Positions 1 through 64,000 of a stretch of 64,000 bases of DNA are shown here, in pieces. Every line of letters starts with the position of its first letter. Positions within the stretch are counted from its first letter, which is position 1. The translations under genes were made by a program, and so were the position numbers. The notes under the pieces were generated by a model, which was not told the DNA's origin, searched no databases, and was given only the letters and a program-made list of their open reading frames with translations. The stretch comes from Diphasiastrum complanatum (taxonomy: Eukaryota > Streptophyta > Lycopodiopsida > Lycopodiales > Lycopodiaceae), in assembly GCA_029204225.1 (NCBI GenBank), contig CM055102.1, positions 3,404,827 through 3,468,826 of the forward strand. Reading direction: 5' to 3'.

Positions 1-730
1 CCTCTACGATTTCCGGCTTTTTCTCTCACACCTAGGGTATTGTGCTTATCCTATTATGTGTCCATGGTATATAGATTGTGAATGATGTATGCTAATGGGT
101 GAATGTTTCTTGTTAATTATTGTACAAATTCGGTACTCGCCTATTGAATGATTCATTACCCTCGTCTAGAGATAGAATGGTATTGTTCTCAAACGAAAAC
201 AATGGTAATGTTTTTTTTTAGTAGTACTATCCCGTGAATGTTTTTAAGAACCTTTACTGAACGAAAACACCTTTATTGAAAGATAGGGAACTATTTGACA
301 TGTGAAGATGTAGACAAGGATTCAGCGCATTTGCCTTAACGTTTAGTGTGAGGTTTTTTGAATTCGCCATTAACTTTCTAATTCTTTTGATGGGAGTTTT
401 CATTACAAAGTGATCAAAGTTCGTAGGCTTTGAATATTTCTTAAACCAAGTAAACTATTTGAAGTTTTGGTAGCGGAATCGTTGGAGTTTGGGTTGGAAT
501 TATTGTAATGCTTAGTAACTATGGTGTGGATTACTTTTTCATTCCTCAATGTATTAACTGAAATTGTAGACAGGAACGTATTGAAGTAAATGCGTTTACA
601 AAAAGAATCATAGGTTGGTTATTTTTACGGTTTGCTAGATCAGACTTGTGAATTAATCGGCTATATGAATTGTCAAGGTTGAGTGTTTTCTTCGTTTTGT
701 CAATTATGAAGTCAATTGGACCAAACCTCT
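1..730. other. AT-rich spacer, no recognised gene
   Basis: I see no open frame, splice pattern or repeat that I can name here. Composition is AT-rich with short T runs, as in the other intergenic stretches of this window. Confidence 0.5.
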
Positions 731-885
731 GTGAAACACCAGAGTGGGCCGTCCACCATCTGCGGTTTGAAAAACACCACCTTGGTTAAAGCGTCGCACT
801 AGTTACACCCGCCGTCGGGTATTGTCTAGCGAAATACCTAGACCCGACGGTCGGTGAAAATACTACCGCTTAGCAAACAAAGCGG
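731..885. repeat. Dispersed repeat copy A
   Basis: This stretch contains the block GGTATTGTCTAGCGAAATAC, which recurs in reverse complement near 13,270-13,310 with one mismatch across about 25 bases. Flanking similarity runs further, through a TCCACCA-type block and a CACTAGT block. A 9-bp inverted repeat (CCGTCGGGT / ACCCGACGG) lies around 812-860. The second copy sits directly upstream, on the minus strand, of a Ty3/gypsy pol remnant, so this may be a gypsy leader or LTR piece. That origin is inference. Confidence 0.6.
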
Positions 886-1178
886 TGCGTATAACTTGCA
901 CCCCACGAGCACATCATAGACAGTAAATTGATTTTCAGCCCATGTAAGATTTTTACTCAACTCAATGGGGAAAGAGTTATTAACAAGATCCTAACGCGAA
1001 TTAGTGATCAGAAGTTTACGGAACTAGGGCCCTAGAAAGCTAGTGAATCATTGCATCAAAAGTACTAGCACCCCTTCCTTACAGTCATACTTCTGAGAGC
1101 CTGGAATACTCTCATTGGCTCAGGAGAACGGTAGGTAACAGAGGAAGCCCCCATGATTGGATAGTGGCAGGACCTTCG

Positions 1179-1470
1179 TTACTCACGTAGGGCATAGCCA
1201 CCATTAGTAGTGGTGCCCCTTGACGTTTTTTTTAGGACGTTTTTTGGTTTGGACCAATCCCCTGCCGAAAATGGGCCTAACCAAATTCCAAGAACACCTC
1301 TTAATTTGAAAAATGGATCTTTAGCCAAAGGTTTGGTTAAGATATCAGCTATGCATTCGGATGATGGCACTTGATGAAGTTGTAACTCCTTGGATTTCAC
1401 CTTCTCCCTCACAGAATGATGAGCTATCTCTTTTTCTACTGGTGTTTCCGCTGCGCGTAAATTTTGCAGG
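1179..1470 (-). pseudogene. Ty1/copia RNase H C-terminus remnant
   Basis: The minus frame reads the typical end of a copia polyprotein: a basic helix, HQVPSSE, then IADILTKPLAKDPFFKLR and a GVLGI-like tail. In intact elements these residues close the RNase H domain that removes RNA from the RNA:DNA hybrid during reverse transcription. Upstream sequence (about 1,345-1,580) continues in another frame, so at least one frameshift separates the parts. No protease, integrase or reverse transcriptase is attached. This is a dead fragment of an old insertion. Confidence 0.85.
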
Positions 1471-1899
1471 CTTGCTCGTAGATCTAGAGGAATCTGATAG
1501 GATCTGATGACCCATCATATTTAGGTATTTCCATACATGGTACCCTCTGGACTGCTTGCAATGGTGCGACAAGTACAAGTTGATCCATTGGTGCTAGTTC
1601 TGGTTCTGCCTTGACATGCGCAACTGCTACTCTGGAAGATTTGGTGCCTGATTTTGTTGTACTTCTCGTGATTGATCATCCAGATCTCAGATTCATTTGG
1701 CTAGTAGAGTCCAAGGATGTTGGATCTTGTTGTATAGTAAAATTCACAGTCTAAATCTTAAGAGATCTGATCAATTAGATAGGCGATAGTGTGATTTTAG
1801 GCCTCTTACGATGGTTTTTCTTCCTATCTCTTTTTTATCCTTGCTCCATTGGCCTGAGATTTCACAGTAAGTAGTTAATCCGGTGCAGATCTAACTACT

Positions 1900-2260
1900 G
1901 ATCTGGTCTGCGAAGGTTACTCATGCAAGGGTTGTTGTGCAAAGGTTCTTTCATTGTTTTCCAGTCAAAAAACTTGATTTTTTCAAAAATTACTAGAAGT
2001 AATTCTCGCATGGTTTACAGGAGTTGTATCTGGTATGGATCTAGCTCTGAAATTCTCTACGAAGGTTAACTTTTGTAAGGAAATGAAAATCTCACTGTCT
2101 ACGAGGGTTCATGAATATTCTTTTGCTCTGATCTTCACCAAAAAGTGTTCCTGCTCTGATCTTCACCAATAATTTGTACTAACTCTCGCTGACTTCGTCA
2201 CTCATGTAAAATGACATTATTGAAGCCAATGGATATGGTTCTGCGAAGGTTACTTGTGTG
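1900..2260. repeat. Degenerate GCGAAGGTT-type repeat block 1
   Basis: The motif TCTGCGAAGGTTAC and close variants recur at about 1,907, 1,937, 2,055, 2,097 and 2,239. GCTCTGATCTTCACCAA is duplicated at about 2,134 and 2,152. The same motif family reappears at 3,149-3,520, so the two blocks probably derive from one repeat array interrupted by the LTR-like stretch between them. Confidence 0.55.
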
Positions 2261-2332
2261 AGACTTGATGGATATTCTAATTTTAGTGATTTTTAGACAC
2301 CCAAATCCAATTTTCTGCTCAGTGGAATCAAA

Positions 2333-3060
2333 CTGTTAGCATCTGTGCTAACACATGAAAAATTAAAAAAGAGAAAAATAAAACTCCGTGGCATGTGTTT
2401 TGTAAGACTACGTGCAAGTGTTTGTAATAACTTCCGCCATGACATGTGTTTGTAAGCCCATGAGTAGAAGCTTAAAAAATAATAAAATAGCTTAAACTTA
2501 GATTTAGAACTTAGACTTAGGAAACTTAAGATTAGAAATATTATATCTTAAGTTTTCCTAAGTTAAGAAACTTTGAAGCTCTAAATCCTAGTTAGAAGTT
2601 CTAGAAAGGCTAGAAATAGATTAGTCCCATAAGTTAGTGGATACTTATGGAAGATCCTCCTTGCCATAAAAGGAGAGGTATTTGCCTTGTAAATAACACT
2701 CTGAGATTATGCTAATTGCTCTCTCTTTGAGATTATCTTGCTATTTCACTTGTGTTTCCCATTGAAGGTGCATAGCTTGAGGGAAGGTGCTTGGGCCTCC
2801 TCTTGCCTCCTTTCATTGGTTCTTTTATTGTGGCATGTTTTAAATTGACCGGATGCTTAGTTTAGCCACAATCTATCTTTTTCAAACCCTTTGGGTATTA
2901 ATCTAGGATTTAGTTTAATCACCTTGCTAGTTGGGCAAGCCTTAGTAAGGTTTTGCATTTTGTCATCTTAGATTAGTTTCATTTCTATTTCGAGCACTAG
3001 TTGGGTAAGCCTTAGTGCTTCAATCATTGTTTTTTTTTATTTTCGCATTCCGTCTAAAAC
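2333..3060 (+). mobile_element. Possible solo LTR
   Basis: The stretch opens with TGTTAGCATCTGTGCTAACA, a perfect 8-bp inverted repeat beginning with TG as LTRs do. It carries a TATA-like ATAAAAGGAG at about 2,665, followed by a pyrimidine-rich region. It splits two blocks of the same GAAGGTT repeat (1,900-2,260 and 3,149-3,520), which fits an insertion. I cannot fix the right end or find a target-site duplication, so the call is tentative. Confidence 0.35.
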
Positions 3061-3148
3061 TTGGTAGAAACTTAGGAAGCGGATGATCCTCTCTATACTA
3101 CACCACATATCTAGCCAAACATTGACAAACAAGATTTACTTCCAACAC

Positions 3149-3520
3149 AAACTAACCTTTGCAGACTCTTCTGTGTCCTTGTCTCACTGAGATGGAACTT
3201 TGGAATTCTCTGCAAAGGTTCTTGGCCATTGGAACTGAAAATTTGAGTGTTTGCGAGGGTTTTGCTTGATTTTCCTATCTTTCTTCTGTTGGAAATCTTC
3301 GCAAGAGCACTTAAATTGGGAACTAACCTTCGCAAGTTTCTCTGTGTCTCGGTCTCACTGAGACAAAATTTCAGAGAGCTCTACGAAGGTTCTTATGAAG
3401 ATTTAATTTTTTTTTATTTTTTACAAGGTTTTTTTGATTTTTTTTATGGATTTTCTCTGATTTTTCAAGATCTGCTTGGAACTAACTCTCGTAGGCTTTT
3501 GTGCAGGTCTGGGATAGTAC
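3149..3520 (+). repeat. Tandem repeat, about 165-bp period
   Basis: A block beginning AACTAACCTT(T/C)GCA and running through TCTGTGTC..GTCTCACTGAGA occurs at about 3,149 and again at 3,320 (171 bp apart). A third diverged start, AACTAACTCTCGTAGGC, lies at 3,480. Each unit also carries a CT(C/A)(T/C)GCAAAGGTTCTT-like segment, the motif found in the block at 1,900-2,260. Confidence 0.7.
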
Positions 3521-3899
3521 CCTGGAGCTGCTGTTAGTCATGTCCTTAGAGGCTTTTCGGGGGCCTCCTCTACCCTCTCACACCTCCTCCGCTAGCTGTG
3601 AACAATCCAAGCACAAGAAAATGCAGAAAACAAGACAACTGCTACCCAAAATCCACCTAAAAGGCAAAAACAGCTAACTAGTTAGTGAAACCTCTCCCCG
3701 GCAACAACGTTACTGTAGGGCATGTAGATATAGTCTATGAGCAGCCTTTCTCCTCTCTTGTTCAAAGAATTTGCAAAGCAATTCTGAACATGTCATGATT
3801 TGATGACGTTGATGACTTTCTACTCATCAATCATCTAATTTTCTCTTCTTGTATGAACTTGCATGCTTTTCTAAACTTTTGGTATTGTGTGGGACTTTG

Positions 3900-5965
3900 T
3901 TATATTTCAAATCTGACTCTGGTGTAGAACCACTGAAACAATTGACAAATGTAGTTTCATTTTTCATTGGTTTCCTCCATGTTGTGTATTTCGATTAAAT
4001 GCTGCTCGTGGCTTGCCAGTGTGACTTCTCCATCCCTTGTGATGACCATACACTCAAGCTTCCATATGTATTTGCAAAAAATGTTGTATGATCTCTTAGT
4101 ATGTGCTGCATATGTCAAAATCATAATGTTAGTCTTATGTTTGGATCTAAATATATATGAAATTTGAAAGCATTTTGAAAATTTTATACTAACCATGTAA
4201 GAGTGATGTGATCTTCTCTCCATGCTTTTGATACTGCATTAACAAACTCGAAACAAGTCCTTTGGACAGCTTTCTTATCAATATCAGAGTATTTTTCTTT
4301 TCTTAAATAGCAATCATACTATCAAGCTTTTTCCATACATCAACTTTTAGTACTCTGGTTTTTGCCGTCTTTCTCGAAGTCCTGAGTGGGAGCAATAATA
4401 TCTGTCCAGAATGAGTGTTGAATATTAGAAGCCTTACCAGTATGATTTGATAGAAAATGACGTGCTTTTGCTCCTCCTATGCTTGGCTTAGTTGGCATGT
4501 TCTCATTCTTTCCTGAAAGCTTTTCATCTTTTTGAATTTTGACATGTTCTTTATAGAGTCCTGCTTTTGATAAAACATCTTCTAATCGAGAGATAGCTTC
4601 CTTGCTAATGATGTTGGCTTAGTATTCCAAGCAAAAACTATATGAAGATAAATGATCTTTTCTATTAATCTAACTTTTGCATGAAGAGTGCAAACATGCA
4701 CATTTTTTAAGGGGATAGGCAGCACAGGCTTCCAGTTTGGATCTGCATATTCTCTAGTAATTCCAGTACTCCTAGTTACATCTTTTGTCATTTTCATGCA
4801 GTACAAACAAGGGTGTTTTGATGTAGCACCGTGAGAGACATTATACATAGATTTCGATGTTTTCAAATCACCTACTAAGTACCATTCAACATTGAAGTCT
4901 CCAACTCCTGGAACATTGAGAAGTCCTCCATCCCTATGGTCCTTGATGATCCTAGGATAAGATGTCCTTGAAAATATCCATGATAATATATCATGATCCT
5001 CTTTCAGCACCTGTCCAAAGAATTAATCAAACTTAGTTTACAATGTATTAATACTATTCGATGAATGTAATGTAATAATGAGGCTAGTTCCCTGAAACGC
5101 TGCCAACCACCATATATCATTTTCTGACTGGACACTGAATCTGAAATCTTCTTGGTTCTCTGTCTGTGATAGAGCACCATTCATGAGAGTTACACTAACC
5201 TCTCCATCTTCTGCCCTTTCACAATTTCTGACTCATCTAGCTTAAGTACTATGATTATTTTGCCATTCACCTTTTCATAGTTTGATGAATTATAGAATAT
5301 CGATCTTCCATCATTTTCATATACCTCCTCAACATGAAATGGAGTTCCAGTGATCTTATGCATACTTATGTTTAATGTATCCCTCTCTTTCTTCAAGTGA
5401 TATGTCCTAGGGATTGGGACTTTTTTAATTTGAACTTGCTTAAAAGCTTCTCTAATTAGTTTAAATATTGTTGCATATGCTTCCCTACTAATACCTACAA
5501 AATCACAAGCACCCTGAACTATAGTCTTATCTAAAAAATTTTAAATGTCCACCATCAAAGACTCTGCTATTTTACACTTTACATTTGAAATCCTATTGTT
5601 CATCATGACACGCTCAGTAGATTTGCAAGTCGATATTGTGCCCAATGACATTCCTAGTGAAGCATTGTCTTTAATATTCCGAGGAGTTACTAATGCAGAT
5701 CTGCAAAAAAAACAAATAGTTAACGGAAAAATCACCATAGCCGAAGCTTCTTACTTTCAGCCTTCTTCTTTGCCAAATCCACATCCTTCAATAATTGTAA
5801 GTTTTCAATATGAATAGACTGTAAGAATGATTGCATTTGCTCTAGTTCTAATTTGATATTGATTGTTATCTTCTGTAATGATTCATTATTTTTTTTAAGT
5901 TGTTCATTTTCTTCTAACGTCTTTTGGAGATGACAATCTCTATTTTGACAATAAGAGGACATTCG
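3900..5965 (-). pseudogene. DDE-transposase-like gene, copy 1 (decayed)
   Basis: Reading the minus strand from about 5,962 gives a coiled-coil stretch, then ACDFVGISREAY (about 5,510-5,475), then VLKLDESEIVKG (putative first catalytic Asp at 5,235-5,237) and VTLMN. A probable intron follows near 5,010-5,110. Next come VEWYLVGDLKT (putative second Asp, 4,867-4,869) and C-x2-C 20 residues later. Further on are LSGK, GGAKARHFLSNHTG, an intron ending in CAG near 4,116, and YGSLSVWSSQGMEKSH (putative Glu, 4,028-4,030). TQHGG and FQWFY close the reading. It is broken by a stop at 5,541-5,543 and frameshifts near 4,620, 4,345, 4,310 and 3,990. Every block matches the plus-strand copy at 49.1-51.0 kb. 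Function as a cut-and-paste transposase, probably of a RAG1/Transib-like or related C-x2-C superfamily, is inference. I cannot exclude another DDE family. Confidence 0.75.
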
Positions 5966-6008
5966 AATTAAGTCACCTTCTAAAAAGTGGAACTTTATTC
6001 ATATGAAG

Positions 6009-6294
6009 TTATTTTCCATGGTTCTGCAATCTTTCACAATATCCTAATAATCCACTATGCCCATTGCATATCCATGTAACTAAATGAGTTATTGAAGAGA
6101 ATGTGGAATGTGTCAAAGTGCTTGGATCTTGTGGATATAATGTTCCATCTATCCATAAATCCAAGTTTTTTTCCTTCTGCCCTATAACGAGAACGATCCT
6201 CAATAGATATTTGAATTCCTTTGCCTCCTCTTCTCTGCAAAGGTGCCAAATCAATAGGGATATCCACATGTAGATGATATAATGTCATCATCAA
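6009..6294 (-). pseudogene. Possible upstream exon of the 3.9-6.0 kb gene
   Basis: Two overlapping minus frames stay open here and read a segment rich in R, G, D and E (RRGGKGIQISIEDRSRYRAE). It lies just upstream of the coiled-coil part of the transposase-like gene, in the same direction. The sequence weakly resembles the SGGSREDRTERR segment at about 52,320-52,350 on the plus strand. A frame change near 6,150 would be needed to read through. I do not recognise a domain. Confidence 0.3.
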
Positions 6295-6299
6295 AAGAA

Positions 6300-6885
6300 T
6301 AATAGAGTAATCAGTTGCATCAAAGTACTATGACCAGATTCTATGAAGCAAAACAAAATACTCATCTTTGATTATATTATATACTATGTACGATCAATCC
6401 AATCTCCATGCTTGTATGCTTGATTCAATTTGGAAATGCCGCTCATTTTTTCATTCCAATAGGCAGTTGGCGCTCATATTTCCATTCTTGTGGAAGGAAT
6501 GCATATGTAAACATTTTGCAATTTTTCCTAATTTGAATTTGGGGATGGCGGTCATATTCTAGATCCAGTGAAAATATTGCCCTTTTCGTAACCAATGGAG
6601 GGAATATTTTTGAATTTAGTCAAGTTATACTATGAACTGTTAACAGTTCTTAACTGTGACTATAGACACTATGGGTAGATCATTGGGAGTTGGGGAGGCC
6701 TGGGAGTGGTGTGGGCAAGCAAATAAACAATATTGTTTTTTTTATTTTGATATTTCTTTATATCCTACATGGCATTCCTTAAAGGGTCTTTTTGATATTG
6801 AGAACTACTCTAATGCATGGCTTGGATCCATCTATCCTTTTTTGGACTTTCAATCACCTCCTCAAATATCTGTGGTTCGCCACTG
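6300..6885. other. AT-rich spacer
   Basis: No recognisable coding sequence or repeat boundary was found. Short open frames here show no family features. Confidence 0.45.
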
Positions 6886-6889
6886 AACC

Positions 6890-8005
6890 CGCAGGATTCT
6901 TCTGATGTAAAAGATGAGCTACCTGGCACTATATCTTGCTGGCGCCCTTTGTGGTTTTGTCGACCTTCTGAGAGATCCTCCTGGAACAACTATGCCTTTG
7001 CCCTTGTCTGCTCTGCACGGTCCGCAACCATCTTGTTTACAGGAACTGCTGGGGGCAGGTTTGCCTCTCGAATCTTTCGTCGTCAGATTTGTTGTTCGAA
7101 TGGGAGACAACTTGAAAATCTTTGTTTTCGTGTTCGTCTGCTGCTCCCTCTGTCACTAGCGGCAGGTCATAGTACGGTCTCTCCAGAACTTCGTTAGCTG
7201 ACAGGATCTTCGTTGGCCATAGTCCTGTTCTTGTCAAATTTGACATCCCTCACTGTTTTCTCAGTGTTCGTGTCTGGCATGTAGACTTTGTAGTATGACA
7301 AATTGTTGTCATAACCTACCAGAAATTTTTGCTCAGCTTTCTCATCAAGCTTCTTTCAAAGCTTATCAAGAATATGTGCATATGTTGCACAGCCAAAGAT
7401 TCCGACGTGAGACAAGTTGGGCTTTCTACCCCACCATAGCTCATGTGGTGTCGTGTGAGGAATGTACCTGAGAATACATTTAGTAGACTTCCAGTGTGCT
7501 TGACTGGTATCACTCCAAATCCTTTCACATGTAGCAATTGGCCATTAGCTTGTCCAACTTCATTGCCATTGTGAATTTTCTTGAATTTTGAAAAGCACTC
7601 CTTCCTCGAAGTCATGTGCTTGGACGCTCCACTGTCGATGTACCAACTATCCTTGGCTTCATCACTTGTCATTAGTGCCATAATGAACAAGTTTGAACTC
7701 TCACCTGCATCATCCTTGTATTGATCATCATCAAATTGATGTTGAATCAACATAATTGCTTACCTGCCATTTGCCTTTCTGCTAACCAGGTTTGTTGCAA
7801 TATTGGCAATTCTCAGGTTTCTTTTGCCTTGGATTGCCACATCCTTGACCTCGACCTCGACCTTGATGCCAGTTGCCTCAATTTGGGCCATCATTTGATT
7901 GTTCTTGGAATTGTTGGAATGATCCACGATCTGAGTTTCTACTCTTGATTGGTGTCTTCCACGACCAAAACCTGCCACCACATATGACTCTGAAACAACC
8001 TAAAA
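6890..8005 (-). pseudogene. Ty1/copia gag-protease-integrase remnant
   Basis: On the minus strand the order is a basic gag tail with a zinc knuckle core (CQYCNKPG, about 7,790-7,815), the aspartic protease signature WYIDSGASKHMT (about 7,620-7,655), then a jump to the end of the integrase. That end reads HELWWGRKP and a FLVGYDNN block just downstream (about 7,300-7,440). The integrase catalytic core and GAG-pre-integrase region between protease and the WGRKP block are missing, so a large internal deletion has occurred. The frame also shifts at the junction. The segment down to 6,890 looks like the variable linker that precedes reverse transcriptase. Confidence 0.85.
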
Positions 8006-8119
8006 ATGCATTTTCTAGAGAATGCATGCAAAGTGCAAAATCTTTTGAGAAGCTATACTGATGAGAAGGATCAAATGTGCTGAAAGGAACAATACCAGTC
8101 AACTTTCAGTTTTTGAGTG

Positions 8120-8940
8120 ATGCTACAAAGTTGCAATTCTCTATTACTAACAAATTTGGAATGGAACTTCCAACCTCCAGGGTCTAGTGGTTCTCTTGAG
8201 CCCTAGAATCATAGCCATTAAATATAAGCTATAATCATGGCTACATTGTTGCAACTTTTGTCAAAATCTCACGGTGTCTAGTTCAAGGTCTCAAAATTGC
8301 TAGATCAATCCAACAAAGGAAAATGAATTAAAATTTGTATGGGAATTGACACAAAGTAATAGATAAGTATTTCCTTTCTCTCCTTTGTTGCCTCAATACT
8401 GGCTCATCACATAAAGACATCACGAATATAGAGTAGCTTGGCTGCAATGCTCTTATGTCAACTGAATAACCTTTACTTAAAATTCTTGTGCCCTTTTGTA
8501 AAAAAATGAAGGTCATTTAAGTTGTTTTTATGAAGTTGAAGTTTTACGACATGGCAAAGTGAAATTTGCATTTCAAAGCATTTGTGAAGGTCCAACCTTT
8601 TAGTTTAGACTTCAACCTTTTGTAAAATCAGGTCTAATCTTATATGCAAATTTTAGCCTTCAAAGCCTTTATGTAATATGGAGGACTTCAACTTTGCAAC
8701 CAACTTTGGTGGTAGTCTGTGGATTAATGTGAATACTATCGTGAGTAGCTGTTAGATTCCCCATCATCGATCCGGTCATTGCTAAGACACAATCAGGTGA
8801 TGAACGCTACATCACCGCCCATCCATAAAGGTACTACGACCTCTCCCCTATGCACTGGAGCTATAGACCACCATCAAGCAAGCTCGGATCTCCAATAAGC
8901 CATGTTGTCCAATACCACCAATCTCGACCCTTGCCTACCT
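8120..8940. other. Spacer without recognised genes
   Basis: Low-complexity, AT-rich sequence containing a few near-duplicates of TTCAACCTTTTG around 8,600-8,640. Nothing coding was recognised. Confidence 0.4.
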
Positions 8941-9238
8941 TGTTAGATTAAGTAAGCCCAAGTTTATTTACGGTTACGTTTATGTGATAGTTTGCATGTG
9001 TGCCAGTTTGACGACACATACTGAGTAGAGTCGGGACACGTGTCTCGTAACGGGGACCCATAACACCATGCAACGGTACCCCCCAAAAAATAAGATGGTA
9101 TATATGTACCTTTCAGTTCTTTGGTGAATACAGTTTATACAACAATCTCTTGGGTTGTGGGATGATCTCTTTTTTAGTTTATCTGTGTGTTCATTGGTTG
9201 CAAATTAGCCAGCTACACTGCTAGTAAGATCCTTGACA
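8941..9238 (+). mobile_element. Ty1/copia-type LTR
   Basis: The 298-bp segment begins TGTTAGATTAAG and ends CTTGACA immediately before a perfect plant primer-binding site. It contains a TATATATGTACC promoter-like box near 9,100. Start TG, end CA and the abutting PBS define the LTR. No partner LTR is visible, and the following 1.2 kb holds no coding sequence, so only the 5' end of an element is left. Confidence 0.75.
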
Positions 9239-9251
9239 TGGTATCAGAGCC
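9239..9251 (+). other. Primer-binding site (initiator tRNA-Met type)
   Basis: TGGTATCAGAGCC is the usual plant LTR-retrotransposon PBS, complementary to the 3' end of initiator tRNA-Met. It directly follows the LTR end. Confidence 0.9.
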
Positions 9252-10410
9252 TCGAGGTTGGGAGTGGAGCAGTTTCAGGTTAGCTGGGAGCCAAATTCTA
9301 GGAGAATTCAAAGAAACAGTTAGACAAGCAAGAAAATCAGTTAGCATGTGTGTATGAATTGTTTCTTTTGGATAGACTATTGGCTTGAATTGGTTGTGAA
9401 ACCGGGAATTGCTAAAAAAATTTAGCTTGTTGAAGCATCATAGTGTTGCCAATAAAAGCAGGTGGTTTGCAATCATTGGTAAAAAAAAAATGCCCGAGGA
9501 AGTAGCAACAACCCTGTGCTGGGGTAAAGCTCATGGAGATCCACCTCTATATACATAATCCAAGTGGGGTCATCTCCGACCATAGGAGTCACACATGACC
9601 AGCGACACTCATCAGTGGTGCACACTAACGCGACCCTATAACAAAGGGTCATTTTGCACCAATAGGACACTGACAAGTGGCACCCAAAAGACCTATAGCT
9701 CCAGACCAACGTTCTGCCTCACAAATGAGACCGTCACCTCAGGTAACCCGTTGCGTGCCCTTATGGGTACGTAACAGTAGCACCATTGTATATTGCAATT
9801 TCCTTTACATTTGTTTTGTGCTTAACAAGTTGCCATTTGTTGTTGTTTGACATAACCCATTGATTTATATGGTGTCCTGAAGGACTATTGTGTTGCATGA
9901 AATTATTGATTGTGATTTAAGGGGAAGATTCGCCCCTAAAATCCAATTTTTATCTGTTGAATGTGTTTTTGAGGGTTTACACATGTCATAGACAGTCAAG
10001 TAACAAGTAGATACATCCAATTTCATGAGAATGCTCTAGAGAATGCAATTCAAGAGGAGAAGTTGTAGTATGGTGAGTCGTAACTATGGTCACTTGACAC
10101 TTTCCTTAGTCAATTATTGATATTGTCACCATTTATCATACAGTCTCAATTTTCAAACATCCAAGAACTTCCAAAAATTGTAAACAGTAAAGTTACAAAC
10201 TATAGATCTTACTACTTAGTACTTACAAGTTACAAGTTACAACTTACAAATTACAATGCACTGACCACTAACCACTTGGAAGTTGGCACTAAGTTATGAC
10301 TTCTAAGTAGTAAGTAGTAAGTTCTAACTAGTAACAATTTACAAATCAATGAATCACAAATTACAATTCAAGAGTCAAAAGTTTAAACTTTAAAGTTTAA
10401 AGATTGGGAA
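9252..10410. other. Leader/spacer with short ACTTACAAGTTACAA repeats
   Basis: No gag gene follows the PBS. Between about 10,200 and 10,350 the sequence is built of short imperfect repeats of TACAAGTTACAA and TAAGTAGTAAG. Confidence 0.45.
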
Positions 10411-10437
10411 AAGTCAAATGAAGAGACTTCATAAAGT

Positions 10438-10882
10438 TGTAATGTCTCAGGCCCTAATTCTCTATCCATGGTGCATCCAACCAGCCACATCCTTCAAGGA
10501 AATATCCTTAACAACATCAATAGCAAACCCATTGTCAGTAGAGAATGTGAGACCTTCTTTAGATGACATACGAGTATTCACCAAGCATGCGCCCAAACTT
10601 GAGCTCCATCAAATCCTCCTCTTGCAAGCTCTCCATTCCAGCATCATTCTCATTCTTCTCGGCTGCTGTTGCTGCTGCTTTCCCAATGTTGCTACACCCC
10701 TTGCTTCCAGGGTGCATTGCTAACTTGGCAGCATACAACATTGGGTGTGCTGGAAAGATATTGGCAGTGGTGGCGAGGGGGGTGGAGGAGCAGTGGCAGC
10801 GAGGGCATCGAATACAAGTGAGCACTTGAGAAGAAGAGCATGCTCCTGATGCTACTGACACCATAGAGTAGCTCAGCGCCAT
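10438..10882 (-). pseudogene. Plant gene fragment with transit-peptide-like N-terminus
   Basis: An ATG at 10,880-10,882 opens about 100 codons. The start is rich in Ser, Ala and Thr with few acidic residues (MALSYSMVSVASGACSSSQ), as in chloroplast transit peptides. It is followed by an Ala-rich and then an acidic helix, ESLQEEDLMELKFGRMLGE. A donor-like GTGAATAC lies after RMLG. Beyond it, in another frame, about 10,438-10,553 reads SKEGLTFSTDNGFAIDVV and KDISLKDVAGWMHHG, then a stop. I do not recognise the family. It could be the first exon of a plastid protein or a decayed duplicate. Confidence 0.45.
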
Positions 10883-10889
10883 AGCTCTT

Positions 10890-11575
10890 CCTCTATATCT
10901 CTAAGTCCTACGCAGCACAAATGTGTGTTTATCTGGCCAATATCCATCCACCACTTCACCTACCATAGAAACTCTTCTTGAAGTATTGCTACTATTTGGG
11001 AATGGGCATAATTGAATGCACTATGCTATCATCAACACCATCCTAAGCTTGTTTCATGTGAAAGAAACTTTTATGTTGATAATAAACAAATGTTGTCACA
11101 TTGGTCCTCCATAATCCTAAAGATTGATAATAACTATCTTAGAACCATTTCATTATCTCTCTATGTGGCCTTGTATGATCCTTTTGTTGTGCACCCCAAT
11201 GAAGTGATTCCGCAAAGATTTTGGTTCCTAGATAAAGTTAAGCACTTAGATCAGACCAAAGCACTAAAGTGATCTTGTCATTTAAGCAGATCAAAGATTT
11301 GTTGATGAGTTTGCAACCCAAATCATGCGAGATACAGCCCGTATCTCCTGAACTTCTTTACGAATGAAGGAATGTATTCCTATATGGAATCAGCTCCTGC
11401 CAAAAGCGACATGCTCCATACATATGGGAAGCACTGAGAGAGCACGTGTGGTAAAGAAGCACATGGATCTCATTCTGTGTAGTCAGATTCTACACTTTAG
11501 AATCTGTTTACTACTTTTTTTGCTTCTTACTTCTTGTGACAACATTTGTTCATAGATTACTTCAAAATACTTAAG
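10890..11575. other. Spacer without recognised genes
   Basis: No feature recognised beyond short open frames without family features. Confidence 0.4.
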
Positions 11576-11578
11576 AGG

Positions 11579-13166
11579 CTAGTGATCCGTATACACTATA
11601 AATCTACTACCATACAAGTAGTGTCTCCAAGATTTAAGTGCATGGATTACTACAAATAATTCCTTTCCATAGGTAGTATAACGCAACTGAGGACTAATGA
11701 ATTTTTTTCTTTCAAATGCTAGTGGCTTATTCATTTGTAATATAATCACTCCAATTGCAATATCACTTGCGCCAATTCTCATGACATAAGGTAAGTTTGA
11801 ATTTGCAATTTGTAATACAGGAGTTGAAACAACCAAAGTTTTAAGTTTCTCAAAACACTGATTCAATTCCTCGTTCCAAACAATAGGCGCGCAAGGTTGA
11901 TTCCTCTTTTTCTTTTATTAACAATCCCTTTTGTCATATTATTGAGCGGAGCTGCTACCTTTCTGAAGAAAACTGTTAATCCGATCTAACTTGTCTCATA
12001 GTTTGCGGAATTGGCCATTCAATTACTATCTTGATTTTATCCTCGTCAATCTTGATCCCATTCACTGTGATCTTATGACCAAGATAAACCAACTCCCGCT
12101 TAAAGAATTCACACTTGGATTCTTTATCGTAGAGTAAGTCCTATCGGAGTTTCATCAAGACAATTCTCAAGTGTTCTACATGTTGCTTAAAGGTCTTATT
12201 GTAGACGAGAATATCATCTAGGAATACTACCACAAACTTCTCCAAATATGGACGAAACAAATTGTTGGAACGTTGTTGAGGCATCCGTCAACCCAAAGAG
12301 CAACTCATAATGACCAAATATAGAACGAAATCCTATCTTTTGGACATCTTTCGATTTAATTCTTATTTGATGGTACCTTGTCCTGAGATCTATCTTGGTG
12401 AAATACTGAGCTCCATCCAAGCGATCTACAAGGTCATCCATCTTGGGTAGCGTATATTTATTCTTGATAGTCACCTTATTTAACCCCTTGTAATCCACAC
12501 ATCCGGAAACCTCCATCTTGCTTCGCTTTTCAGAAGAATAGGAGCACCTCATGGTGATTTACTAGGTTGTATATGTCCCATCCTCAGATAATTTTCAATT
12601 TGATTTGAAATCTCTATCTCCTCTTTTTGAGAAAACCTATAAGGTTGTCTAGAGATAGGTTGACTTCCTGGAATTAACTCTATCCTATGGTCTACTGACC
12701 TAGATGGTGGTAAACCATGAGGTAAGTGAGATGGAAAACCATCTTTAATTTCATTTATGATTTGTTTTTTCATTGCTTATTCATGATCTAAACTTACCGA
12801 GTTAAAAATTGTTGAGAATTCACAACCATTTAGATACATATCAGGAACATCCACAACTAGAATAGCAAAAATTGAAAAAACTTCATCATGTGAATAGTCC
12901 AATGCTTCCATTTCATTAACTGTAGAAATCTCATCCGATGGATGTAGAAAATTACTGCCAAATAAAGTAACTACCTTATCACCCTCCTTGAAAGTGAGAA
13001 CAAGCTTCTCAAAATCAATAATCAGAGAAGGCAATTTACTAAATAAACATTCATATTCCAAAATTAAATCAGTACGGGCTAGGTCTAAAACATGAAAATT
13101 AACTAATTCTCTATGTCTTTGTATCATTACTGGGAGATTCGGCACTTTCACATTCCAAGTCTCCAA
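11579..13166 (-). pseudogene. Ty3/gypsy pol remnant (protease-like, RT, RNase H)
   Basis: From 13,166 downward the minus strand reads a protease-region segment (LVNFHVLDLARTDLILEYE). It is followed by the linker that precedes RT (HRIELIPGSQPISRQPYR), then RT motifs CVDYKGLNKVTIKNKYTLP and TKIDLRTRYHQIRI, and a truncated palm. The segment at 11,579-11,866 is the RNase H start, with YVMRIGASDIAIGV and Y.TYGKEL, ending in YTDH plus a stop. The FVDD-type RT active site is replaced by frameshifted sequence (about 12,214-12,240). Integrase is absent. Frame changes between blocks show the element is dead. Confidence 0.88.
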
Positions 13167-13226
13167 CTCTGCTCCTTGAAGTTTTCGACTAATATTGATT
13201 TACAATTTGCATGGGTCAAGTGAAAT

Positions 13227-13415
13227 ATGGTGTGTACAGTATGCATGTCATCCTGTTTGTTGGACGATGGCGTTTTCCAAATTTTGGATCTAGGTGTTTC
13301 GCTAGACAATACCGGAAAGCGTGTGACTAGTGTGAGACCTAACCAAAGTGGCGTATTTTGGCCACACTTGGTGGACTACCCGCTCTTGTGCTTGAAAGAG
13401 ATCGGGGGCCTAGAT
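13227..13415. repeat. Dispersed repeat copy B
   Basis: In reverse complement this matches the segment at 731-885. Shared blocks include GGTATTGTCTAGCGAAA, a CACTAGT block and a GTCCACCA block. It lies just upstream of the gypsy pol remnant on the same strand, so it may be part of that element's untranslated region. Confidence 0.6.
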
Positions 13416-13419
13416 TAGT

Positions 13420-14785
13420 ACATAATTACGAGGTGATTTTAACTTGGCATCTTCATACAACATAGTAATGACAAGTAACTCAGTTTTGCTTTCCATGATA
13501 ATGACTATCAATAACAACATGGGAATTGAGTAGTATCAACTGACTACTTATCTTTCATTCAACAATAAAAATGGGTTCTTCATACAAATCATAACACATA
13601 ATGTCCTTCAAGGCAATATTTACGACTGGAAATTGTCTCATTATCTGGTGATGCCTCATTTGCTAAATTGCCAGTAACAAGGATCTTAAATTGCCAAGAC
13701 CACCTAGAAATCTTCGAGTTCGAAGACATCAAGAAGGCCAAAACCAATGCCATTGCTGGCCAAGTCGACTATTAAATTTCATATATTATTAAGCGATCTA
13801 AATTTGTTCTCTAACCCTAACCTTAACTTACCCTGACTATGACCTTAACCCTAAATCTCTCAAACTACCTAAGAAAGAGTTACTACATTGGACTCATTGC
13901 CTACTCTTGCCTTGAAATTTTTGATTTTGCTCTGATATTTCTAGTCATATGTTTTCTATGCATTTTGACATACCTCCAATCTGTGGAACCCATGGCCAGC
14001 ATAGCTTTCCATGCCAAACATAACTTCTATGCTTAGCATAGAATTAAATATAGAATTTTTTTGTTTCTTGTTAGTTTGTTTTGGCATGTCTTGACCATAA
14101 AGGTAATATTTCAATTATCTTGCATCTCTTAGGTGTGAACTAGTATTTTAGTAGTTTCCCAAAGGAAAGCCCATCTTCCTTAATTCCTCCTGCTCCAACT
14201 TACTATGATGTAGTTTCTACTAGTTTTTCATTTGACATTAAAGTTACAACTATGTACCATGAATTGACTCCAAGTTCAATTCAAGTCAGTGAATTTTGTA
14301 CTAGTTCTTCATCTTTGTGTCTCGTGAATTCCCCAAACAGTGTACTATTCTCCCTCGGGTGAGAATTGTAGTGGTTCCGAATCAAGCAAGCACTCCGTTA
14401 CTGATTCAAGTCGGTCTACAATCCCACGTCAAGGAACTCATTCTTTAATAGGGAAAGGTAGACACAAAGAACCATTAGATCCAATGTTGTTAAATAAAAA
14501 AGATCAACATTTTCTAATGTAGAAGATATTTCTGAAAGCGCAAAGCCTTCTGGTGAAAATCAAGGAGACGATGCAGAGGACAACTTCAATATTACCATAG
14601 TCTTTAGGTGCTAACATAGCAAGTTCCTCTTATAGAGCAAAATCCAAGGGCAAAGACAAGTTTCAAAGGGATTTACAAGCAAGTCATGAAATGATGGGAC
14701 GTCAAAAACAATTGCTCGAACCTCAAGAAATTCACGTTATCTATGCTAGATCTATCCTTGCAGAACAGATGAGCTGGGTTTGGAG
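13420..14785. other. Spacer; short telomere-like run near 13,815-13,858
   Basis: The only structure noted is a degenerate run of CCCTAA/CCTTAA units. Two short open plus frames (14,340-14,522 and 14,691-14,882) are polar but match no family I know. Confidence 0.35.
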
Positions 14786-14789
14786 AAAT

Positions 14790-15830
14790 GGAAACCACAA
14801 AAGACTCAAGAATTCATTCAAAAATTCCAAAAATAACTTCACACTAGAAGGATCAAAAATATGTCTGATATCCAATATTTGAGAAATTTTCTAAAAAGAT
14901 GAGAAATAGCTTAAGGGGTTCTCTAATTCTGTAAATTATGAGATACCTAATGGGTCTGTACTAAATCTCAAAATTTCCCAAAATACCCTTCAATCAACCA
15001 ATGGCCTACTTTTCCCATATCATGAATAGGTACTCTAATTTACCATTGACAATCAGATCTTTACAGTCCTAGAATTTTCTTTTCGAAATTATTGATGTCC
15101 CAGACCACCAGCTCTTCCTTCTAGACAATCCTGAACCGCCATATCTGATAATCCATAATTCAACCTCTCCTATACCAGGTATAGGTACATATCATTATAA
15201 CCAAGCACTAAAGAATCCATAAATTTATTTCCAGATGAATAATAATCCCTTTATGAAAGGATGGTCCAACCATAAGGCTCCACACATGGATTACCGTCAC
15301 ATCTTAAATATTTCTGATTAGTAAAAACTTTATCAATCAAGGATCTTTATCCTTAAAAGAAAGCCGTTTACTGTACTAATAACTTGAATATGATCCATAT
15401 GTTAACACATTCCTTATTCATCCAACTCATATTAAAATTTACGGTCATTCTCATGGTCATACATGATATCCTACAATAATTCAATTAAATGAAATCCACT
15501 ACTATGAAATCACTCCGTAACTGGTATTATGCAACTTTCCCATACGGATTATCCAGAAATCCAAATTACATAACACAAAACTAACTCAGGTGTCCATTTT
15601 TCTTCCTCCCTTTGATTTTTTATCCCCCAAAAAAATTCAAGAATTTTTCGTAAACACATAGTAAATGATAACCAATTTTCCCTTTTCATTTTACTGGCTA
15701 TAGTATTACTCCGTCAAAAGTCGGCTAATTATAACATAACTAATGGAAGTATATAAAGTTTGGATTCCAGTATTTCTTTTACTATATTCGTCAAAAATTT
15801 GAAGCGAATAAAGAATTACTTCCATTTAAT
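14790..15830 (+). repeat. Dispersed repeat, copy 1
   Basis: This stretch is collinear with 57,845-58,760 in the same orientation. Shared blocks include CAAAATACCC, a CCCATAT(C/T) segment, TTTACAGTCCTAGAATTT, ACTGATGTCCCA-like and AACTGCC(T/A)TATCTGATA-like stretches. No coding frame was seen, so it is likely a non-coding part or LTR of a retroelement. Boundaries are approximate. Confidence 0.65.
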
Positions 15831-15839
15831 AACTATTCA

Positions 15840-16563
15840 TATACCATTAGTTCAATCGAATTCTGCCTTGACAAGTATCTTACCAAAACTTTGATTTGCC
15901 CCAATCCTCAATGATCGGCATCACCTAGAGTGCACTAACAAAATCATCAAAGTTTTCAAGGTCGAAAAGGAAAAATATAAGTATTGTTAAAACATCCTTT
16001 AAGTACATGGAGAATACATGCTCCAAAGTTAAATTATTAACAAAGATTGTATTGGAAAAATTTAATTCCCTCGAACCGAGTACCGGTTCCATGAAGAACG
16101 AATATCTTGTTGTCAATCCTAAATCTATGAACCAAGCTCATAGATGATCTGTTAGGATAGCAAAAAGTTATTTCTTCACACCAATCTCTGGGTTTTTTGT
16201 CTGGAGAATCGACGAGGATTCTCAACCGTTAGTGTGGGCAATTCCGTCAAAAATTTCCTTTTTGAAACCACGTAGATCAATGGCAGTCATAACAGATATG
16301 AGGTTCAAAAAAATTCCGGCCACATTTTTATTTACGTGTAACACCTCAAACTGGCATGTAACTACCAAAATTTTCCTCAAATAAAATCCATGCAATGACC
16401 TCATAAGACAAGGAAAAAAAATAAACACAAAAATAGACACATGTTACAAGGCATGCTAACCCTACTAAAGGAAGGTTTTTTCCTCACAAAGGGGCAAAAA
16501 AAGAGTTATAGGCCACAAAGGGAAAATCCGCCACCTCCTCTGATTCCAAAAAAGGCTTCCCAA

Positions 16564-16565
<2 letters not shown>
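15840..16565. other. Spacer without recognised genes
   Basis: Nothing recognised; AT-rich. Confidence 0.4.

Positions 16566-16568
<3 letters not shown>

Positions 16569-16610
<42 letters not shown>
16569..16610. repeat. (GA)n microsatellite
   Basis: About twenty uninterrupted GA dinucleotides. Open frames crossing it are artefacts of the repeat. Confidence 0.95.
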
Positions 16611-16613
<3 letters not shown>

Positions 16614-17188
16614 AAAGGAAATTTCAAGCAAAAACAGGAGGCTGGATCGCGCCCTCCATTTGCTCATCTGCAGCCGGAACCACACAGAATCCATCCACGC
16701 TGTCTTGCTACACACCGACTGGCAGAATTAAGTTGCAGCCATCGCTGATAGCTCCCTTATTTCTGCTGTAGCGCCCTGTGGACTCATCGACTGGTGTAGG
16801 TTCAACCACCCTGGTTTCAGGGTCACATATAGAGACAAATTTCAGAGAGATGATCTGCAGCAAGCAATAGGAAGTGCAAAAATCTGGTACAGGGCAGCGG
16901 CACTCCTGTTGTTTCAACCTCCAACATTCACTGTTCCAATTTCGGTCCAACTCAGCTTTCAACAGCTGATCATCAACCGATTCCAAACAGCTCATTCTCT
17001 TGAACAATCTTTTGCAGGACAGGAACCAACAGTCAGATCCCCTTTAAATCTATTCAAAGGTTTTAATAGTTCCTAACTAACCTGCTTTCCACACTGTTAA
17101 TCCTCTGTGATCATTTCTCTTCCCTGAAAAATCATTGACATTTATACTTTCTGATTGATTTGAACTTCGATGTTTCTCTCATTTCAAG

Positions 17189-18003
17189 ATGTCTAATTTG
17201 AGAAACCATCTCGATGATTCAAATTTGAGAGATGTGGATCGTCAAACATTGGAGGCAGTACTAGTGAGAGCTGGTTTTTCCTTAGATCATCCACTAACAG
17301 ATTTGGAAGTGGTGGCATCTATTGTTGATGATCCAGAATTCATAAGCTGCACCAACAAGGGCCAAAGAGCAGCTTTCAAAAAGATATTTCTAAAATCAAC
17401 CGAGCGCATCTGAGACATTGTTCGCATGGCACGGTGGGAAATCTCCTTCAAAATGGAGCGTCGCTGGATGGGTCTATTATCAACTTATGCACTGCACCAC
17501 TTGCTAGTCCTAGCACCCTTTATGCGTCTGACTTATATGAGCCACTCTTGGCTTTGCACCGAGATGGAGACTACATGAGTTGGAGAATTGATCATTTAAG
17601 GAATGTGACTGAAGTACTAGCAGGCAAACTTGTGGTTCAAGCGAATGGGCATGTTGAAGGAGTAACACTATATGATTGATACGGGGACCAATTGGAGAAA
17701 ATGTTTGCAGAATAACCAAAAACACATGATGTGTTTGATCCATCCTATGTTCTCATCAACTTTAATGTTCCCGTTGGAGGAGTGCTTCCTGCTTTGCCTG
17801 CCTTTCCCCCTGCCCCAGCAAATCAATGGGCAGCTCCTGTCGCTGTAGACAATCGGCCAGACTTATTTGCATTTCCTGGCGTACCTGCATCTATACAGAG
17901 GGAAAGCAGAGCTGCTTTTGTTGCTACAGTCGTAACAACTCTTCCTTTAGCTACATTCTTAGTTTTTGAATGTAATCGTGCTCCTATAGCATATGTTAGT
18001 TAA
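17189..18003 (+). pseudogene. Unrecognised decayed coding region
   Basis: An ATG at 17,189 opens 74 codons (MSNLRNHLDDSNLRDVDRQ...). Then a stop and a one-step frame change lead to 17,434-17,679 and, after two in-frame stops, 17,731-18,003. The last part contains a Pro/Ala-rich linker (LPALPAFPPAPANQWAAP) followed by a hydrophobic tail (AAFVATVVTTLPLATFLVF). Composition looks like real coding sequence about 270 codons long. It resembles the helical start of a retroelement or capsid-like protein but shows no zinc knuckle or catalytic motif. I do not recognise the family. Confidence 0.45.
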
Positions 18004-18009
18004 ACTATT

Positions 18010-18530
18010 AGGTTAACGGACATTTCATAGTCCTAGTCTGCTAAACACTTAAATAGCTAAAATGTGTTTTCTTGATGTTGTCGCCTGGACGTGGCATAAA
18101 GTAGGTTCTTGATGTACATTGATGTACAGTGCACATCTAATATATAAACACCGCTTTTTGTGATCATTTGCTGTGTACGTTGTGTGATCATTGCGTATAT
18201 GTGAGTTATGCTTTATGCCATTGCTTTATTGATTAATGTCTTTGTGTTGTCAATGCTTTATACGCTGGGATTAGTGATGTGATAGGAAGCATCATTCTAC
18301 AGCATACCCATGAGAGATGAGGAGCAGCAATCCTTTTCAGGATTCATGCGGTTTCTTGCACCGGAATCAGACCACCAAGTATTTTCATCTTGATTGTTTT
18401 GACAAGGGTTTTTTGTTATGGCATATTGAGAAATGAAGACTTTGTGCTAGAATTGCTCCTAAGAATTATCTTGATTTTGTTCATTAGCATAATGTGCAGA
18501 CTATCTGTGTTGATTGCCTTGATTCTCATT
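18010..18530. other. Spacer without recognised genes
   Basis: No motif recognised. It may hold the diverged 3' part of the copia fragment that follows on the minus strand. Confidence 0.35.
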
Positions 18531-18534
18531 GTAT

Positions 18535-18890
18535 TGACCATTGGCTATATCCCATTGTTTCTTCTTGCATTCAGGTTCCTAATGGCCTGCGATTCCACAG
18601 TAATGACAATTGCATGTCTTTCGAGTCTTATTCTGATTACCTCCTCTTCCAGAGTTTGCTTTGCCTGTGGGACCCTCTGATTGGAAGGACCTTGATGTTG
18701 ATTATGACGTGATGTTGAAGATTGATAATTATTGGAATGTCTGCCAAGGCCGTTTGAATAGTTTCCTTTGGCTTGATTGTTAAATCTGCGTGAGTTTCTT
18801 CCTTTTCCTGAAGATAGAAAAACACTTGGAGGCTCATAACTTGGGCTATAGATCTCAAAACTCAAAGCTGTCTGAGCCAGATTCAAAAGA
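18535..18890 (-). pseudogene. Ty1/copia gag remnant with zinc knuckle
   Basis: The minus strand reads an Asn/Gln/Ser-rich linker, then CHYCGIAGH, a stop and EPEC (about 18,575-18,620). The spacing is exactly C-x2-C-x4-H-x4-C, the nucleic-acid-binding zinc knuckle of gag. The stop falls inside the knuckle. The protease signature is not found downstream. The 5' part of gag is missing between here and the primer-binding site at 18,981. Confidence 0.75.
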
Positions 18891-18980
18891 ATAACCTGCT
18901 CTTGAAAATCGACCTACGAGGTCAAGGGGATGCCACAACACATGAGGGCTTAGACTCATATGGGGAAGAGGAGCACCTTT

Positions 18981-18993
18981 GGCTCTGATACCA
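18981..18993 (-). other. Primer-binding site of the minus-strand copia remnant
   Basis: GGCTCTGATACCA is the reverse complement of TGGTATCAGAGCC and lies upstream of the gag remnant at the expected side. An LTR should lie to the right of it, but its TG...CA limits are not clear. Confidence 0.75.
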
Positions 18994-19520
18994 TATAAAG
19001 AGAGACTATAGTGACACTACATTTGAAAGGCAGAAAAGAAGCATTTATACATGCTCATGAGGGTTAGGTCACTTGAGCCATATATGGTCCACTTGGGACT
19101 GTGCACTATGACAATGCAATTTAGTCCTCAAACACCCGAGAGGAGAATAACAACGGAGGAGCATGAAAGAATCATGGAGAAAGATGGCAAACAGAGGAGC
19201 TGTGCAAGTAGTTCATGGAGTAGCATCTAGTGATAGCCACATGTCTAATGAGAGGACTATCTCCAAGCAAGACAAGGACCACAAGTTGAGAGAAGATGAG
19301 GAATCAAATGAGCTAGAAGCACCAAAAGCCATAAGGGGAGTTGTGTCCAAGCAAGAAGCAATAGACTAAGAAGCTTGGGTGCGATTCCAAGGGCAGACGA
19401 GGATGCACTAATTAACAAAGGCATGAGTAAGAAGAAAAGGCCAGCAATCTACAGCAAAACAACAAGCTACATGGGGCAATAATCTTTGTAAAATTTTAAA
19501 TTCTAGAAACTAGGTGGTAG
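18994..19520. other. Possible degenerate LTR and spacer
   Basis: By position this should include the 5' LTR of the minus-strand copia remnant. I see no convincing LTR start. Confidence 0.3.
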
Positions 19521-19524
19521 GGAA

Positions 19525-19813
19525 GAGGTTTTGTTGATTTAAGCAACAAGTTCTATTTCACTCCAAGGTGTTGCTTGAGCAACAGGTTGCATGCAACACA
19601 ACATAGAGACAACCTGTTGCATGAACAACAGGTTGGTATAATACGACCTATTGCTCAAATCAAAAAAAAATTGATTTTAGCAACATGTTATATTGTGCCA
19701 ACCTATTGTTGCTCACGCCACAGGTTTTCTCTACTTTGTGTTGCATGCAACCTTTTGCTCAAGCAACACTTTGGAGTGAAACACAACTTGTTGTTTAAGT
19801 CAACAAAATCTCT
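19525..19813. repeat. Long imperfect hairpin, about 138-nt arms
   Basis: The left arm, 19,525-19,662, and right arm, 19,671-19,813, are near-perfect reverse complements separated by an A-run of about 8 nt. Matching blocks include TTTCACTCCAA(G/A)GTGTTGCTTGAGCAA and GGTTGCATGCAACACAA on the left, found inverted at 19,735-19,780. Such a fold suggests a foldback element or small-RNA precursor. Confidence 0.85.
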
Positions 19814-20127
19814 TGATTTGAGCAAGAGGCTGTGTTGCACCCCAACCTGTTGCATGCAATTGCCAGACGTTAAGATTTTAACAAATGCATATCTTGCAAC
19901 ATAGTTACCTTCAGGATCGTAAGATAATATCACAGATGTCACAACTATTCCCTCTATGTCCATGGATTTCATAAAGAATGGAACTATTGCATAATAGTAA
20001 GTAATCCATGACTATGGATGATGTAGGGCTGACAAACAGTCGAGAACATTGCTGAAGAGTGGATCACAGTAGAATGTAACCAAACTGGAAGAAAACCCAC
20101 TCGGCTGTGAACTTCAGCCACAAGCAT

Positions 20128-20978
20128 TCATTGTGCTTTCCATATACGTCCAGTAACTCTCAGCTTCAGTTCTTTTCAATCACCATCGGAGAAAAAACAG
20201 AGCCATGTTTCTTTGGATAATGAGCCCATCATGGCTATCCCTTACCTTCTTATGACTGTCACGTATACTTCTCAGAACACCTTGCCAAACCAACTTACGA
20301 CCATTGGCACCAACTTCCAGGCTATAGCTAAAGTTCTTTTCTTCATTATTATCGCCCATGAACCTTAGAAATGCCATATAGTCTGGGGCCATTCCAAGTT
20401 GAAATGCTTCAAAATGATGGCAGAAATGCTGTCCAAAACAGTTAAAGACCTGTGATCCAGAAACAACCATTATTAACAATCAACAAAGCTATGACACATA
20501 GCAGTCAATGCAGTTACACATAATAAATATCGAATCTGGATCCGTGATGCAAAAGGGCTTTTGGGCAACAGCTGGTCAAGTGCTATGAACAAGAGAAACG
20601 TACTGTTAACATCCATGTTGCATTTTCAACCTCTTGTGGATTGGACTTAACATAACGATGGTTGAAAGTGCAACCATTATGCATGTCAACTTTGTGATCA
20701 TCTCTTAAATGAGCCACCAAAGTGGCTAGATCACCAGTTACTGAGCATTCCGAACCAGCATAAGGGCAGTTATAAGGCCTGAAAACATATTAAGCTTCAT
20801 GCTCCAATTTACTGTAGTAAGGGACAACCGAGATTCTGGTATCTGCAGGGAAGCTCCAGGGACTCTGCAACTTTCTCTAATGCCAAGCATCTGATATTTC
20901 CAAGTTCATATCTGCAAGTGGGACAACGATGTGTACTCTAAGCTTGCAAGTTGAACAGAGTGTGTGGCCGTTGGGACA
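20128..20978 (-). pseudogene. SINA/SIAH-type E3 ubiquitin ligase pseudogene
   Basis: Two exons are clear. Exon 20,604-20,978 follows a TTTATTGCAG acceptor and reads CPNGHTLCSTCKLRVH, CPTCRYELGNIRCLALEKVA, then the SINA zinc finger ending HLRDDHKVDMHNG and ENATWMLT. A 154-bp GT..AG intron (20,450-20,603) leads to exon 20,128-20,449: NCFGQHFCHHFEAFQLGM, FMGDNN and DSHDGLIIQRNMALFF. Family members attach ubiquitin through a RING and bind substrates through the C-terminal TRAF-like domain. One base is missing at RVH(NR), a second frame change follows NLGCP, stop TAA occurs after EHEA, and TGA replaces the Arg codon before KELKLRVTG. The exon with the first RING cysteines is not visible upstream. 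Retained introns show a duplicated gene, not a processed copy. Confidence 0.9.
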
Positions 20979-20984
20979 CTGCAA

Positions 20985-21750
20985 TAAAGCAAAAAGAAGA
21001 TCAATCGTACCAAGCAATCTGCCAAGAGCTATTTGAAGGAATTTTCGCATGCTATCAAAAACAAAACAAGAAATCAAAAAGTAGATGCCAAATTTAGGAG
21101 CTTAGATTCACTCAAGCCTTCAAAGCTTAGCTACTTCAATCGTGTGTACATCCTGGGGTCCCCAACGACAAGGTCTTGAAGTTTGAACCATCAATTTCAT
21201 CACCGATAGCACAGACTATATGCTACAACATGTCTTCTCACATTTTCAGTATCCTACAGTAGCTGCAGGTCAATCACCTTTCCTACGTACAACAACCAAC
21301 ATACTAAGTTTCCATCACCTCTCTAAGGGTAGACTCGACAACGATGAAGGCTAGCACTAAAGCGAAACCATTAAAGCAAAATCCCTACATCCTCATCGAA
21401 AAATTGAGCGAAACCATTAAAACGAAATCCCTACTTCCTCATGAAAAACTTAAGGAGAACTTACATCTCCTTAGTTCAGCTTGCTCAAAACCTAACTAGA
21501 AAGCACAGTTCATACATTGTAGATCTTTGTTATAGTTGATTCTGCTTTGGGCACTGTAGAGACCATGCCATTTACTCACTCTTTTGGTGTAACTTTTTTC
21601 ACTCATAAGGGCATAGATAGTCAAGAAATCAATAAATGAGTTCTAAGATACAATTGTGTTACTAGACAGCCAGCTTTGGATTAGAGACAGACACATGCTG
21701 ATGATCATTGTGATATAGTAGCTGTTTTATTGTCCTACTGTGCCACGTGA
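20985..21750. other. Intron or flank of the SINA pseudogene, spacer
   Basis: I looked for the missing first SINA exon here on the minus strand and did not find an ECPVC-type block. No other feature was recognised. Confidence 0.4.
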
Positions 21751-21751
21751 A

Positions 21752-22174
21752 TGTTGTAAATTATGGTCTGAGGTTTTTATAATACAACTATTCCTTATAT
21801 GTAATAAGGAGCCCAAAATCATTAATTAAACGGCCAAATTCAAGCGTGTGAGAATGCAAACTATAAATTATCTCATCATCATTGTGAGAATCTAGAACGT
21901 CTGAGCAGAGTACGCACATCTCACCTAGAGGTGTGTTACTACTATGGGAGATAAATGTGTGAGGTTGTAAGACCCTAAAAAAGGAGATCATAGATCTCCA
22001 TCAAAGCATTGCGGTGCACCCAAAATCAAGGTATGTCCTCGCAATCCATTAATTGTACACGCATTCCACTGTGTTGCGTTGTGTTGTGTCATGTGGTAGA
22101 TAGATCCTTGTGCTGTTGTCTGTTGTCGGTAAACTCCTACTCATATGTATGCAATAGATCTTGTGTGGTTGCCA
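21752..22174 (+). mobile_element. Probable LTR followed by a PBS
   Basis: The segment starts TGTTGTAAATTATGG, carries TATA-like TTATAATAC and TTATATG boxes, and ends GTTGCCA three bases before TGGTATCAAAGC (22,178-22,189), a common PBS variant. The left limit is a guess from the TG dinucleotide. Confidence 0.5.
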
Positions 22175-22177
22175 ACC

Positions 22178-22189
22178 TGGTATCAAAGC
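22178..22189 (+). other. Primer-binding site variant
   Basis: TGGTATCAAAGC differs by one base from the usual TGGTATCAGAGC and follows the probable LTR end. Confidence 0.75.
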
Positions 22190-23710
22190 ATGTAAGCATG
22201 CCAGCTTTATGACAATTGTACTAGTGAGAGCACTAGAATTCTTATTGAGAGGAATAGACCACCTTGCTTCCCTGTTTTAGTATCACTCATGTTGCTAATT
22301 CAGACTTCTACAAATCAAAGATCGATATCTACTCTACAGATATTTGAGGGATTCATTCCTAAAGTTAGAGCGACAGAGACAAATACTTAAGAGTCAAGCA
22401 ACTATTGATTTTAAACTTGATTAGCATTCGTTTGGCATTCAGCAACTTTTTCTGATTTTTTAAAGCATCATCATCTAAGTTTCTGGTTTATGTCTCCGTC
22501 AGATTCGGTTACTCTGTATAATACTCCATCATCTAAGCACAATGCACTATCATTCATTGACCATGCATCCAATCATATATGTATGCTGCCTCATGGACCT
22601 TTCTCTCATATGCCATTTTTGAGCTATGTGCATTCCTTTCTCTCGGTCACAGCCACCTTTACAGGAGCTATTACATTGCTTTTTAACTGCAATACCTATT
22701 CCACATGCTATTCCTGGCTTCCTCGTACTTTCAAAGGTAAAACAAAAATTGATAATCATCATTGTACAAGTATATTTTAAGACTTGGACTCTGGAGCATT
22801 GGCTGTAAATTTGGACTATTGTTTCTCTGATCATCTGATGGGTGATATGGAGAAGATTTGCTTTGCAATAATATTCCATATGCACGGTCATGTGCTTTTC
22901 TGGTGGAAGACCTACAAAGGTCATGCTTTGGCAGGTGAGGTTTCTCGTATTCTTAAGTGAACCACATTCAAGAAATGTATGTTTGCTGCTCTCATCAATC
23001 CATCATCACATATCATTAATCATCACATATTTATCAATGTATTGAGTCCCATCATGTACACTAGACAGCTTTCTTTCTCAAGTACATATAAGGATTTTGG
23101 AGATTCATACGCTTTCCTGGATAATCCTTCAGCATAATTACTTGTGCTATTCAACAATGGTCTGCATGAACCCTTACGAGAGAATATCATTGGTCTTCAG
23201 CCACAGTTTGCAAAATGCCATATTCCTGGCAAGTTGCACATTCCTCAAACTATTCCACCTATGCGCCATTCCCTTGAGACCACTTTCCTCTTGTGCTACC
23301 ACAGCTGTTGCTTGCTATCCCTTGCCCAGGTCATCCATGTGGTTCGACCTTCTGCTCTTTCATGGTAGTGTCCTGCAACACTCCCTTCTATAACCTCTGC
23401 CACATCGTAGTTTCCCCCACAAGAAATAGTTGAGCTTTGTTTTAAAAGCTCTAAATCACCACATCATCAATTTCTGATGCATGGTAGAACAACAGCTTTT
23501 TGGCAAATAGGAAGTTTGTATACGTGCAGAAGATCTTAGATTTTTTGTCTACTGACATTAGGCTTTGATTCAACCAAATTTGCACCCACTGGTGATTGGC
23601 CTAGACCAACCATCACCTCACCAGTTCCTTGCTCTAGAAACAAGTCATTGTTCCTTTGCAACAACTCAGCCCAGGAACCTTAAGATGAACTTCTGAACCT
23701 GAAACTTGTT

Positions 23711-24050
23711 TTGAGAACCTATAGGAATTCTCTTACTGTAAGTCATGCCATCCGCTTCAGTTTCACAGCAGAGACTGATGCTTCTAGCATTGGGCTAGCT
23801 ATCGTCCTTACACAAAACAAGGATGTTAATGCTTATGTTTACCATCAATTAGGTACCCCAGTGCATCATATGATATTGTTGATTGTTGTCTTTGTGCTCA
23901 AGTGCTGATACTATCTACTCGGTATAGACCTTTTGACTTAGCTATTGATCATTCGTCTCTTCATTATTTCTTGTACCAAACAACGTTGCCTTGGTGACAA
24001 CAAAGCTAGGTCTCCCTTATACTGTCCTATACCTCTGATATGGTTCCACA
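23711..24050 (+). pseudogene. Ty3/gypsy RNase H remnant
   Basis: The plus frame reads FSFTAETDASSIGLAIVLTQ, the start of a gypsy RNase H domain with its catalytic Asp. Then come VYHQLG, a diverged stretch, and SVYRPFDLAIDHSSLHYFL in another frame, matching the later TDH.SL.Y part. It is probably the 3' end of the element whose LTR and PBS lie at 21.75-22.19 kb. The 1.5 kb between is too diverged to read gag or RT with confidence. The reading is cut by the TIR element at 24,054. Confidence 0.65.
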
Positions 24051-24053
24051 TAA

Positions 24054-24377
24054 TTTTAGCACCCTAACGCGCCAGGGTGCGCCAGCCAGGGGCTGGCCAA
24101 AAAGGCACAAGCGGGTGCGCCAGGGCGCAGGCAGTGCCCAGGTGGCGCCGGGAACCGGGCAGGTGGCACTAGGCAGCTTCACACCCACCTGCACACATGT
24201 GAGTAAGCAGGTGAGTTCAGTTATATATAGGTACTGGTTTATCTCAGAGATTTGCTTATGGGATAAACCCTGGTGCCCGACACGTGGCACCAGGGCAACC
24301 AATTCCAAAAAAAAAAAAAAAAAAACTCCCTGCCTGGCCCACCCTGACGCGTGCCAGCACTCGTCAGGGTGCTAAAA
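24054..24377. mobile_element. Small non-autonomous TIR element (MITE-like), 324 bp
   Basis: The ends are inverted: TTTTAGCACCCTAACG at the left and CGTCAGGGTGCTAAAA at the right. Both are flanked by ATAA (24,050-24,053 and 24,378-24,381), a candidate target-site duplication. The element is clearly GC-richer than its surroundings and contains an A18-20 run near 24,306. It encodes nothing. It sits within the gypsy remnant and appears to truncate the RNase H reading. Confidence 0.8.
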
Positions 24378-24384
24378 ATAAGAG

Positions 24385-25565
24385 GAGCCCTCTGATATCC
24401 ATTGCTGGCCCGAACAATCTAACCACGTTGCAAATGCTTTATTTCCACACTTGGCCCATTTGTCTATCATGGCTTATCTAACGATTTCCTCCATTTTGTA
24501 CATTGTCTTTACCCCTTTGTACCTAGTCCATATTTTTGTCATACATTAATTGCTGCAAAAAAATCAACTTGTGCCATCCTATTTTCTTACAAAATAGCTT
24601 GCTTCACTATCGCCAGCATTGTGTCCCATCTAATTGTGACTATCATGTTAAAATCCTTACTGACAGCACAGGTTCCAATAAACATTACAACATACTCTCC
24701 CCCACTTCTATTGGCCACATCAAAAATACAACTCCATGGTTACCTTGTTGCATCAAGTTTCATATAGATGATAGACATAGTCAACTTGCCCCAATCAAAA
24801 AGCTACATCATTCGCCTATTCACAAACATGACAGGCCATTTCTATGAATTATATTTTTAGGTACCATCATGTACATCTTTTTTAGTTGTTCACTGTTTGT
24901 GAAAGCAAGCTCATTTTATTGCAAAATGTTGAATAGTGTTCTCATCGGTCACTCCAGTGATTTCATTTGCATGGGTTACTGAGGTCTATTTTTTTGTATA
25001 TCTATGACTCCATTAGTTTCATTTTCATGGGTTACCCAGGTCTATTGTTTTGTATCATGATACAAACTTCATGAGGGAACATCACCTTACTAAGTTCCTC
25101 GACTTTGAGATTTGTATGAAGATTGCATATCATTCTTGTCTATGGCCAATCCCAAGTGCTCAACAACATTCTCTAGGCTTACCTGAAAAGCTATTCTTTC
25201 TAATAGTGGTATTGATTGCTACTTATTCTTTTTTCAAGTTCAGTTCAAATATCTCCATCGATACTACTTCAATGTTCACTCCTTAGGTTACGAACATCCT
25301 TTCCTGGTTTGCTTGGTCTCAATGATGATACAACACTACATTTATGTATGATTTTAAGATAATCATTATGGCCTCAAACCCGTTATGTAAGTTCTTCGAC
25401 CTCTATTGAGTGACAAGCTCTACTTGTCAGTTTTCACCTACAAAACCCAAGATTTATGACATAAAAAATCCTGTACAATTTTTGCCATGCCAGATGCCGG
25501 TTCCATTCTTAGACTATGTCGGCTTTCCCGAACATTGAGTGTCAGCATGCGTCTTTTGTTGACAA
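24385..25565. other. Spacer without recognised genes
   Basis: Probably old retroelement sequence, but no motif could be read on either strand. Confidence 0.35.
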
Positions 25566-25571
25566 TCAACA

Positions 25572-25722
25572 AGTCATTGGTTGTGTTTGCTTTTGTTGCT
25601 AGTACTGCTAAGCAAACACAACCAATGACTGTACAAATCTTGCAAGTACAGTAGCAAGCAACGAGCTTAGCAGTACAGGCTTAGCAGTCAGCTTGTACTG
25701 CTAAACTCGCTGCTTGCTACTG
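25572..25722. repeat. Cluster of two hairpins
   Basis: The first hairpin has perfect 21-nt arms (25,572-25,592 and 25,610-25,630) around a 17-nt loop. The second has about 30-nt arms with two mismatches (25,649-25,678 and 25,693-25,722). The word CTTAGCAGTAC recurs in loops and arms, so the hairpins are related by local duplication. Confidence 0.85.
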
Positions 25723-26383
25723 TGGCCATATTCCAATTGCACAAGTCTACACTCATGTCAATTAATGAATTCAAACCCCCTCCCATTTCAAAACTGATAA
25801 CCACATTTCATGTTAGCCTTCTTTGTGCAGATATCCCCGAGTTTTATACAAGTGATCCTTTTCTTCCTTCTACAATGACCTTATCCTTGTATACCAATGG
25901 CCATTTTTACAAACATGGCTTCAAGAGTAGCATCACTAATCCTTTTTTAGTTGTTGGTGCAATAGCAAGGTAGATTTGATGAGTGTACTTGAAAAAATTT
26001 CTGTGGTTTTCCTATGCTCTTGAATTGAACCATTTTCTAGAAGAGTAGCTCTAAGCTCATAGTCCTCTAAAACGTGATCAGCATAGGCACAATTTCAACA
26101 TTGGCTCTAGTCATCCCATCTTCTTACTATACCACCTCGGGAGACTTTCTTTTGAGGAGCCTGCAATACATACACCGTCACTTGGACCTCAAGCAACCAC
26201 AACATAACTATTTGCTTTTCCAGTATGAAAACCATGAGAACCAATATCCACTTGCATAGCATCATCTACACAAGAAGATTCTCCAAAACATGTGAGTAAA
26301 GAAAAGTGAGTCGCTTCCACTTGCTTACCTTTCTCTTGATCATCAAAGATATCAAAGATATGATTATCTTCAGACCTGAACCT

Positions 26384-26926
26384 CTAGAAATACTCCCTCT
26401 CAAACATATGATCTAGATCCAACAAGATCTCATCAATGCTTGATCTCGAATTTTCACAAAGGTTAGTGAAAACAATGTCACCAATGTCACCACCATAAAT
26501 TAAAAGATAGATTCCAAACTTTCCATCCAACATGAAGTAGAGTAGGTGAAGATGAGTATCAAATTTTCCAGACCTTTTGAGTCCATAACAGACCTCAATA
26601 AGCTCACCAATGAGATCTCTCTTGCCTTGAAGAAATTGCCTCTCGATGTAGTCTTCTCCAACCAACCTTTTTCCATCTTGATCATGAGTGATCAATTCAC
26701 AATCATAGAATCCTTTGAGTTTATGAAGAGATGTGAGATCCCTGCCTTGGATCTTCGCAAGAACCAATCTTCCATTGCTCTTTCCTTCATAAGACTCCCT
26801 CTTAATGATTGCATCATAAGAAGTAGAAACCTCAAAGGCATTAGAAGCCATGAAAAGAATCATTAGTACCTTCAACCTAAGGATGATTGAAGTACTCTCT
26901 TTTTTCAAACAAGGACTTCTACTCAA
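26384..26926 (-). pseudogene. Diverged Ty1/copia reverse-transcriptase-like ORF
   Basis: A 180-codon open minus frame ends with CYGLKRSGKFDTHLH and LLIYGGDIGDIVFT. These correspond to the copia RT block YGLKQ.P..W and the catalytic YVDD box, but the box is YGGD, one of the two metal-binding aspartates being lost. Upstream parts do not align obviously to RT. With the 27.0-27.64 kb frame it forms a shortened copia remnant lacking the integrase core. It cannot be an active polymerase. Confidence 0.6.
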
Positions 26927-26999
26927 TGTTTTAGGTAATGACTCATATTATAATGATTCATCCTCACTATCATTCACAATGACACATTCAAAGTACATC

Positions 27000-27700
27000 C
27001 TACTTTGAACACTTCACATACTTCTCTTCTTCTTGACTTGTGACTATCTCCCTCACCAAGTCTCTTGATAGAACCATTTGATCTACTCTCTTTATGAAGA
27101 CATGTGACTCCACTTGCTGCAAAAATGATTTTCTTGGACTCGTTACAAAAGAATGTCTGCACCTAGCAACATCTTTTTCCATATGATCAAAGAAATCATT
27201 AACAACAATCTTTTCCAAGGAAGAACCTTCACCTCCATTGATGAAGTTAGCTCTTTCCTTATCTTTTGCATGATTGCACTTGCCATGAAGAACCATTGAA
27301 ACACCATCATTATCCTCAAGACTAGCCAAGTTAGCACAAAGATAAACATCTCCAAGAAGCATATTAGATCTTGACCTAGATCTAGCATAAGGAAGCTTTT
27401 TAGACTTTGCAGAAGATCCACCAATCTTATTGATGCTAAAAGGGAACTTTGGAAAGTTGAGACCAATCTCCTTTTCCATTTCATCCTTTTTGTTAGCCAT
27501 AACAAAAGCATCAAGCTTGAAAAGTCTACCTTGTCTATTGCCCCTGGCAACCAAGATTTCTTCCTTTGTAATGAAACAAGAATCACCACCAAACTTTACC
27601 ATGTATCCTTTCTCTATCATTTGTCCAACACTTAGCAAATTCTTTGAAAGTGAAGGATGTAAAGAACACCATCAAGTCTTAATTTCCTATTAGTAGAGAG
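27000..27700 (-). pseudogene. Copia protease-integrase linker ORF
   Basis: A 212-codon minus frame begins LSVGQMIEKGYMVKFGGD, the block after copia protease, preceded in another frame by the usual HP.L.KN context. It then reads ARGNRQGRLFKLDAF, the GAG-pre-integrase approach. The expected W H-x3-H zinc finger and DDE integrase core do not follow. Instead a charged, unrecognised sequence continues to 27,000. It is a deletion derivative or an ORF kept open by chance. The 60.4-60.7 kb fragment shares the SLFKID-type block. Confidence 0.65.
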
Positions 27701-27749
27701 ACAAATAGACTTAGAGGTTGACTTTTCAAAGTTCATTAGTCTAAATTTC

Positions 27750-28277
27750 ATTTGAATAAACACTTTTTGAATGGGAAAGTTAGAATGCGAGTTGGAGTAG
27801 ATTCAAATTTGAATAGTTGGGTACATTGAATCTAGACCCAAAATTAGTAGGGTTAAGATTTTGGTGGGAAAGCCAAGTGGCCAAATAGGGTTTGGACCTG
27901 CTATAAAAGGATGTAACTCGTGGAGAGAGCATTCTTCTCTCTTCTCTATCTCATTTCATGCTTATACATGGTTCTCTTGGGTTCTACTATCCATTGGTGC
28001 ACTATCTTGGTTATTGCTTGCAATTCTATGTGTAGAATGATCTATATTTGCAATTTTTGGATCCACACGTGTGAAATATAGTAGCTTGCTGATTTTGTAT
28101 GGACAGCAACAGTACATAATCATTTCATTCAAGTTTTATCAAGTTCTATTGGTGTTTGCATCTCAATTTGTGTGTAGATGCTGATTTTTCTACATTGGTG
28201 AGATTGGTAGTGTATTTTTCTTTCTAATGAAAGATCATTCAAGTAGATTGGATCTTAAGGATCTGAAATCTTTCACA
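27750..28277 (+). mobile_element. Ty1/copia LTR (left limit uncertain)
   Basis: TTTCACA at 28,271-28,277 immediately precedes a PBS. A good TATA box, CTATAAAAGG, lies near 27,900. A pyrimidine-rich transcription-start-like stretch follows. The downstream gag at 28,879 is in the matching orientation. Confidence 0.65.
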
Positions 28278-28289
28278 TGGTATCAGAGC
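28278..28289 (+). other. Primer-binding site
   Basis: TGGTATCAGAGC abuts the LTR end. Confidence 0.9.
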
Positions 28290-28878
28290 TTGTGTTTCAG
28301 GTTATGAAGGAGAAAATCAGATCTATCAATGATTTGGTGAAGATATCAAGTCTAGAGCATGCTAGAGAGGATTCTACATCAAAATCGAGTTTTTTGCTTT
28401 TGTAGATTGGATCTTTTGTAGATCAAAACACTAAATAGGTCAATATACTTGATCAATTCTGATTTTTGAATTCACATACTGGATTTGGCCGATTTTTTGG
28501 ATCATTGGATCAGCCTAAGTGGTGGCTTATAGATTGCATATCAAAATTTCAGCATTTGCATGTAGATTTGGAATAGTCCATTTTTTGTGATTTTGTCAAA
28601 ACCCTAATTTTGATAGGATCTCTAGATAGTGAGTTTTCTGGACTTCATTTGAGTGTTTTTCAATCTTAGGAAGCGACAAAAGTGATTAGATTGAGGATAG
28701 ATCATAGGTTGATCAAGATTCCATGATTCTATGTGTTGATTTGCTTGGATAAGTGCTAGAAGAGAATTTGTGAGATAGTTTCAAATCTTGGTGATTTCTT
28801 TTTAAAGCATTTGTTGTTGTTCAAAGGAGTGCTTTGTGCATTGAAGTAGGTTGAAAGAGAAGATTAGATCATTGCTAC

Positions 28879-29517
28879 ATGGCAACCTCAATTGGAGTCA
28901 TGTTGGAAGCCAATGATAGGCTTATCTCAAGTAACTATTCATTGTGGAAAGTGAGGATGGAGTCACTTCTTGAGATGAATGATGTTTTGGATATTGTTGT
29001 AGGTTTGGAGGAGAGACCAGCAACACAACAAGATCAACTGAGGTATGACAAGAGGGCCAAGAAGTCTCTACACGTGATAAAGATAAATGTTACCAATGAA
29101 CTTCTCAAGGAAGTTGGTAAATGCACATCATCTTTGGAAGCTTAGAATTCATTGAAGAATGAATCCAAGTCTACTTCTAGAGTGTTAACTCTAAGAAGGC
29201 AAATCTTTTCTTGTTTGCAAAAGAATGAAGAAAGTCCAAGTACTTTTGTTTTGAGAATGAAAGCATTGAATGATGAGTTAGCTTGCATAGATGAAAGCAT
29301 TAAGGAAGGAGAGCTTATTCAAGTGATTCTTAATGGCTTGTTGGATGCTCATGCTAACATTGTTCAAAGTATTGCTATTCAAAAGACTTTGCCAAGTTTG
29401 ATGGATCTTCAAGAGATCTTGATCAATGAGGAATATAGGCTTCAAGCAAGAGGTGGATCTACATCGACACTTCAAGATGATGCTATGTTCACAAAGGGGA
29501 AATTCATTGGAGCTTAA
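28879..29517 (+). pseudogene. Ty1/copia gag (one in-frame stop)
   Basis: ATG at 28,879 opens a gag-type reading with the LTR-gag signature SSNYSLWKVRMESLLE, later RRQIFSCLQKNE, VLRMKALNDEL and SLMDLQEILINEEYR. A TAG at 29,143-29,145 interrupts the frame where copia gags have the Trp of EAW. The frame then runs to 29,517. The zinc knuckle and all of pol are missing, so the element is truncated. The full-length copia insertion begins 240 bp further on. Gag would form the virus-like particle that packages element RNA. Confidence 0.85.
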
Positions 29518-29755
29518 AGCACATCATGCTCACAAAGCTCGTGGGCTTAGGCCATAACACCCATAAAGCCCACAAGCTATTAATGAGAGTCCACAAAAGA
29601 GAGATTGCTTATTATTTTTATTCCATGTAAAACTTGAGTGTTTGGCTTTACCTCAAGCTACTACCCTTAGTTAGTGTTCTATAAAGAGTAAAGCCTTTCC
29701 CACAAGCCTTTCTCCCTCACATAATACTTTTGCAACAATAAAGGCATGGAAGGAG

Positions 29756-29999
29756 AGTTAGAATTAAAGTAGAATCATTGTGTTACTGTACTGTGGGAAC
29801 TATCAGTGGATAAGGATCAGTTGGCCTCGCCACGAGGCAAGTCGACGGGACACGCATCCCGCCAAAGTGAACAACTATATGTACAGTGTAATTTCATTTT
29901 GAGAAATACAGTTGCTATGTGAGCTTGCTGTGTAGAGTGTTTTCTGTCTGTGTTACTGTGTAGCATGATCTGTGTTCCTGTGCAAAGCAAATTCTAAGC
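29756..29999 (+). repeat. 5' LTR of the complete copia element
   Basis: It begins AGTTAGAATTAAAG and ends AAATTCTAAGC next to the PBS. It shares nearly all its length with the 3' LTR but lacks 30 bp around 29,872. It contains the perfect hairpin GCCTCGCCACGAGGC. Confidence 0.92.
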
Positions 30000-30012
30000 T
30001 GGTATCAGAGCC
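30000..30012 (+). other. Primer-binding site of the complete copia element
   Basis: TGGTATCAGAGCC, complementary to initiator tRNA-Met, directly after the 5' LTR. Confidence 0.95.
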
Positions 30013-31321
30013 GTACAGGGAGTGTACACAGTACAGCATCGCCGTTGAAGAGAGCTTCGGGAGAACTGTCTTCTGAGAGTTCGGGGTTTACGGCGGGTTG
30101 AAGATGGAAAGAGAAGCACTAGTGCACGGTATCTAGTTTATAGAGGCTTGATAAGCTCAACAGAGGGACTATTAGCCTGTGCATAGCATCAGACAAGGAA
30201 AAATTTGGTGAAAATTGACAATTTTGAAGCCAACTGAAAATTGAAATCGAGTTTGGGGTTAGGTTTTTTTATACATAACTGGTGATTTTTTCGCTGTTTG
30301 TGCACCGTTTTAGATGTCGTAAGGACAGGAAGGAAGCTAATCACATTGTCAACCAGCCATGGAGAGATTCTGAGGTTTATGTCAGAGATTTGTCTCCAGA
30401 TAGTTAACCTAGCAGATTTACGGTAAAAGGTGAAAAAAGCCACTTTGTCAAGTTGAGCTAAAATCACCGTTTCTCCATAGAATTTCTTGAGTGAACACTC
30501 TACAGACTTGGAATCAGTAGGGCGACCCTGCTTCAGGCCTCAGATCGTGCCCAAATCGATCCATAGGCGAGTTAGATCAAACAAAAACGAGTGTGGGGAG
30601 GCACGGCCGCAGACAGGGAGGTTGCGGACTGTTCGCGCGTGGAACCAAGGTGAGAGCATAGCGTTTCGGAGTGGGTAGTGCTTACAAGACTCTCCATTAG
30701 TGCACAAGAGTGGTTAGATCCGTTGGATAGAGAAGCTACAAGATCGACGGCTCAGATTGTGCTACCCAGAAGGGATATCCACAATTGGATTAGATTCAAC
30801 CATTGGATGGAGTCTGAAGGGTTGTTGAAGAGGGCCCTGAAGAAGTGAAGTGCATTTTAGCCTTCAACTTCATTAAAAAATCTCATACTGAAATTGGAAT
30901 TGGGTCCCTTCACAAGTGAAGAGTGAAGTTTCTTCAAGGTGAAGAAACAGTTCAAAAACTAGAAAAGTCCCTATTTTTGGGTCCTTTGCCCGTTTTGACC
31001 CAAACGAAAGGCTATAACCTCCAAACGAAGGGCACCCAGATTGTACCTGCAAGTACGGTACAGCAAAACAGAGTGATTGCAGCAGAGAAAGTGTTCAGAG
31101 TATGGCAGAAGTGATTTCACCATTCCACTGGACACGTTGTTGGGAGTTGACGACTGAGTGCATTTCGGAAGGTGACGCCGATTTGGCTTTCAAATTGGTG
31201 GAAAAGCAGTGAGTGGCCTGGTAAGGGAAAAAGTGCAGGTCATTATTCTCAACTTCTGACATCACTGTTGGCCTCGGCATACTGTTCTTAGCCTAAGGCA
31301 AAAATTTCAAGCAGTTTTGCA
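30013..31321 (+). other. Leader region of the complete copia element
   Basis: About 1.3 kb between PBS and the gag start codon. Open frames are short and show no family features. This would be the untranslated leader with packaging signals, by position only. Confidence 0.6.
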
Positions 31322-32167
31322 ATGGCAAACATGGGAGAGTCCATTTTGAGTGAAAGTAGCAAATGGGACGGGATTTCCAACTATGCAGTGTGGAAATTCA
31401 AAATGAAAAATATATTGATGGAGAAAGACGTGTGGGAAGTCGTCACAGGTGATGAGAGAAGGCCGCCAAATGAAACAGATATCAAAGTGTTCGACAAAAA
31501 GATGAGGAAAGCTTTGACCTTCATTAACTTGTCAGTGAAGGATCACATCATTACCCACATTTGTGATGCTGTTACACCCAGACAGGCATGGGATGTGTTA
31601 AAGGAGCAGTTCGAGACGTCAAATCCGTCAACAATCATGTTTCTGAAGTCAAAGTTGAATAGTGCCTGCATGGAACAAGGAGAGCACATTCAGACATACA
31701 TGACCAGAATCAAGACAATGAGAGATGAACTGCATTCTATTGGTGAGCGCATATGTGATGTGGAGCTGGTGCACAATGCATTTTGCGGCATTGCAGAACC
31801 CTATCAGATGTTTGTGAGCGGAATAGCATCAAGAGAAAGATTGCCAACCTTTGACGAGCTCACAGGAATCTTGATGCAGGAAGAGCAATGCAGAGAAATG
31901 GTGAAAGCTAGACGTCAAAATACTGACGATCAGGCACTTGCGACATGCGAAAAACAAGGCAAGGTCAAGGGCAAGAAGAAGTCTAAGCAGCAATTTGCCA
32001 AGTCTCAAGAGGACGAGGGATCTTCCAATAAAACTAAGAAGAAAGGCAAGTGCTTCCATTGTGGTAAAAAGGGCCATTGGAAGAGTGAATGTCGCAAATT
32101 TCTGGCGGAACAAGGCAAGGAAAAACCAAAACAAGCAGGTAACCTTGTCGATGAGGGTGATGATTGA
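31322..32167 (+). CDS. Gag of the complete copia element
   Basis: ATG at 31,322 opens an intact 281-codon frame. The N-terminal half carries the copia gag signature (NYAVWKFKMKNILMEKDVW, then ITHICDAVTPRQAWDVLKEQ). The middle reads KSKLNSACMEQGEHIQTYM and a LVHNAFCGIAEPY block. A Lys-rich stretch then leads into the zinc knuckle CFHCGKKGHWKSEC (C-x2-C-x4-H-x4-C) near residues 243-256. Gag forms the cytoplasmic particle and binds element RNA. The frame ends in TGA at 32,165-32,167, just where pol starts in the +1 frame. This is the only undamaged retroelement gene in the window. Confidence 0.93.
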   Translation: MANMGESILSESSKWDGISNYAVWKFKMKNILMEKDVWEVVTGDERRPPNETDIKVFDKKMRKALTFINLSVKDHIITHICDAVTPRQAWDVLKEQFETSNPSTIMFLKSKLNSACMEQGEHIQTYMTRIKTMRDELHSIGERICDVELVHNAFCGIAEPYQMFVSGIASRERLPTFDELTGILMQEEQCREMVKARRQNTDDQALATCEKQGKVKGKKKSKQQFAKSQEDEGSSNKTKKKGKCFHCGKKGHWKSECRKFLAEQGKEKPKQAGNLVDEGDD

Positions 32168-33839
32168 AGACTCTAGTATCTTCATATCTGCATTGTCATC
32201 TAATCAAGATGATCAAGCATGGTATATTGACTCGGGAGCCACAAGACACATGACAGGTAACAAGAATTGGTTCAGTAGTTTGAAGGTGTTGGATAATGGA
32301 ACATCTGTTTCACAAGCAAATGGTGAGGTGTGCAAGATCAAGGGGATGGACACCGTTTCAATCCAACTACTTGATGGCAAAAGCAGGATGATCAGGGAGG
32401 TACTTTACGTACCAGGTTTGAAGAAAAATCTACTTTCTGTTGGAGTCATTACTAATCAAAAGTTGAAAGTAGAACTCGACCATGATCGTTGCTTTGTGAA
32501 GGATGTGAACCAAAAGTTCAAAGTTATTGCGGATGGAGTAAGAGAGCCCAATACAAAATTGTATAGGTCGAATGCTACATTCAAGGGGCAACATGGACTT
32601 GTATCGTCCATTCCATCGCAAACTAAGTTGTGGCATAAGAGGCTTGGTCACTTGAACTTGGGAAGCCTCAGTTTGATGAGAAAATTGGAGATGGTAATGG
32701 GATTGCCTACCATAGAAAATCACTTAAAATCGATGTGCGAATCTTGTGTATATGGGAAGCAGCATCGAGAGAAGATCAATAAAGGGGGTGCTGCAAGAGC
32801 AAAGAACATCTTGGATTTAATTCACACAGATTTATGCGGGCCTATGAGGACCATGTCCTTAGGTAAAGCCTTCTATTTCATGACCTTTATTGATGATATG
32901 TCACGTAAGACGTGGATCTACTTCTTGAAGAAGAAATCAGATGCATTTGATAACTTCAAGAGCTTCAAAGCATTGGTCGAAATTCAGACAGGTAGGAAGA
33001 TCAAAGTCCTAAGATCAGATAGTGGAGATGAGTACAAGTCTATTGACTTCAATGATCTTTGTGATCAATGTGGGATTAAAAGACAATTTACGCAAGCTCA
33101 TACTCCTGCTCTCAATTGTGTAGCTGAGCGCAAGAATCGTACGATTGTGAAAAGTGCCAGATCTATGGTAGCTGAGATGAAACTACCAAAAGATTTTTGG
33201 TCAGAAGCATGTAGCACGGCAGTCTATCTTCAAAATAGAAGTCCTACCATTGCCATACCAAATATAACACCTGAGGAAGCATTCACGAAGAAGAAGCCAA
33301 AGGTGAACCACTTGCGAATCTTTGGATGTAAGGCCTTTGTACACATTCCTAAGGAAGAGAGGCATAAACTTGATGTAAAAGCTATCAAGTGCATATTCCT
33401 AGGATATGATGATCGTGTGAAGGGCTATAGATGTTTTGATCCAATGGAAAACAAAATCCATATAAGCCGTGATGTTATCTTTGATGAATCCAAGATGTAT
33501 GAAGACAAGGATGCTGAGAAGATAGACACATCCAATGGGAAAGATGGTATAGTGAGGATACCACCTGATGATGATCCATTCATTGACCTTCCGAGTGATG
33601 AACATGAGGATACATCTCAAGATACTACTACTCAACCTCAAGAGACAGGTTGGAGAGGTAGGGACAAACCTTTTGGTGCAAGAAGGATTGAAGTTGCAGG
33701 TGACAAACGTAAGGAGAAAGATCTACCGTGGGATACATTTTCACCAGGAAGCCGATCACCTGACAGGAAGCTCCCTAAGTGGTTTGAGAGATTGTTGGAG
33801 AGCTGCGACATAGATGACTTTCCAGGATCATCTAGCTAG
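32150..33839 (+). pseudogene. Copia pol, part 1: protease and integrase
   Basis: The frame is +1 relative to gag and overlaps it. It encodes the aspartic protease active site WYIDSGATRHMT (about 32,220-32,255) and the LLSVG linker. The integrase zinc finger has H-x4-H in WHKRLGHLN and C-x2-C in CESCVYG. The catalytic core follows: Asp in IHTDLCGPM, Asp in LRSDSGDEY, Glu in VAERKNRTI. The C-terminal region reads LRIFGCKAFVHIP and FLGYD. All three catalytic residues are present. The frame stops at 33,839 before RT, whereas family polyproteins continue. There is no separate start codon with good support, so expression would need a frameshift, or the offset is a mutation. Confidence 0.9.
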
Positions 33840-35463
33840 GGAGAGCTACGAAGATCAACAAGAGAGAAGACACTACCTGAAAGGTAGGAAGAAAATTATG
33901 CTCTCTTATCTAGCATTATTCAAAGCAAAGAACCTTCGACTTATGGTGAAGCGAAGGATGATGACATTTGGGTCAAGGCCATGGGAGAGGAGATGGAGTC
34001 AATTGCTAAGCATAGCACATGGAACTTAGTAGAACCACCAATTGGCAAGAAACCCATTGGTTGCAAATGGGTATACAGGACTAAGTACCATGCAGATGGA
34101 AGTATAGCAAAACACAAGGCAAGATTGGTGATCAAAGGGTACGCATAAAATAAAGGCATCGACTATGAGGAGACCTTTGCGCCGATTTGTAAGTGGAATG
34201 CTCTGCGTCTACTTGTTGCTTTAACTTCACATTTTGGTTGGCCTTTGCATCAGATGGATGTGAAATTTGATTTTCTAAATGGTGAGCTAGAAGAAGAAGT
34301 GTTCATGGATCAACCTGAAGGCTTTGTAACGAAGGGACAGGAAAATAAAGTATGTCGCTTGAAGAAAGCGCTTTATGGTCTTAAACAAGCACCACGTGCG
34401 TGGTATAGCAGGATTGATGCCTACTTTCGTTCAATGGGGATAGTGAGAACACATTCTGATCCAAATCTTTATGTCTTATGCTTTGATGGTATGGTTGTTT
34501 TAATTGCTCTTTATGTTGATGACTTGATTATTACGGGAAATAATCAAGATATGATAGACATGTTCAAGAAAGACCTCATGGAACAATTCAAGATGACAGA
34601 TCTCAGTCTGATGCATTACTGCCTTGGAGTAGAAGTGTGGCAAAAAGGACATGAAGTGGGTTTAACACAGGTGAAGTATGTCAAAGAGTTGCTGCACAGG
34701 TTTAGGTTGCAGGATTGCAAACCAGTAAACACTCCTATTGAACCAGGTAAAAAGCTTTCTAAGCTTGATGAGTCACAGTCATTTGATGTTACGCTGTATA
34801 GACAGTTAGTAGGGAGCTTGATTTACCTTACCATGACTAGACCAGATATATGCTATGTTGTTGGCATTGTAAGTCAGTTTATGGCAGCACCTACGGAAAC
34901 GCATTGGAAGGCAACTAAACGCATTTTGCGCTATGTGAAAGGCACTTCAGAGTATGGCTTGATTTACAGGAAGCATGATGGTTTACCTGAGTTGTGTGGG
35001 TATGTGGATGCGGATTGGGGAGGTGACTATGATGATTGTAGATCTACCACGGGGTATGTATTCTAGTTTTGTGGTAGTTGCTTCTCCTAGTCTAGTAAGA
35101 AGCAAAGTACAATTGCTCTTTCCACCACATAAGCATAGTATAAGGCAATGTGTAGTGCAGCACAAAAAGCTATATGGTTGAGACAAATCTTGGAAGTAAA
35201 TTGGCATGAAGCAGAAAAATCCCACGACTTTACATAGCGACAATCAGATTGGCATTCAGCTAGCAAAGAATCTAGTGTTCCATGCGAGAACTAAACACAT
35301 TGAGATTCAGTATCACTTTATACGTGAGAGGCTGCTAAGTCGTGAAATTCATGTTGTTCATTGTAGCACAGAAGAACAACTAGCTGATATTTTCACTAAG
35401 CCACTTACTGGAGAAAAGTTTGATAAGTTTAGATCAAAGCTTTCTGTACTTAAAGTTTGTTGA
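33840..35463 (+). pseudogene. Copia pol, part 2: reverse transcriptase and RNase H
   Basis: RT starts at about 33,960 (DIWVKAMGEEMESI, GCKWVYRTKYHADG). It is broken by TAA at 34,147-34,149 where GYAQ is expected, a CAA to TAA change. The intact run 34,245-35,066 includes MDVKFDFLNGELEE, LYGLKQAPRAWY and the catalytic YVDDLIITG. RNase H follows: YVDADWGGDYDDCRSTTGY then stops at 35,064, 35,088 and the TEAEY position. A frameshift leads to the last open part, 35,206-35,463, ending HARTKHIEIQYHF and LADIFTKPL. Several of the stops replace Gln or Trp codons, as expected from C-to-T decay of methylated DNA. Confidence 0.9.
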
Positions 35464-35507
35464 CTTTAAAGCTATGTATATGACTGTATAAAAAGTAGAC
35501 TCTACTT

Positions 35508-35517
35508 TAAGGGAGAG
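35508..35517 (+). other. Polypurine tract
   Basis: AAGGGAGAG immediately precedes the 3' LTR, where plus-strand synthesis would be primed. Confidence 0.8.
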
Positions 35518-35791
35518 AGTTAGAATTAAAGTAGAATCACTGTGTTGCTGTAATGTGGGTCCTATCAGTGGATAAGGATCAGTTGGCCTCGCCACGAGGC
35601 AAGTCAACGGGACACGCGTCCCGCCAACGGCAACCTGGGTCATGCATGGGTTGCCTGAGTGAACAACTATATGTACAGTGTAATTTCATTTTGAGAAATA
35701 CAGTTGCTATGTGAGCTTGCTGTGTAGAGTGTTTTCTGTCTGTGTTACTATGTAGCATGATCTGTGTTCCTGTGCAAAGCAAATTCTAAGT
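35518..35791 (+). repeat. 3' LTR of the complete copia element
   Basis: It begins AGTTAGAATTAAAG and ends AAATTCTAAGT before the AGGAG duplication. Compared with the 5' LTR it carries 30 extra bases containing a GGCAACC / GGTTGCC inverted repeat (about 35,628-35,655). Just before that lies CGGGACACGCGTCCCG, a perfect 6-bp-arm hairpin. Confidence 0.92.
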
Positions 35792-35796
35792 AGGAG

Positions 35797-36645
35797 GACC
35801 ATCCACATGCGCATAATCTCTTCATTGACGTGATACATCATCTCTTGCATCGTTTGCATTTTTCAAGGAAGCATGCATGTCATGGGAATGGAGTCGATAC
35901 GTTTTCTCTAACATCAAAGTTGATGAATTTAAAAAAAAATAATTGTAGGTTCGAAAAAACCTTCATATTTAAAAAATATAAGATTGATTGAGCTCATTAT
36001 CATAATTTGATAGATTAATAAGAACTTCAACATTATGAAGGTGTATTTTGTGAGTCCATATATTTTGCACAATATCTCATAAAAGTTACATCCAATCATA
36101 TAAGCGTAATTTCTAAACATTAACACCAAACTCAACTTTCTTGATGGGATTGGGCATTCTTTCATCTCTTAAAAAGACTAATAAAATTTTTAACTTGACA
36201 TCATTGGATTTTTTTTTTTCCCACAATTGCAAATCAAACCAAGAAAAATTTTCCAAATAGCATCTTTGATGAAAATATCATCCATGAGTTTAACATCCTA
36301 TCTTGAGTTATAGTCCAACAAAGAGGACATCAACTCACATGAGCTTGTTATGCAAGGAAATGCTGGCAATCAAATTTCATGTGACAAGCATTCAACTTGT
36401 CATAAACATGTATCAACTTTGAATGGCAAATAACATTCGATGTCAAACTTCAACATTGACTAAATCACAAATAACACAAGCCAAAGGAGTGGGTGTTGGC
36501 TTTTGTCAAGTTGGGTACATTCAGCCTGAATTTGGCTTTCGATTTGATAGAGGTCGTTCCAAATAGAGCACCTATTCCTTCATTGTCAAAGAAACCCCTG
36601 GGTCAATTTTGCTCATGTTCTCTGCCGTTGAGGGGCCTCACTGCA
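35797..36645. other. AT-rich spacer
   Basis: No continuation of the 28.9-kb copia gag was recognised on this side of the insertion, and no other gene. Confidence 0.4.
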
Positions 36646-36653
36646 ACTGAGCT

Positions 36654-36668
36654 TTTTTTTTTTTTTTT

Positions 36669-36699
<31 letters not shown>

Positions 36700-36702
36700 G
36701 GG
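36654..36702. repeat. Poly(T)-poly(G) homopolymer junction
   Basis: About 25 T followed directly by about 23 G. A C14-15 run lies 85 bp further on (36,783-36,797). This may be a genuine low-complexity tract or a sequencing/assembly artefact. Confidence 0.9.
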
Positions 36703-36929
36703 TGACTTCCAGATTCATGATCAGGTCAATTGTGGTTTTTGGCATGTCTACATATTTGCGGTGCTCTGGAAAATATGGATCCCTCCCCCCCCCCCCCTTC
36801 CTTTCGAAACTTGCAAGTTATTGATGGCACTGCATCTCCTATGTATTTTCAATTTGCCTTGCACTTTATGTTTAGAACTCTCATTGATTGTCCACAAGGA
36901 GATATTGGTGGAAGTCTCCAAGGTGTAAA

Positions 36930-37680
36930 TCATGAGAAAGCACATGTGAAGGTGTAAATCATTACAACGCTTGTGTAGATTTTATCACTTAAGGTGAATA
37001 CACAATGCAGCTCTGTAATGGAGATACCAAATGACTCAAGGAGGAAGTGGGATGCCTGGGAGAACCACGATAGTCGATAGCCCTGGTCATGAAGAAAGTG
37101 TGAGGAAACAAGTGTTGTCTGTGTATATCTCATAGCCTCATCGGGCAGAGCCTCTGAATGTATGCGATAAGCTAGAACGCGACATCTATCTGAATGGGTG
37201 GAACGACAAACTCTGCAAGAAGGATCTCGTGTGGAACTGAGGGCTTCGCCCGAATCATACGAGCTAACATGGTGGTCTGCAATCGTGAAATGTTGGCCCA
37301 ATGTGATGAAGGGAGGCCGGTACACCATGTCTCTGCTGCATACAAGGCTGTGGGGGTGACAATAGTATCAAAAAGTCTACACTTACTGCAAGCATCTTGG
37401 ATGAGCTTCCTGAAGCAGAACCGCTCAAGCTGAACAAGAGAGGAATGCCCCTTTCCAAGTCGGGTGGTGGTAGCCTGTCGCATGCTGAAGGTCGGACCAA
37501 ATAAGAGTATCCCTAAATAAGTATAAGAGGAAACTACCTCTAAGGCCTGTCCATCTAGGATGAGCTCCTGGCGCTACATGAAGGCTCAAGAAGTGTTGAA
37601 GACCATAACCTTCCACCCTAGAAGGGCACACTACGAAAGGCCCAAGGGGAAGAGGGCCTTCCCGTATGTAGTGCCAATGT
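36930..37680 (-). pseudogene. LINE (non-LTR retrotransposon) RT C-terminal fragment
   Basis: On the minus strand, several frames read KVMVFNTS and ELILDGQALEVVSSYTYLG, which are RT thumb motifs. They continue into KLIQDACSKCRLFDTIV and PTALYAAETWC, then RLQTTMLARMIRAKPSVPHEIL. In plant and animal LINEs this stretch follows the RT palm. Frameshifts and stops separate the blocks, and the catalytic FADD region and endonuclease are missing. It is a dead fragment about 0.7 kb long. Confidence 0.8.
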
Positions 37681-37689
37681 GTGAAGGTG

Positions 37690-38480
37690 GAACATGATTT
37701 TTTTCAATATTTTTTTCTCATTTTTTTTTTCGTGTTTTGTTGCTGGGATTTTTGTTTCAATTTTTTTTTTCACAGTCTAATTTTTTTCACATTTTTAACG
37801 TGTGAGAAATTGTCAACTCCACATAGCTAGTTTAGGCCTAAGTGAGGCCAAAATTGTATATAACTTGAGATGTGACATTTCACACATGTGAAATGAGTTT
37901 AGAAATGTTTAGGATCCGTTATATTAAGATTGAAGTGTATCCACACTTCATACCTTTCATATGCATTAGATAGGTTTTATGAGCCTTGGCATTTAGCCAC
38001 ATAAATGATAAGAAAAGGACTCTAGAGAGAGGAGAGAGAGTCATCTGTCTCACTTGTATAGAGCATGTAGGATGTAGCTCATGTTATTCATATTGATGAG
38101 AGATTGTACATATCTCATTGTAAGATCAATCATTGTGGAAGTTTCTTCATCTATCTTCTTCTCTTCTCTACATGGTGGAATGATCTTGTTGATGCTTTGT
38201 GTAAGCTTTGTGTGGATGATATAGGGCATGTTTGAATCTGATATTTTGCTATAGTACAACCTGATGTATGGATCCTTGAAGTGGATGTGATCATTGTTTA
38301 GTATACTTAAAGATCTTATGCTTGTTTGATGTAAATCTTGATCAAGTAGCCAAAGGATTGAATATCTGAGTTATGTACTTTGTGATTTCAACCAACGCAC
38401 AAGATTTTGGGATAGATTACGTTTGGATATAACCTAATTACTTACTTTCACATAACACACATTTTTTTAAGGTTTCTTTT
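37690..38480. other. T-rich tract and possible solo LTR
   Basis: 37,690-37,790 is very T-rich. From about 37,800 (TGTGAGAAATTG) the sequence has LTR-like character, with a TTTAGCCACATAAATGATAAG box and pyrimidine runs. No ends or duplication could be fixed. Confidence 0.3.
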
Positions 38481-38500
38481 TTCAAATAATGTTTTTTTGA

Positions 38501-38607
38501 TGGAATGTGCATGTCGACAACCAATGACGGGCTTTCACATAGCACATGCACATTATAGTAGTATAATGTGCATGTGCTCCATCAATAGCTGCCACATGCA
38601 CATTCCA
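38501..38607. repeat. Nested palindrome (cruciform-type)
   Basis: A perfect 17-bp-arm hairpin with a 4-nt loop (38,541-38,557 / 38,562-38,578) is enclosed by a second inverted pair, TGGAATGTGCATGT (38,501-38,514) and ACATGCACATTCCA (38,594-38,607). Inner and outer arms share the word ATGTGCATGT. Confidence 0.9.
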
Positions 38608-38609
38608 CC

Positions 38610-39960
38610 AGAATGCTCAGGTGCTTCGTGTCAATATTTTATTGGCTGATTATGAGAAGAAAGATCACTAAAAATTCTAGTTGTAAAATTCATATGAACA
38701 TTATGCTTTTGAAGGTGCCTCCAAAATACAAAGAAAGCTTAAACATTCGGCATAATGTTGGTGAGATTTTTTTCTATAAACACCAAGGGAGACCCACACG
38801 GCTTGTATGTTGCCATCGCTTAGGGGTTCAGAAGTTCAAAACCCACCAAACATGTTACGCGCCTTATAGGTTGCTCTCGTTTGGAGGACCGTGTTCCTCC
38901 ATCATTGCTTACTTCCAACATAAAGTTTACTATAATTTTACTTCACCTTCTAGAAGGTAGGACTCCTCCTTGCTCGCTATTTACCACATGACAAGGTGCA
39001 TTATATTATTCAAAGCCGCCACCATTGGATTTTGTCATACTACTAGGATAAATAATTGAAATTGATAAGTATGCCACGTGGCAAAAATCTAAGTAATTTA
39101 GTGTACAATATATAACACTAGCATTCATGTCTGAGGTTGTCTCCTTATCAAGACTTGTAAAATTCTCATCCTTCTAGAAACACTTAGTCTTTGCTCCTCC
39201 TAGAGACTCAAAATAGAGTTTAGAGGTTGGGCATTTTTATTTTCTGGCCTTGGTACATGGTAGCAGGTGAGAGTAATTAGGATCAACCTGATTAGTGCTT
39301 AGACAATGACTAAGAACCTTGACTGGTGGCCTTTTCAAGCTTCTATGGATAGACATTATTCCAATGGAATGGATGGTTGGGGCCTCCTTAACTATCCATT
39401 AACAATTTCCCCATGGAAGGAGCCTCCTTAGAATGACATTTTGCCCGATAAGGAGTCTCGACAAATGTGATGCTTGGCTCCTTCCATCATTGTTGAAATT
39501 TGACGCCCATCATGCCTTCAAAGGCCAATTTGGATGTATTTACAGCCACTTGTAATTTTAGGCTGTTAGCACTGAAGTGCATAATCTATTTAAAATCGTC
39601 ATTTTGATGGGCTACAATTGACGGGCAGCGTGAGCATTGTCCGGGACCCTTTTTTTTTGAAATTTTCCTTTGTGTTTTTTTTTTTGGGAAGTGGTCGTGT
39701 TTCCCCACGGGTAGCAGCCTGACCTTGCCCAGAAAAAAAAACCCCTCCTATTTTTCAAATTTTGTACCCTCCCCTTTGCCCACCCGCCCAAAACCCTGCC
39801 CTGCCCGTCCAAAACTCTTGCCTACCCTCACATTGTTTGTTTATAGCTTAAAATTTTAGAATTGAGATTCACAACTTCAAACTTCAAAAACTTTGCACTT
39901 TAGCATAGGCCATAGGAGGGCTTGGCCCAAAGTTTTGGAATTTGAACAGTGGGCTTGGTT
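38610..39960. other. Spacer without recognised genes
   Basis: A 115-codon plus frame at 38,613-38,960 has no recognisable domain. A box-B-like AGTTCAAAACCC near 38,833 hints at a SINE but lacks a convincing box A. Confidence 0.35.
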
Positions 39961-39967
39961 TTTCCAG

Positions 39968-40540
39968 CTACCTATAAATATAATTAGAACATGAAGAACC
40001 AAATAGAATGTGAATGAAATGATTCATCCATGTTTCAAACTTTGAACTCTCTGGAAAATTACAGCAACCAAACAATAAATGTGAGTGAGGACCATTTGCT
40101 TTCTTGTCTCCTCCAACTTTGTCCTTTCTTGATATGTCTCCACCATAAAACTCCATGAATGAGGCTCCATCTCCATCTTGCCACAAGATATCATTAACAC
40201 TTGATGACTTGGCCATGAATGAGTGACATAATGAAACTCCATTAGCTTCATTTCCATCAACAAAACCAGCCAAGAATGCTAGTACAACTCCAACAATAAG
40301 ATATTGCAAGACAATGTAACTAGTTTGTCCATATCTTAACAATTTGCACACATCCACATGAAATAGCTCAAACATGAGGTAGAACAAGTAAATTAAACTT
40401 GAACAACACTTCCTTGCTGCTCCTTTGACCTTTCTTGAGTCTTCAATAAGCTGTAAAAACAGAAACATAACATCTTTGCGAATGGACGTTCCTTTGATGC
40501 TCTTGACTAGCTCCAAATTGTCACCTTTCCAAATTTCCAA
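39968..40540 (-). CDS. Hypothetical membrane-like ORF
   Basis: A 190-codon minus frame without a clear start: the first ATG in frame lies at the MFLFLQLIEDS residues (about codon 25). Two hydrophobic stretches (LIYLFYLMFELF and YIVLQYLIVGVVLAFLAGFV) could span a membrane. The rest is polar. I do not recognise a family. Its upstream end abuts the long hairpin at 40,545-40,759, so it could be part of a foldback element or a chance frame. Reality as a gene is doubtful. Confidence 0.25.
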   Translation of the reverse strand: MEIWKGDNLELVKSIKGTSIRKDVMFLFLQLIEDSRKVKGAARKCCSSLIYLFYLMFELFHVDVCKLLRYGQTSYIVLQYLIVGVVLAFLAGFVDGNEANGVSLCHSFMAKSSSVNDILWQDGDGASFMEFYGGDISRKDKVGGDKKANGPHSHLLFGCCNFPESSKFETWMNHFIHILFGSSCSNYIYR

Positions 40541-40544
40541 ATTG

Positions 40545-40759
40545 TTAAAATTTTAATATTAAATTCCAAGTAAGTAATGTATAAAATTGTCCAGTACTCG
40601 CAAAAAATTGACAAATACAAATAGCTAGATTGCTGAAATTCAATTTTTATTCCTTCATGATAAAAATTGAATTTCAGCAATCGGGTTATTTGTATTTGTC
40701 AGTTTTTCACTGGACAATTTTATACATTTTTTACTTGGAATTTATTATTAAAATTTTAA
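40545..40759. repeat. Long near-perfect hairpin, about 100-106-nt arms
   Basis: Left arm 40,545-40,650 and right arm 40,660-40,759 are inverted copies with few mismatches around a 9-nt loop (TCCTTCATG). Long matching blocks include ATGTATAAAATTGTCCAGT, ATTGACAAATACAAATA-like and GATTGCTGAAATTCAATTTT. Confidence 0.92.
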
Positions 40760-40799
40760 AAATGAAATTCTCATAATATTGCTATCCTTTGCAAAATAA

Positions 40800-41820
40800 A
40801 ATTTAAAAGGCAAGTTCCACGTAAGGAAGGAAAGACGACACGCATGAGCATCCCGAAAGACGTCATAAAAAAAAGGACAACCTCAACACTGAGGCTTCCA
40901 TAATTCTTACATGACACCCTCACATAACTAAACTTTCACTTTGAAACTTTAGTTTACAAAACTGACTTCAATCATGAGGTCCAATGAGCCATTGACGGCC
41001 AATGAAACTTTCAAATTGCAACTCTGACAGGTAGACAGAACGTAAGTCCAATTCCCGGCCAGTTTGCCTGTCCGCTTCACGGCGCTGTCTCCGTCAACGG
41101 TCCGACGGGTCATTCATTTAACCCCTGGTCGGTTACCTCTAACCCCTGGTTAATGACCTCTGGTCCGTTAACGACTCTCCTTGATGACACACCATCTTCT
41201 GCGCCCACTCTATTGGATGCTAGCCACGCGTCAGAATCCTCCACGTGTAAATTTTCTGTGTGCAATCCAGACACGTGGCAAAATCTCAATGGTACTAAGG
41301 ATATCTAGCGGTGGAGAATCGAAAATGGTGGCGTGCGTCTAAGGGATAGCGTGCCTTGTTGGGGGAATCGAGGATGGCTCACACGTACTAGAATTTTGGG
41401 ACACGGGGATCGATCGAGGTACGGTGACCGGCATAGCCGGTCTCTTGCTGCTCTCTTCATTGAAAGGCCACGGGCTACTGCCGGTGATATGTGACGTCAT
41501 CGACGTGGGCGCCACAGGAACAGCCGGTGGGCCAGCGCCCAATATTCTTTTTGGCAGAAATGCCTTTATTCCCAGATCGAGGTCCGAGGAGTAAATAAAA
41601 AATAAATTAAAGATAATTAAAAATATTATTTTTGTAATTACTATTATCATTTCCCTTTTATTTATTTACCATTTTTTTAATCCTTTTCTGAAGAGTAATA
41701 AAAAATCCAGAAGCACTTTATAGTTTTATAATGCTGATTAATAATCTATTCATTTTTTTTAATTTTTTATCTTTGATTGATATAATAAACTTTTTTTTTA
41801 ATATTTTTTAATTAGTTTTT
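40800..41820. promoter_or_regulatory. GC-richer upstream region of the DUF630/632 gene
   Basis: Composition rises in GC between about 40,990 and 41,540. Two ACGTG (G-box/ABRE-like) words occur in opposite orientation, CCACGTGT at 41,241 and ACACGTGG at 41,271. AACCCCTGGT is repeated near 41,120 and 41,142. Distance to the start codon is 1-1.9 kb, so a distal promoter role is inference. Confidence 0.35.
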
Positions 41821-42164
41821 TTTTTTTTTTTTTCAGTTTGCTTACTGTTATGATCTCTCTCCTTGCTTTTCTACTGAGCATTCATTCATTCTGATTTCTT
41901 CTTGTTGTCTCTGCTATTTTCTGTGCTTCTCTTGTGTTGGATCCAAGGTCAAGGTGCTGCCTTTACAGCAAAAATCTTGTTTCCTCTTGTATTGGATCCA
42001 GGGATCCCACCAAGGTTGTACTTTTGCTGGCAAAATTTTTTCTGCATTCATCAGGTCTGTCAGTTTATACTTGTGAATATGTCTTTCTCAAGCAAATGAG
42101 CTGCTCACATGTTGTGCACAAGAGCATGAACTCAGCTCTGTTTTCGTGGTTCTCTTGCTTTTTC

Positions 42165-42690
42165 AAGATATGCATTCATCGCTTTACCTTTTTTCAGTCT
42201 GTTGTAGCTGCATGCATCATACTGCAGTTATCTTTTGATATAGAGTATTAGCTCCCACTAGTTCATCTTTCTGGGTTTTGCTGTTGAAAGCTTTAATTGC
42301 ATTCATCTGTGTGGCAAAATATCACATGCATCATATTGCATTCATCATCTGATAGAGTATTCGTCATCCTGGGCTTTGCTACTGAAAGGTTTGATTGCAT
42401 TCATCTCTCTGTGTCAAATAATACGCATGCATTATACTCCAGCTTCTCTGCTGAAAACATTCATCTGTAGCAAAATATAGACATACATCATACTGCATTC
42501 ATCCTTTGATCGATCACTAGCACCAGCTCTCACTTATTCATCACTGTTGGTTTGCTACTGAAAACATTCATCTGTAGCAAAATATAGACATGCATCATAC
42601 TGCATTCATCCTTTGATCGATCACTAGCTCCCACTTAGTCATCATCTTTGGGCTTTCTACTGAAAGCATTTATTGCGTCCATCTCTCTCT
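42165..42690 (+). repeat. Tandem repeat upstream of the DUF630/632 gene
   Basis: The motif (C)TGAAA(A/G)...ATTCATCT recurs at about 42,283, 42,382, 42,451, 42,558 and 42,660. The copies at 42,451 and 42,558 match over about 70 bases (CATTCATCTGTAGCAAAATA ... GATCGATCACTAGC), a period near 107 bp. It lies just 5' of the coding start, in the likely untranslated leader or core promoter. Confidence 0.8.
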
Positions 42691-42702
42691 CTCTCTCTCT
42701 CT
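42684..42702 (+). repeat. (CT)n tract in the leader
   Basis: About nine CT dinucleotides 70-90 bp before the start codon, common in plant 5' leaders. Confidence 0.85.
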
Positions 42703-42738
42703 CCCCCTGGCCAAAAATACAGAGACAGCAGATTGTTG

Positions 42739-42795
42739 ATGAGACAGCAGCTGGTGACGCAGAAACGGGGATGGGTTGCGGAGTCTCCAAAGTAG
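42739..42795 (+). promoter_or_regulatory. Upstream ORF overlapping the main start codon
   Basis: ATG at 42,739 opens an 18-codon frame that ends in TAG at 42,793-42,795, past the main ATG at 42,771 and in a different frame. If the transcript includes it, ribosomes starting here would bypass the main start. Confidence 0.5.
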
Positions 42796-45700
42796 AAAAT
42801 GAAGAGACTGTCTCGAGATGCAAAGTAAGAGAGCGCTTCATGAAGCAGGCGGTGGCATCGAGACAAGCGCTAGCTGCAGCCCACATTGCCTACATACACT
42901 CTCTTAAGAACATTGGCGCAGCATTTCGGCAGTTTGCAGAATCAAACATCCAAGCGCCCATTATCTCTCTGCCCAAAACCTCCTCCCAGCCTATGCCACC
43001 TCCACCCCCTTTATTCCTCCTCCATCCTTCCCCACCCGGCTCCATCCACCGCTCTCTTAGCCTCCCACCTCACATCCTTCACAACGGAAGCGATTCTCCT
43101 GATAACACTAATAAGCCGCTGTCGCCCCGGGATAGTCTTCCAGAAGAGGAAGACGACCATGACGGAAAGGAATATCTATATGGAGATGCGCAACCTCCAC
43201 CTCCGCCTCCACTTCTAGGTGTTGCAGCTCCCCCTCCTCCCCCAGCTCCTAGATCCTTTACCTGGGATTTCACAGACTTCTTCCACACAGCAGACCCCTC
43301 CTTGCAGCTGCAGGAGATGAGGAAGAGTAAGCAAATGCTGGAAGAAGAACATAATGGAACAGTTGATTACAGTCTTCCAGATAATGAGATGTATCAGGAA
43401 GAACAGGCAGAGAATGGTGGATACGGAAGCAGCCCTGACAATGCAATTGTGAAAAATCAAGTTGTGAATGAACTGATGTGCCTGGACAGGAGGGAGCTGG
43501 CTCTAGTGCCATCTTTGAGAACAGGGGATGAGCTGGTGGATGTGCTGAGGGCAGTGGACGACTGGTTCTTGAGGGCTTATGAGAGTGGCAAGGAAGTTGG
43601 GCGAATGCTGGAGGCTCTCAAAATTCACTACCACTCCAACTTTCTGGATCCAAAAGGTCTATATTGTAACCTGACTGAAGACTGACGTTAAGCTCAATTT
43701 CAAATTTATTTTGTTCTGTTTTGCTGCAGCACTACATTGTGCTTGCATTCTCTGGATGTTGGAAGTGCTTTGTAATTAAGCCTATGTCTGAATGCAAGAG
43801 GTGAATCCCATATGCTTTTTGAGGATGCTACTCTGAGCCATTCAGGTTCTGTACAGTAATTCTATCTTCTTTTTGCAATTCAGGATGAGATAGAAACGTT
43901 AGGCAATCTGGTTTGCAGATTATAAAACAAATTCAGACGTCAATTTTTTTGAATGGTCAAATTTCAAGCAGCAACTTGCATGCTTTGGAACGTAAGGTGT
44001 TTATAACTGAGCAAGCCAAAAAGTTTCCTGTTCTTTGCTAACTTTTGACCGAAGAGAGAAAGGGTTGTTGACATTCGTTGCAAGAATCACTTTTTTTAGT
44101 AAGGACCTTATTTTTAAGTGCCTGTCGCCCACAGAAGCAGCAAAGAAAGTTCCATCTTCTATATTACTTGAGCTGCTTATTAGTTAAACAAAAATATCAA
44201 GATCACGGTAAAACTTAGAAATTTTGCTACTCATTTTACTTTACTTGCAACGAAATATTGTTACATAATATACCGTTTTGAGCTACGTCTCTGTATCCTG
44301 CTCTCCCCCTTTGTTTTTTATTCTTGAAGTCTCTACTCTAATCATAGGCATACACTCTATCCTCTTCTACTGGATTAGTTACATGTCTTATTCACTCACT
44401 GCACAGCTCCCTTTTCCCATTTCTGTACCTGCTCTAACTAGTTTTGCCAATCCATTATTGCCAGGCTATAGCAAGTCAGTTGTCCACTTCATCACCATAA
44501 CTGAATCTCATTGAAAAGCTAGCATCTATTAATATGTTTTTCCTATTAAATCAAATGCTAGATAGATACAACTATTCAAAGGCAAAACAAATTCTGTATA
44601 TTCAATTTCTGTACTTGAACTTCATTTGAGTCTTCTGATGTAGGTAGGCCACCTCTACTTTTACTTAATTTTCTTTGAAATTTTTCCCTGGCTTATCTTG
44701 CAGAATATTCTGACCATACGAGCAGTAAGAGGTTCAGCACTATATCCTTGCGCCACTGGTCTTCTCAATCACAGAGGATGACTACTCCTCTAAAGGGTAC
44801 GGCTGAAGATATTGAAGGGCGTGGAATGGCTGGGAGTCATGCATCAACACTTGATCAGCTCTTTGCATGGGAGAAGAAACTCTATGAGGAAGTCAAGGTA
44901 CTGTTTAATTAGACTTTAGTTTTGTCCAGGTATATTTGCCATTTTCATCAAACTGGGGGTAAAAGAATAAAGTCAAGTTGATTGCAAGTGCAGAATTTCA
45001 GCTGAACAGAGATCCTTGTTTGAGGAAATCACAACAGTCATGATCTTTATGTTTTACCAAGAAGGACGAAATTGTTATGAGTTGTCTCAATCTCTGAGGC
45101 TTATATATGGATGTTAGAATTGTGCTTATCTACTGCACACCAAGTCCCTTCTGTGCTATTAGTTATTCAGAACAGTGGGGTGCCTGGTGAATATTGCTTT
45201 CTCCTTTAGTTGAAAGTGTTTGTAGGAATCGATTGATTCTATTTGCTCATTTATCACTGCTTGACCAAGTACTCCCTTTAGCTGTGGACTTTTTCTGCCA
45301 GTTAAGCTTGATAGAACCAAACTTGTAGAGCAGTTGATGAGTTTTACATATTGAGTTGTAAGTAGTTTTAGCATGATATCTCTGTTGAGTTCCAAACTCC
45401 TGACATGACCATATCTGGTTTTTGAATTGACTTGAGTATGTTCCAGAGAGCAGAAACCTTTCGGATTGAATATGAAAGACAATGCGCTTTATTAAGAAGG
45501 AAAAATACCAGGGGTGTAGGAAATGAGTCAATTGAAAAGACACGGGCAGCCATCAAATCTTTGCAAACAAGAATAGCAATAGCTCTCCAAGCTGTTGATA
45601 CAGCTGCGGCAGCAATACAAAAGCTGAGAGATAATGAGCTCTATCCCCAACTGCTTAAATTGCTACAAGGGTATGTTCCAAAGGTTTCTGTTTGCATGCA

Positions 45701-46682
45701 ACTTAGAAATATGAAAAGCACTTGATCTTCAAGTCTGCAACTTTTGAATTGATGCATTCTAGAGTGTCTCTCTGGTTAACATAAGATTTCACGTTGTGAG
45801 AGTAAGTGCTCCTGGAATGGATTGCTTAGCAGCTTCTTAAAATAGGCCGTGAGTCTAATAGTTGTTCTTTGCAGATTGACTTCTATGTGGAAAGACATGT
45901 ATGATTGTCATCAAAGGCAGAGAAGAATTGTGCTGGAAATGAAGACCCTTGAAGAGCTAGAAAGTGCAGATGGAACAAGTAATCTGCACAGGCAAGCAAC
46001 CTCTGAACTTGAATCGTCACTTACAAACTGGTATAATTCATTTAACAAGGCAATCAATGTGCAAAAAGAATACTTGCTAAATATTAATTCCTGGCTGAGG
46101 CTCAGCATACTACCTCTTGAAATAGAATTCGGGGACAGGTTGTCTTCACCTGTCAGGAATGTTACTCCTCCAATCTACTATCTTTGTATAGAGTGGCAAC
46201 AAGCACTTGAGAGATTGCCAGACCAGGTAGCCTCGGAGGCTATCAAAAGTTTTGCAGCTGTGATAAGGGACATTGTTGACTTGCAGTCAGATGAGGTTCG
46301 GCACAGGAAGAAAGTGGAAGTTCTGTCCAAAGAATTGCAAAAAAAAGTAGCGGCATTACAGAACTATGAGAGGCGGCATGTTGATGAGGTTTCTTTACCA
46401 GATGAACATATTGAGCCGGTCACTGCTATAGTACCTTATAAAAGTCCACATAGTACCCAAAAGGCTGCAATTGATGCACTTCAGAGAAAACTTGAGGAGG
46501 AAAATGAAAAAATGAAGAAGGCCATTCAAGGTGCTAGGGCAATGACTATAAATAGTTTCCAAACTGGTTTGCCAAGCATATTCCAAGCCGTGACGGGTTT
46601 TGCTCATGTATGCTGCCAGACTTACCAGGGGCTATACAATCAGGTCAACAGTGGTCAGTTTCTCAGATTAACAAATCAGTGA
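42771..46682 (+). CDS. DUF630/DUF632 protein (REL2/NRG2-like), 4 exons
   Basis: Exons: 42,771-43,656, 44,704-44,897, 45,447-45,670 and 45,875-46,682. All introns are GT..AG and phases agree, giving 704 codons including the stop. The start MGCGVSKVENEETVSRCKVR is the DUF630 N-terminus with Gly2 for N-myristoylation and Cys3 for palmitoylation, so membrane association is likely. ALAAAHIAYIHSLKNIGAA completes that domain. A Pro-rich, acidic middle follows (residues about 75-200). DUF632 begins at DDWFLRAYESGKEVGRMLEA and spans exons 2-4: STLDQLFAWEKKLYEEVK, LQTRIAIALQAVDTAAAAI, LTSMWKDMYDCHQ and PPIYYLCIEWQQAL. Coiled-coil stretches lie in exon 4. Plant relatives act in leaf development and nitrate signalling; the role here is inferred. 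No stops or frameshifts were found. It is the one intact host gene in the window. Confidence 0.93.
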
Positions 46683-46689
46683 TGCGAAA

Positions 46690-47135
46690 TGTAGTAGTTG
46701 TATTAACTTCTTTGTTCTCTTTGGCCTTATCAATCAATGTCTGTGACCACCTTCAGCTACCACCCACTATCACCTGAAGAAGAGTTTCCTAAAAGAACGG
46801 TATTGGATACTAGATTCACTGTTTCCTACTTCCAAGTCAATACAGCAAAGATACAAATCTTTGAGCTTAAGTGTAGGGAGGATACTTTAATGCTGATTCT
46901 GGTAATGTACATATCTCACAAGAAAGATTTCTCCAAAGCTAATGCCATTCCATTTCTTCTGATGCATGATAAAACCAGTGAAACCCATTGCTTGCTTGTT
47001 CAGCGCCTTTTGCCTTAAGAGTATTGTATTTTGATGGTTAGACATCAAATTGATAGCTGCTTTCAGTGACTGATTAGTGGTATATATGTATACAATTGTA
47101 GATATAGATTTATATACTCACAATAGAATGGTAGA
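46690..47135. other. 3' flank of the DUF630/632 gene
   Basis: AT-rich sequence with a short open plus frame (46,737-47,018) lacking family features. It is probably 3' untranslated region and spacer. Confidence 0.45.
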
Positions 47136-47139
47136 GGTT

Positions 47140-48090
47140 AGCTTATATGAGATACAACTATCAAGGTTGTGCTCTTCATGAAAGCTGTAGACATTTCTCA
47201 TTGATGATGCACTGGTGTACTTTCAATGAGCTGAATGAATCACACCGAAGCTTTTTTCATGCAAAGACAAGCATGACAAAGGGAAAATCATCAAAACATT
47301 TTCAACGAGTTTGAGTTTCTAGCAATTATTCACAGATATTTTTGTGTTCTCGTTGATGTCAGCTTATATGAGAATATAACCATCAAGGGTGTACACATCA
47401 TGAAAGCCTTTGCACAGTCATTGCTTCTCATTTATGTTGCAATGACGTAATGTCAAATGCTGACAAGTACTGTTCATACAAAAAGCATCTCCCTTCACTC
47501 TACCTAAGTAGGAAAAATCAGCTCCAATTTGTATTAAGTTTCCAGCCATTTTGACAGAGAAAGTTGATTTATGTTGCAATGATGTAATGTCAAATGCTGA
47601 CAAGTACTGTTCATACAAAAGCATCTCCCTTCACTTTACCTAGGTAGGAAAAATCAGCTCCAATTTGTATTAAGTCTCCAGCCATTTTGACAGAGAAAGT
47701 TGTTCTCTGATTGAGGTCAACCATATGAGATATAACCATCAAGGCATCATTAAAGCCATTGCAGGCAAGTTTTCTCATTGATGTTGCAATGGTGTATTGT
47801 CAATGTGCTGAATTTCAGCACACACTGCATTGAGAAGCCCTTTTCAAGCACAGATAAAAGGGAGAATCTGCTCGAATTTTCATCAAATTTGAGTTTCCAG
47901 CAATTATCCATAGACAAAGTTGTACTGTCATTCATGTGGTAATTGGGCACATTATCAATCAATGAACTAAATAAAAGGAGCACATTGCATTTAAAATTAG
48001 ATTTAATTATATGCATGTTCACCCAAGCAGGATAAAGGGAATCACCACAAGTTTCTATTGTATTTGAGTTTCTAGCAGATTTCTGTTATC
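47140..48090 (+). repeat. Nested tandem repeats 3' of the DUF630/632 gene
   Basis: A recent duplication of about 137 bp lies at 47,429-47,566 and 47,567-47,701 (TTTATGTTGCAATGA(C/T)GTAATG ... CATTTTGACAGAGAAAGTTG), nearly identical. It sits inside an older, diverged array whose units start (C)ATATGAGA(T)ATAACCATCAAGG at about 47,147, 47,366 and 47,724. Confidence 0.88.
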
Positions 48091-48099
48091 AGAAGTATG

Positions 48100-48660
48100 T
48101 TTGGCATCTTGATAGAGGCGATGTGTATGCATGTTTGTTCGTGTGATTTGCACTACTGTTGGGCATTGATCAAGTGAGTAGAGGGATTTCGTAGCATTTG
48201 ATTTGTGATGTGCATCATGAAGTTCATGTCTAAGACTTTCTGGGTGTCGACTCCAAAGCTTGAAAATTGCACATCTGATTTGTCATGTCAATTATTATTT
48301 GTTTCCAATTTCTGATGGATGGTTTTGTTTCCATTTAGTGGTCAGAAAGCTACACAAAGTCCCTTGTATGTTCTTTAGTTGAAATCACCCAACAAAGATA
48401 TATGCATTTAGAAATTTAAGAAGTGTTGTGGACACTGTTTCATACTTATTACTCAACATGCTTGCCTTGCAGCTATTTTATGATGGTTTATTGGATAAGA
48501 TTATTATAATGAATAATATTGTTCTGTTCTGAATTTGGCACCTCATAGGAAGGGTACATATAAAGCCTTCTAAACATTTGCTAAATCGGGTTGTAGACTA
48601 CCATTTCTTGATTCAATGAGCTTTTTGTAGGAGAGATTTATGTTTTGTTTTAATTTGGGG
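48100..48660. other. Spacer without recognised genes
   Basis: AT-rich; nothing recognised. Confidence 0.4.
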
Positions 48661-48664
48661 TAGC

Positions 48665-49060
48665 CATTGATGTTCATTATAGATAAGCTGAATGGATTCA
48701 ATTTTTACTTGTGAAAATTTAAGATAAAGACCTTGCTAATCGCCAATGAGTTGTGGGATGTTGTCACAAGTATAGAAGAGAAGACTGAAGACAACACAAT
48801 AGACTCAAAAGGAAATCGAACGATGGTAAAGCTTTCGCGCTTATTGTTCTCAATATATCAGACACTCATATTTGCCACATAGCTGAAGCTCAAACTTCGA
48901 AACAAGCAGAGGACATCCTGAGCTCACTATATGATGTGAAGGACATAACTTCTAAGTTACATCTACGAGGAAAATTTTTCACTCTCAAGATGTCAAATGG
49001 TGATTCACTTCAGAATCACATTAGCTAGTTTAAGAATCTCTTGCAACAGATGGCCGTTGT
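48665..49060 (+). pseudogene. Ty1/copia gag fragment
   Basis: The plus strand reads FIIDKLNGFNFYL, a stop in place of Trp, and KFKIKTLLIANELWDVV. In the next frame it continues QAEDILSSLYDVKD and GKFFTLKMSNGDSLQNHI. This is the copia gag signature: W.FK, ELW.V, L..+Y, LKM..G. It resembles the 62.2-kb gag more than the gag of the complete element. It directly precedes the transposase-like gene on the same strand. Confidence 0.8.
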
Positions 49061-49084
49061 CAGATTAGTTATAGACGACTTGCT

Positions 49085-51013
49085 ACCAGGTTTCAACCGA
49101 ATCTAAATGCTAGAGAAATAGTTTATGCATGTGATCAAGGAGGTGTGAGTCGAAAAGGATATAGAGCATTGAAAAAATTTATGAAAAAATCTGACCGAAA
49201 CGACATCAAATATTATCTGCTTACAAATTGCTTCAAACTACAAAGCGAGAATGCAATTTATTTATAGAAAATGAATTAGGTGAATTCTTCCATATTCAGG
49301 ATACTTTTAAGATATCCAGCAAGCAAAAGGGATATATTGTTCGTTTTCATTATAACCAATACAACAATATATTTTTGGATCTGGAAAAGGTCCAAGCAAT
49401 GATGATACGACATTACAATGTCAAAAGAGATGGTGAGTTCGTTTCACAACAATTTCAATTATTATTTTTCTACTTTTTATAAGCAACAATTATTGTATGT
49501 TATTTACAAGAATTTGGTATTGCAGATATTGGAGGCAAAGCTATATTTGTCATTAAGTTGGATGAAGCGAAGATCGTAAAAGGTTGCAAACTAGAACGTG
49601 TCACAATCACGTTGATGAACCAAACATTGCAGGAGTCAACTGGAAGTGAGTCCAATAAATTTAGTGTGCAAAATGGTGGATAGCTACATTCGAAGTTCAT
49701 AAAGAGACCCACGATGTGTTGAAGTGGGTATTTGAACGATGCAATATATCCAAGGTAATACAAGCACAAAATGGAGGACAATTGCTAAGTGTTGATGGCC
49801 AAAATTTTACTGTGGAATGGCACTTAGCTGCCGATTTGAAGACCCTAAACTGCATGTTTGGTTGCGGGCTCGGTGCAAATGCCAAACATTTTTGCATATA
49901 TTGTATGTTTGAAAGTGGCCGAAATAAAGGTGTGTTGCATTGCAACCAACGAGTTCCACCAAACAGGCACAATCTAGACAGAGCATGGAGTCCCGTATTA
50001 GAGATTCCTCTCGAAAGAGTCCTTTTTTGCACGATGCATGGTGAATTGCAGATATTGGACAAGTTGTTATATTTGCATTGTTGCTATGCATGGAATATGC
50101 AACCCAAATCACGCGCGGATGTTAGCGTTCGAAATCTAGAGGTAGTGTTATCAGAAATGGGACTTCACGGAGGCCATGTGAATCTTTCCAAGGACGTTGA
50201 GTTGAGTGGAAAAACTCGAGACTTGCCGGTAAAAGTTTCCATGGGGGGCGCAAAAGCAAGGCTTTTCTTGTCGAATCATACTGGATGAGAAAGTAGTCTT
50301 CAATGGGAGTATTGGAAGAGTGAGTGTGAATGCACAACAAATATTGGCTTGGATCCGCGTATGGCTGCCACACGTGCAAAGGTGTGGCAAGCATTTGATG
50401 CTTTGTCACTGACTATCAATAAAAAAACTTGAGGGAGGAAGATTATGATAGATATCAGACGGAAGTACAAGCATTCACTCGATTGATGATTGATGCATGG
50501 GGAGAAACACACATCACTCATTATATGGTCAGTGTTTTGTCTTTATTTTTTTCTTTGTAAGTTCTATCCAAGTGAAATGTACTAATTAGATTCTTTTGCA
50601 AACAACACATTTTGTACGTTCATGGACCTTGGTTTTTAAAGACATATGGATCATTGGCTATTTGGAATACCCAAGGGATGGAGAAGAGTCATTACAGGGC
50701 CAAGGCTGCGTATTTTCAAAAATTCAAGACATGGTGAAGCTAAAGGTCTTAGCAATGCCTTGGTAGAGATATTTCAGTGGTTTTATAGAGGAGTTTTGAG
50801 CAGACAAAAGGGGAATTAACACGGGCTCGAGGGTTGACTTCAATGATCTCTTCATCAAATTTAGCCAGAAGAGCCGCTTGGAAGTCATCCACAGCTAATG
50901 CAAGGCATAGGGAATGGAGGATGTCTCGGGTTCGTGTAGAGAAGCGGTGGGTTCCTCGGCAAAGAACATCCAATGAAGAGGATGGCATTTCAGAAATAGC
51001 ACACAATGAATAA
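49085..51013 (+). pseudogene. DDE-transposase-like gene, copy 2
   Basis: Reading order: CDQGGVSRKGYRALKKFM (49,130), ENELGEFFHIQDTFK, intron 49,433-49,526 (GTGAGT..TTGCAG), and GGKAIFVIKLDEAKIVKG (putative Asp1, 49,561-49,563). VTITLMN and a W.ATF segment follow, then VEWHLAADLKT (putative Asp2, 49,833-49,835) with C-x2-C (CIYC) 20 residues later. Next come W.PVLEIPL..V.FCTMHGE, LDKLLYLH..YAWN and GGAKARLFLSNHTG, then AWGETHITHYM and an intron from 50,528. The end reads YGSLAIWNTQGMEKSH (putative Glu, 50,681-50,683), RHGEAKGLSNALVEIFQWFY and a basic C-terminus stopping at 51,011-51,013. Frameshifts occur near 49,215, 49,685, 50,285, 50,430 and 50,730. All blocks align with copy 1 at 3.9-6.0 kb. 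Transposase function is inferred from the D-D-E/C-x2-C layout. Confidence 0.75.
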
Positions 51014-51246
51014 ATATAATCTATTGAGAATATTACATTGTTTTGAAGTATAGTGGTATAATCCATTTGATTATTATAAATAGACTTTATTTGATACAAT
51101 ATTAAAATCATGTCTATTTTTGAAAAACTTTTTCCTATATAAGACCACTTTATCTCATTTTCTCTCTTGGCTTTCTTAGTTTCGGTAAATGCTTTGCACT
51201 TGCGCTCGTACTAATAGTCTTTCGTATTGTCTCATTACGTTCACGA

Positions 51247-52714
51247 TGCATCCTTCGAAGACAAAGTTGGCAAATCTATTGGTCGACACAACATTTACTG
51301 ATCAAATAGATCGCATCTATGCTATATTCACTGCCAGAATAGATACCCTAGCAACTCTACGTGCGAATAGTGATGATTTCAGGTATGTAAGTGAGTATAT
51401 AGAAGAGAACTTGATGCCTTACTCAGTAAGAATACCTGGCTACGATATTTCTTGGATTCCATATAATTTGCTAACATATATATAGAAAGGAGATAGAGCT
51501 TTTGCTGCCCGACTCAACAGGTTTGTTAGCCACCAGGGGAACGAGCACTTTTTGGAGTTAACGCGCGATCAACAAGTAAATTTTAATCTCAAAAGTGTAG
51601 GAAACAAGTTCTTGTCAGGTGACATTAGTGTAATTTTTTTGTTGAATGAATTTCCTACACATACCGCTGAAGAAAAACAAGATCCTAGCGTGAACGTCAG
51701 CGAAATGGAAGAGCAAGAAGCAAAAGAGGAATTAACACCCGTGAAGGAAGCAGAGCTTGCACGACAGATGGCTTTAGTTGCATCAACATCTGCCCAACCG
51801 GAGGACATAGACGACTCCGATCACATGATGCGAATACGTGACCTTGCCCCAGTGATAATTAATGGGCAAGAGTGTTTGTTTCTGCATGACTTGCAACATA
51901 TCCTCGGCTTACGAGAGGATGAGATGTTGGCAAGATTAGTGAAATTGCAAAATGGCACCAACACCTTTGACCACTCAGTGCCAGACGATCATTTCGACAG
52001 CTGATTGGAGATGACGCAGATACTACTAAGCAAGCTTTGGAAAAAATTTTGTGTGAACTGAAGACTCTGCAACCATCGGAGGTTGAGTATAAACAATTTG
52101 GGAAATCACCAATTTCCACAACTGAGATGCCATACAGAGGCCATGGAATTGTGCTTGCAAAAAGTGAGAATGAGGATGAAGGATCTCAGGCAAGTTCTTT
52201 GTCAACAAATACTCTTGTCCATGCTTATTCCCATTTATGAATCTGTTCATTGTAATTATAACATTCTTATATAATATATTGCAGTATGCGGTGGAGATTG
52301 ACAGTTTTGCAATGAGGAGCGGAGGTTCTCGTGAGGACCGAACAGAGCGAAGGCCAGATGCATCCCTGACATACTACATTGGACAATTCCATGGCAATTA
52401 TATCTTCTGTTTCAGCAATGAGTATAGTCCTAATGGGCCCACTGAGTTGGTCAAGTGCAAAACATTATCAAAGCATTTTGCAACTGGTCCACTTCCACAG
52501 ACTGCACCAAAGGCCTAATGTGTACGAAGGAGCGCTATCTTGTAGGACTTTTGCCCGGGGTTTGAGTCCAGATTACTTCTGGCCTCAGCGGTTGGACCTT
52601 ATGAGGAGCATGCTGATGCTGCTAAGTTAGCATCGGAGTTAATGAAGCCAACAATAGGACTAGAAAATAGATCAGAGTCACTACTGGAAGCACTGGCTAA
52701 TGTAAAAGAATTTT
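51247..52714 (+). pseudogene. Unrecognised ORF region downstream of copy 2
   Basis: Three open plus stretches follow the transposase-like gene. 51,247-51,485 reads MHPSKTKLANLLVDTTFTDQ and ends at a stop. 51,490-52,004 is acidic (NEFPTHTAEEKQDPSV, LHDLQHILGLREDEMLARL). From about 52,285 it reads VEIDSFAMRSGGSREDRTER then TYYIGQFHGN and NEYSPNGPTELVKCKTLSKH, ending near 52,714 with a Glu/Ala/Leu-rich helix. An intron-like interval lies near 52,210-52,284. I recognise no domain. It could be a second gene of the same element, a fused host gene or another element. Confidence 0.4.
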
Positions 52715-52719
52715 AAAGG

Positions 52720-53480
52720 AAAATTGATTTTTTTTTCAAAAATATGTCAGTTCAAACTGCATGCGTTCGAAAATTTTATTCATTATGGTAGGTTATGAAA
52801 ATTTCTACCAATCATCTAAATTTAAGGGCATTAAAGTGCCAATTTGAACTTCAAACGACCCCCCTCCGTGCCCTTGCGTCATTTGCACGCAAGGGCGCGG
52901 ATTGGGGCCATTTGACTCGGTCAAACTCCCTCTGTCCGCGCCCTTGTGTGATTGTGTCATGATTTGGTTGTCACATAGATTTCAATAGAAACAGATATGA
53001 GATGATGAGGAGAAGATAGGAGATTTGGAACGAGACCTAGAATGATGTGGAAAGTGGTAAGATGTATTGGTTAGAGCTCAAAACTTGGAAGGTAAAGAAT
53101 AGTGTTGGCATTTTACTTCATATTTTTGAGTGCATTAAATCATGCAAAGCAATTTATTCCTATGAAAATTATGGTTTCAACTTTGTGAGTGAGTTGATTT
53201 ATGAAAAAAGACACTACAATAAAATGTAAAGTAGATTGTCATTTTTGAACGTGACACATAGTAAATTGTAAGTAAAATTATCATTTGTGAAAATGTCATG
53301 TAACAAATTGTTAAATCTAGAAGTTCATAAAACTTTTTAAAAGTAGTTTATAGCTCATAAAATGTTCATAAAATATATCTAACATTATTACACCTCATAA
53401 AAAAAATTTAAAATCTATGGGCCATAAAAATACTTTTAGCCATAATGTAAAATGCCAATACAATCATTTATGCCTGGGAA
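52720..53480. other. Spacer with a GC-rich hairpin at 52,870-52,896
   Basis: GCCCTTGCGT and ACGCAAGGGC form a perfect 10-bp-arm hairpin, with a further CGCGCCCTTGTGTG copy near 52,938. The block is GC-rich within AT-rich sequence. No coding signal was seen. Confidence 0.6.
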
Positions 53481-53485
53481 AGATG

Positions 53486-53593
53486 TTTTTAGTCACCTTT
53501 ACACCCGGTTCAATGACCGTTCAATTATGGCTCGGCCTTATGGCCTTGCCATAATTTTACGGCCGTTTTACCGAGTTCAAAGGTCACTAAAAA
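53486..53593. repeat. Imperfect inverted repeat, about 45-nt arms
   Basis: TTTTTAGTCACCTTTACACC... (53,486-53,531) pairs imperfectly with the segment ending ...TTCAAAGGTCACTAAAAA (53,548-53,593), loop about 16 nt. It looks like a MITE-type foldback. Confidence 0.75.
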
Positions 53594-53599
53594 GACCAT

Positions 53600-54740
53600 T
53601 TCCCCTCTCAATTCAACATTTCGGAGTCACGGTTTGTTGAAGTCCAAAATCCTAAATAAAATTTCATTTTTGGGATGGAATTGACACCATCATCGTAAGT
53701 ATGGTACATCCAAAATTAAGCCTAGCCAAGAAGGAGGTTGAGGCCTCAAGCCTCCAACATCAATGGCACAATAATCGAGATTCTAGCCTTTGTCTTGTGA
53801 TGCAATAGCAACTCTTATCTGTGATACAATTCATTATCATCGCTGATCCTTCACAACTTTAGTTTGATCTTCCAATACCTATCCAAAGATACATGCTTAC
53901 AATTAAAAATACAATACCAAGTCTCCATCATCATAATCTTTTCAATATTCTCACTCCAATTAATGACAATGAATATTAATCAAGTAATCAACAAGCAATT
54001 AGGAAAGCTCCATCAATTCAACCGTGACATTGAATTATTTAGATGAACGTTATCACTAATAACTATTGGAAAATATCACACAAATCCATCTTTTGTTGCA
54101 ACATGATCCTCAAGCCCTTTAGTCGTTGTTTCCTTGATAAAGTTAGCATAAAGCCATCGTGTGATCTTGAAGCAAAACAATTGGAGGACAAAACAATCCA
54201 TGTCCTTCATGAATTTACGGATTCTAATTCCCGTATTAAGAATTTTAATAGTGAACAACAAACCTAAGAGGTAACTCTGAATACCCACTTTCAAAAAAAC
54301 TACATTCATGATTCTCATTTACTGAATCCACCTAGCACCACATTCCCATAGTGAAGTATGGCACTCAAAAAACAAGTGCCCCTTTGTGGTATCACAAAGT
54401 AGAAACAAATGTTATTAAGATAAAAACACGATGACATTTGTTTTGGGACTTTGACCTAAAAAGGAGTAACCTTTTGGTATTTTTTAGCGGTCCTAGTTTT
54501 AGGCCAAAATCATGATTTTTTTAAGGATTATCTAAATTGTTAAAAATTATTTTTAAAAAAGCACAACAAGTTTTTTTTTTTTTAACAAACTTCATAAAAC
54601 CATCATAATTACATACCACATAACATTTCAAGATAGCACATGATTTTTGAAAGTTCAAATGCCATTAAATACAAAAGGGCTTAAATTATATTATACATAT
54701 ATTTTTTTCAAAGTACATTTCCTGAGGAATTTTCATTGAT
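53600..54740. other. Spacer without recognised genes
   Basis: AT-rich with A and T runs; short frames only. Confidence 0.4.
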
Positions 54741-54749
54741 GCCTCTTAG

Positions 54750-55980
54750 TTCAGATATTGACATTTTTTGAACACTCATTTTTAGCCAATGAGGTAGAAG
54801 ATCTGTCTTCTTCATCAAAGTCGACTGGCATATCGTCCTCAAAATCTACATCCAATGTTGATAAAAAAAACCTTATAAGTCAATTTTTCTCTGTTGCTGA
54901 TGAGTTGAGGACGATGGTTGTCTCTTTAGTCCATGTCATTCTTTCAATATGGCTTTAGTTGACTTCCATAGATGATTGGTCATTGTTAACTCAAAATTAA
55001 AAGCCAAAATATTTGCATCTTGTAAATTCAAATCATCAACCCTCAGTTGGTTCTTTGGCAATCGTTTTCTCTTGCCCTTTGGATCTACTTGCAACATTTC
55101 AAATTAGTACCTTCCCAAAAAGCATTCGTTGAAGTGGTGTGCAACCAATGGACACATACTAATTTTGTCTTTGCTATTTTGAATGAAACCAAGCACTTTG
55201 GCAATCCAAAATGGATGTCCTTCATTGTTTTTTTAAGCCAGAACTGCAACAAGGCTTCCAATTTGGATTTCAGATCACCGCAAAATTTCGTTTTTGCAGT
55301 TTTTACACTTTGCCTATTCTTCCTTGAGCCCACATAAATTTCACGTTCCTCACCTTGCACAAGCTGCAAGAAATCAGTATCCTGAGGAAGATTTGAAGGT
55401 TCCACAATTGTAGTTGAAGTTTCTAGTTTATGAGGCCGATGAAATCCTTCAGTTGTTGATGCGTCTTCGAGAATAAGCAAACTGATTTTTTGTTCCTTGA
55501 AAAAGTCCATCCACCAATGTTGATCAAACTCATCAAAAAATTGATAAGATGCTCGAATACTTGATTCCAAAAAAATTAATGAGGCAAATGGATCAACCTC
55601 ATGATGCTCTCTTGTGCTTTTTGTTCTTCTAGCATGGACTTCAAGGGAGACAGCGTAGGAAGCTTGATTTGACCCGATGGTATATTGAGCAAAAATCGTA
55701 CTCCTTCAAGAGATAGCCATGAAATTGAACTAAAAAATTGTTTGCCCCATAGCAATGTGATGTCAGTTCATTACATTTGATTTTCAACTGGTTTTGAAAG
55801 CTAATGTCATTAATAGTAACAACATAATGATCTGTTTCATTGGACGCATTAATATATTCATGAAAATCATATGTGTGTCTAATTAACGACACATTTGGCT
55901 TTGGCACGTATGATTCTTCAACAATGCTTTGAAACGAGTTCTTTATTTTTATTTTTTCCAACAAGACAGATAACACGTCG
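54750..55980 (-). pseudogene. Unknown decayed protein gene
   Basis: From 55,976 the minus strand reads about 110 codons (MLSVLLEKIKIKNSFQSIV, VSLIRHTYDFHEYINAS, NNFLVQFHGYLLKEYDF). After one frame change near 55,700 it continues AQYTIGSNQASYAVSLEVHA and EVDPFASLIFLESSIRASYQ. HWWMDFFKEQKISLLILED and GEEREIYVGSRKNRQSVKTA follow, as far as 55,085. Further open sequence to about 54,760 ends in an acidic FEDDMPVDFDEEDRSS region. Total about 400 codons with one or two frameshifts. Composition is clearly coding, but I recognise no family. It could be a transposon-encoded protein or a lineage-specific host gene. Confidence 0.5.
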
Positions 55981-56320
55981 GCGTACTATGTCTGGAAGCT
56001 GCAAAAAAAAATTCTCATTTCATATAGCACGTCGGCGTCATATCTTTAAAAACTACAAAAAAAAAAAAATTGTTTTACTTAGCACGTCAGCTTACTATAT
56101 TTGGAGGTTGAAATAAATATTCTGAAATAACGATTTAACTCAAAATTTGGTTCTCAAATGTGGTAAAATAGCTTTTCTATTTTATAATTTACCTGGCTAG
56201 CACATTGGCATGCTAGCCAAACAGCTCCAAAAAGATATTTATTTTTTCAAAAAGTTCTTCAAAAAAACTTCATTTTTTTGAAATAAAAAATTTGTAGGCT
56301 AGCACGCCGGCATGCTAACT
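55972..56320. repeat. Repeat array with AGCACGTCGGCGTA motif
   Basis: The motif recurs at 55,972, 56,026, 56,081, 56,199 and 56,300, i.e. at intervals of about 54, 55, 118 and 101, roughly multiples of 54. Later copies become the palindromic AGCACGCCGGCATGCT. Confidence 0.75.
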
Positions 56321-56519
56321 TTTACAACTTGAGATGATATTTTTTACTTTTTATTCTTTTTAAAAGTCTTTTTCTATGCTCAACATAGTATAATAAGGAT
56401 TAAATATATTTATGTAGTCATTTTGAATTTGAAATTTTTTAAATACATTAAAATTAATTATTTATGCTATGCTGAGCATAGCATAAAAATATCATTATGT
56501 TATGCTTAACTTATAAGAA

Positions 56520-56821
56520 AAGTCTAGTCTCCTTTCAATCATATGTTGAGAATAGCAAGTCCTTCTGTTTTGCATAGATTCGTTATGCTCAACATAGGAA
56601 CCTCTCTTCCTCTTGCCCGCATTCTATGTTAAGCATAGCATTTCTTCAGACTCCACAAGTTTATGTTATGCTTAGCATAGAATACCCGCTTCCTCTCGTT
56701 CGAGTTCCATGTTGAGCATAGCATCTCTTTAGACTCCACGAGGTTATGTTATGCTCAACATAAGATACCCTCTTTCACTCGTTGGTGTTCTATGCTAAGC
56801 ATAGTGTCTCTCCAGACTGTT
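56520..56821. repeat. Tandem array of about 83-bp units carrying paired palindromes
   Basis: Four units start near 56,520, 56,602, 56,686 and 56,768. Each holds two near-palindromes of the type ATG(T/C)T(A/G/C)AGCATAG and TATG(C)T(C/T)A(A/G)CATA, about 40 bp apart, separated by a conserved AGACTCCAC(A/G)A(G) block. Related palindromes appear at 56,375-56,510 and one near 14,030. Confidence 0.88.
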
Positions 56822-56829
56822 GAATTTCA

Positions 56830-57840
56830 CACGCGTGAGAGTGTCACAAAGTATGTCATTGATCTCCTAAGACTTTGTGATTGCGCATAGATCACACATA
56901 GATTGAAAACCAAGATCTATTCCATAAATCTAAGGCAAGACACATTACTTCATGCATAAATCAACCATACAAATACTTTCACGTGTGTGGAGACTTGTAC
57001 CGTCATGTACTTCTATGTCTAGTACATTAGTGTCTATCAATGCCTTAAAAGATCCATTGTAAGCTTTGTAGGCCCAAAAGGAACTATTAGCCTTAAGAAC
57101 AAGGCGGTTCCCTCTTTAGGCCCTCAAAGTGATTAATAAGGATAATAGGCCACTAAGGGCCCAATGTAGGCTAAATAATACTTAACAAGGGCTAACTATC
57201 CTTCAAGATAGTTATGTTTAGTTGAGTTAAGGGACTTGTCTATAAGTAGGCAAGAGACATCACTTTTGGAATCTTTTGACTCATTTGCAATTGAGAGAAC
57301 TAGGAGCTCCATCTCCTCTTCCTCCTTTGTGAATGTGAGCCTTGGGATCTTGATCTTGCTAGGTCTCATGTGCCCCATCACATGAATTCATGTACTCCTC
57401 ACCCTCTATTATGGAATCCATCTCCTCTTGTGCTTCACTTTGATGTGAGCTTTGTGGTAGCTTGTGGTTATTCTTCATCTTTGGTTCTCTTCAACATAGG
57501 TGTGGTGGTTGCCTCCTTGTTCTAGCTTGTTTGGCTTGGATTGAGAGGTATGGCACATGACATGTACTACAACAAAGTAAGAAATTAACTGGAAAGATGA
57601 TATATAAAAATAATCAAATCCAAGAAAAGTTAGTAATAAGTGTATTCCACAAAAGAAATCACTCTATTACACACAGGACTTTCCCTTCAAATATTTTCAA
57701 CCTGAGTGACAGAAACTACCCTTCTATCGAAATCCATTTATGCAAAAAGAGATATTCTAGGTTTAAAAAATTGAAACACTTTAACTCTAGAATTTATCTG
57801 AATTCCAAGTCCATTCCCACAAGTAGTAATTTATATGACA
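56830..57840. other. Possible LTR-like spacer
   Basis: From 56,819 (TGTTGAATTTCACACGCGTG) the sequence has LTR-like composition with a TATAAGTAGG box near 57,240, but no end, PBS or duplication was found. Confidence 0.3.
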
Positions 57841-57844
57841 TAAC

Positions 57845-58760
57845 AATCTTTCAGAAGAATAACTTCATGGTAGAAAGAATTCATATAAACTAGTCTGATG
57901 TCTTATATTCGAGAAATTACTAAGAAGTAAAGGATTATTAAAAAAAAATGAGAAATAGTTTTGAGGGCCTCTGATTTTGTAAATAATGAGATAACACATT
58001 GGGATCTAGATTAAACCTCGAAATTTTCCAAAATACCCCACATTTGATCGAATGGTTTTTTTTTTTCCCATATCGCGACTAGGTACTAAAACACACCATT
58101 GAACATCAAATTTTTACAGTCCTAGAATTTCTTTTCCAAAATTACTGATGTCCCATACCATCAGCTTTTCCTTTCAGAAAACCCTTAACTGCCTTATCTG
58201 ATATTCTAGAGATCCGTTGATCATCTAGTTGTCCTATAATCCATATAGGATAATTATATCTTGTTCCCATAAACTGGAGAATCCATTTATTTGGATGACT
58301 GGTTCAGATGGATACCACAATCCACACCTGATCTTGTGATCTAAACAAAAGAATTAACATGGTTCAATATTTCAGACGCTTTCTAATTAATGATAAGCTT
58401 CGAATCCCCCTAGATCCAAGAGCACTAGCTCTAGGGATAAACTTCTATTAAATAACAGATTCAATGTAATCCATGTATCAAATTCTTCTTCTAACATCAC
58501 AATTGCCATCCAAAACTGCGGATAACTCAATGGTCACAAAAATATCAGATATTAATTCAACTAAATGAATTTAATCTAGGAAATTAATATCCGGTAGTCA
58601 ACAATTATTTACAAGGATTATCGAGATCCTAACTACAAAATACGTTTCCTGAATCACACTTACTACCATTGATGTCCACTCTTCTTCCTCCATAGAATTT
58701 TCAGTTCCTTAAAAATCTATTTCAACTAAGGTATCAAGAAGATGTAGCAACATTAGTAAA
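57845..58760 (+). repeat. Dispersed repeat, copy 2
   Basis: Collinear with 14,790-15,700 in the same orientation. The shared TTTACAGTCCTAGAATTT block occurs at about 58,113 here. Confidence 0.65.
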
Positions 58761-58769
58761 TGTTTAAAC

Positions 58770-60180
58770 TAATCACTATAGAAAAAAAAATCTGAAACAA
58801 TTTCATTTCTATCCTATACTTGGGCTGAATAATTGATATACCGAAAAATCACCTACTAGTATAAAAACACTACTAGTCTGATCTTTTGGACATAATCACC
58901 ATAGGATTTAACTGGAAATGAGATCAGTTTTTTATTAATTCCTATTATTATGACTTTTCCAATAAAACTGGACTGTTATTCCATTATTGACTGGTCAGGC
59001 ATTACTCCATTAATATTGATGAAAACTATCCAAATTCAGAATATGAAATCACATGGATGGAAATCCTACAATAGGATTTTAGTAACTCTTAAACTGTATC
59101 CAACAAAATTTTACTGTTCGGAGAAAGAGTTTTGTCACCTCCCATCATATCTGGTCATTTCATATTGTTTTGACAATTTTATATTCAATATTCACGAGTA
59201 TCATGCCCAAACGTTCACTTGATCCATTTCCAACGATCAATATCGATTAGAAATATCTCGGACAAGTAACAAATTTCAAATTTTTAACCAAGTTCGCAAA
59301 TCACAAAGAAATTAAAATTTAAACTTTTGATCTGGGAGAAATTCAGCTTCCAAAGTTTAGTCACCATCAAGTCAACTATAAATAGATCACATCTCTTCAT
59401 GCAATCCTCTTGTCTATATTCGTCACACAGACATGCAATACTCCATATGTCTCAATTAGAGTGTTTGGGTCCTCTCAAGGTAATTAGTCACAAACAGGTC
59501 TCAACATGGAATTAAGTCTCGGCGTGACCAATAATTGCGAGTACTGGAGGGCCGGTTTACCATATTAGGACTATTCCAGGTCCTTAACCAAATATGGCCA
59601 TAACAGAATCCTATCAAGAAAACTCAAGTAGAGAGATAAAACCAATTTGATTGAAAATAGTGTAGAAATCTCATAACTCCAAAAACTTCCAATACAAGTA
59701 GATTGATCTCCTATATGTAGCTACTCGAGGTAGAGGGGAGTGTAAGATGATTGGACCCCTTCTTTACCTCCTCAAAATCCTATTGGTTGAGTGACATATG
59801 AGGCCTTAATCTTGATTAAACCATTTTGAGAGATTCTAGCTTTTTGATTGGTGACTAGCTCTCATGACAACACATGGAGATGTGTCACTCACCAAATCTA
59901 ATCATGACAAATGTAAGTAGCCTAACCTAACTCGAGCTACATCACTTTTGACTTTTGGCTTAATTATGACTTGACATGTGTATAATCCTATTTTGTCTCT
60001 AATGCCAAATTTGGCCAAATCACCTACTTACACTTGGGTAGATGTCTCTAAACTTTATGTACCCCTAACTCAACCTGACTAAGCTATTTTTGAATTTGTT
60101 TCCCTCAAAAACTAGCAAAGTCATTGGATAAAGTTTAGAACATAAAGACACATGCAATCAAAACCAAAACAATCAAGGAG
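58770..60180. other. Spacer, possibly the rest of the dispersed repeat
   Basis: AT-rich, no coding motif recognised. Confidence 0.35.
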
Positions 60181-60975
60181 CTTGTGAAACTTGTTGAGTG
60201 GATCCTTTGGTATACATGTGAAGTGAAGATCAGCCAAGGGACCCTCCATAGTAGCAACCTCACCATATCCATGATAAGACTTCTTTGGTATAAATCACTT
60301 GCCATCTTCTTTGATGATCATTTACCAATTTGGCACCATATCTTTGTATTTCCTCCATGTTTAATAATGATCTTTGACTTGAAAGATCCACTTGCATGAA
60401 TATGGCTTCACCATACAGTGAGAAATCCGAGGCTTTTATGCCTCATAAAGATCATAAAATGAGCAAATGTGATGATTATGAAGATTATGCAATTGATGAG
60501 AAGTAGACCTCCTTGGCAATAACTCTCCATTAGCCTTACCATCTTGGAACATAGGTTGAGGTAGATCACTTGTCTTCTCCTCCTTGAGATGATCCAAGCT
60601 CCTCTTGGCCACAATTCCACAAGGATTAACATCAATCTTGAAAAGACTACCACATCTAGTCCCACTTGCTACCACATCACCATCCTTCTTCTTGAAACAA
60701 TTAGAAGCAAAATGTCCATTCTTATCACAAAGGAAGCACTTCTTGTTGGATTTGCAACTTGTTGATATTTGTGATGACTCCTCATCACTCTCCTCCTTTG
60801 ACTTGTCCTTGTTGATGTTGCTATTTGCCCCTTCCTCTTGGCTTGTCCTTTGTGAAGTAAGCTTTCACCTTCCCATCACCCAATGTGTTCTTTTCATAGA
60901 TGGATTTCAATATGTCCCAAGCCTCCTTGGATGAAGTGCCTAAGACATCTCCCACAACACTTCATTGGAAACAAG
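60180..60975 (-). pseudogene. Ty1/copia gag-pol remnant
   Basis: The minus strand reads TSSKEAWDILKSIYEKNTLG (about 60,900-60,960, gag), then the zinc knuckle CFLCDKNGHFASNC (about 60,700-60,750). It runs almost directly into VVASGTRCGSLFKID (about 60,625-60,670), the segment that normally lies after protease. The protease is deleted. Lower down (about 60,350-60,410) SCKWIFQVK resembles the start of copia RT. The gag end at 60,975 is cut by the LTR-like sequence that starts there. Confidence 0.7.
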
Positions 60976-62075
60976 TGTTGGATTATTCTCCTTCCTACTA
61001 ATCGACTAGTCGGTTTTTAATCTTCATCCAACTATTTATTCGAAGACAACACAACAGTGGCGCCCTTGCTGGGGAGCGCCACACACTCGTCTCACCGCAT
61101 AGCACTGTGGGAATTATCACTCCAACTCATCAGAATTCGAATCTCTAGAATTCGAGTCATCAGAACACAAATCATTCAAGTTCGTCTTGAGCACTAGTAC
61201 ACTATGTAAATATACACACACACTCTCTATGACAACTTTGTATTCTTACTCTCTGAAGATGAACATATGTGCAATAATCAACTAGAGCAGAAGCGGGATC
61301 GACGATGAACTCCTTGAGTTCGAGATCTTTGACTACATCCTCTTCAATCACCTACGAACTCAAAGTCTTCGGATTCGAGATCCACATCATCCACACTGCC
61401 CTGTCCAAATGCAGACCGTGTCACAGTTCACTTTAGCACTTTTCAGTAACTGCACTATTTTAGGCTCGTTGCCCACACAGTCATTGTAACTTCTTTATGT
61501 ATATATACATAACGGCAACTCACGTAAATGATGATGAGATAATCTGTGATGAACACATGCAAGTGGAGAAGAGTGAATTAGAGTTCCTACGCAACTCGAT
61601 TGTGTCTTAATTATCTGATTACATAGGATCAGAGATCTTAGAGAGACTGAAAGCATTCAGAAAATAGAGATAGTTATTCAATCTGTATCTAGACAAGTAA
61701 GATCACTGCACACAGTGCACCATTATTGTGAACCATTTTTGGGCATAGGATTGTGATCTGATCGTTGTATTCACAACGACTTAATTCAGATTCTCTATTC
61801 TTCTTATGTGTATTGCACTACAAAATCTTTTTGATAATTTTCTTTCTCTGTTGACACTCACTCAATTCGAAATGTCTAATCTCAAAGGAAGCGTGGTTGT
61901 CTCAGAAGCCTAATTCTTCGCTCCCTTCATGGTTGTCTCTGACACCTACTAAGACATTTCTCCATTCGATCTAAGTTAATGTTGTTGTTAAAGTTTGGTA
62001 AAGATCTTGTAAATTTTTCTATGTTGGAGTTGTGCTTTCTATTTTTCACCTAATCTACTCGAGAGCACCCCAACA
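60976..62075 (+). mobile_element. Copia LTR, 5' limit ambiguous
   Basis: The right end is firm: ACCCCAACA at 62,067-62,075, three bases before a PBS. The left end could be TGTTGG at 60,976, which mirrors CCAACA, or TGTGGGAATTATC at 61,106. Near 61,053 TGGCGCCCTTGCTGGGGA resembles a gypsy-type PBS, which favours a composite: a short gypsy LTR end (60,976-61,051) followed by a copia LTR from 61,106. Confidence 0.6.
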
Positions 62076-62078
62076 GAG

Positions 62079-62089
62079 TGGTATCAGAG
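62079..62089 (+). other. Primer-binding site
   Basis: TGGTATCAGAG, three bases after the LTR end. Confidence 0.85.
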
Positions 62090-62149
62090 GCAACGTTCCA
62101 AACTATTGTTAGTATTCGAAATTGTTTAATGTACTTAGATCATTCATCA

Positions 62150-62900
62150 TGGAAGGAACATCTTCAAAAATCTGCTTGATCAACAAGTTCGACGGTGATG
62201 ACTTCCACATGTAAAAGTTCAAGATGAAGATGATACTCACAAAAAAAGAACTCTGGGGATACGTCCATGGTTCAGTAGCCAGACCGGCTGAACCTGACAT
62301 GCTAACCACTTGGGAAGCCAAGGATGGCAAAGCTCTTGCCATTGTATCTTTGAATCTCAAAGATTCGCAAATAGCTCATGCAGCTAATTGTTCCAGCTCC
62401 AAAAAATCATGGGACATTCTTACTGGTCTGTACGAGACAACAGATGTTTTGACTCGCCTCTTCTTGAGGAAGACATTTCTATCACTCAAGATGAGTGAAG
62501 GGACCTCAGTCACTAATGATCTAAACAAATTCAAACAGCTACTCAATCAATTAGTTGCAGTAGATTTGCCAGTGTCAAACAAAGATGCTAACATGTCTCT
62601 TCTGTCTAGTCTTCCTCCCTCTTATGACAATTTAGTACTGCTACTCAGTAATACTCCTAACTTGTCTCTGCAAAAGGTGACAGCAAGTTTATTGCTGGAA
62701 GAAGTAAGAAGAAAAAGCTTATCCACGTCGAATACGAATACAGTCGCTCTTTATTTGAATAAGCAACAGCTCTCGAAGAAGAAATCTTCGAAGGACAACA
62801 AGACAAAAGCTGAGTAAACTGATTCAGACCAGCAATCACAATAGCACAATCGACAACATCAAAAGCCTAAGACCAGACTCTTCTGTAAGTATTGTAAGAG
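62150..62900 (+). pseudogene. Ty1/copia gag with an early stop
   Basis: ATG at 62,150 reads MEGTSSKICLINKFDGDDFH, then TAA where the conserved Trp of W.FKM is expected. It then stays open to 62,817: ILTKKELWGYVHGS, SSKKSWDILTGLYETTD, FLRKTFLSLKMSEGTSV and PPSYDNLVLLLS. After the stop a CKYCKR half-knuckle follows near 62,885, then similarity ends. The position after LTR and PBS is as expected. No pol follows within the window. Confidence 0.88.
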
Positions 62901-62909
62901 AACCAACTA

Positions 62910-63595
62910 TTGGTTGATTCTGACAAATCTCCAAGATGCTCGGCCAGAGCTACTCAAGAGCATCTCTCACCTTAGATCGAGGAGGTCTCTGAGAAGACGA
63001 GACGAACGAAGATTGAGAACCAAGAAATGCTAGCTAGGAATGACAAGCAAGAACTGTGTAAGCCTCATGGTGAATCCCGGAAGATGGAATGACCATGTAG
63101 GAACTAGTATTTCTAGGCAAAGTAATAAATGCATGTAGACCTCTCTTGAAGAAAGTAGAGTGAGCCACCTTTTGATGGTGACCTCTAGTGGAGAGCATTA
63201 TTCCACTTGTAATTTGTGTAATGTGGAAATGCCATTAGGATGCCACCTAAGGAGCTCTCTTGCTTATTTAAGAGACTCCCTCTTTGAGAAGAGGAGCCTT
63301 TGTGAAATGTACCTACTCCATACTGAATTGAAAAGAGCCTCCACGAGTTTTGGTGCATCCATTGAGCTCCTTGATCATGCTTGTTTCTTGAGTGATGCAT
63401 TCATGATCTTGCCCTTCCCTCCTTTGTGTGTGGTTGTGGATAGTAGAGTATATTAGTTTTCCTGCTTTCCTAGAGTGGATTAGATTTCAATTCTTGTTTG
63501 TGGATTCATGTAGGAATCAGCATTCAAGTAAACTAAATAGGCTGGGTTTGTGATGTAATTCTTGCATATCCTCTTACAACCATATTCTTGATGTT
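62910..63595. other. Spacer without recognised genes
   Basis: Similarity to copia ends abruptly. The open frame 63,160-63,456 has no family features. Confidence 0.4.
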
Positions 63596-63599
63596 CTTG

Positions 63600-63649
63600 A
63601 GAAGTCCAAGAATCAAAAGACATGTTGGTTTTTTGATTCTTGGACTTCT
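63600..63649. repeat. Perfect 19-bp-arm hairpin
   Basis: AGAAGTCCAAGAATCAAAA (63,600-63,618) and its exact reverse complement (63,631-63,649) flank a 12-nt loop. Confidence 0.92.
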
Positions 63650-64000
63650 AAAATGCTGTAGAATAGCTTCTTGTTTCTCGTTTTGTGGATTTATGCAAGT
63701 ATAATAGTGTTTAGGATCTAATTTGTAACTCGTTTTGCAGGGTTTCAGTCATTGTTCAACGGATTTGCATGCTAATTTGATGATTGAATGTTTTGGCATG
63801 CATGATTGATTGATTGTGGTCGTTTATGCATGTGCTTCAGTGCAAGAGTGACAAACCTCCTGAGTGTCCTCTGACAGGCAGGACAATACTACAACATTAG
63901 TCAGTCTCCTCTGCCTGATATGGGCTCTGAAACAAGAAAGATAAACTTAAAAAGGACCCACCGTCTCTATTGACAGCAGGCAGAACAAGACACAAAGTTG
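63650..64000. other. Spacer at the window edge
   Basis: No feature recognised. Confidence 0.4.

Follow-up and report, generated by a model that had tools for sequence, protein, structure and literature searches.

The DNA analysed here, a 64,000-nucleotide stretch of the Diphasiastrum complanatum genome (the window; C11:3404827-3468826), probably contains the defunct copy of a CMCT-clade DNA transposon of the cut-and-paste type, with a transposase of RAG1-like layout and ends that would be joined to the target with zero stagger. According to PMC12730594, this clade comprises CACTA, Mirage, Chapaev and Transib plus RAG1, Plavaka, ESTA and Lanisha; it is marked by C(2)C, H(3-4)H, mostly CA..TG termini and a target-site duplication (TSD) of 2-5 bp, and it is already known in plants, CACTA/EnSpm being included. 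The initial annotation had placed an unusual DDE-transposase-like protein at 49085-51013. Its four motifs, KLDE, DLKT, CIYC and QGMEKSH, are all present there on the + strand. They lie in different frames. The interval itself was incomplete: the motifs are inside it, but the fragment of the element, which belongs to a group of copies termed family A, covers ~49073-52953 and carries a second gene (Table 1).

Blastn matches of the fragment started at 49073-49092 (L009, L010 and L016) and ended at 52953 (L010) or 52703 (L009). The fragment is truncated at its 5' side, where it adjoins a Copia gag fragment at ~49073 (Retrotran_gag_2, E 2.9e-14), and also at its 3' side. No family-A TIR was found within the window at ≤8 mismatches. 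Gene 1, the transposase gene, is decayed: it has frameshifts and one in-frame stop, and its intron-2 acceptor is non-canonical. Its two introns were inferred from aligned copies. Gene 2 is 53-54% identical to gene 2 of c22, a full-length family-A element (tblastn). GC-rich repeats near the 3' limit of the fragment (~52840-52953) resemble the 70-bp units of a tandem array within another family-A element (L011 1809-2032).

The window also contains part of a family-B relative. This copy carries a decayed transposase gene and adjoins Copia sequence, with Pol_BBD at 7319-7759. Two further features were recorded between the family-B and family-A copies. A Copia-type retrotransposon was recognised by ORF reading at 31292-35066 (+), with a gag-like ORF of 291 aa and pol ORFs of 644 + 305 aa. 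A segment of a gene for DUF632, a plant family, is located at 45846-46682 (+; Pfam E 3.4e-40), and what may be the 5' portion of this gene was read at 42639-43685.

Table 1 Transposon features of the window. A1 and A2 are the transposase alignments described in the text.
Feature	Position	Strand	Evidence
Family-A transposon fragment	49073-52953	+	blastn vs L009, L010, L016
Gene 1, decayed transposase	49073-51013	+	copy alignment, tblastn with spliced c22 read
Gene 1, exon 1 tail	49073-49425	+	alignment of copies
Gene 1, exon 2	49525-50527	+	alignment of copies
Gene 1, exon 3	50606-50974, ORF to 51013	+	alignment of copies
Putative catalytic Asp 1 (KLDEA)	49561-49563	+	motif; invariant in A1
Putative catalytic Asp 2 (AADLKT)	49833-49835	+	motif; alignments A1, A2
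Predicted C-x2-C zinc pair (CIYC)	49893-49904	+	motif; A1
H(4)H pair (HILYVH), 20 residues ahead of Glu	50606-50623	+	motif; A1
Putative catalytic Glu (QGMEKSH)	50681-50683	+	motif; A1, A2
Gene 2	51246-52713; blocks 51246-52193, 52288-52713	+	tblastn; in-frame stop
5' part of family-B transposon	3747-6815	-	~94% identity to L027
Family-B copy TIR (CATTAG...)	6784-6815	-	TIR search
Family-B putative catalytic Asp 1 (KLDESEIVKG)	5235-5237	-	motif
Family-B putative catalytic Asp 2 (VGDLKT), then CLYC	4867-4869	-	motif
Family-B putative catalytic Glu (SSQGMEKSHW)	4028-4030	-	motif

Further copies were searched for in the 1.745-Gb assembly. A 207-aa core gave at least 150 genomic matches at 74-100% identity (150 scored among 9538 first-look candidates, a figure that counts the window and a duplicate contig). 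Many of the scored matches had no stop, and the motif set is therefore not a product of chance. For family B, at least 150 matches were scored among 9407 first-look candidates. Two short contigs, L002 (C3478) and L004 (C4479), repeat the match of a chromosome locus; because of such redundant contigs, all copy counts from the assembly are inflated. A third, decayed group (the C-group; L085 and L087) was recovered through a motif pattern, which performed barely better than its control (113 vs 92 matches). Six pattern matches were examined, four of them related (one weakly) and two showing no relation. Among the 61 and 68 pattern stretches from viral contigs and prokaryote genomes, respectively, there was no confirmed relative. 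Transposase_21 matches were dense at C1:48.58-50.20 Mb, which suggests a local EnSpm cluster.

Comparison of the copies with each other delimited full-length elements of 8.6 kb in family A (c22) and 9.5 kb in family B (b17). The TIRs measure 37 bp in A and 35 bp in B, with CATTAG..CTAATG common to both, and the family-A TIR could self-fold into a 12-bp stem. The element ends, CATTAGGG and CATTAGAG, are unlike the RSS heptamer, CACAGTG. At ≤3 mismatches, the genome contains 1828 TIR sites of family A and 2378 of family B, while the reversed patterns gave 0. Short family-A copies have facing TIRs 1.0 and 1.1 kb apart (C4:15745948 and C1:67871296).

Each full-length element has three genes, the first encoding the transposase. 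Gene 2 lies on the same strand as gene 1 in family A and on the opposite strand in family B. Its homology between the families is weak, with one tblastn block (E 8.9e-4) and an hhalign alignment that is collinear but scores within the shuffles (17.6 vs up to 19.8). Gene 3, near the right end on the minus strand, is clearly common to both families (E 5e-13 and 2e-19). Pfam searches with segments from genes 2 and 3 gave no match above the cut-off. Gene 3 gave nothing convincing in the PDB, with a best E of 0.15 for its first part and no match at E ≤5 for its second part. A BAH domain in gene 3, an idea from reading the sequence, was supported by neither Pfam nor PDB searches and was dropped. Between genes 2 and 3 of c22 (L016/L018 joined, oriented), a low-complexity stretch at 8578-9335 reads as a long polyproline.

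The spliced transposase read of c22 has 841 aa and includes D376, D471, E728, CIYC and HIFYAH. This read uses c22's own non-canonical intron-2 acceptor, and no copy was established as intact in all exons and splice sites; a normal acceptor is present in L011, L013, L014 and L015. The first and second Asp (D1 and D2) are 95 residues apart and D2 and Glu 257, where the initial annotation had estimated ~91 and ~250, and C-x2-C starts 20 residues after D2. In alignment A1 (four rows from the two families, ~44% identity between families), D1, D2, C-x2-C, H(4)H and Glu are invariant, the two His being H339 and H344. Alignment A2 has six rows; D1 lies outside the two from the C-group, and the second Cys is the same in all six. 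The decayed L085 row is without the first Cys and has an X over the first His. Between family-A subgroups (c22-L010), dN/dS was 0.158; for near copies it was 0.299, and the comparison of families A and B (c22-b17) gave 0.175 with saturated dS. As judged from these sequences, the putative catalytic residues are conserved under purifying selection. AlphaFold2, run on a three-row alignment of window rows, gave a pLDDT of 31.

Insertion sites were compared with paralogous empty sites. The ends of 16 family-A elements (7 + 9), some of them short copies, were retrieved. Both were located in ten elements, seven of which have an empty site (E1, i, p1, p2, p3, c and f). Five of these seven comparisons show 0 bp at the junction. 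The first two right-flank bases of E1 differ from the empty site, yet the coordinates are contiguous. One extra bp is present in p3 and two in c, the latter at 75% identity only. The family-B case is b17, whose flanks, once joined, align over the whole length of 120-bp sites (up to 98%). Taking both families together, a paralogous empty site exists for eight insertions; six of them have no TSD, and the other two have 1 and 2 bp. This count leaves out b and g (no empty site), c22 and c12, and six elements with no second end (C1:94409889, C3:936475, C3:455755, d, e and h). Element a has its left flank in a family-B copy and a right flank unmatched in the loci compared; it was excluded, as no single site unites the two flanks. 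A 3-bp TSD in one short copy, deduced from match lengths, was discarded, as base-level alignment puts the gap elsewhere. The insertions of c (C7, 3' end ~10826398) and f (C9, 3' end ~48942113) map to copies of a single host repeat, at points ~120 bp from each other.

Target preference was weak. Over 66 element ends, not all of them independent (L088 and L089 have an identical flank), T was present at -4 in 44%, A/T at -3 in 80% and T at -1 in 41%, and A at -3, -2 and -1 in merely 39, 30 and 20%. Among the papers listed in the literature searched, which left out Repbase Reports and most subscription journals, there was no TSD-free CMCT element of plants.

The resemblance to RAG1 lies foremost in the spacing of the putative active site. 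From D2 through the two Cys and two His to Glu, the intervals are 20, 3, 209, 5 and 20 residues in c22 vs 19, 3, 207, 5 and 20 in mouse RAG1, so that D471, C491, C494, H703, H708 and E728 match RAG1 D708, C727, C730, H937, H942 and E962. The second zinc pair, H(4)H, is exactly 20 residues ahead of the catalytic Glu in both proteins. The D1-D2 interval is shorter than the 108 residues between D600, the first catalytic Asp of mouse RAG1, and D708.

A PDB search with a single sequence returned nothing at E ≤10. With a profile, RAG1 ranked second, behind Utp10, at a non-significant E of 0.28; with a wider profile, it ranked first, again non-significantly (E 0.63). Utp10 (7suk, E 0.018) was absent with the wider profile and was therefore judged a chance helical match. 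RAG1 was the sole recombinase in both profile searches at E ≤10, and the solved Transib transposase, 6pqn, was absent from both at this threshold. The hAT, Kolobok and Dada families, which the initial annotation had listed as alternatives, were dropped: there was no Pfam match above the cut-off, and the profile searches of the PDB returned none of them and no other transposase at E ≤10.

Compared directly with RAG1, the A1 and A2 profiles scored 11.6 bits each, where the best of 5000 shuffles reached 9.4 and 8.0. Hhalign scores were 35.2 for A1 and 34.5 for A2; against A2, the best of 300 shuffles reached 30.7 and reversed RAG1 18.0. The profile alignment also pairs the motif M-x-G-x2-A-R-x-L. 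These tests are not independent of the RAG1 hypothesis, since it arose from inspecting the same sequence. EnSpm segments of the same genome, as far as reported (7 with A1 and 6 with A2, of 11 given), all scored <0 bits. The accepted relation between RAG1 and EnSpm went likewise undetected by profile score and hhalign, so the silence towards EnSpm is weak evidence and does not discriminate. The RAG1-like character noted initially thus stands, with a layout that includes H(4)H and a RAG1 score above every shuffle. To call the protein a RAG1/Transib transposase in a plant was too specific, because its features mark the broader CMCT clade, which plants were already known to have. From sequence comparison, these features fit the CMCT clade rather than Transib itself.

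Lanisha is said to have been described by Maumus, McDaniel and Carey from a moss. That the family is a new member of this superfamily, proposed in Repbase Reports 2020, and thus of something already named, has in our view somewhat less than an even chance. PMC12730594 counts Lanisha among the CMCT lineages, notes its similarity to EnSpm and refers to Maumus, McDaniel and Carey 2020; the comparison made here is one of description. A true plant Transib, within the RAG1/Transib superfamily, would account for the RAG1-like spacing and for RAG1 as the only recombinase match in the PDB. Transib-like proteins of plants have also been reported (PMC9435367). This assignment is nevertheless improbable, given TSDs of mostly 0 bp instead of 5 bp, ends that read CATTAG and are not CACAGTG-like, and the absence of 6pqn from the PDB matches at E ≤10; PF12940 was unmatched in the genome too, although its control was likewise unmatched anywhere, which makes that result uninformative. 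We give equally little credence to a divergent CACTA/EnSpm element. C(2)C and H(3)H are common to EnSpm, and EnSpm is abundant in this genome, but the transposase has no Pfam match to Transposase_21 or DUF4218. CACTA/EnSpm elements have CACTA ends and a TSD of 2-3 bp, and the family differs in both. The reported EnSpm segments scored below zero against 11.6 bits for RAG1, with the caveat that the RAG1-EnSpm relation was itself undetected.

The absence of TSDs could also have a non-transpositional origin, if end joining had built excised or broken copies into double-strand breaks of the host. Most sites without a TSD, two with 1-2 extra bp and a target preference that is only weak would all agree with such capture. 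It would, however, be expected to trim the ends and leave filler DNA, and the insertions tested extend to identical outermost bases at both termini; thousands of TIR sites in two diverged families also argue against it. Capture at breaks therefore seems a poor explanation. A more far-reaching proposal, which we regard as rather unlikely, is that the family represents a superfamily of land plants whose sister is the RAG1/Transib branch and not CACTA, and which has kept the RAG1 geometry of active site and zinc site but integrates by blunt, zero-stagger and TSD-free joining with the help of two private accessory proteins.

For the favoured reading, a CMCT-clade transposon with zero-stagger joining, the following course of events can be envisaged. 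The transposase would dimerise via an N-terminal coiled coil, and its N-terminal half would bind the TIRs. A zinc-stabilised DDE core would then excise the element, and the ends would be joined to the target at two phosphodiester bonds that face each other directly, that is, with zero stagger. Such joining would leave no gap to fill and hence no TSD; imprecise joining may explain the 1-2 bp cases. Genes 2 and 3 might encode accessory factors acting in chromatin, targeting or anti-silencing.

The recombination of vertebrate antibody genes arose from RAG1-like transposases. A plant lineage with RAG1 spacing, thousands of TIR sites and mostly TSD-free insertions would offer a natural comparison for what sets the target stagger, and it would join the few TSD-free DNA transposons, of which Spy is another. 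It also gives an identity to one large repeat family in the D. complanatum genome. If the land-plant superfamily proposed above were real, a RAG-type recombinase could evolve TSD-free joining inside a living transposon.

Among known systems, the family shares with the CMCT clade D-D-E with C(2)C after D2, H(4)H (HIFYAH) between D2 and Glu, and 5'-CA..TG-3' termini in both A and B. It is unlike the clade in its 0-bp TSD at six of eight sites (vs 2-5 bp) and in its two further genes with no Pfam match above the cut-off. RAG1 (mouse, PDB 9jpu and others) has the same D2-to-Glu spacing and collinear M-x-G-x2-A-R-x-L and IT-Y-H-AH-GS-W-G-E motifs, but overall identity is low and the match is non-significant database-wide; the element moreover has inferred introns and CATTAG ends, and no RAG2-like gene was recognised by Pfam in genes 2 and 3. 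Transib, RAGL and ProtoRAG elements have the same catalytic and zinc layout, and ProtoRAG has a second, convergent gene, as does family B with gene 2. They differ in their RSS-like ends and 5-bp TSD (for Transib and RAGL: PMC9435367; also PMC4411706), and gene 2 has no Pfam match above the cut-off. CACTA/EnSpm, given with CAC..GTG termini and a 3-bp TSD in PMC12730594, is unlike the family in both ends and TSD. Spy, of the PHIS superfamily, is like it a eukaryotic DNA transposon described as being without a TSD, but it inserts within AAATTT (PMC4482050), whereas the family has no AAATTT target and only the weak T(-4), A/T(-3), T(-1) preference. The nearest candidate, set beside the family by description alone, is Lanisha, which is likewise a CMCT lineage.
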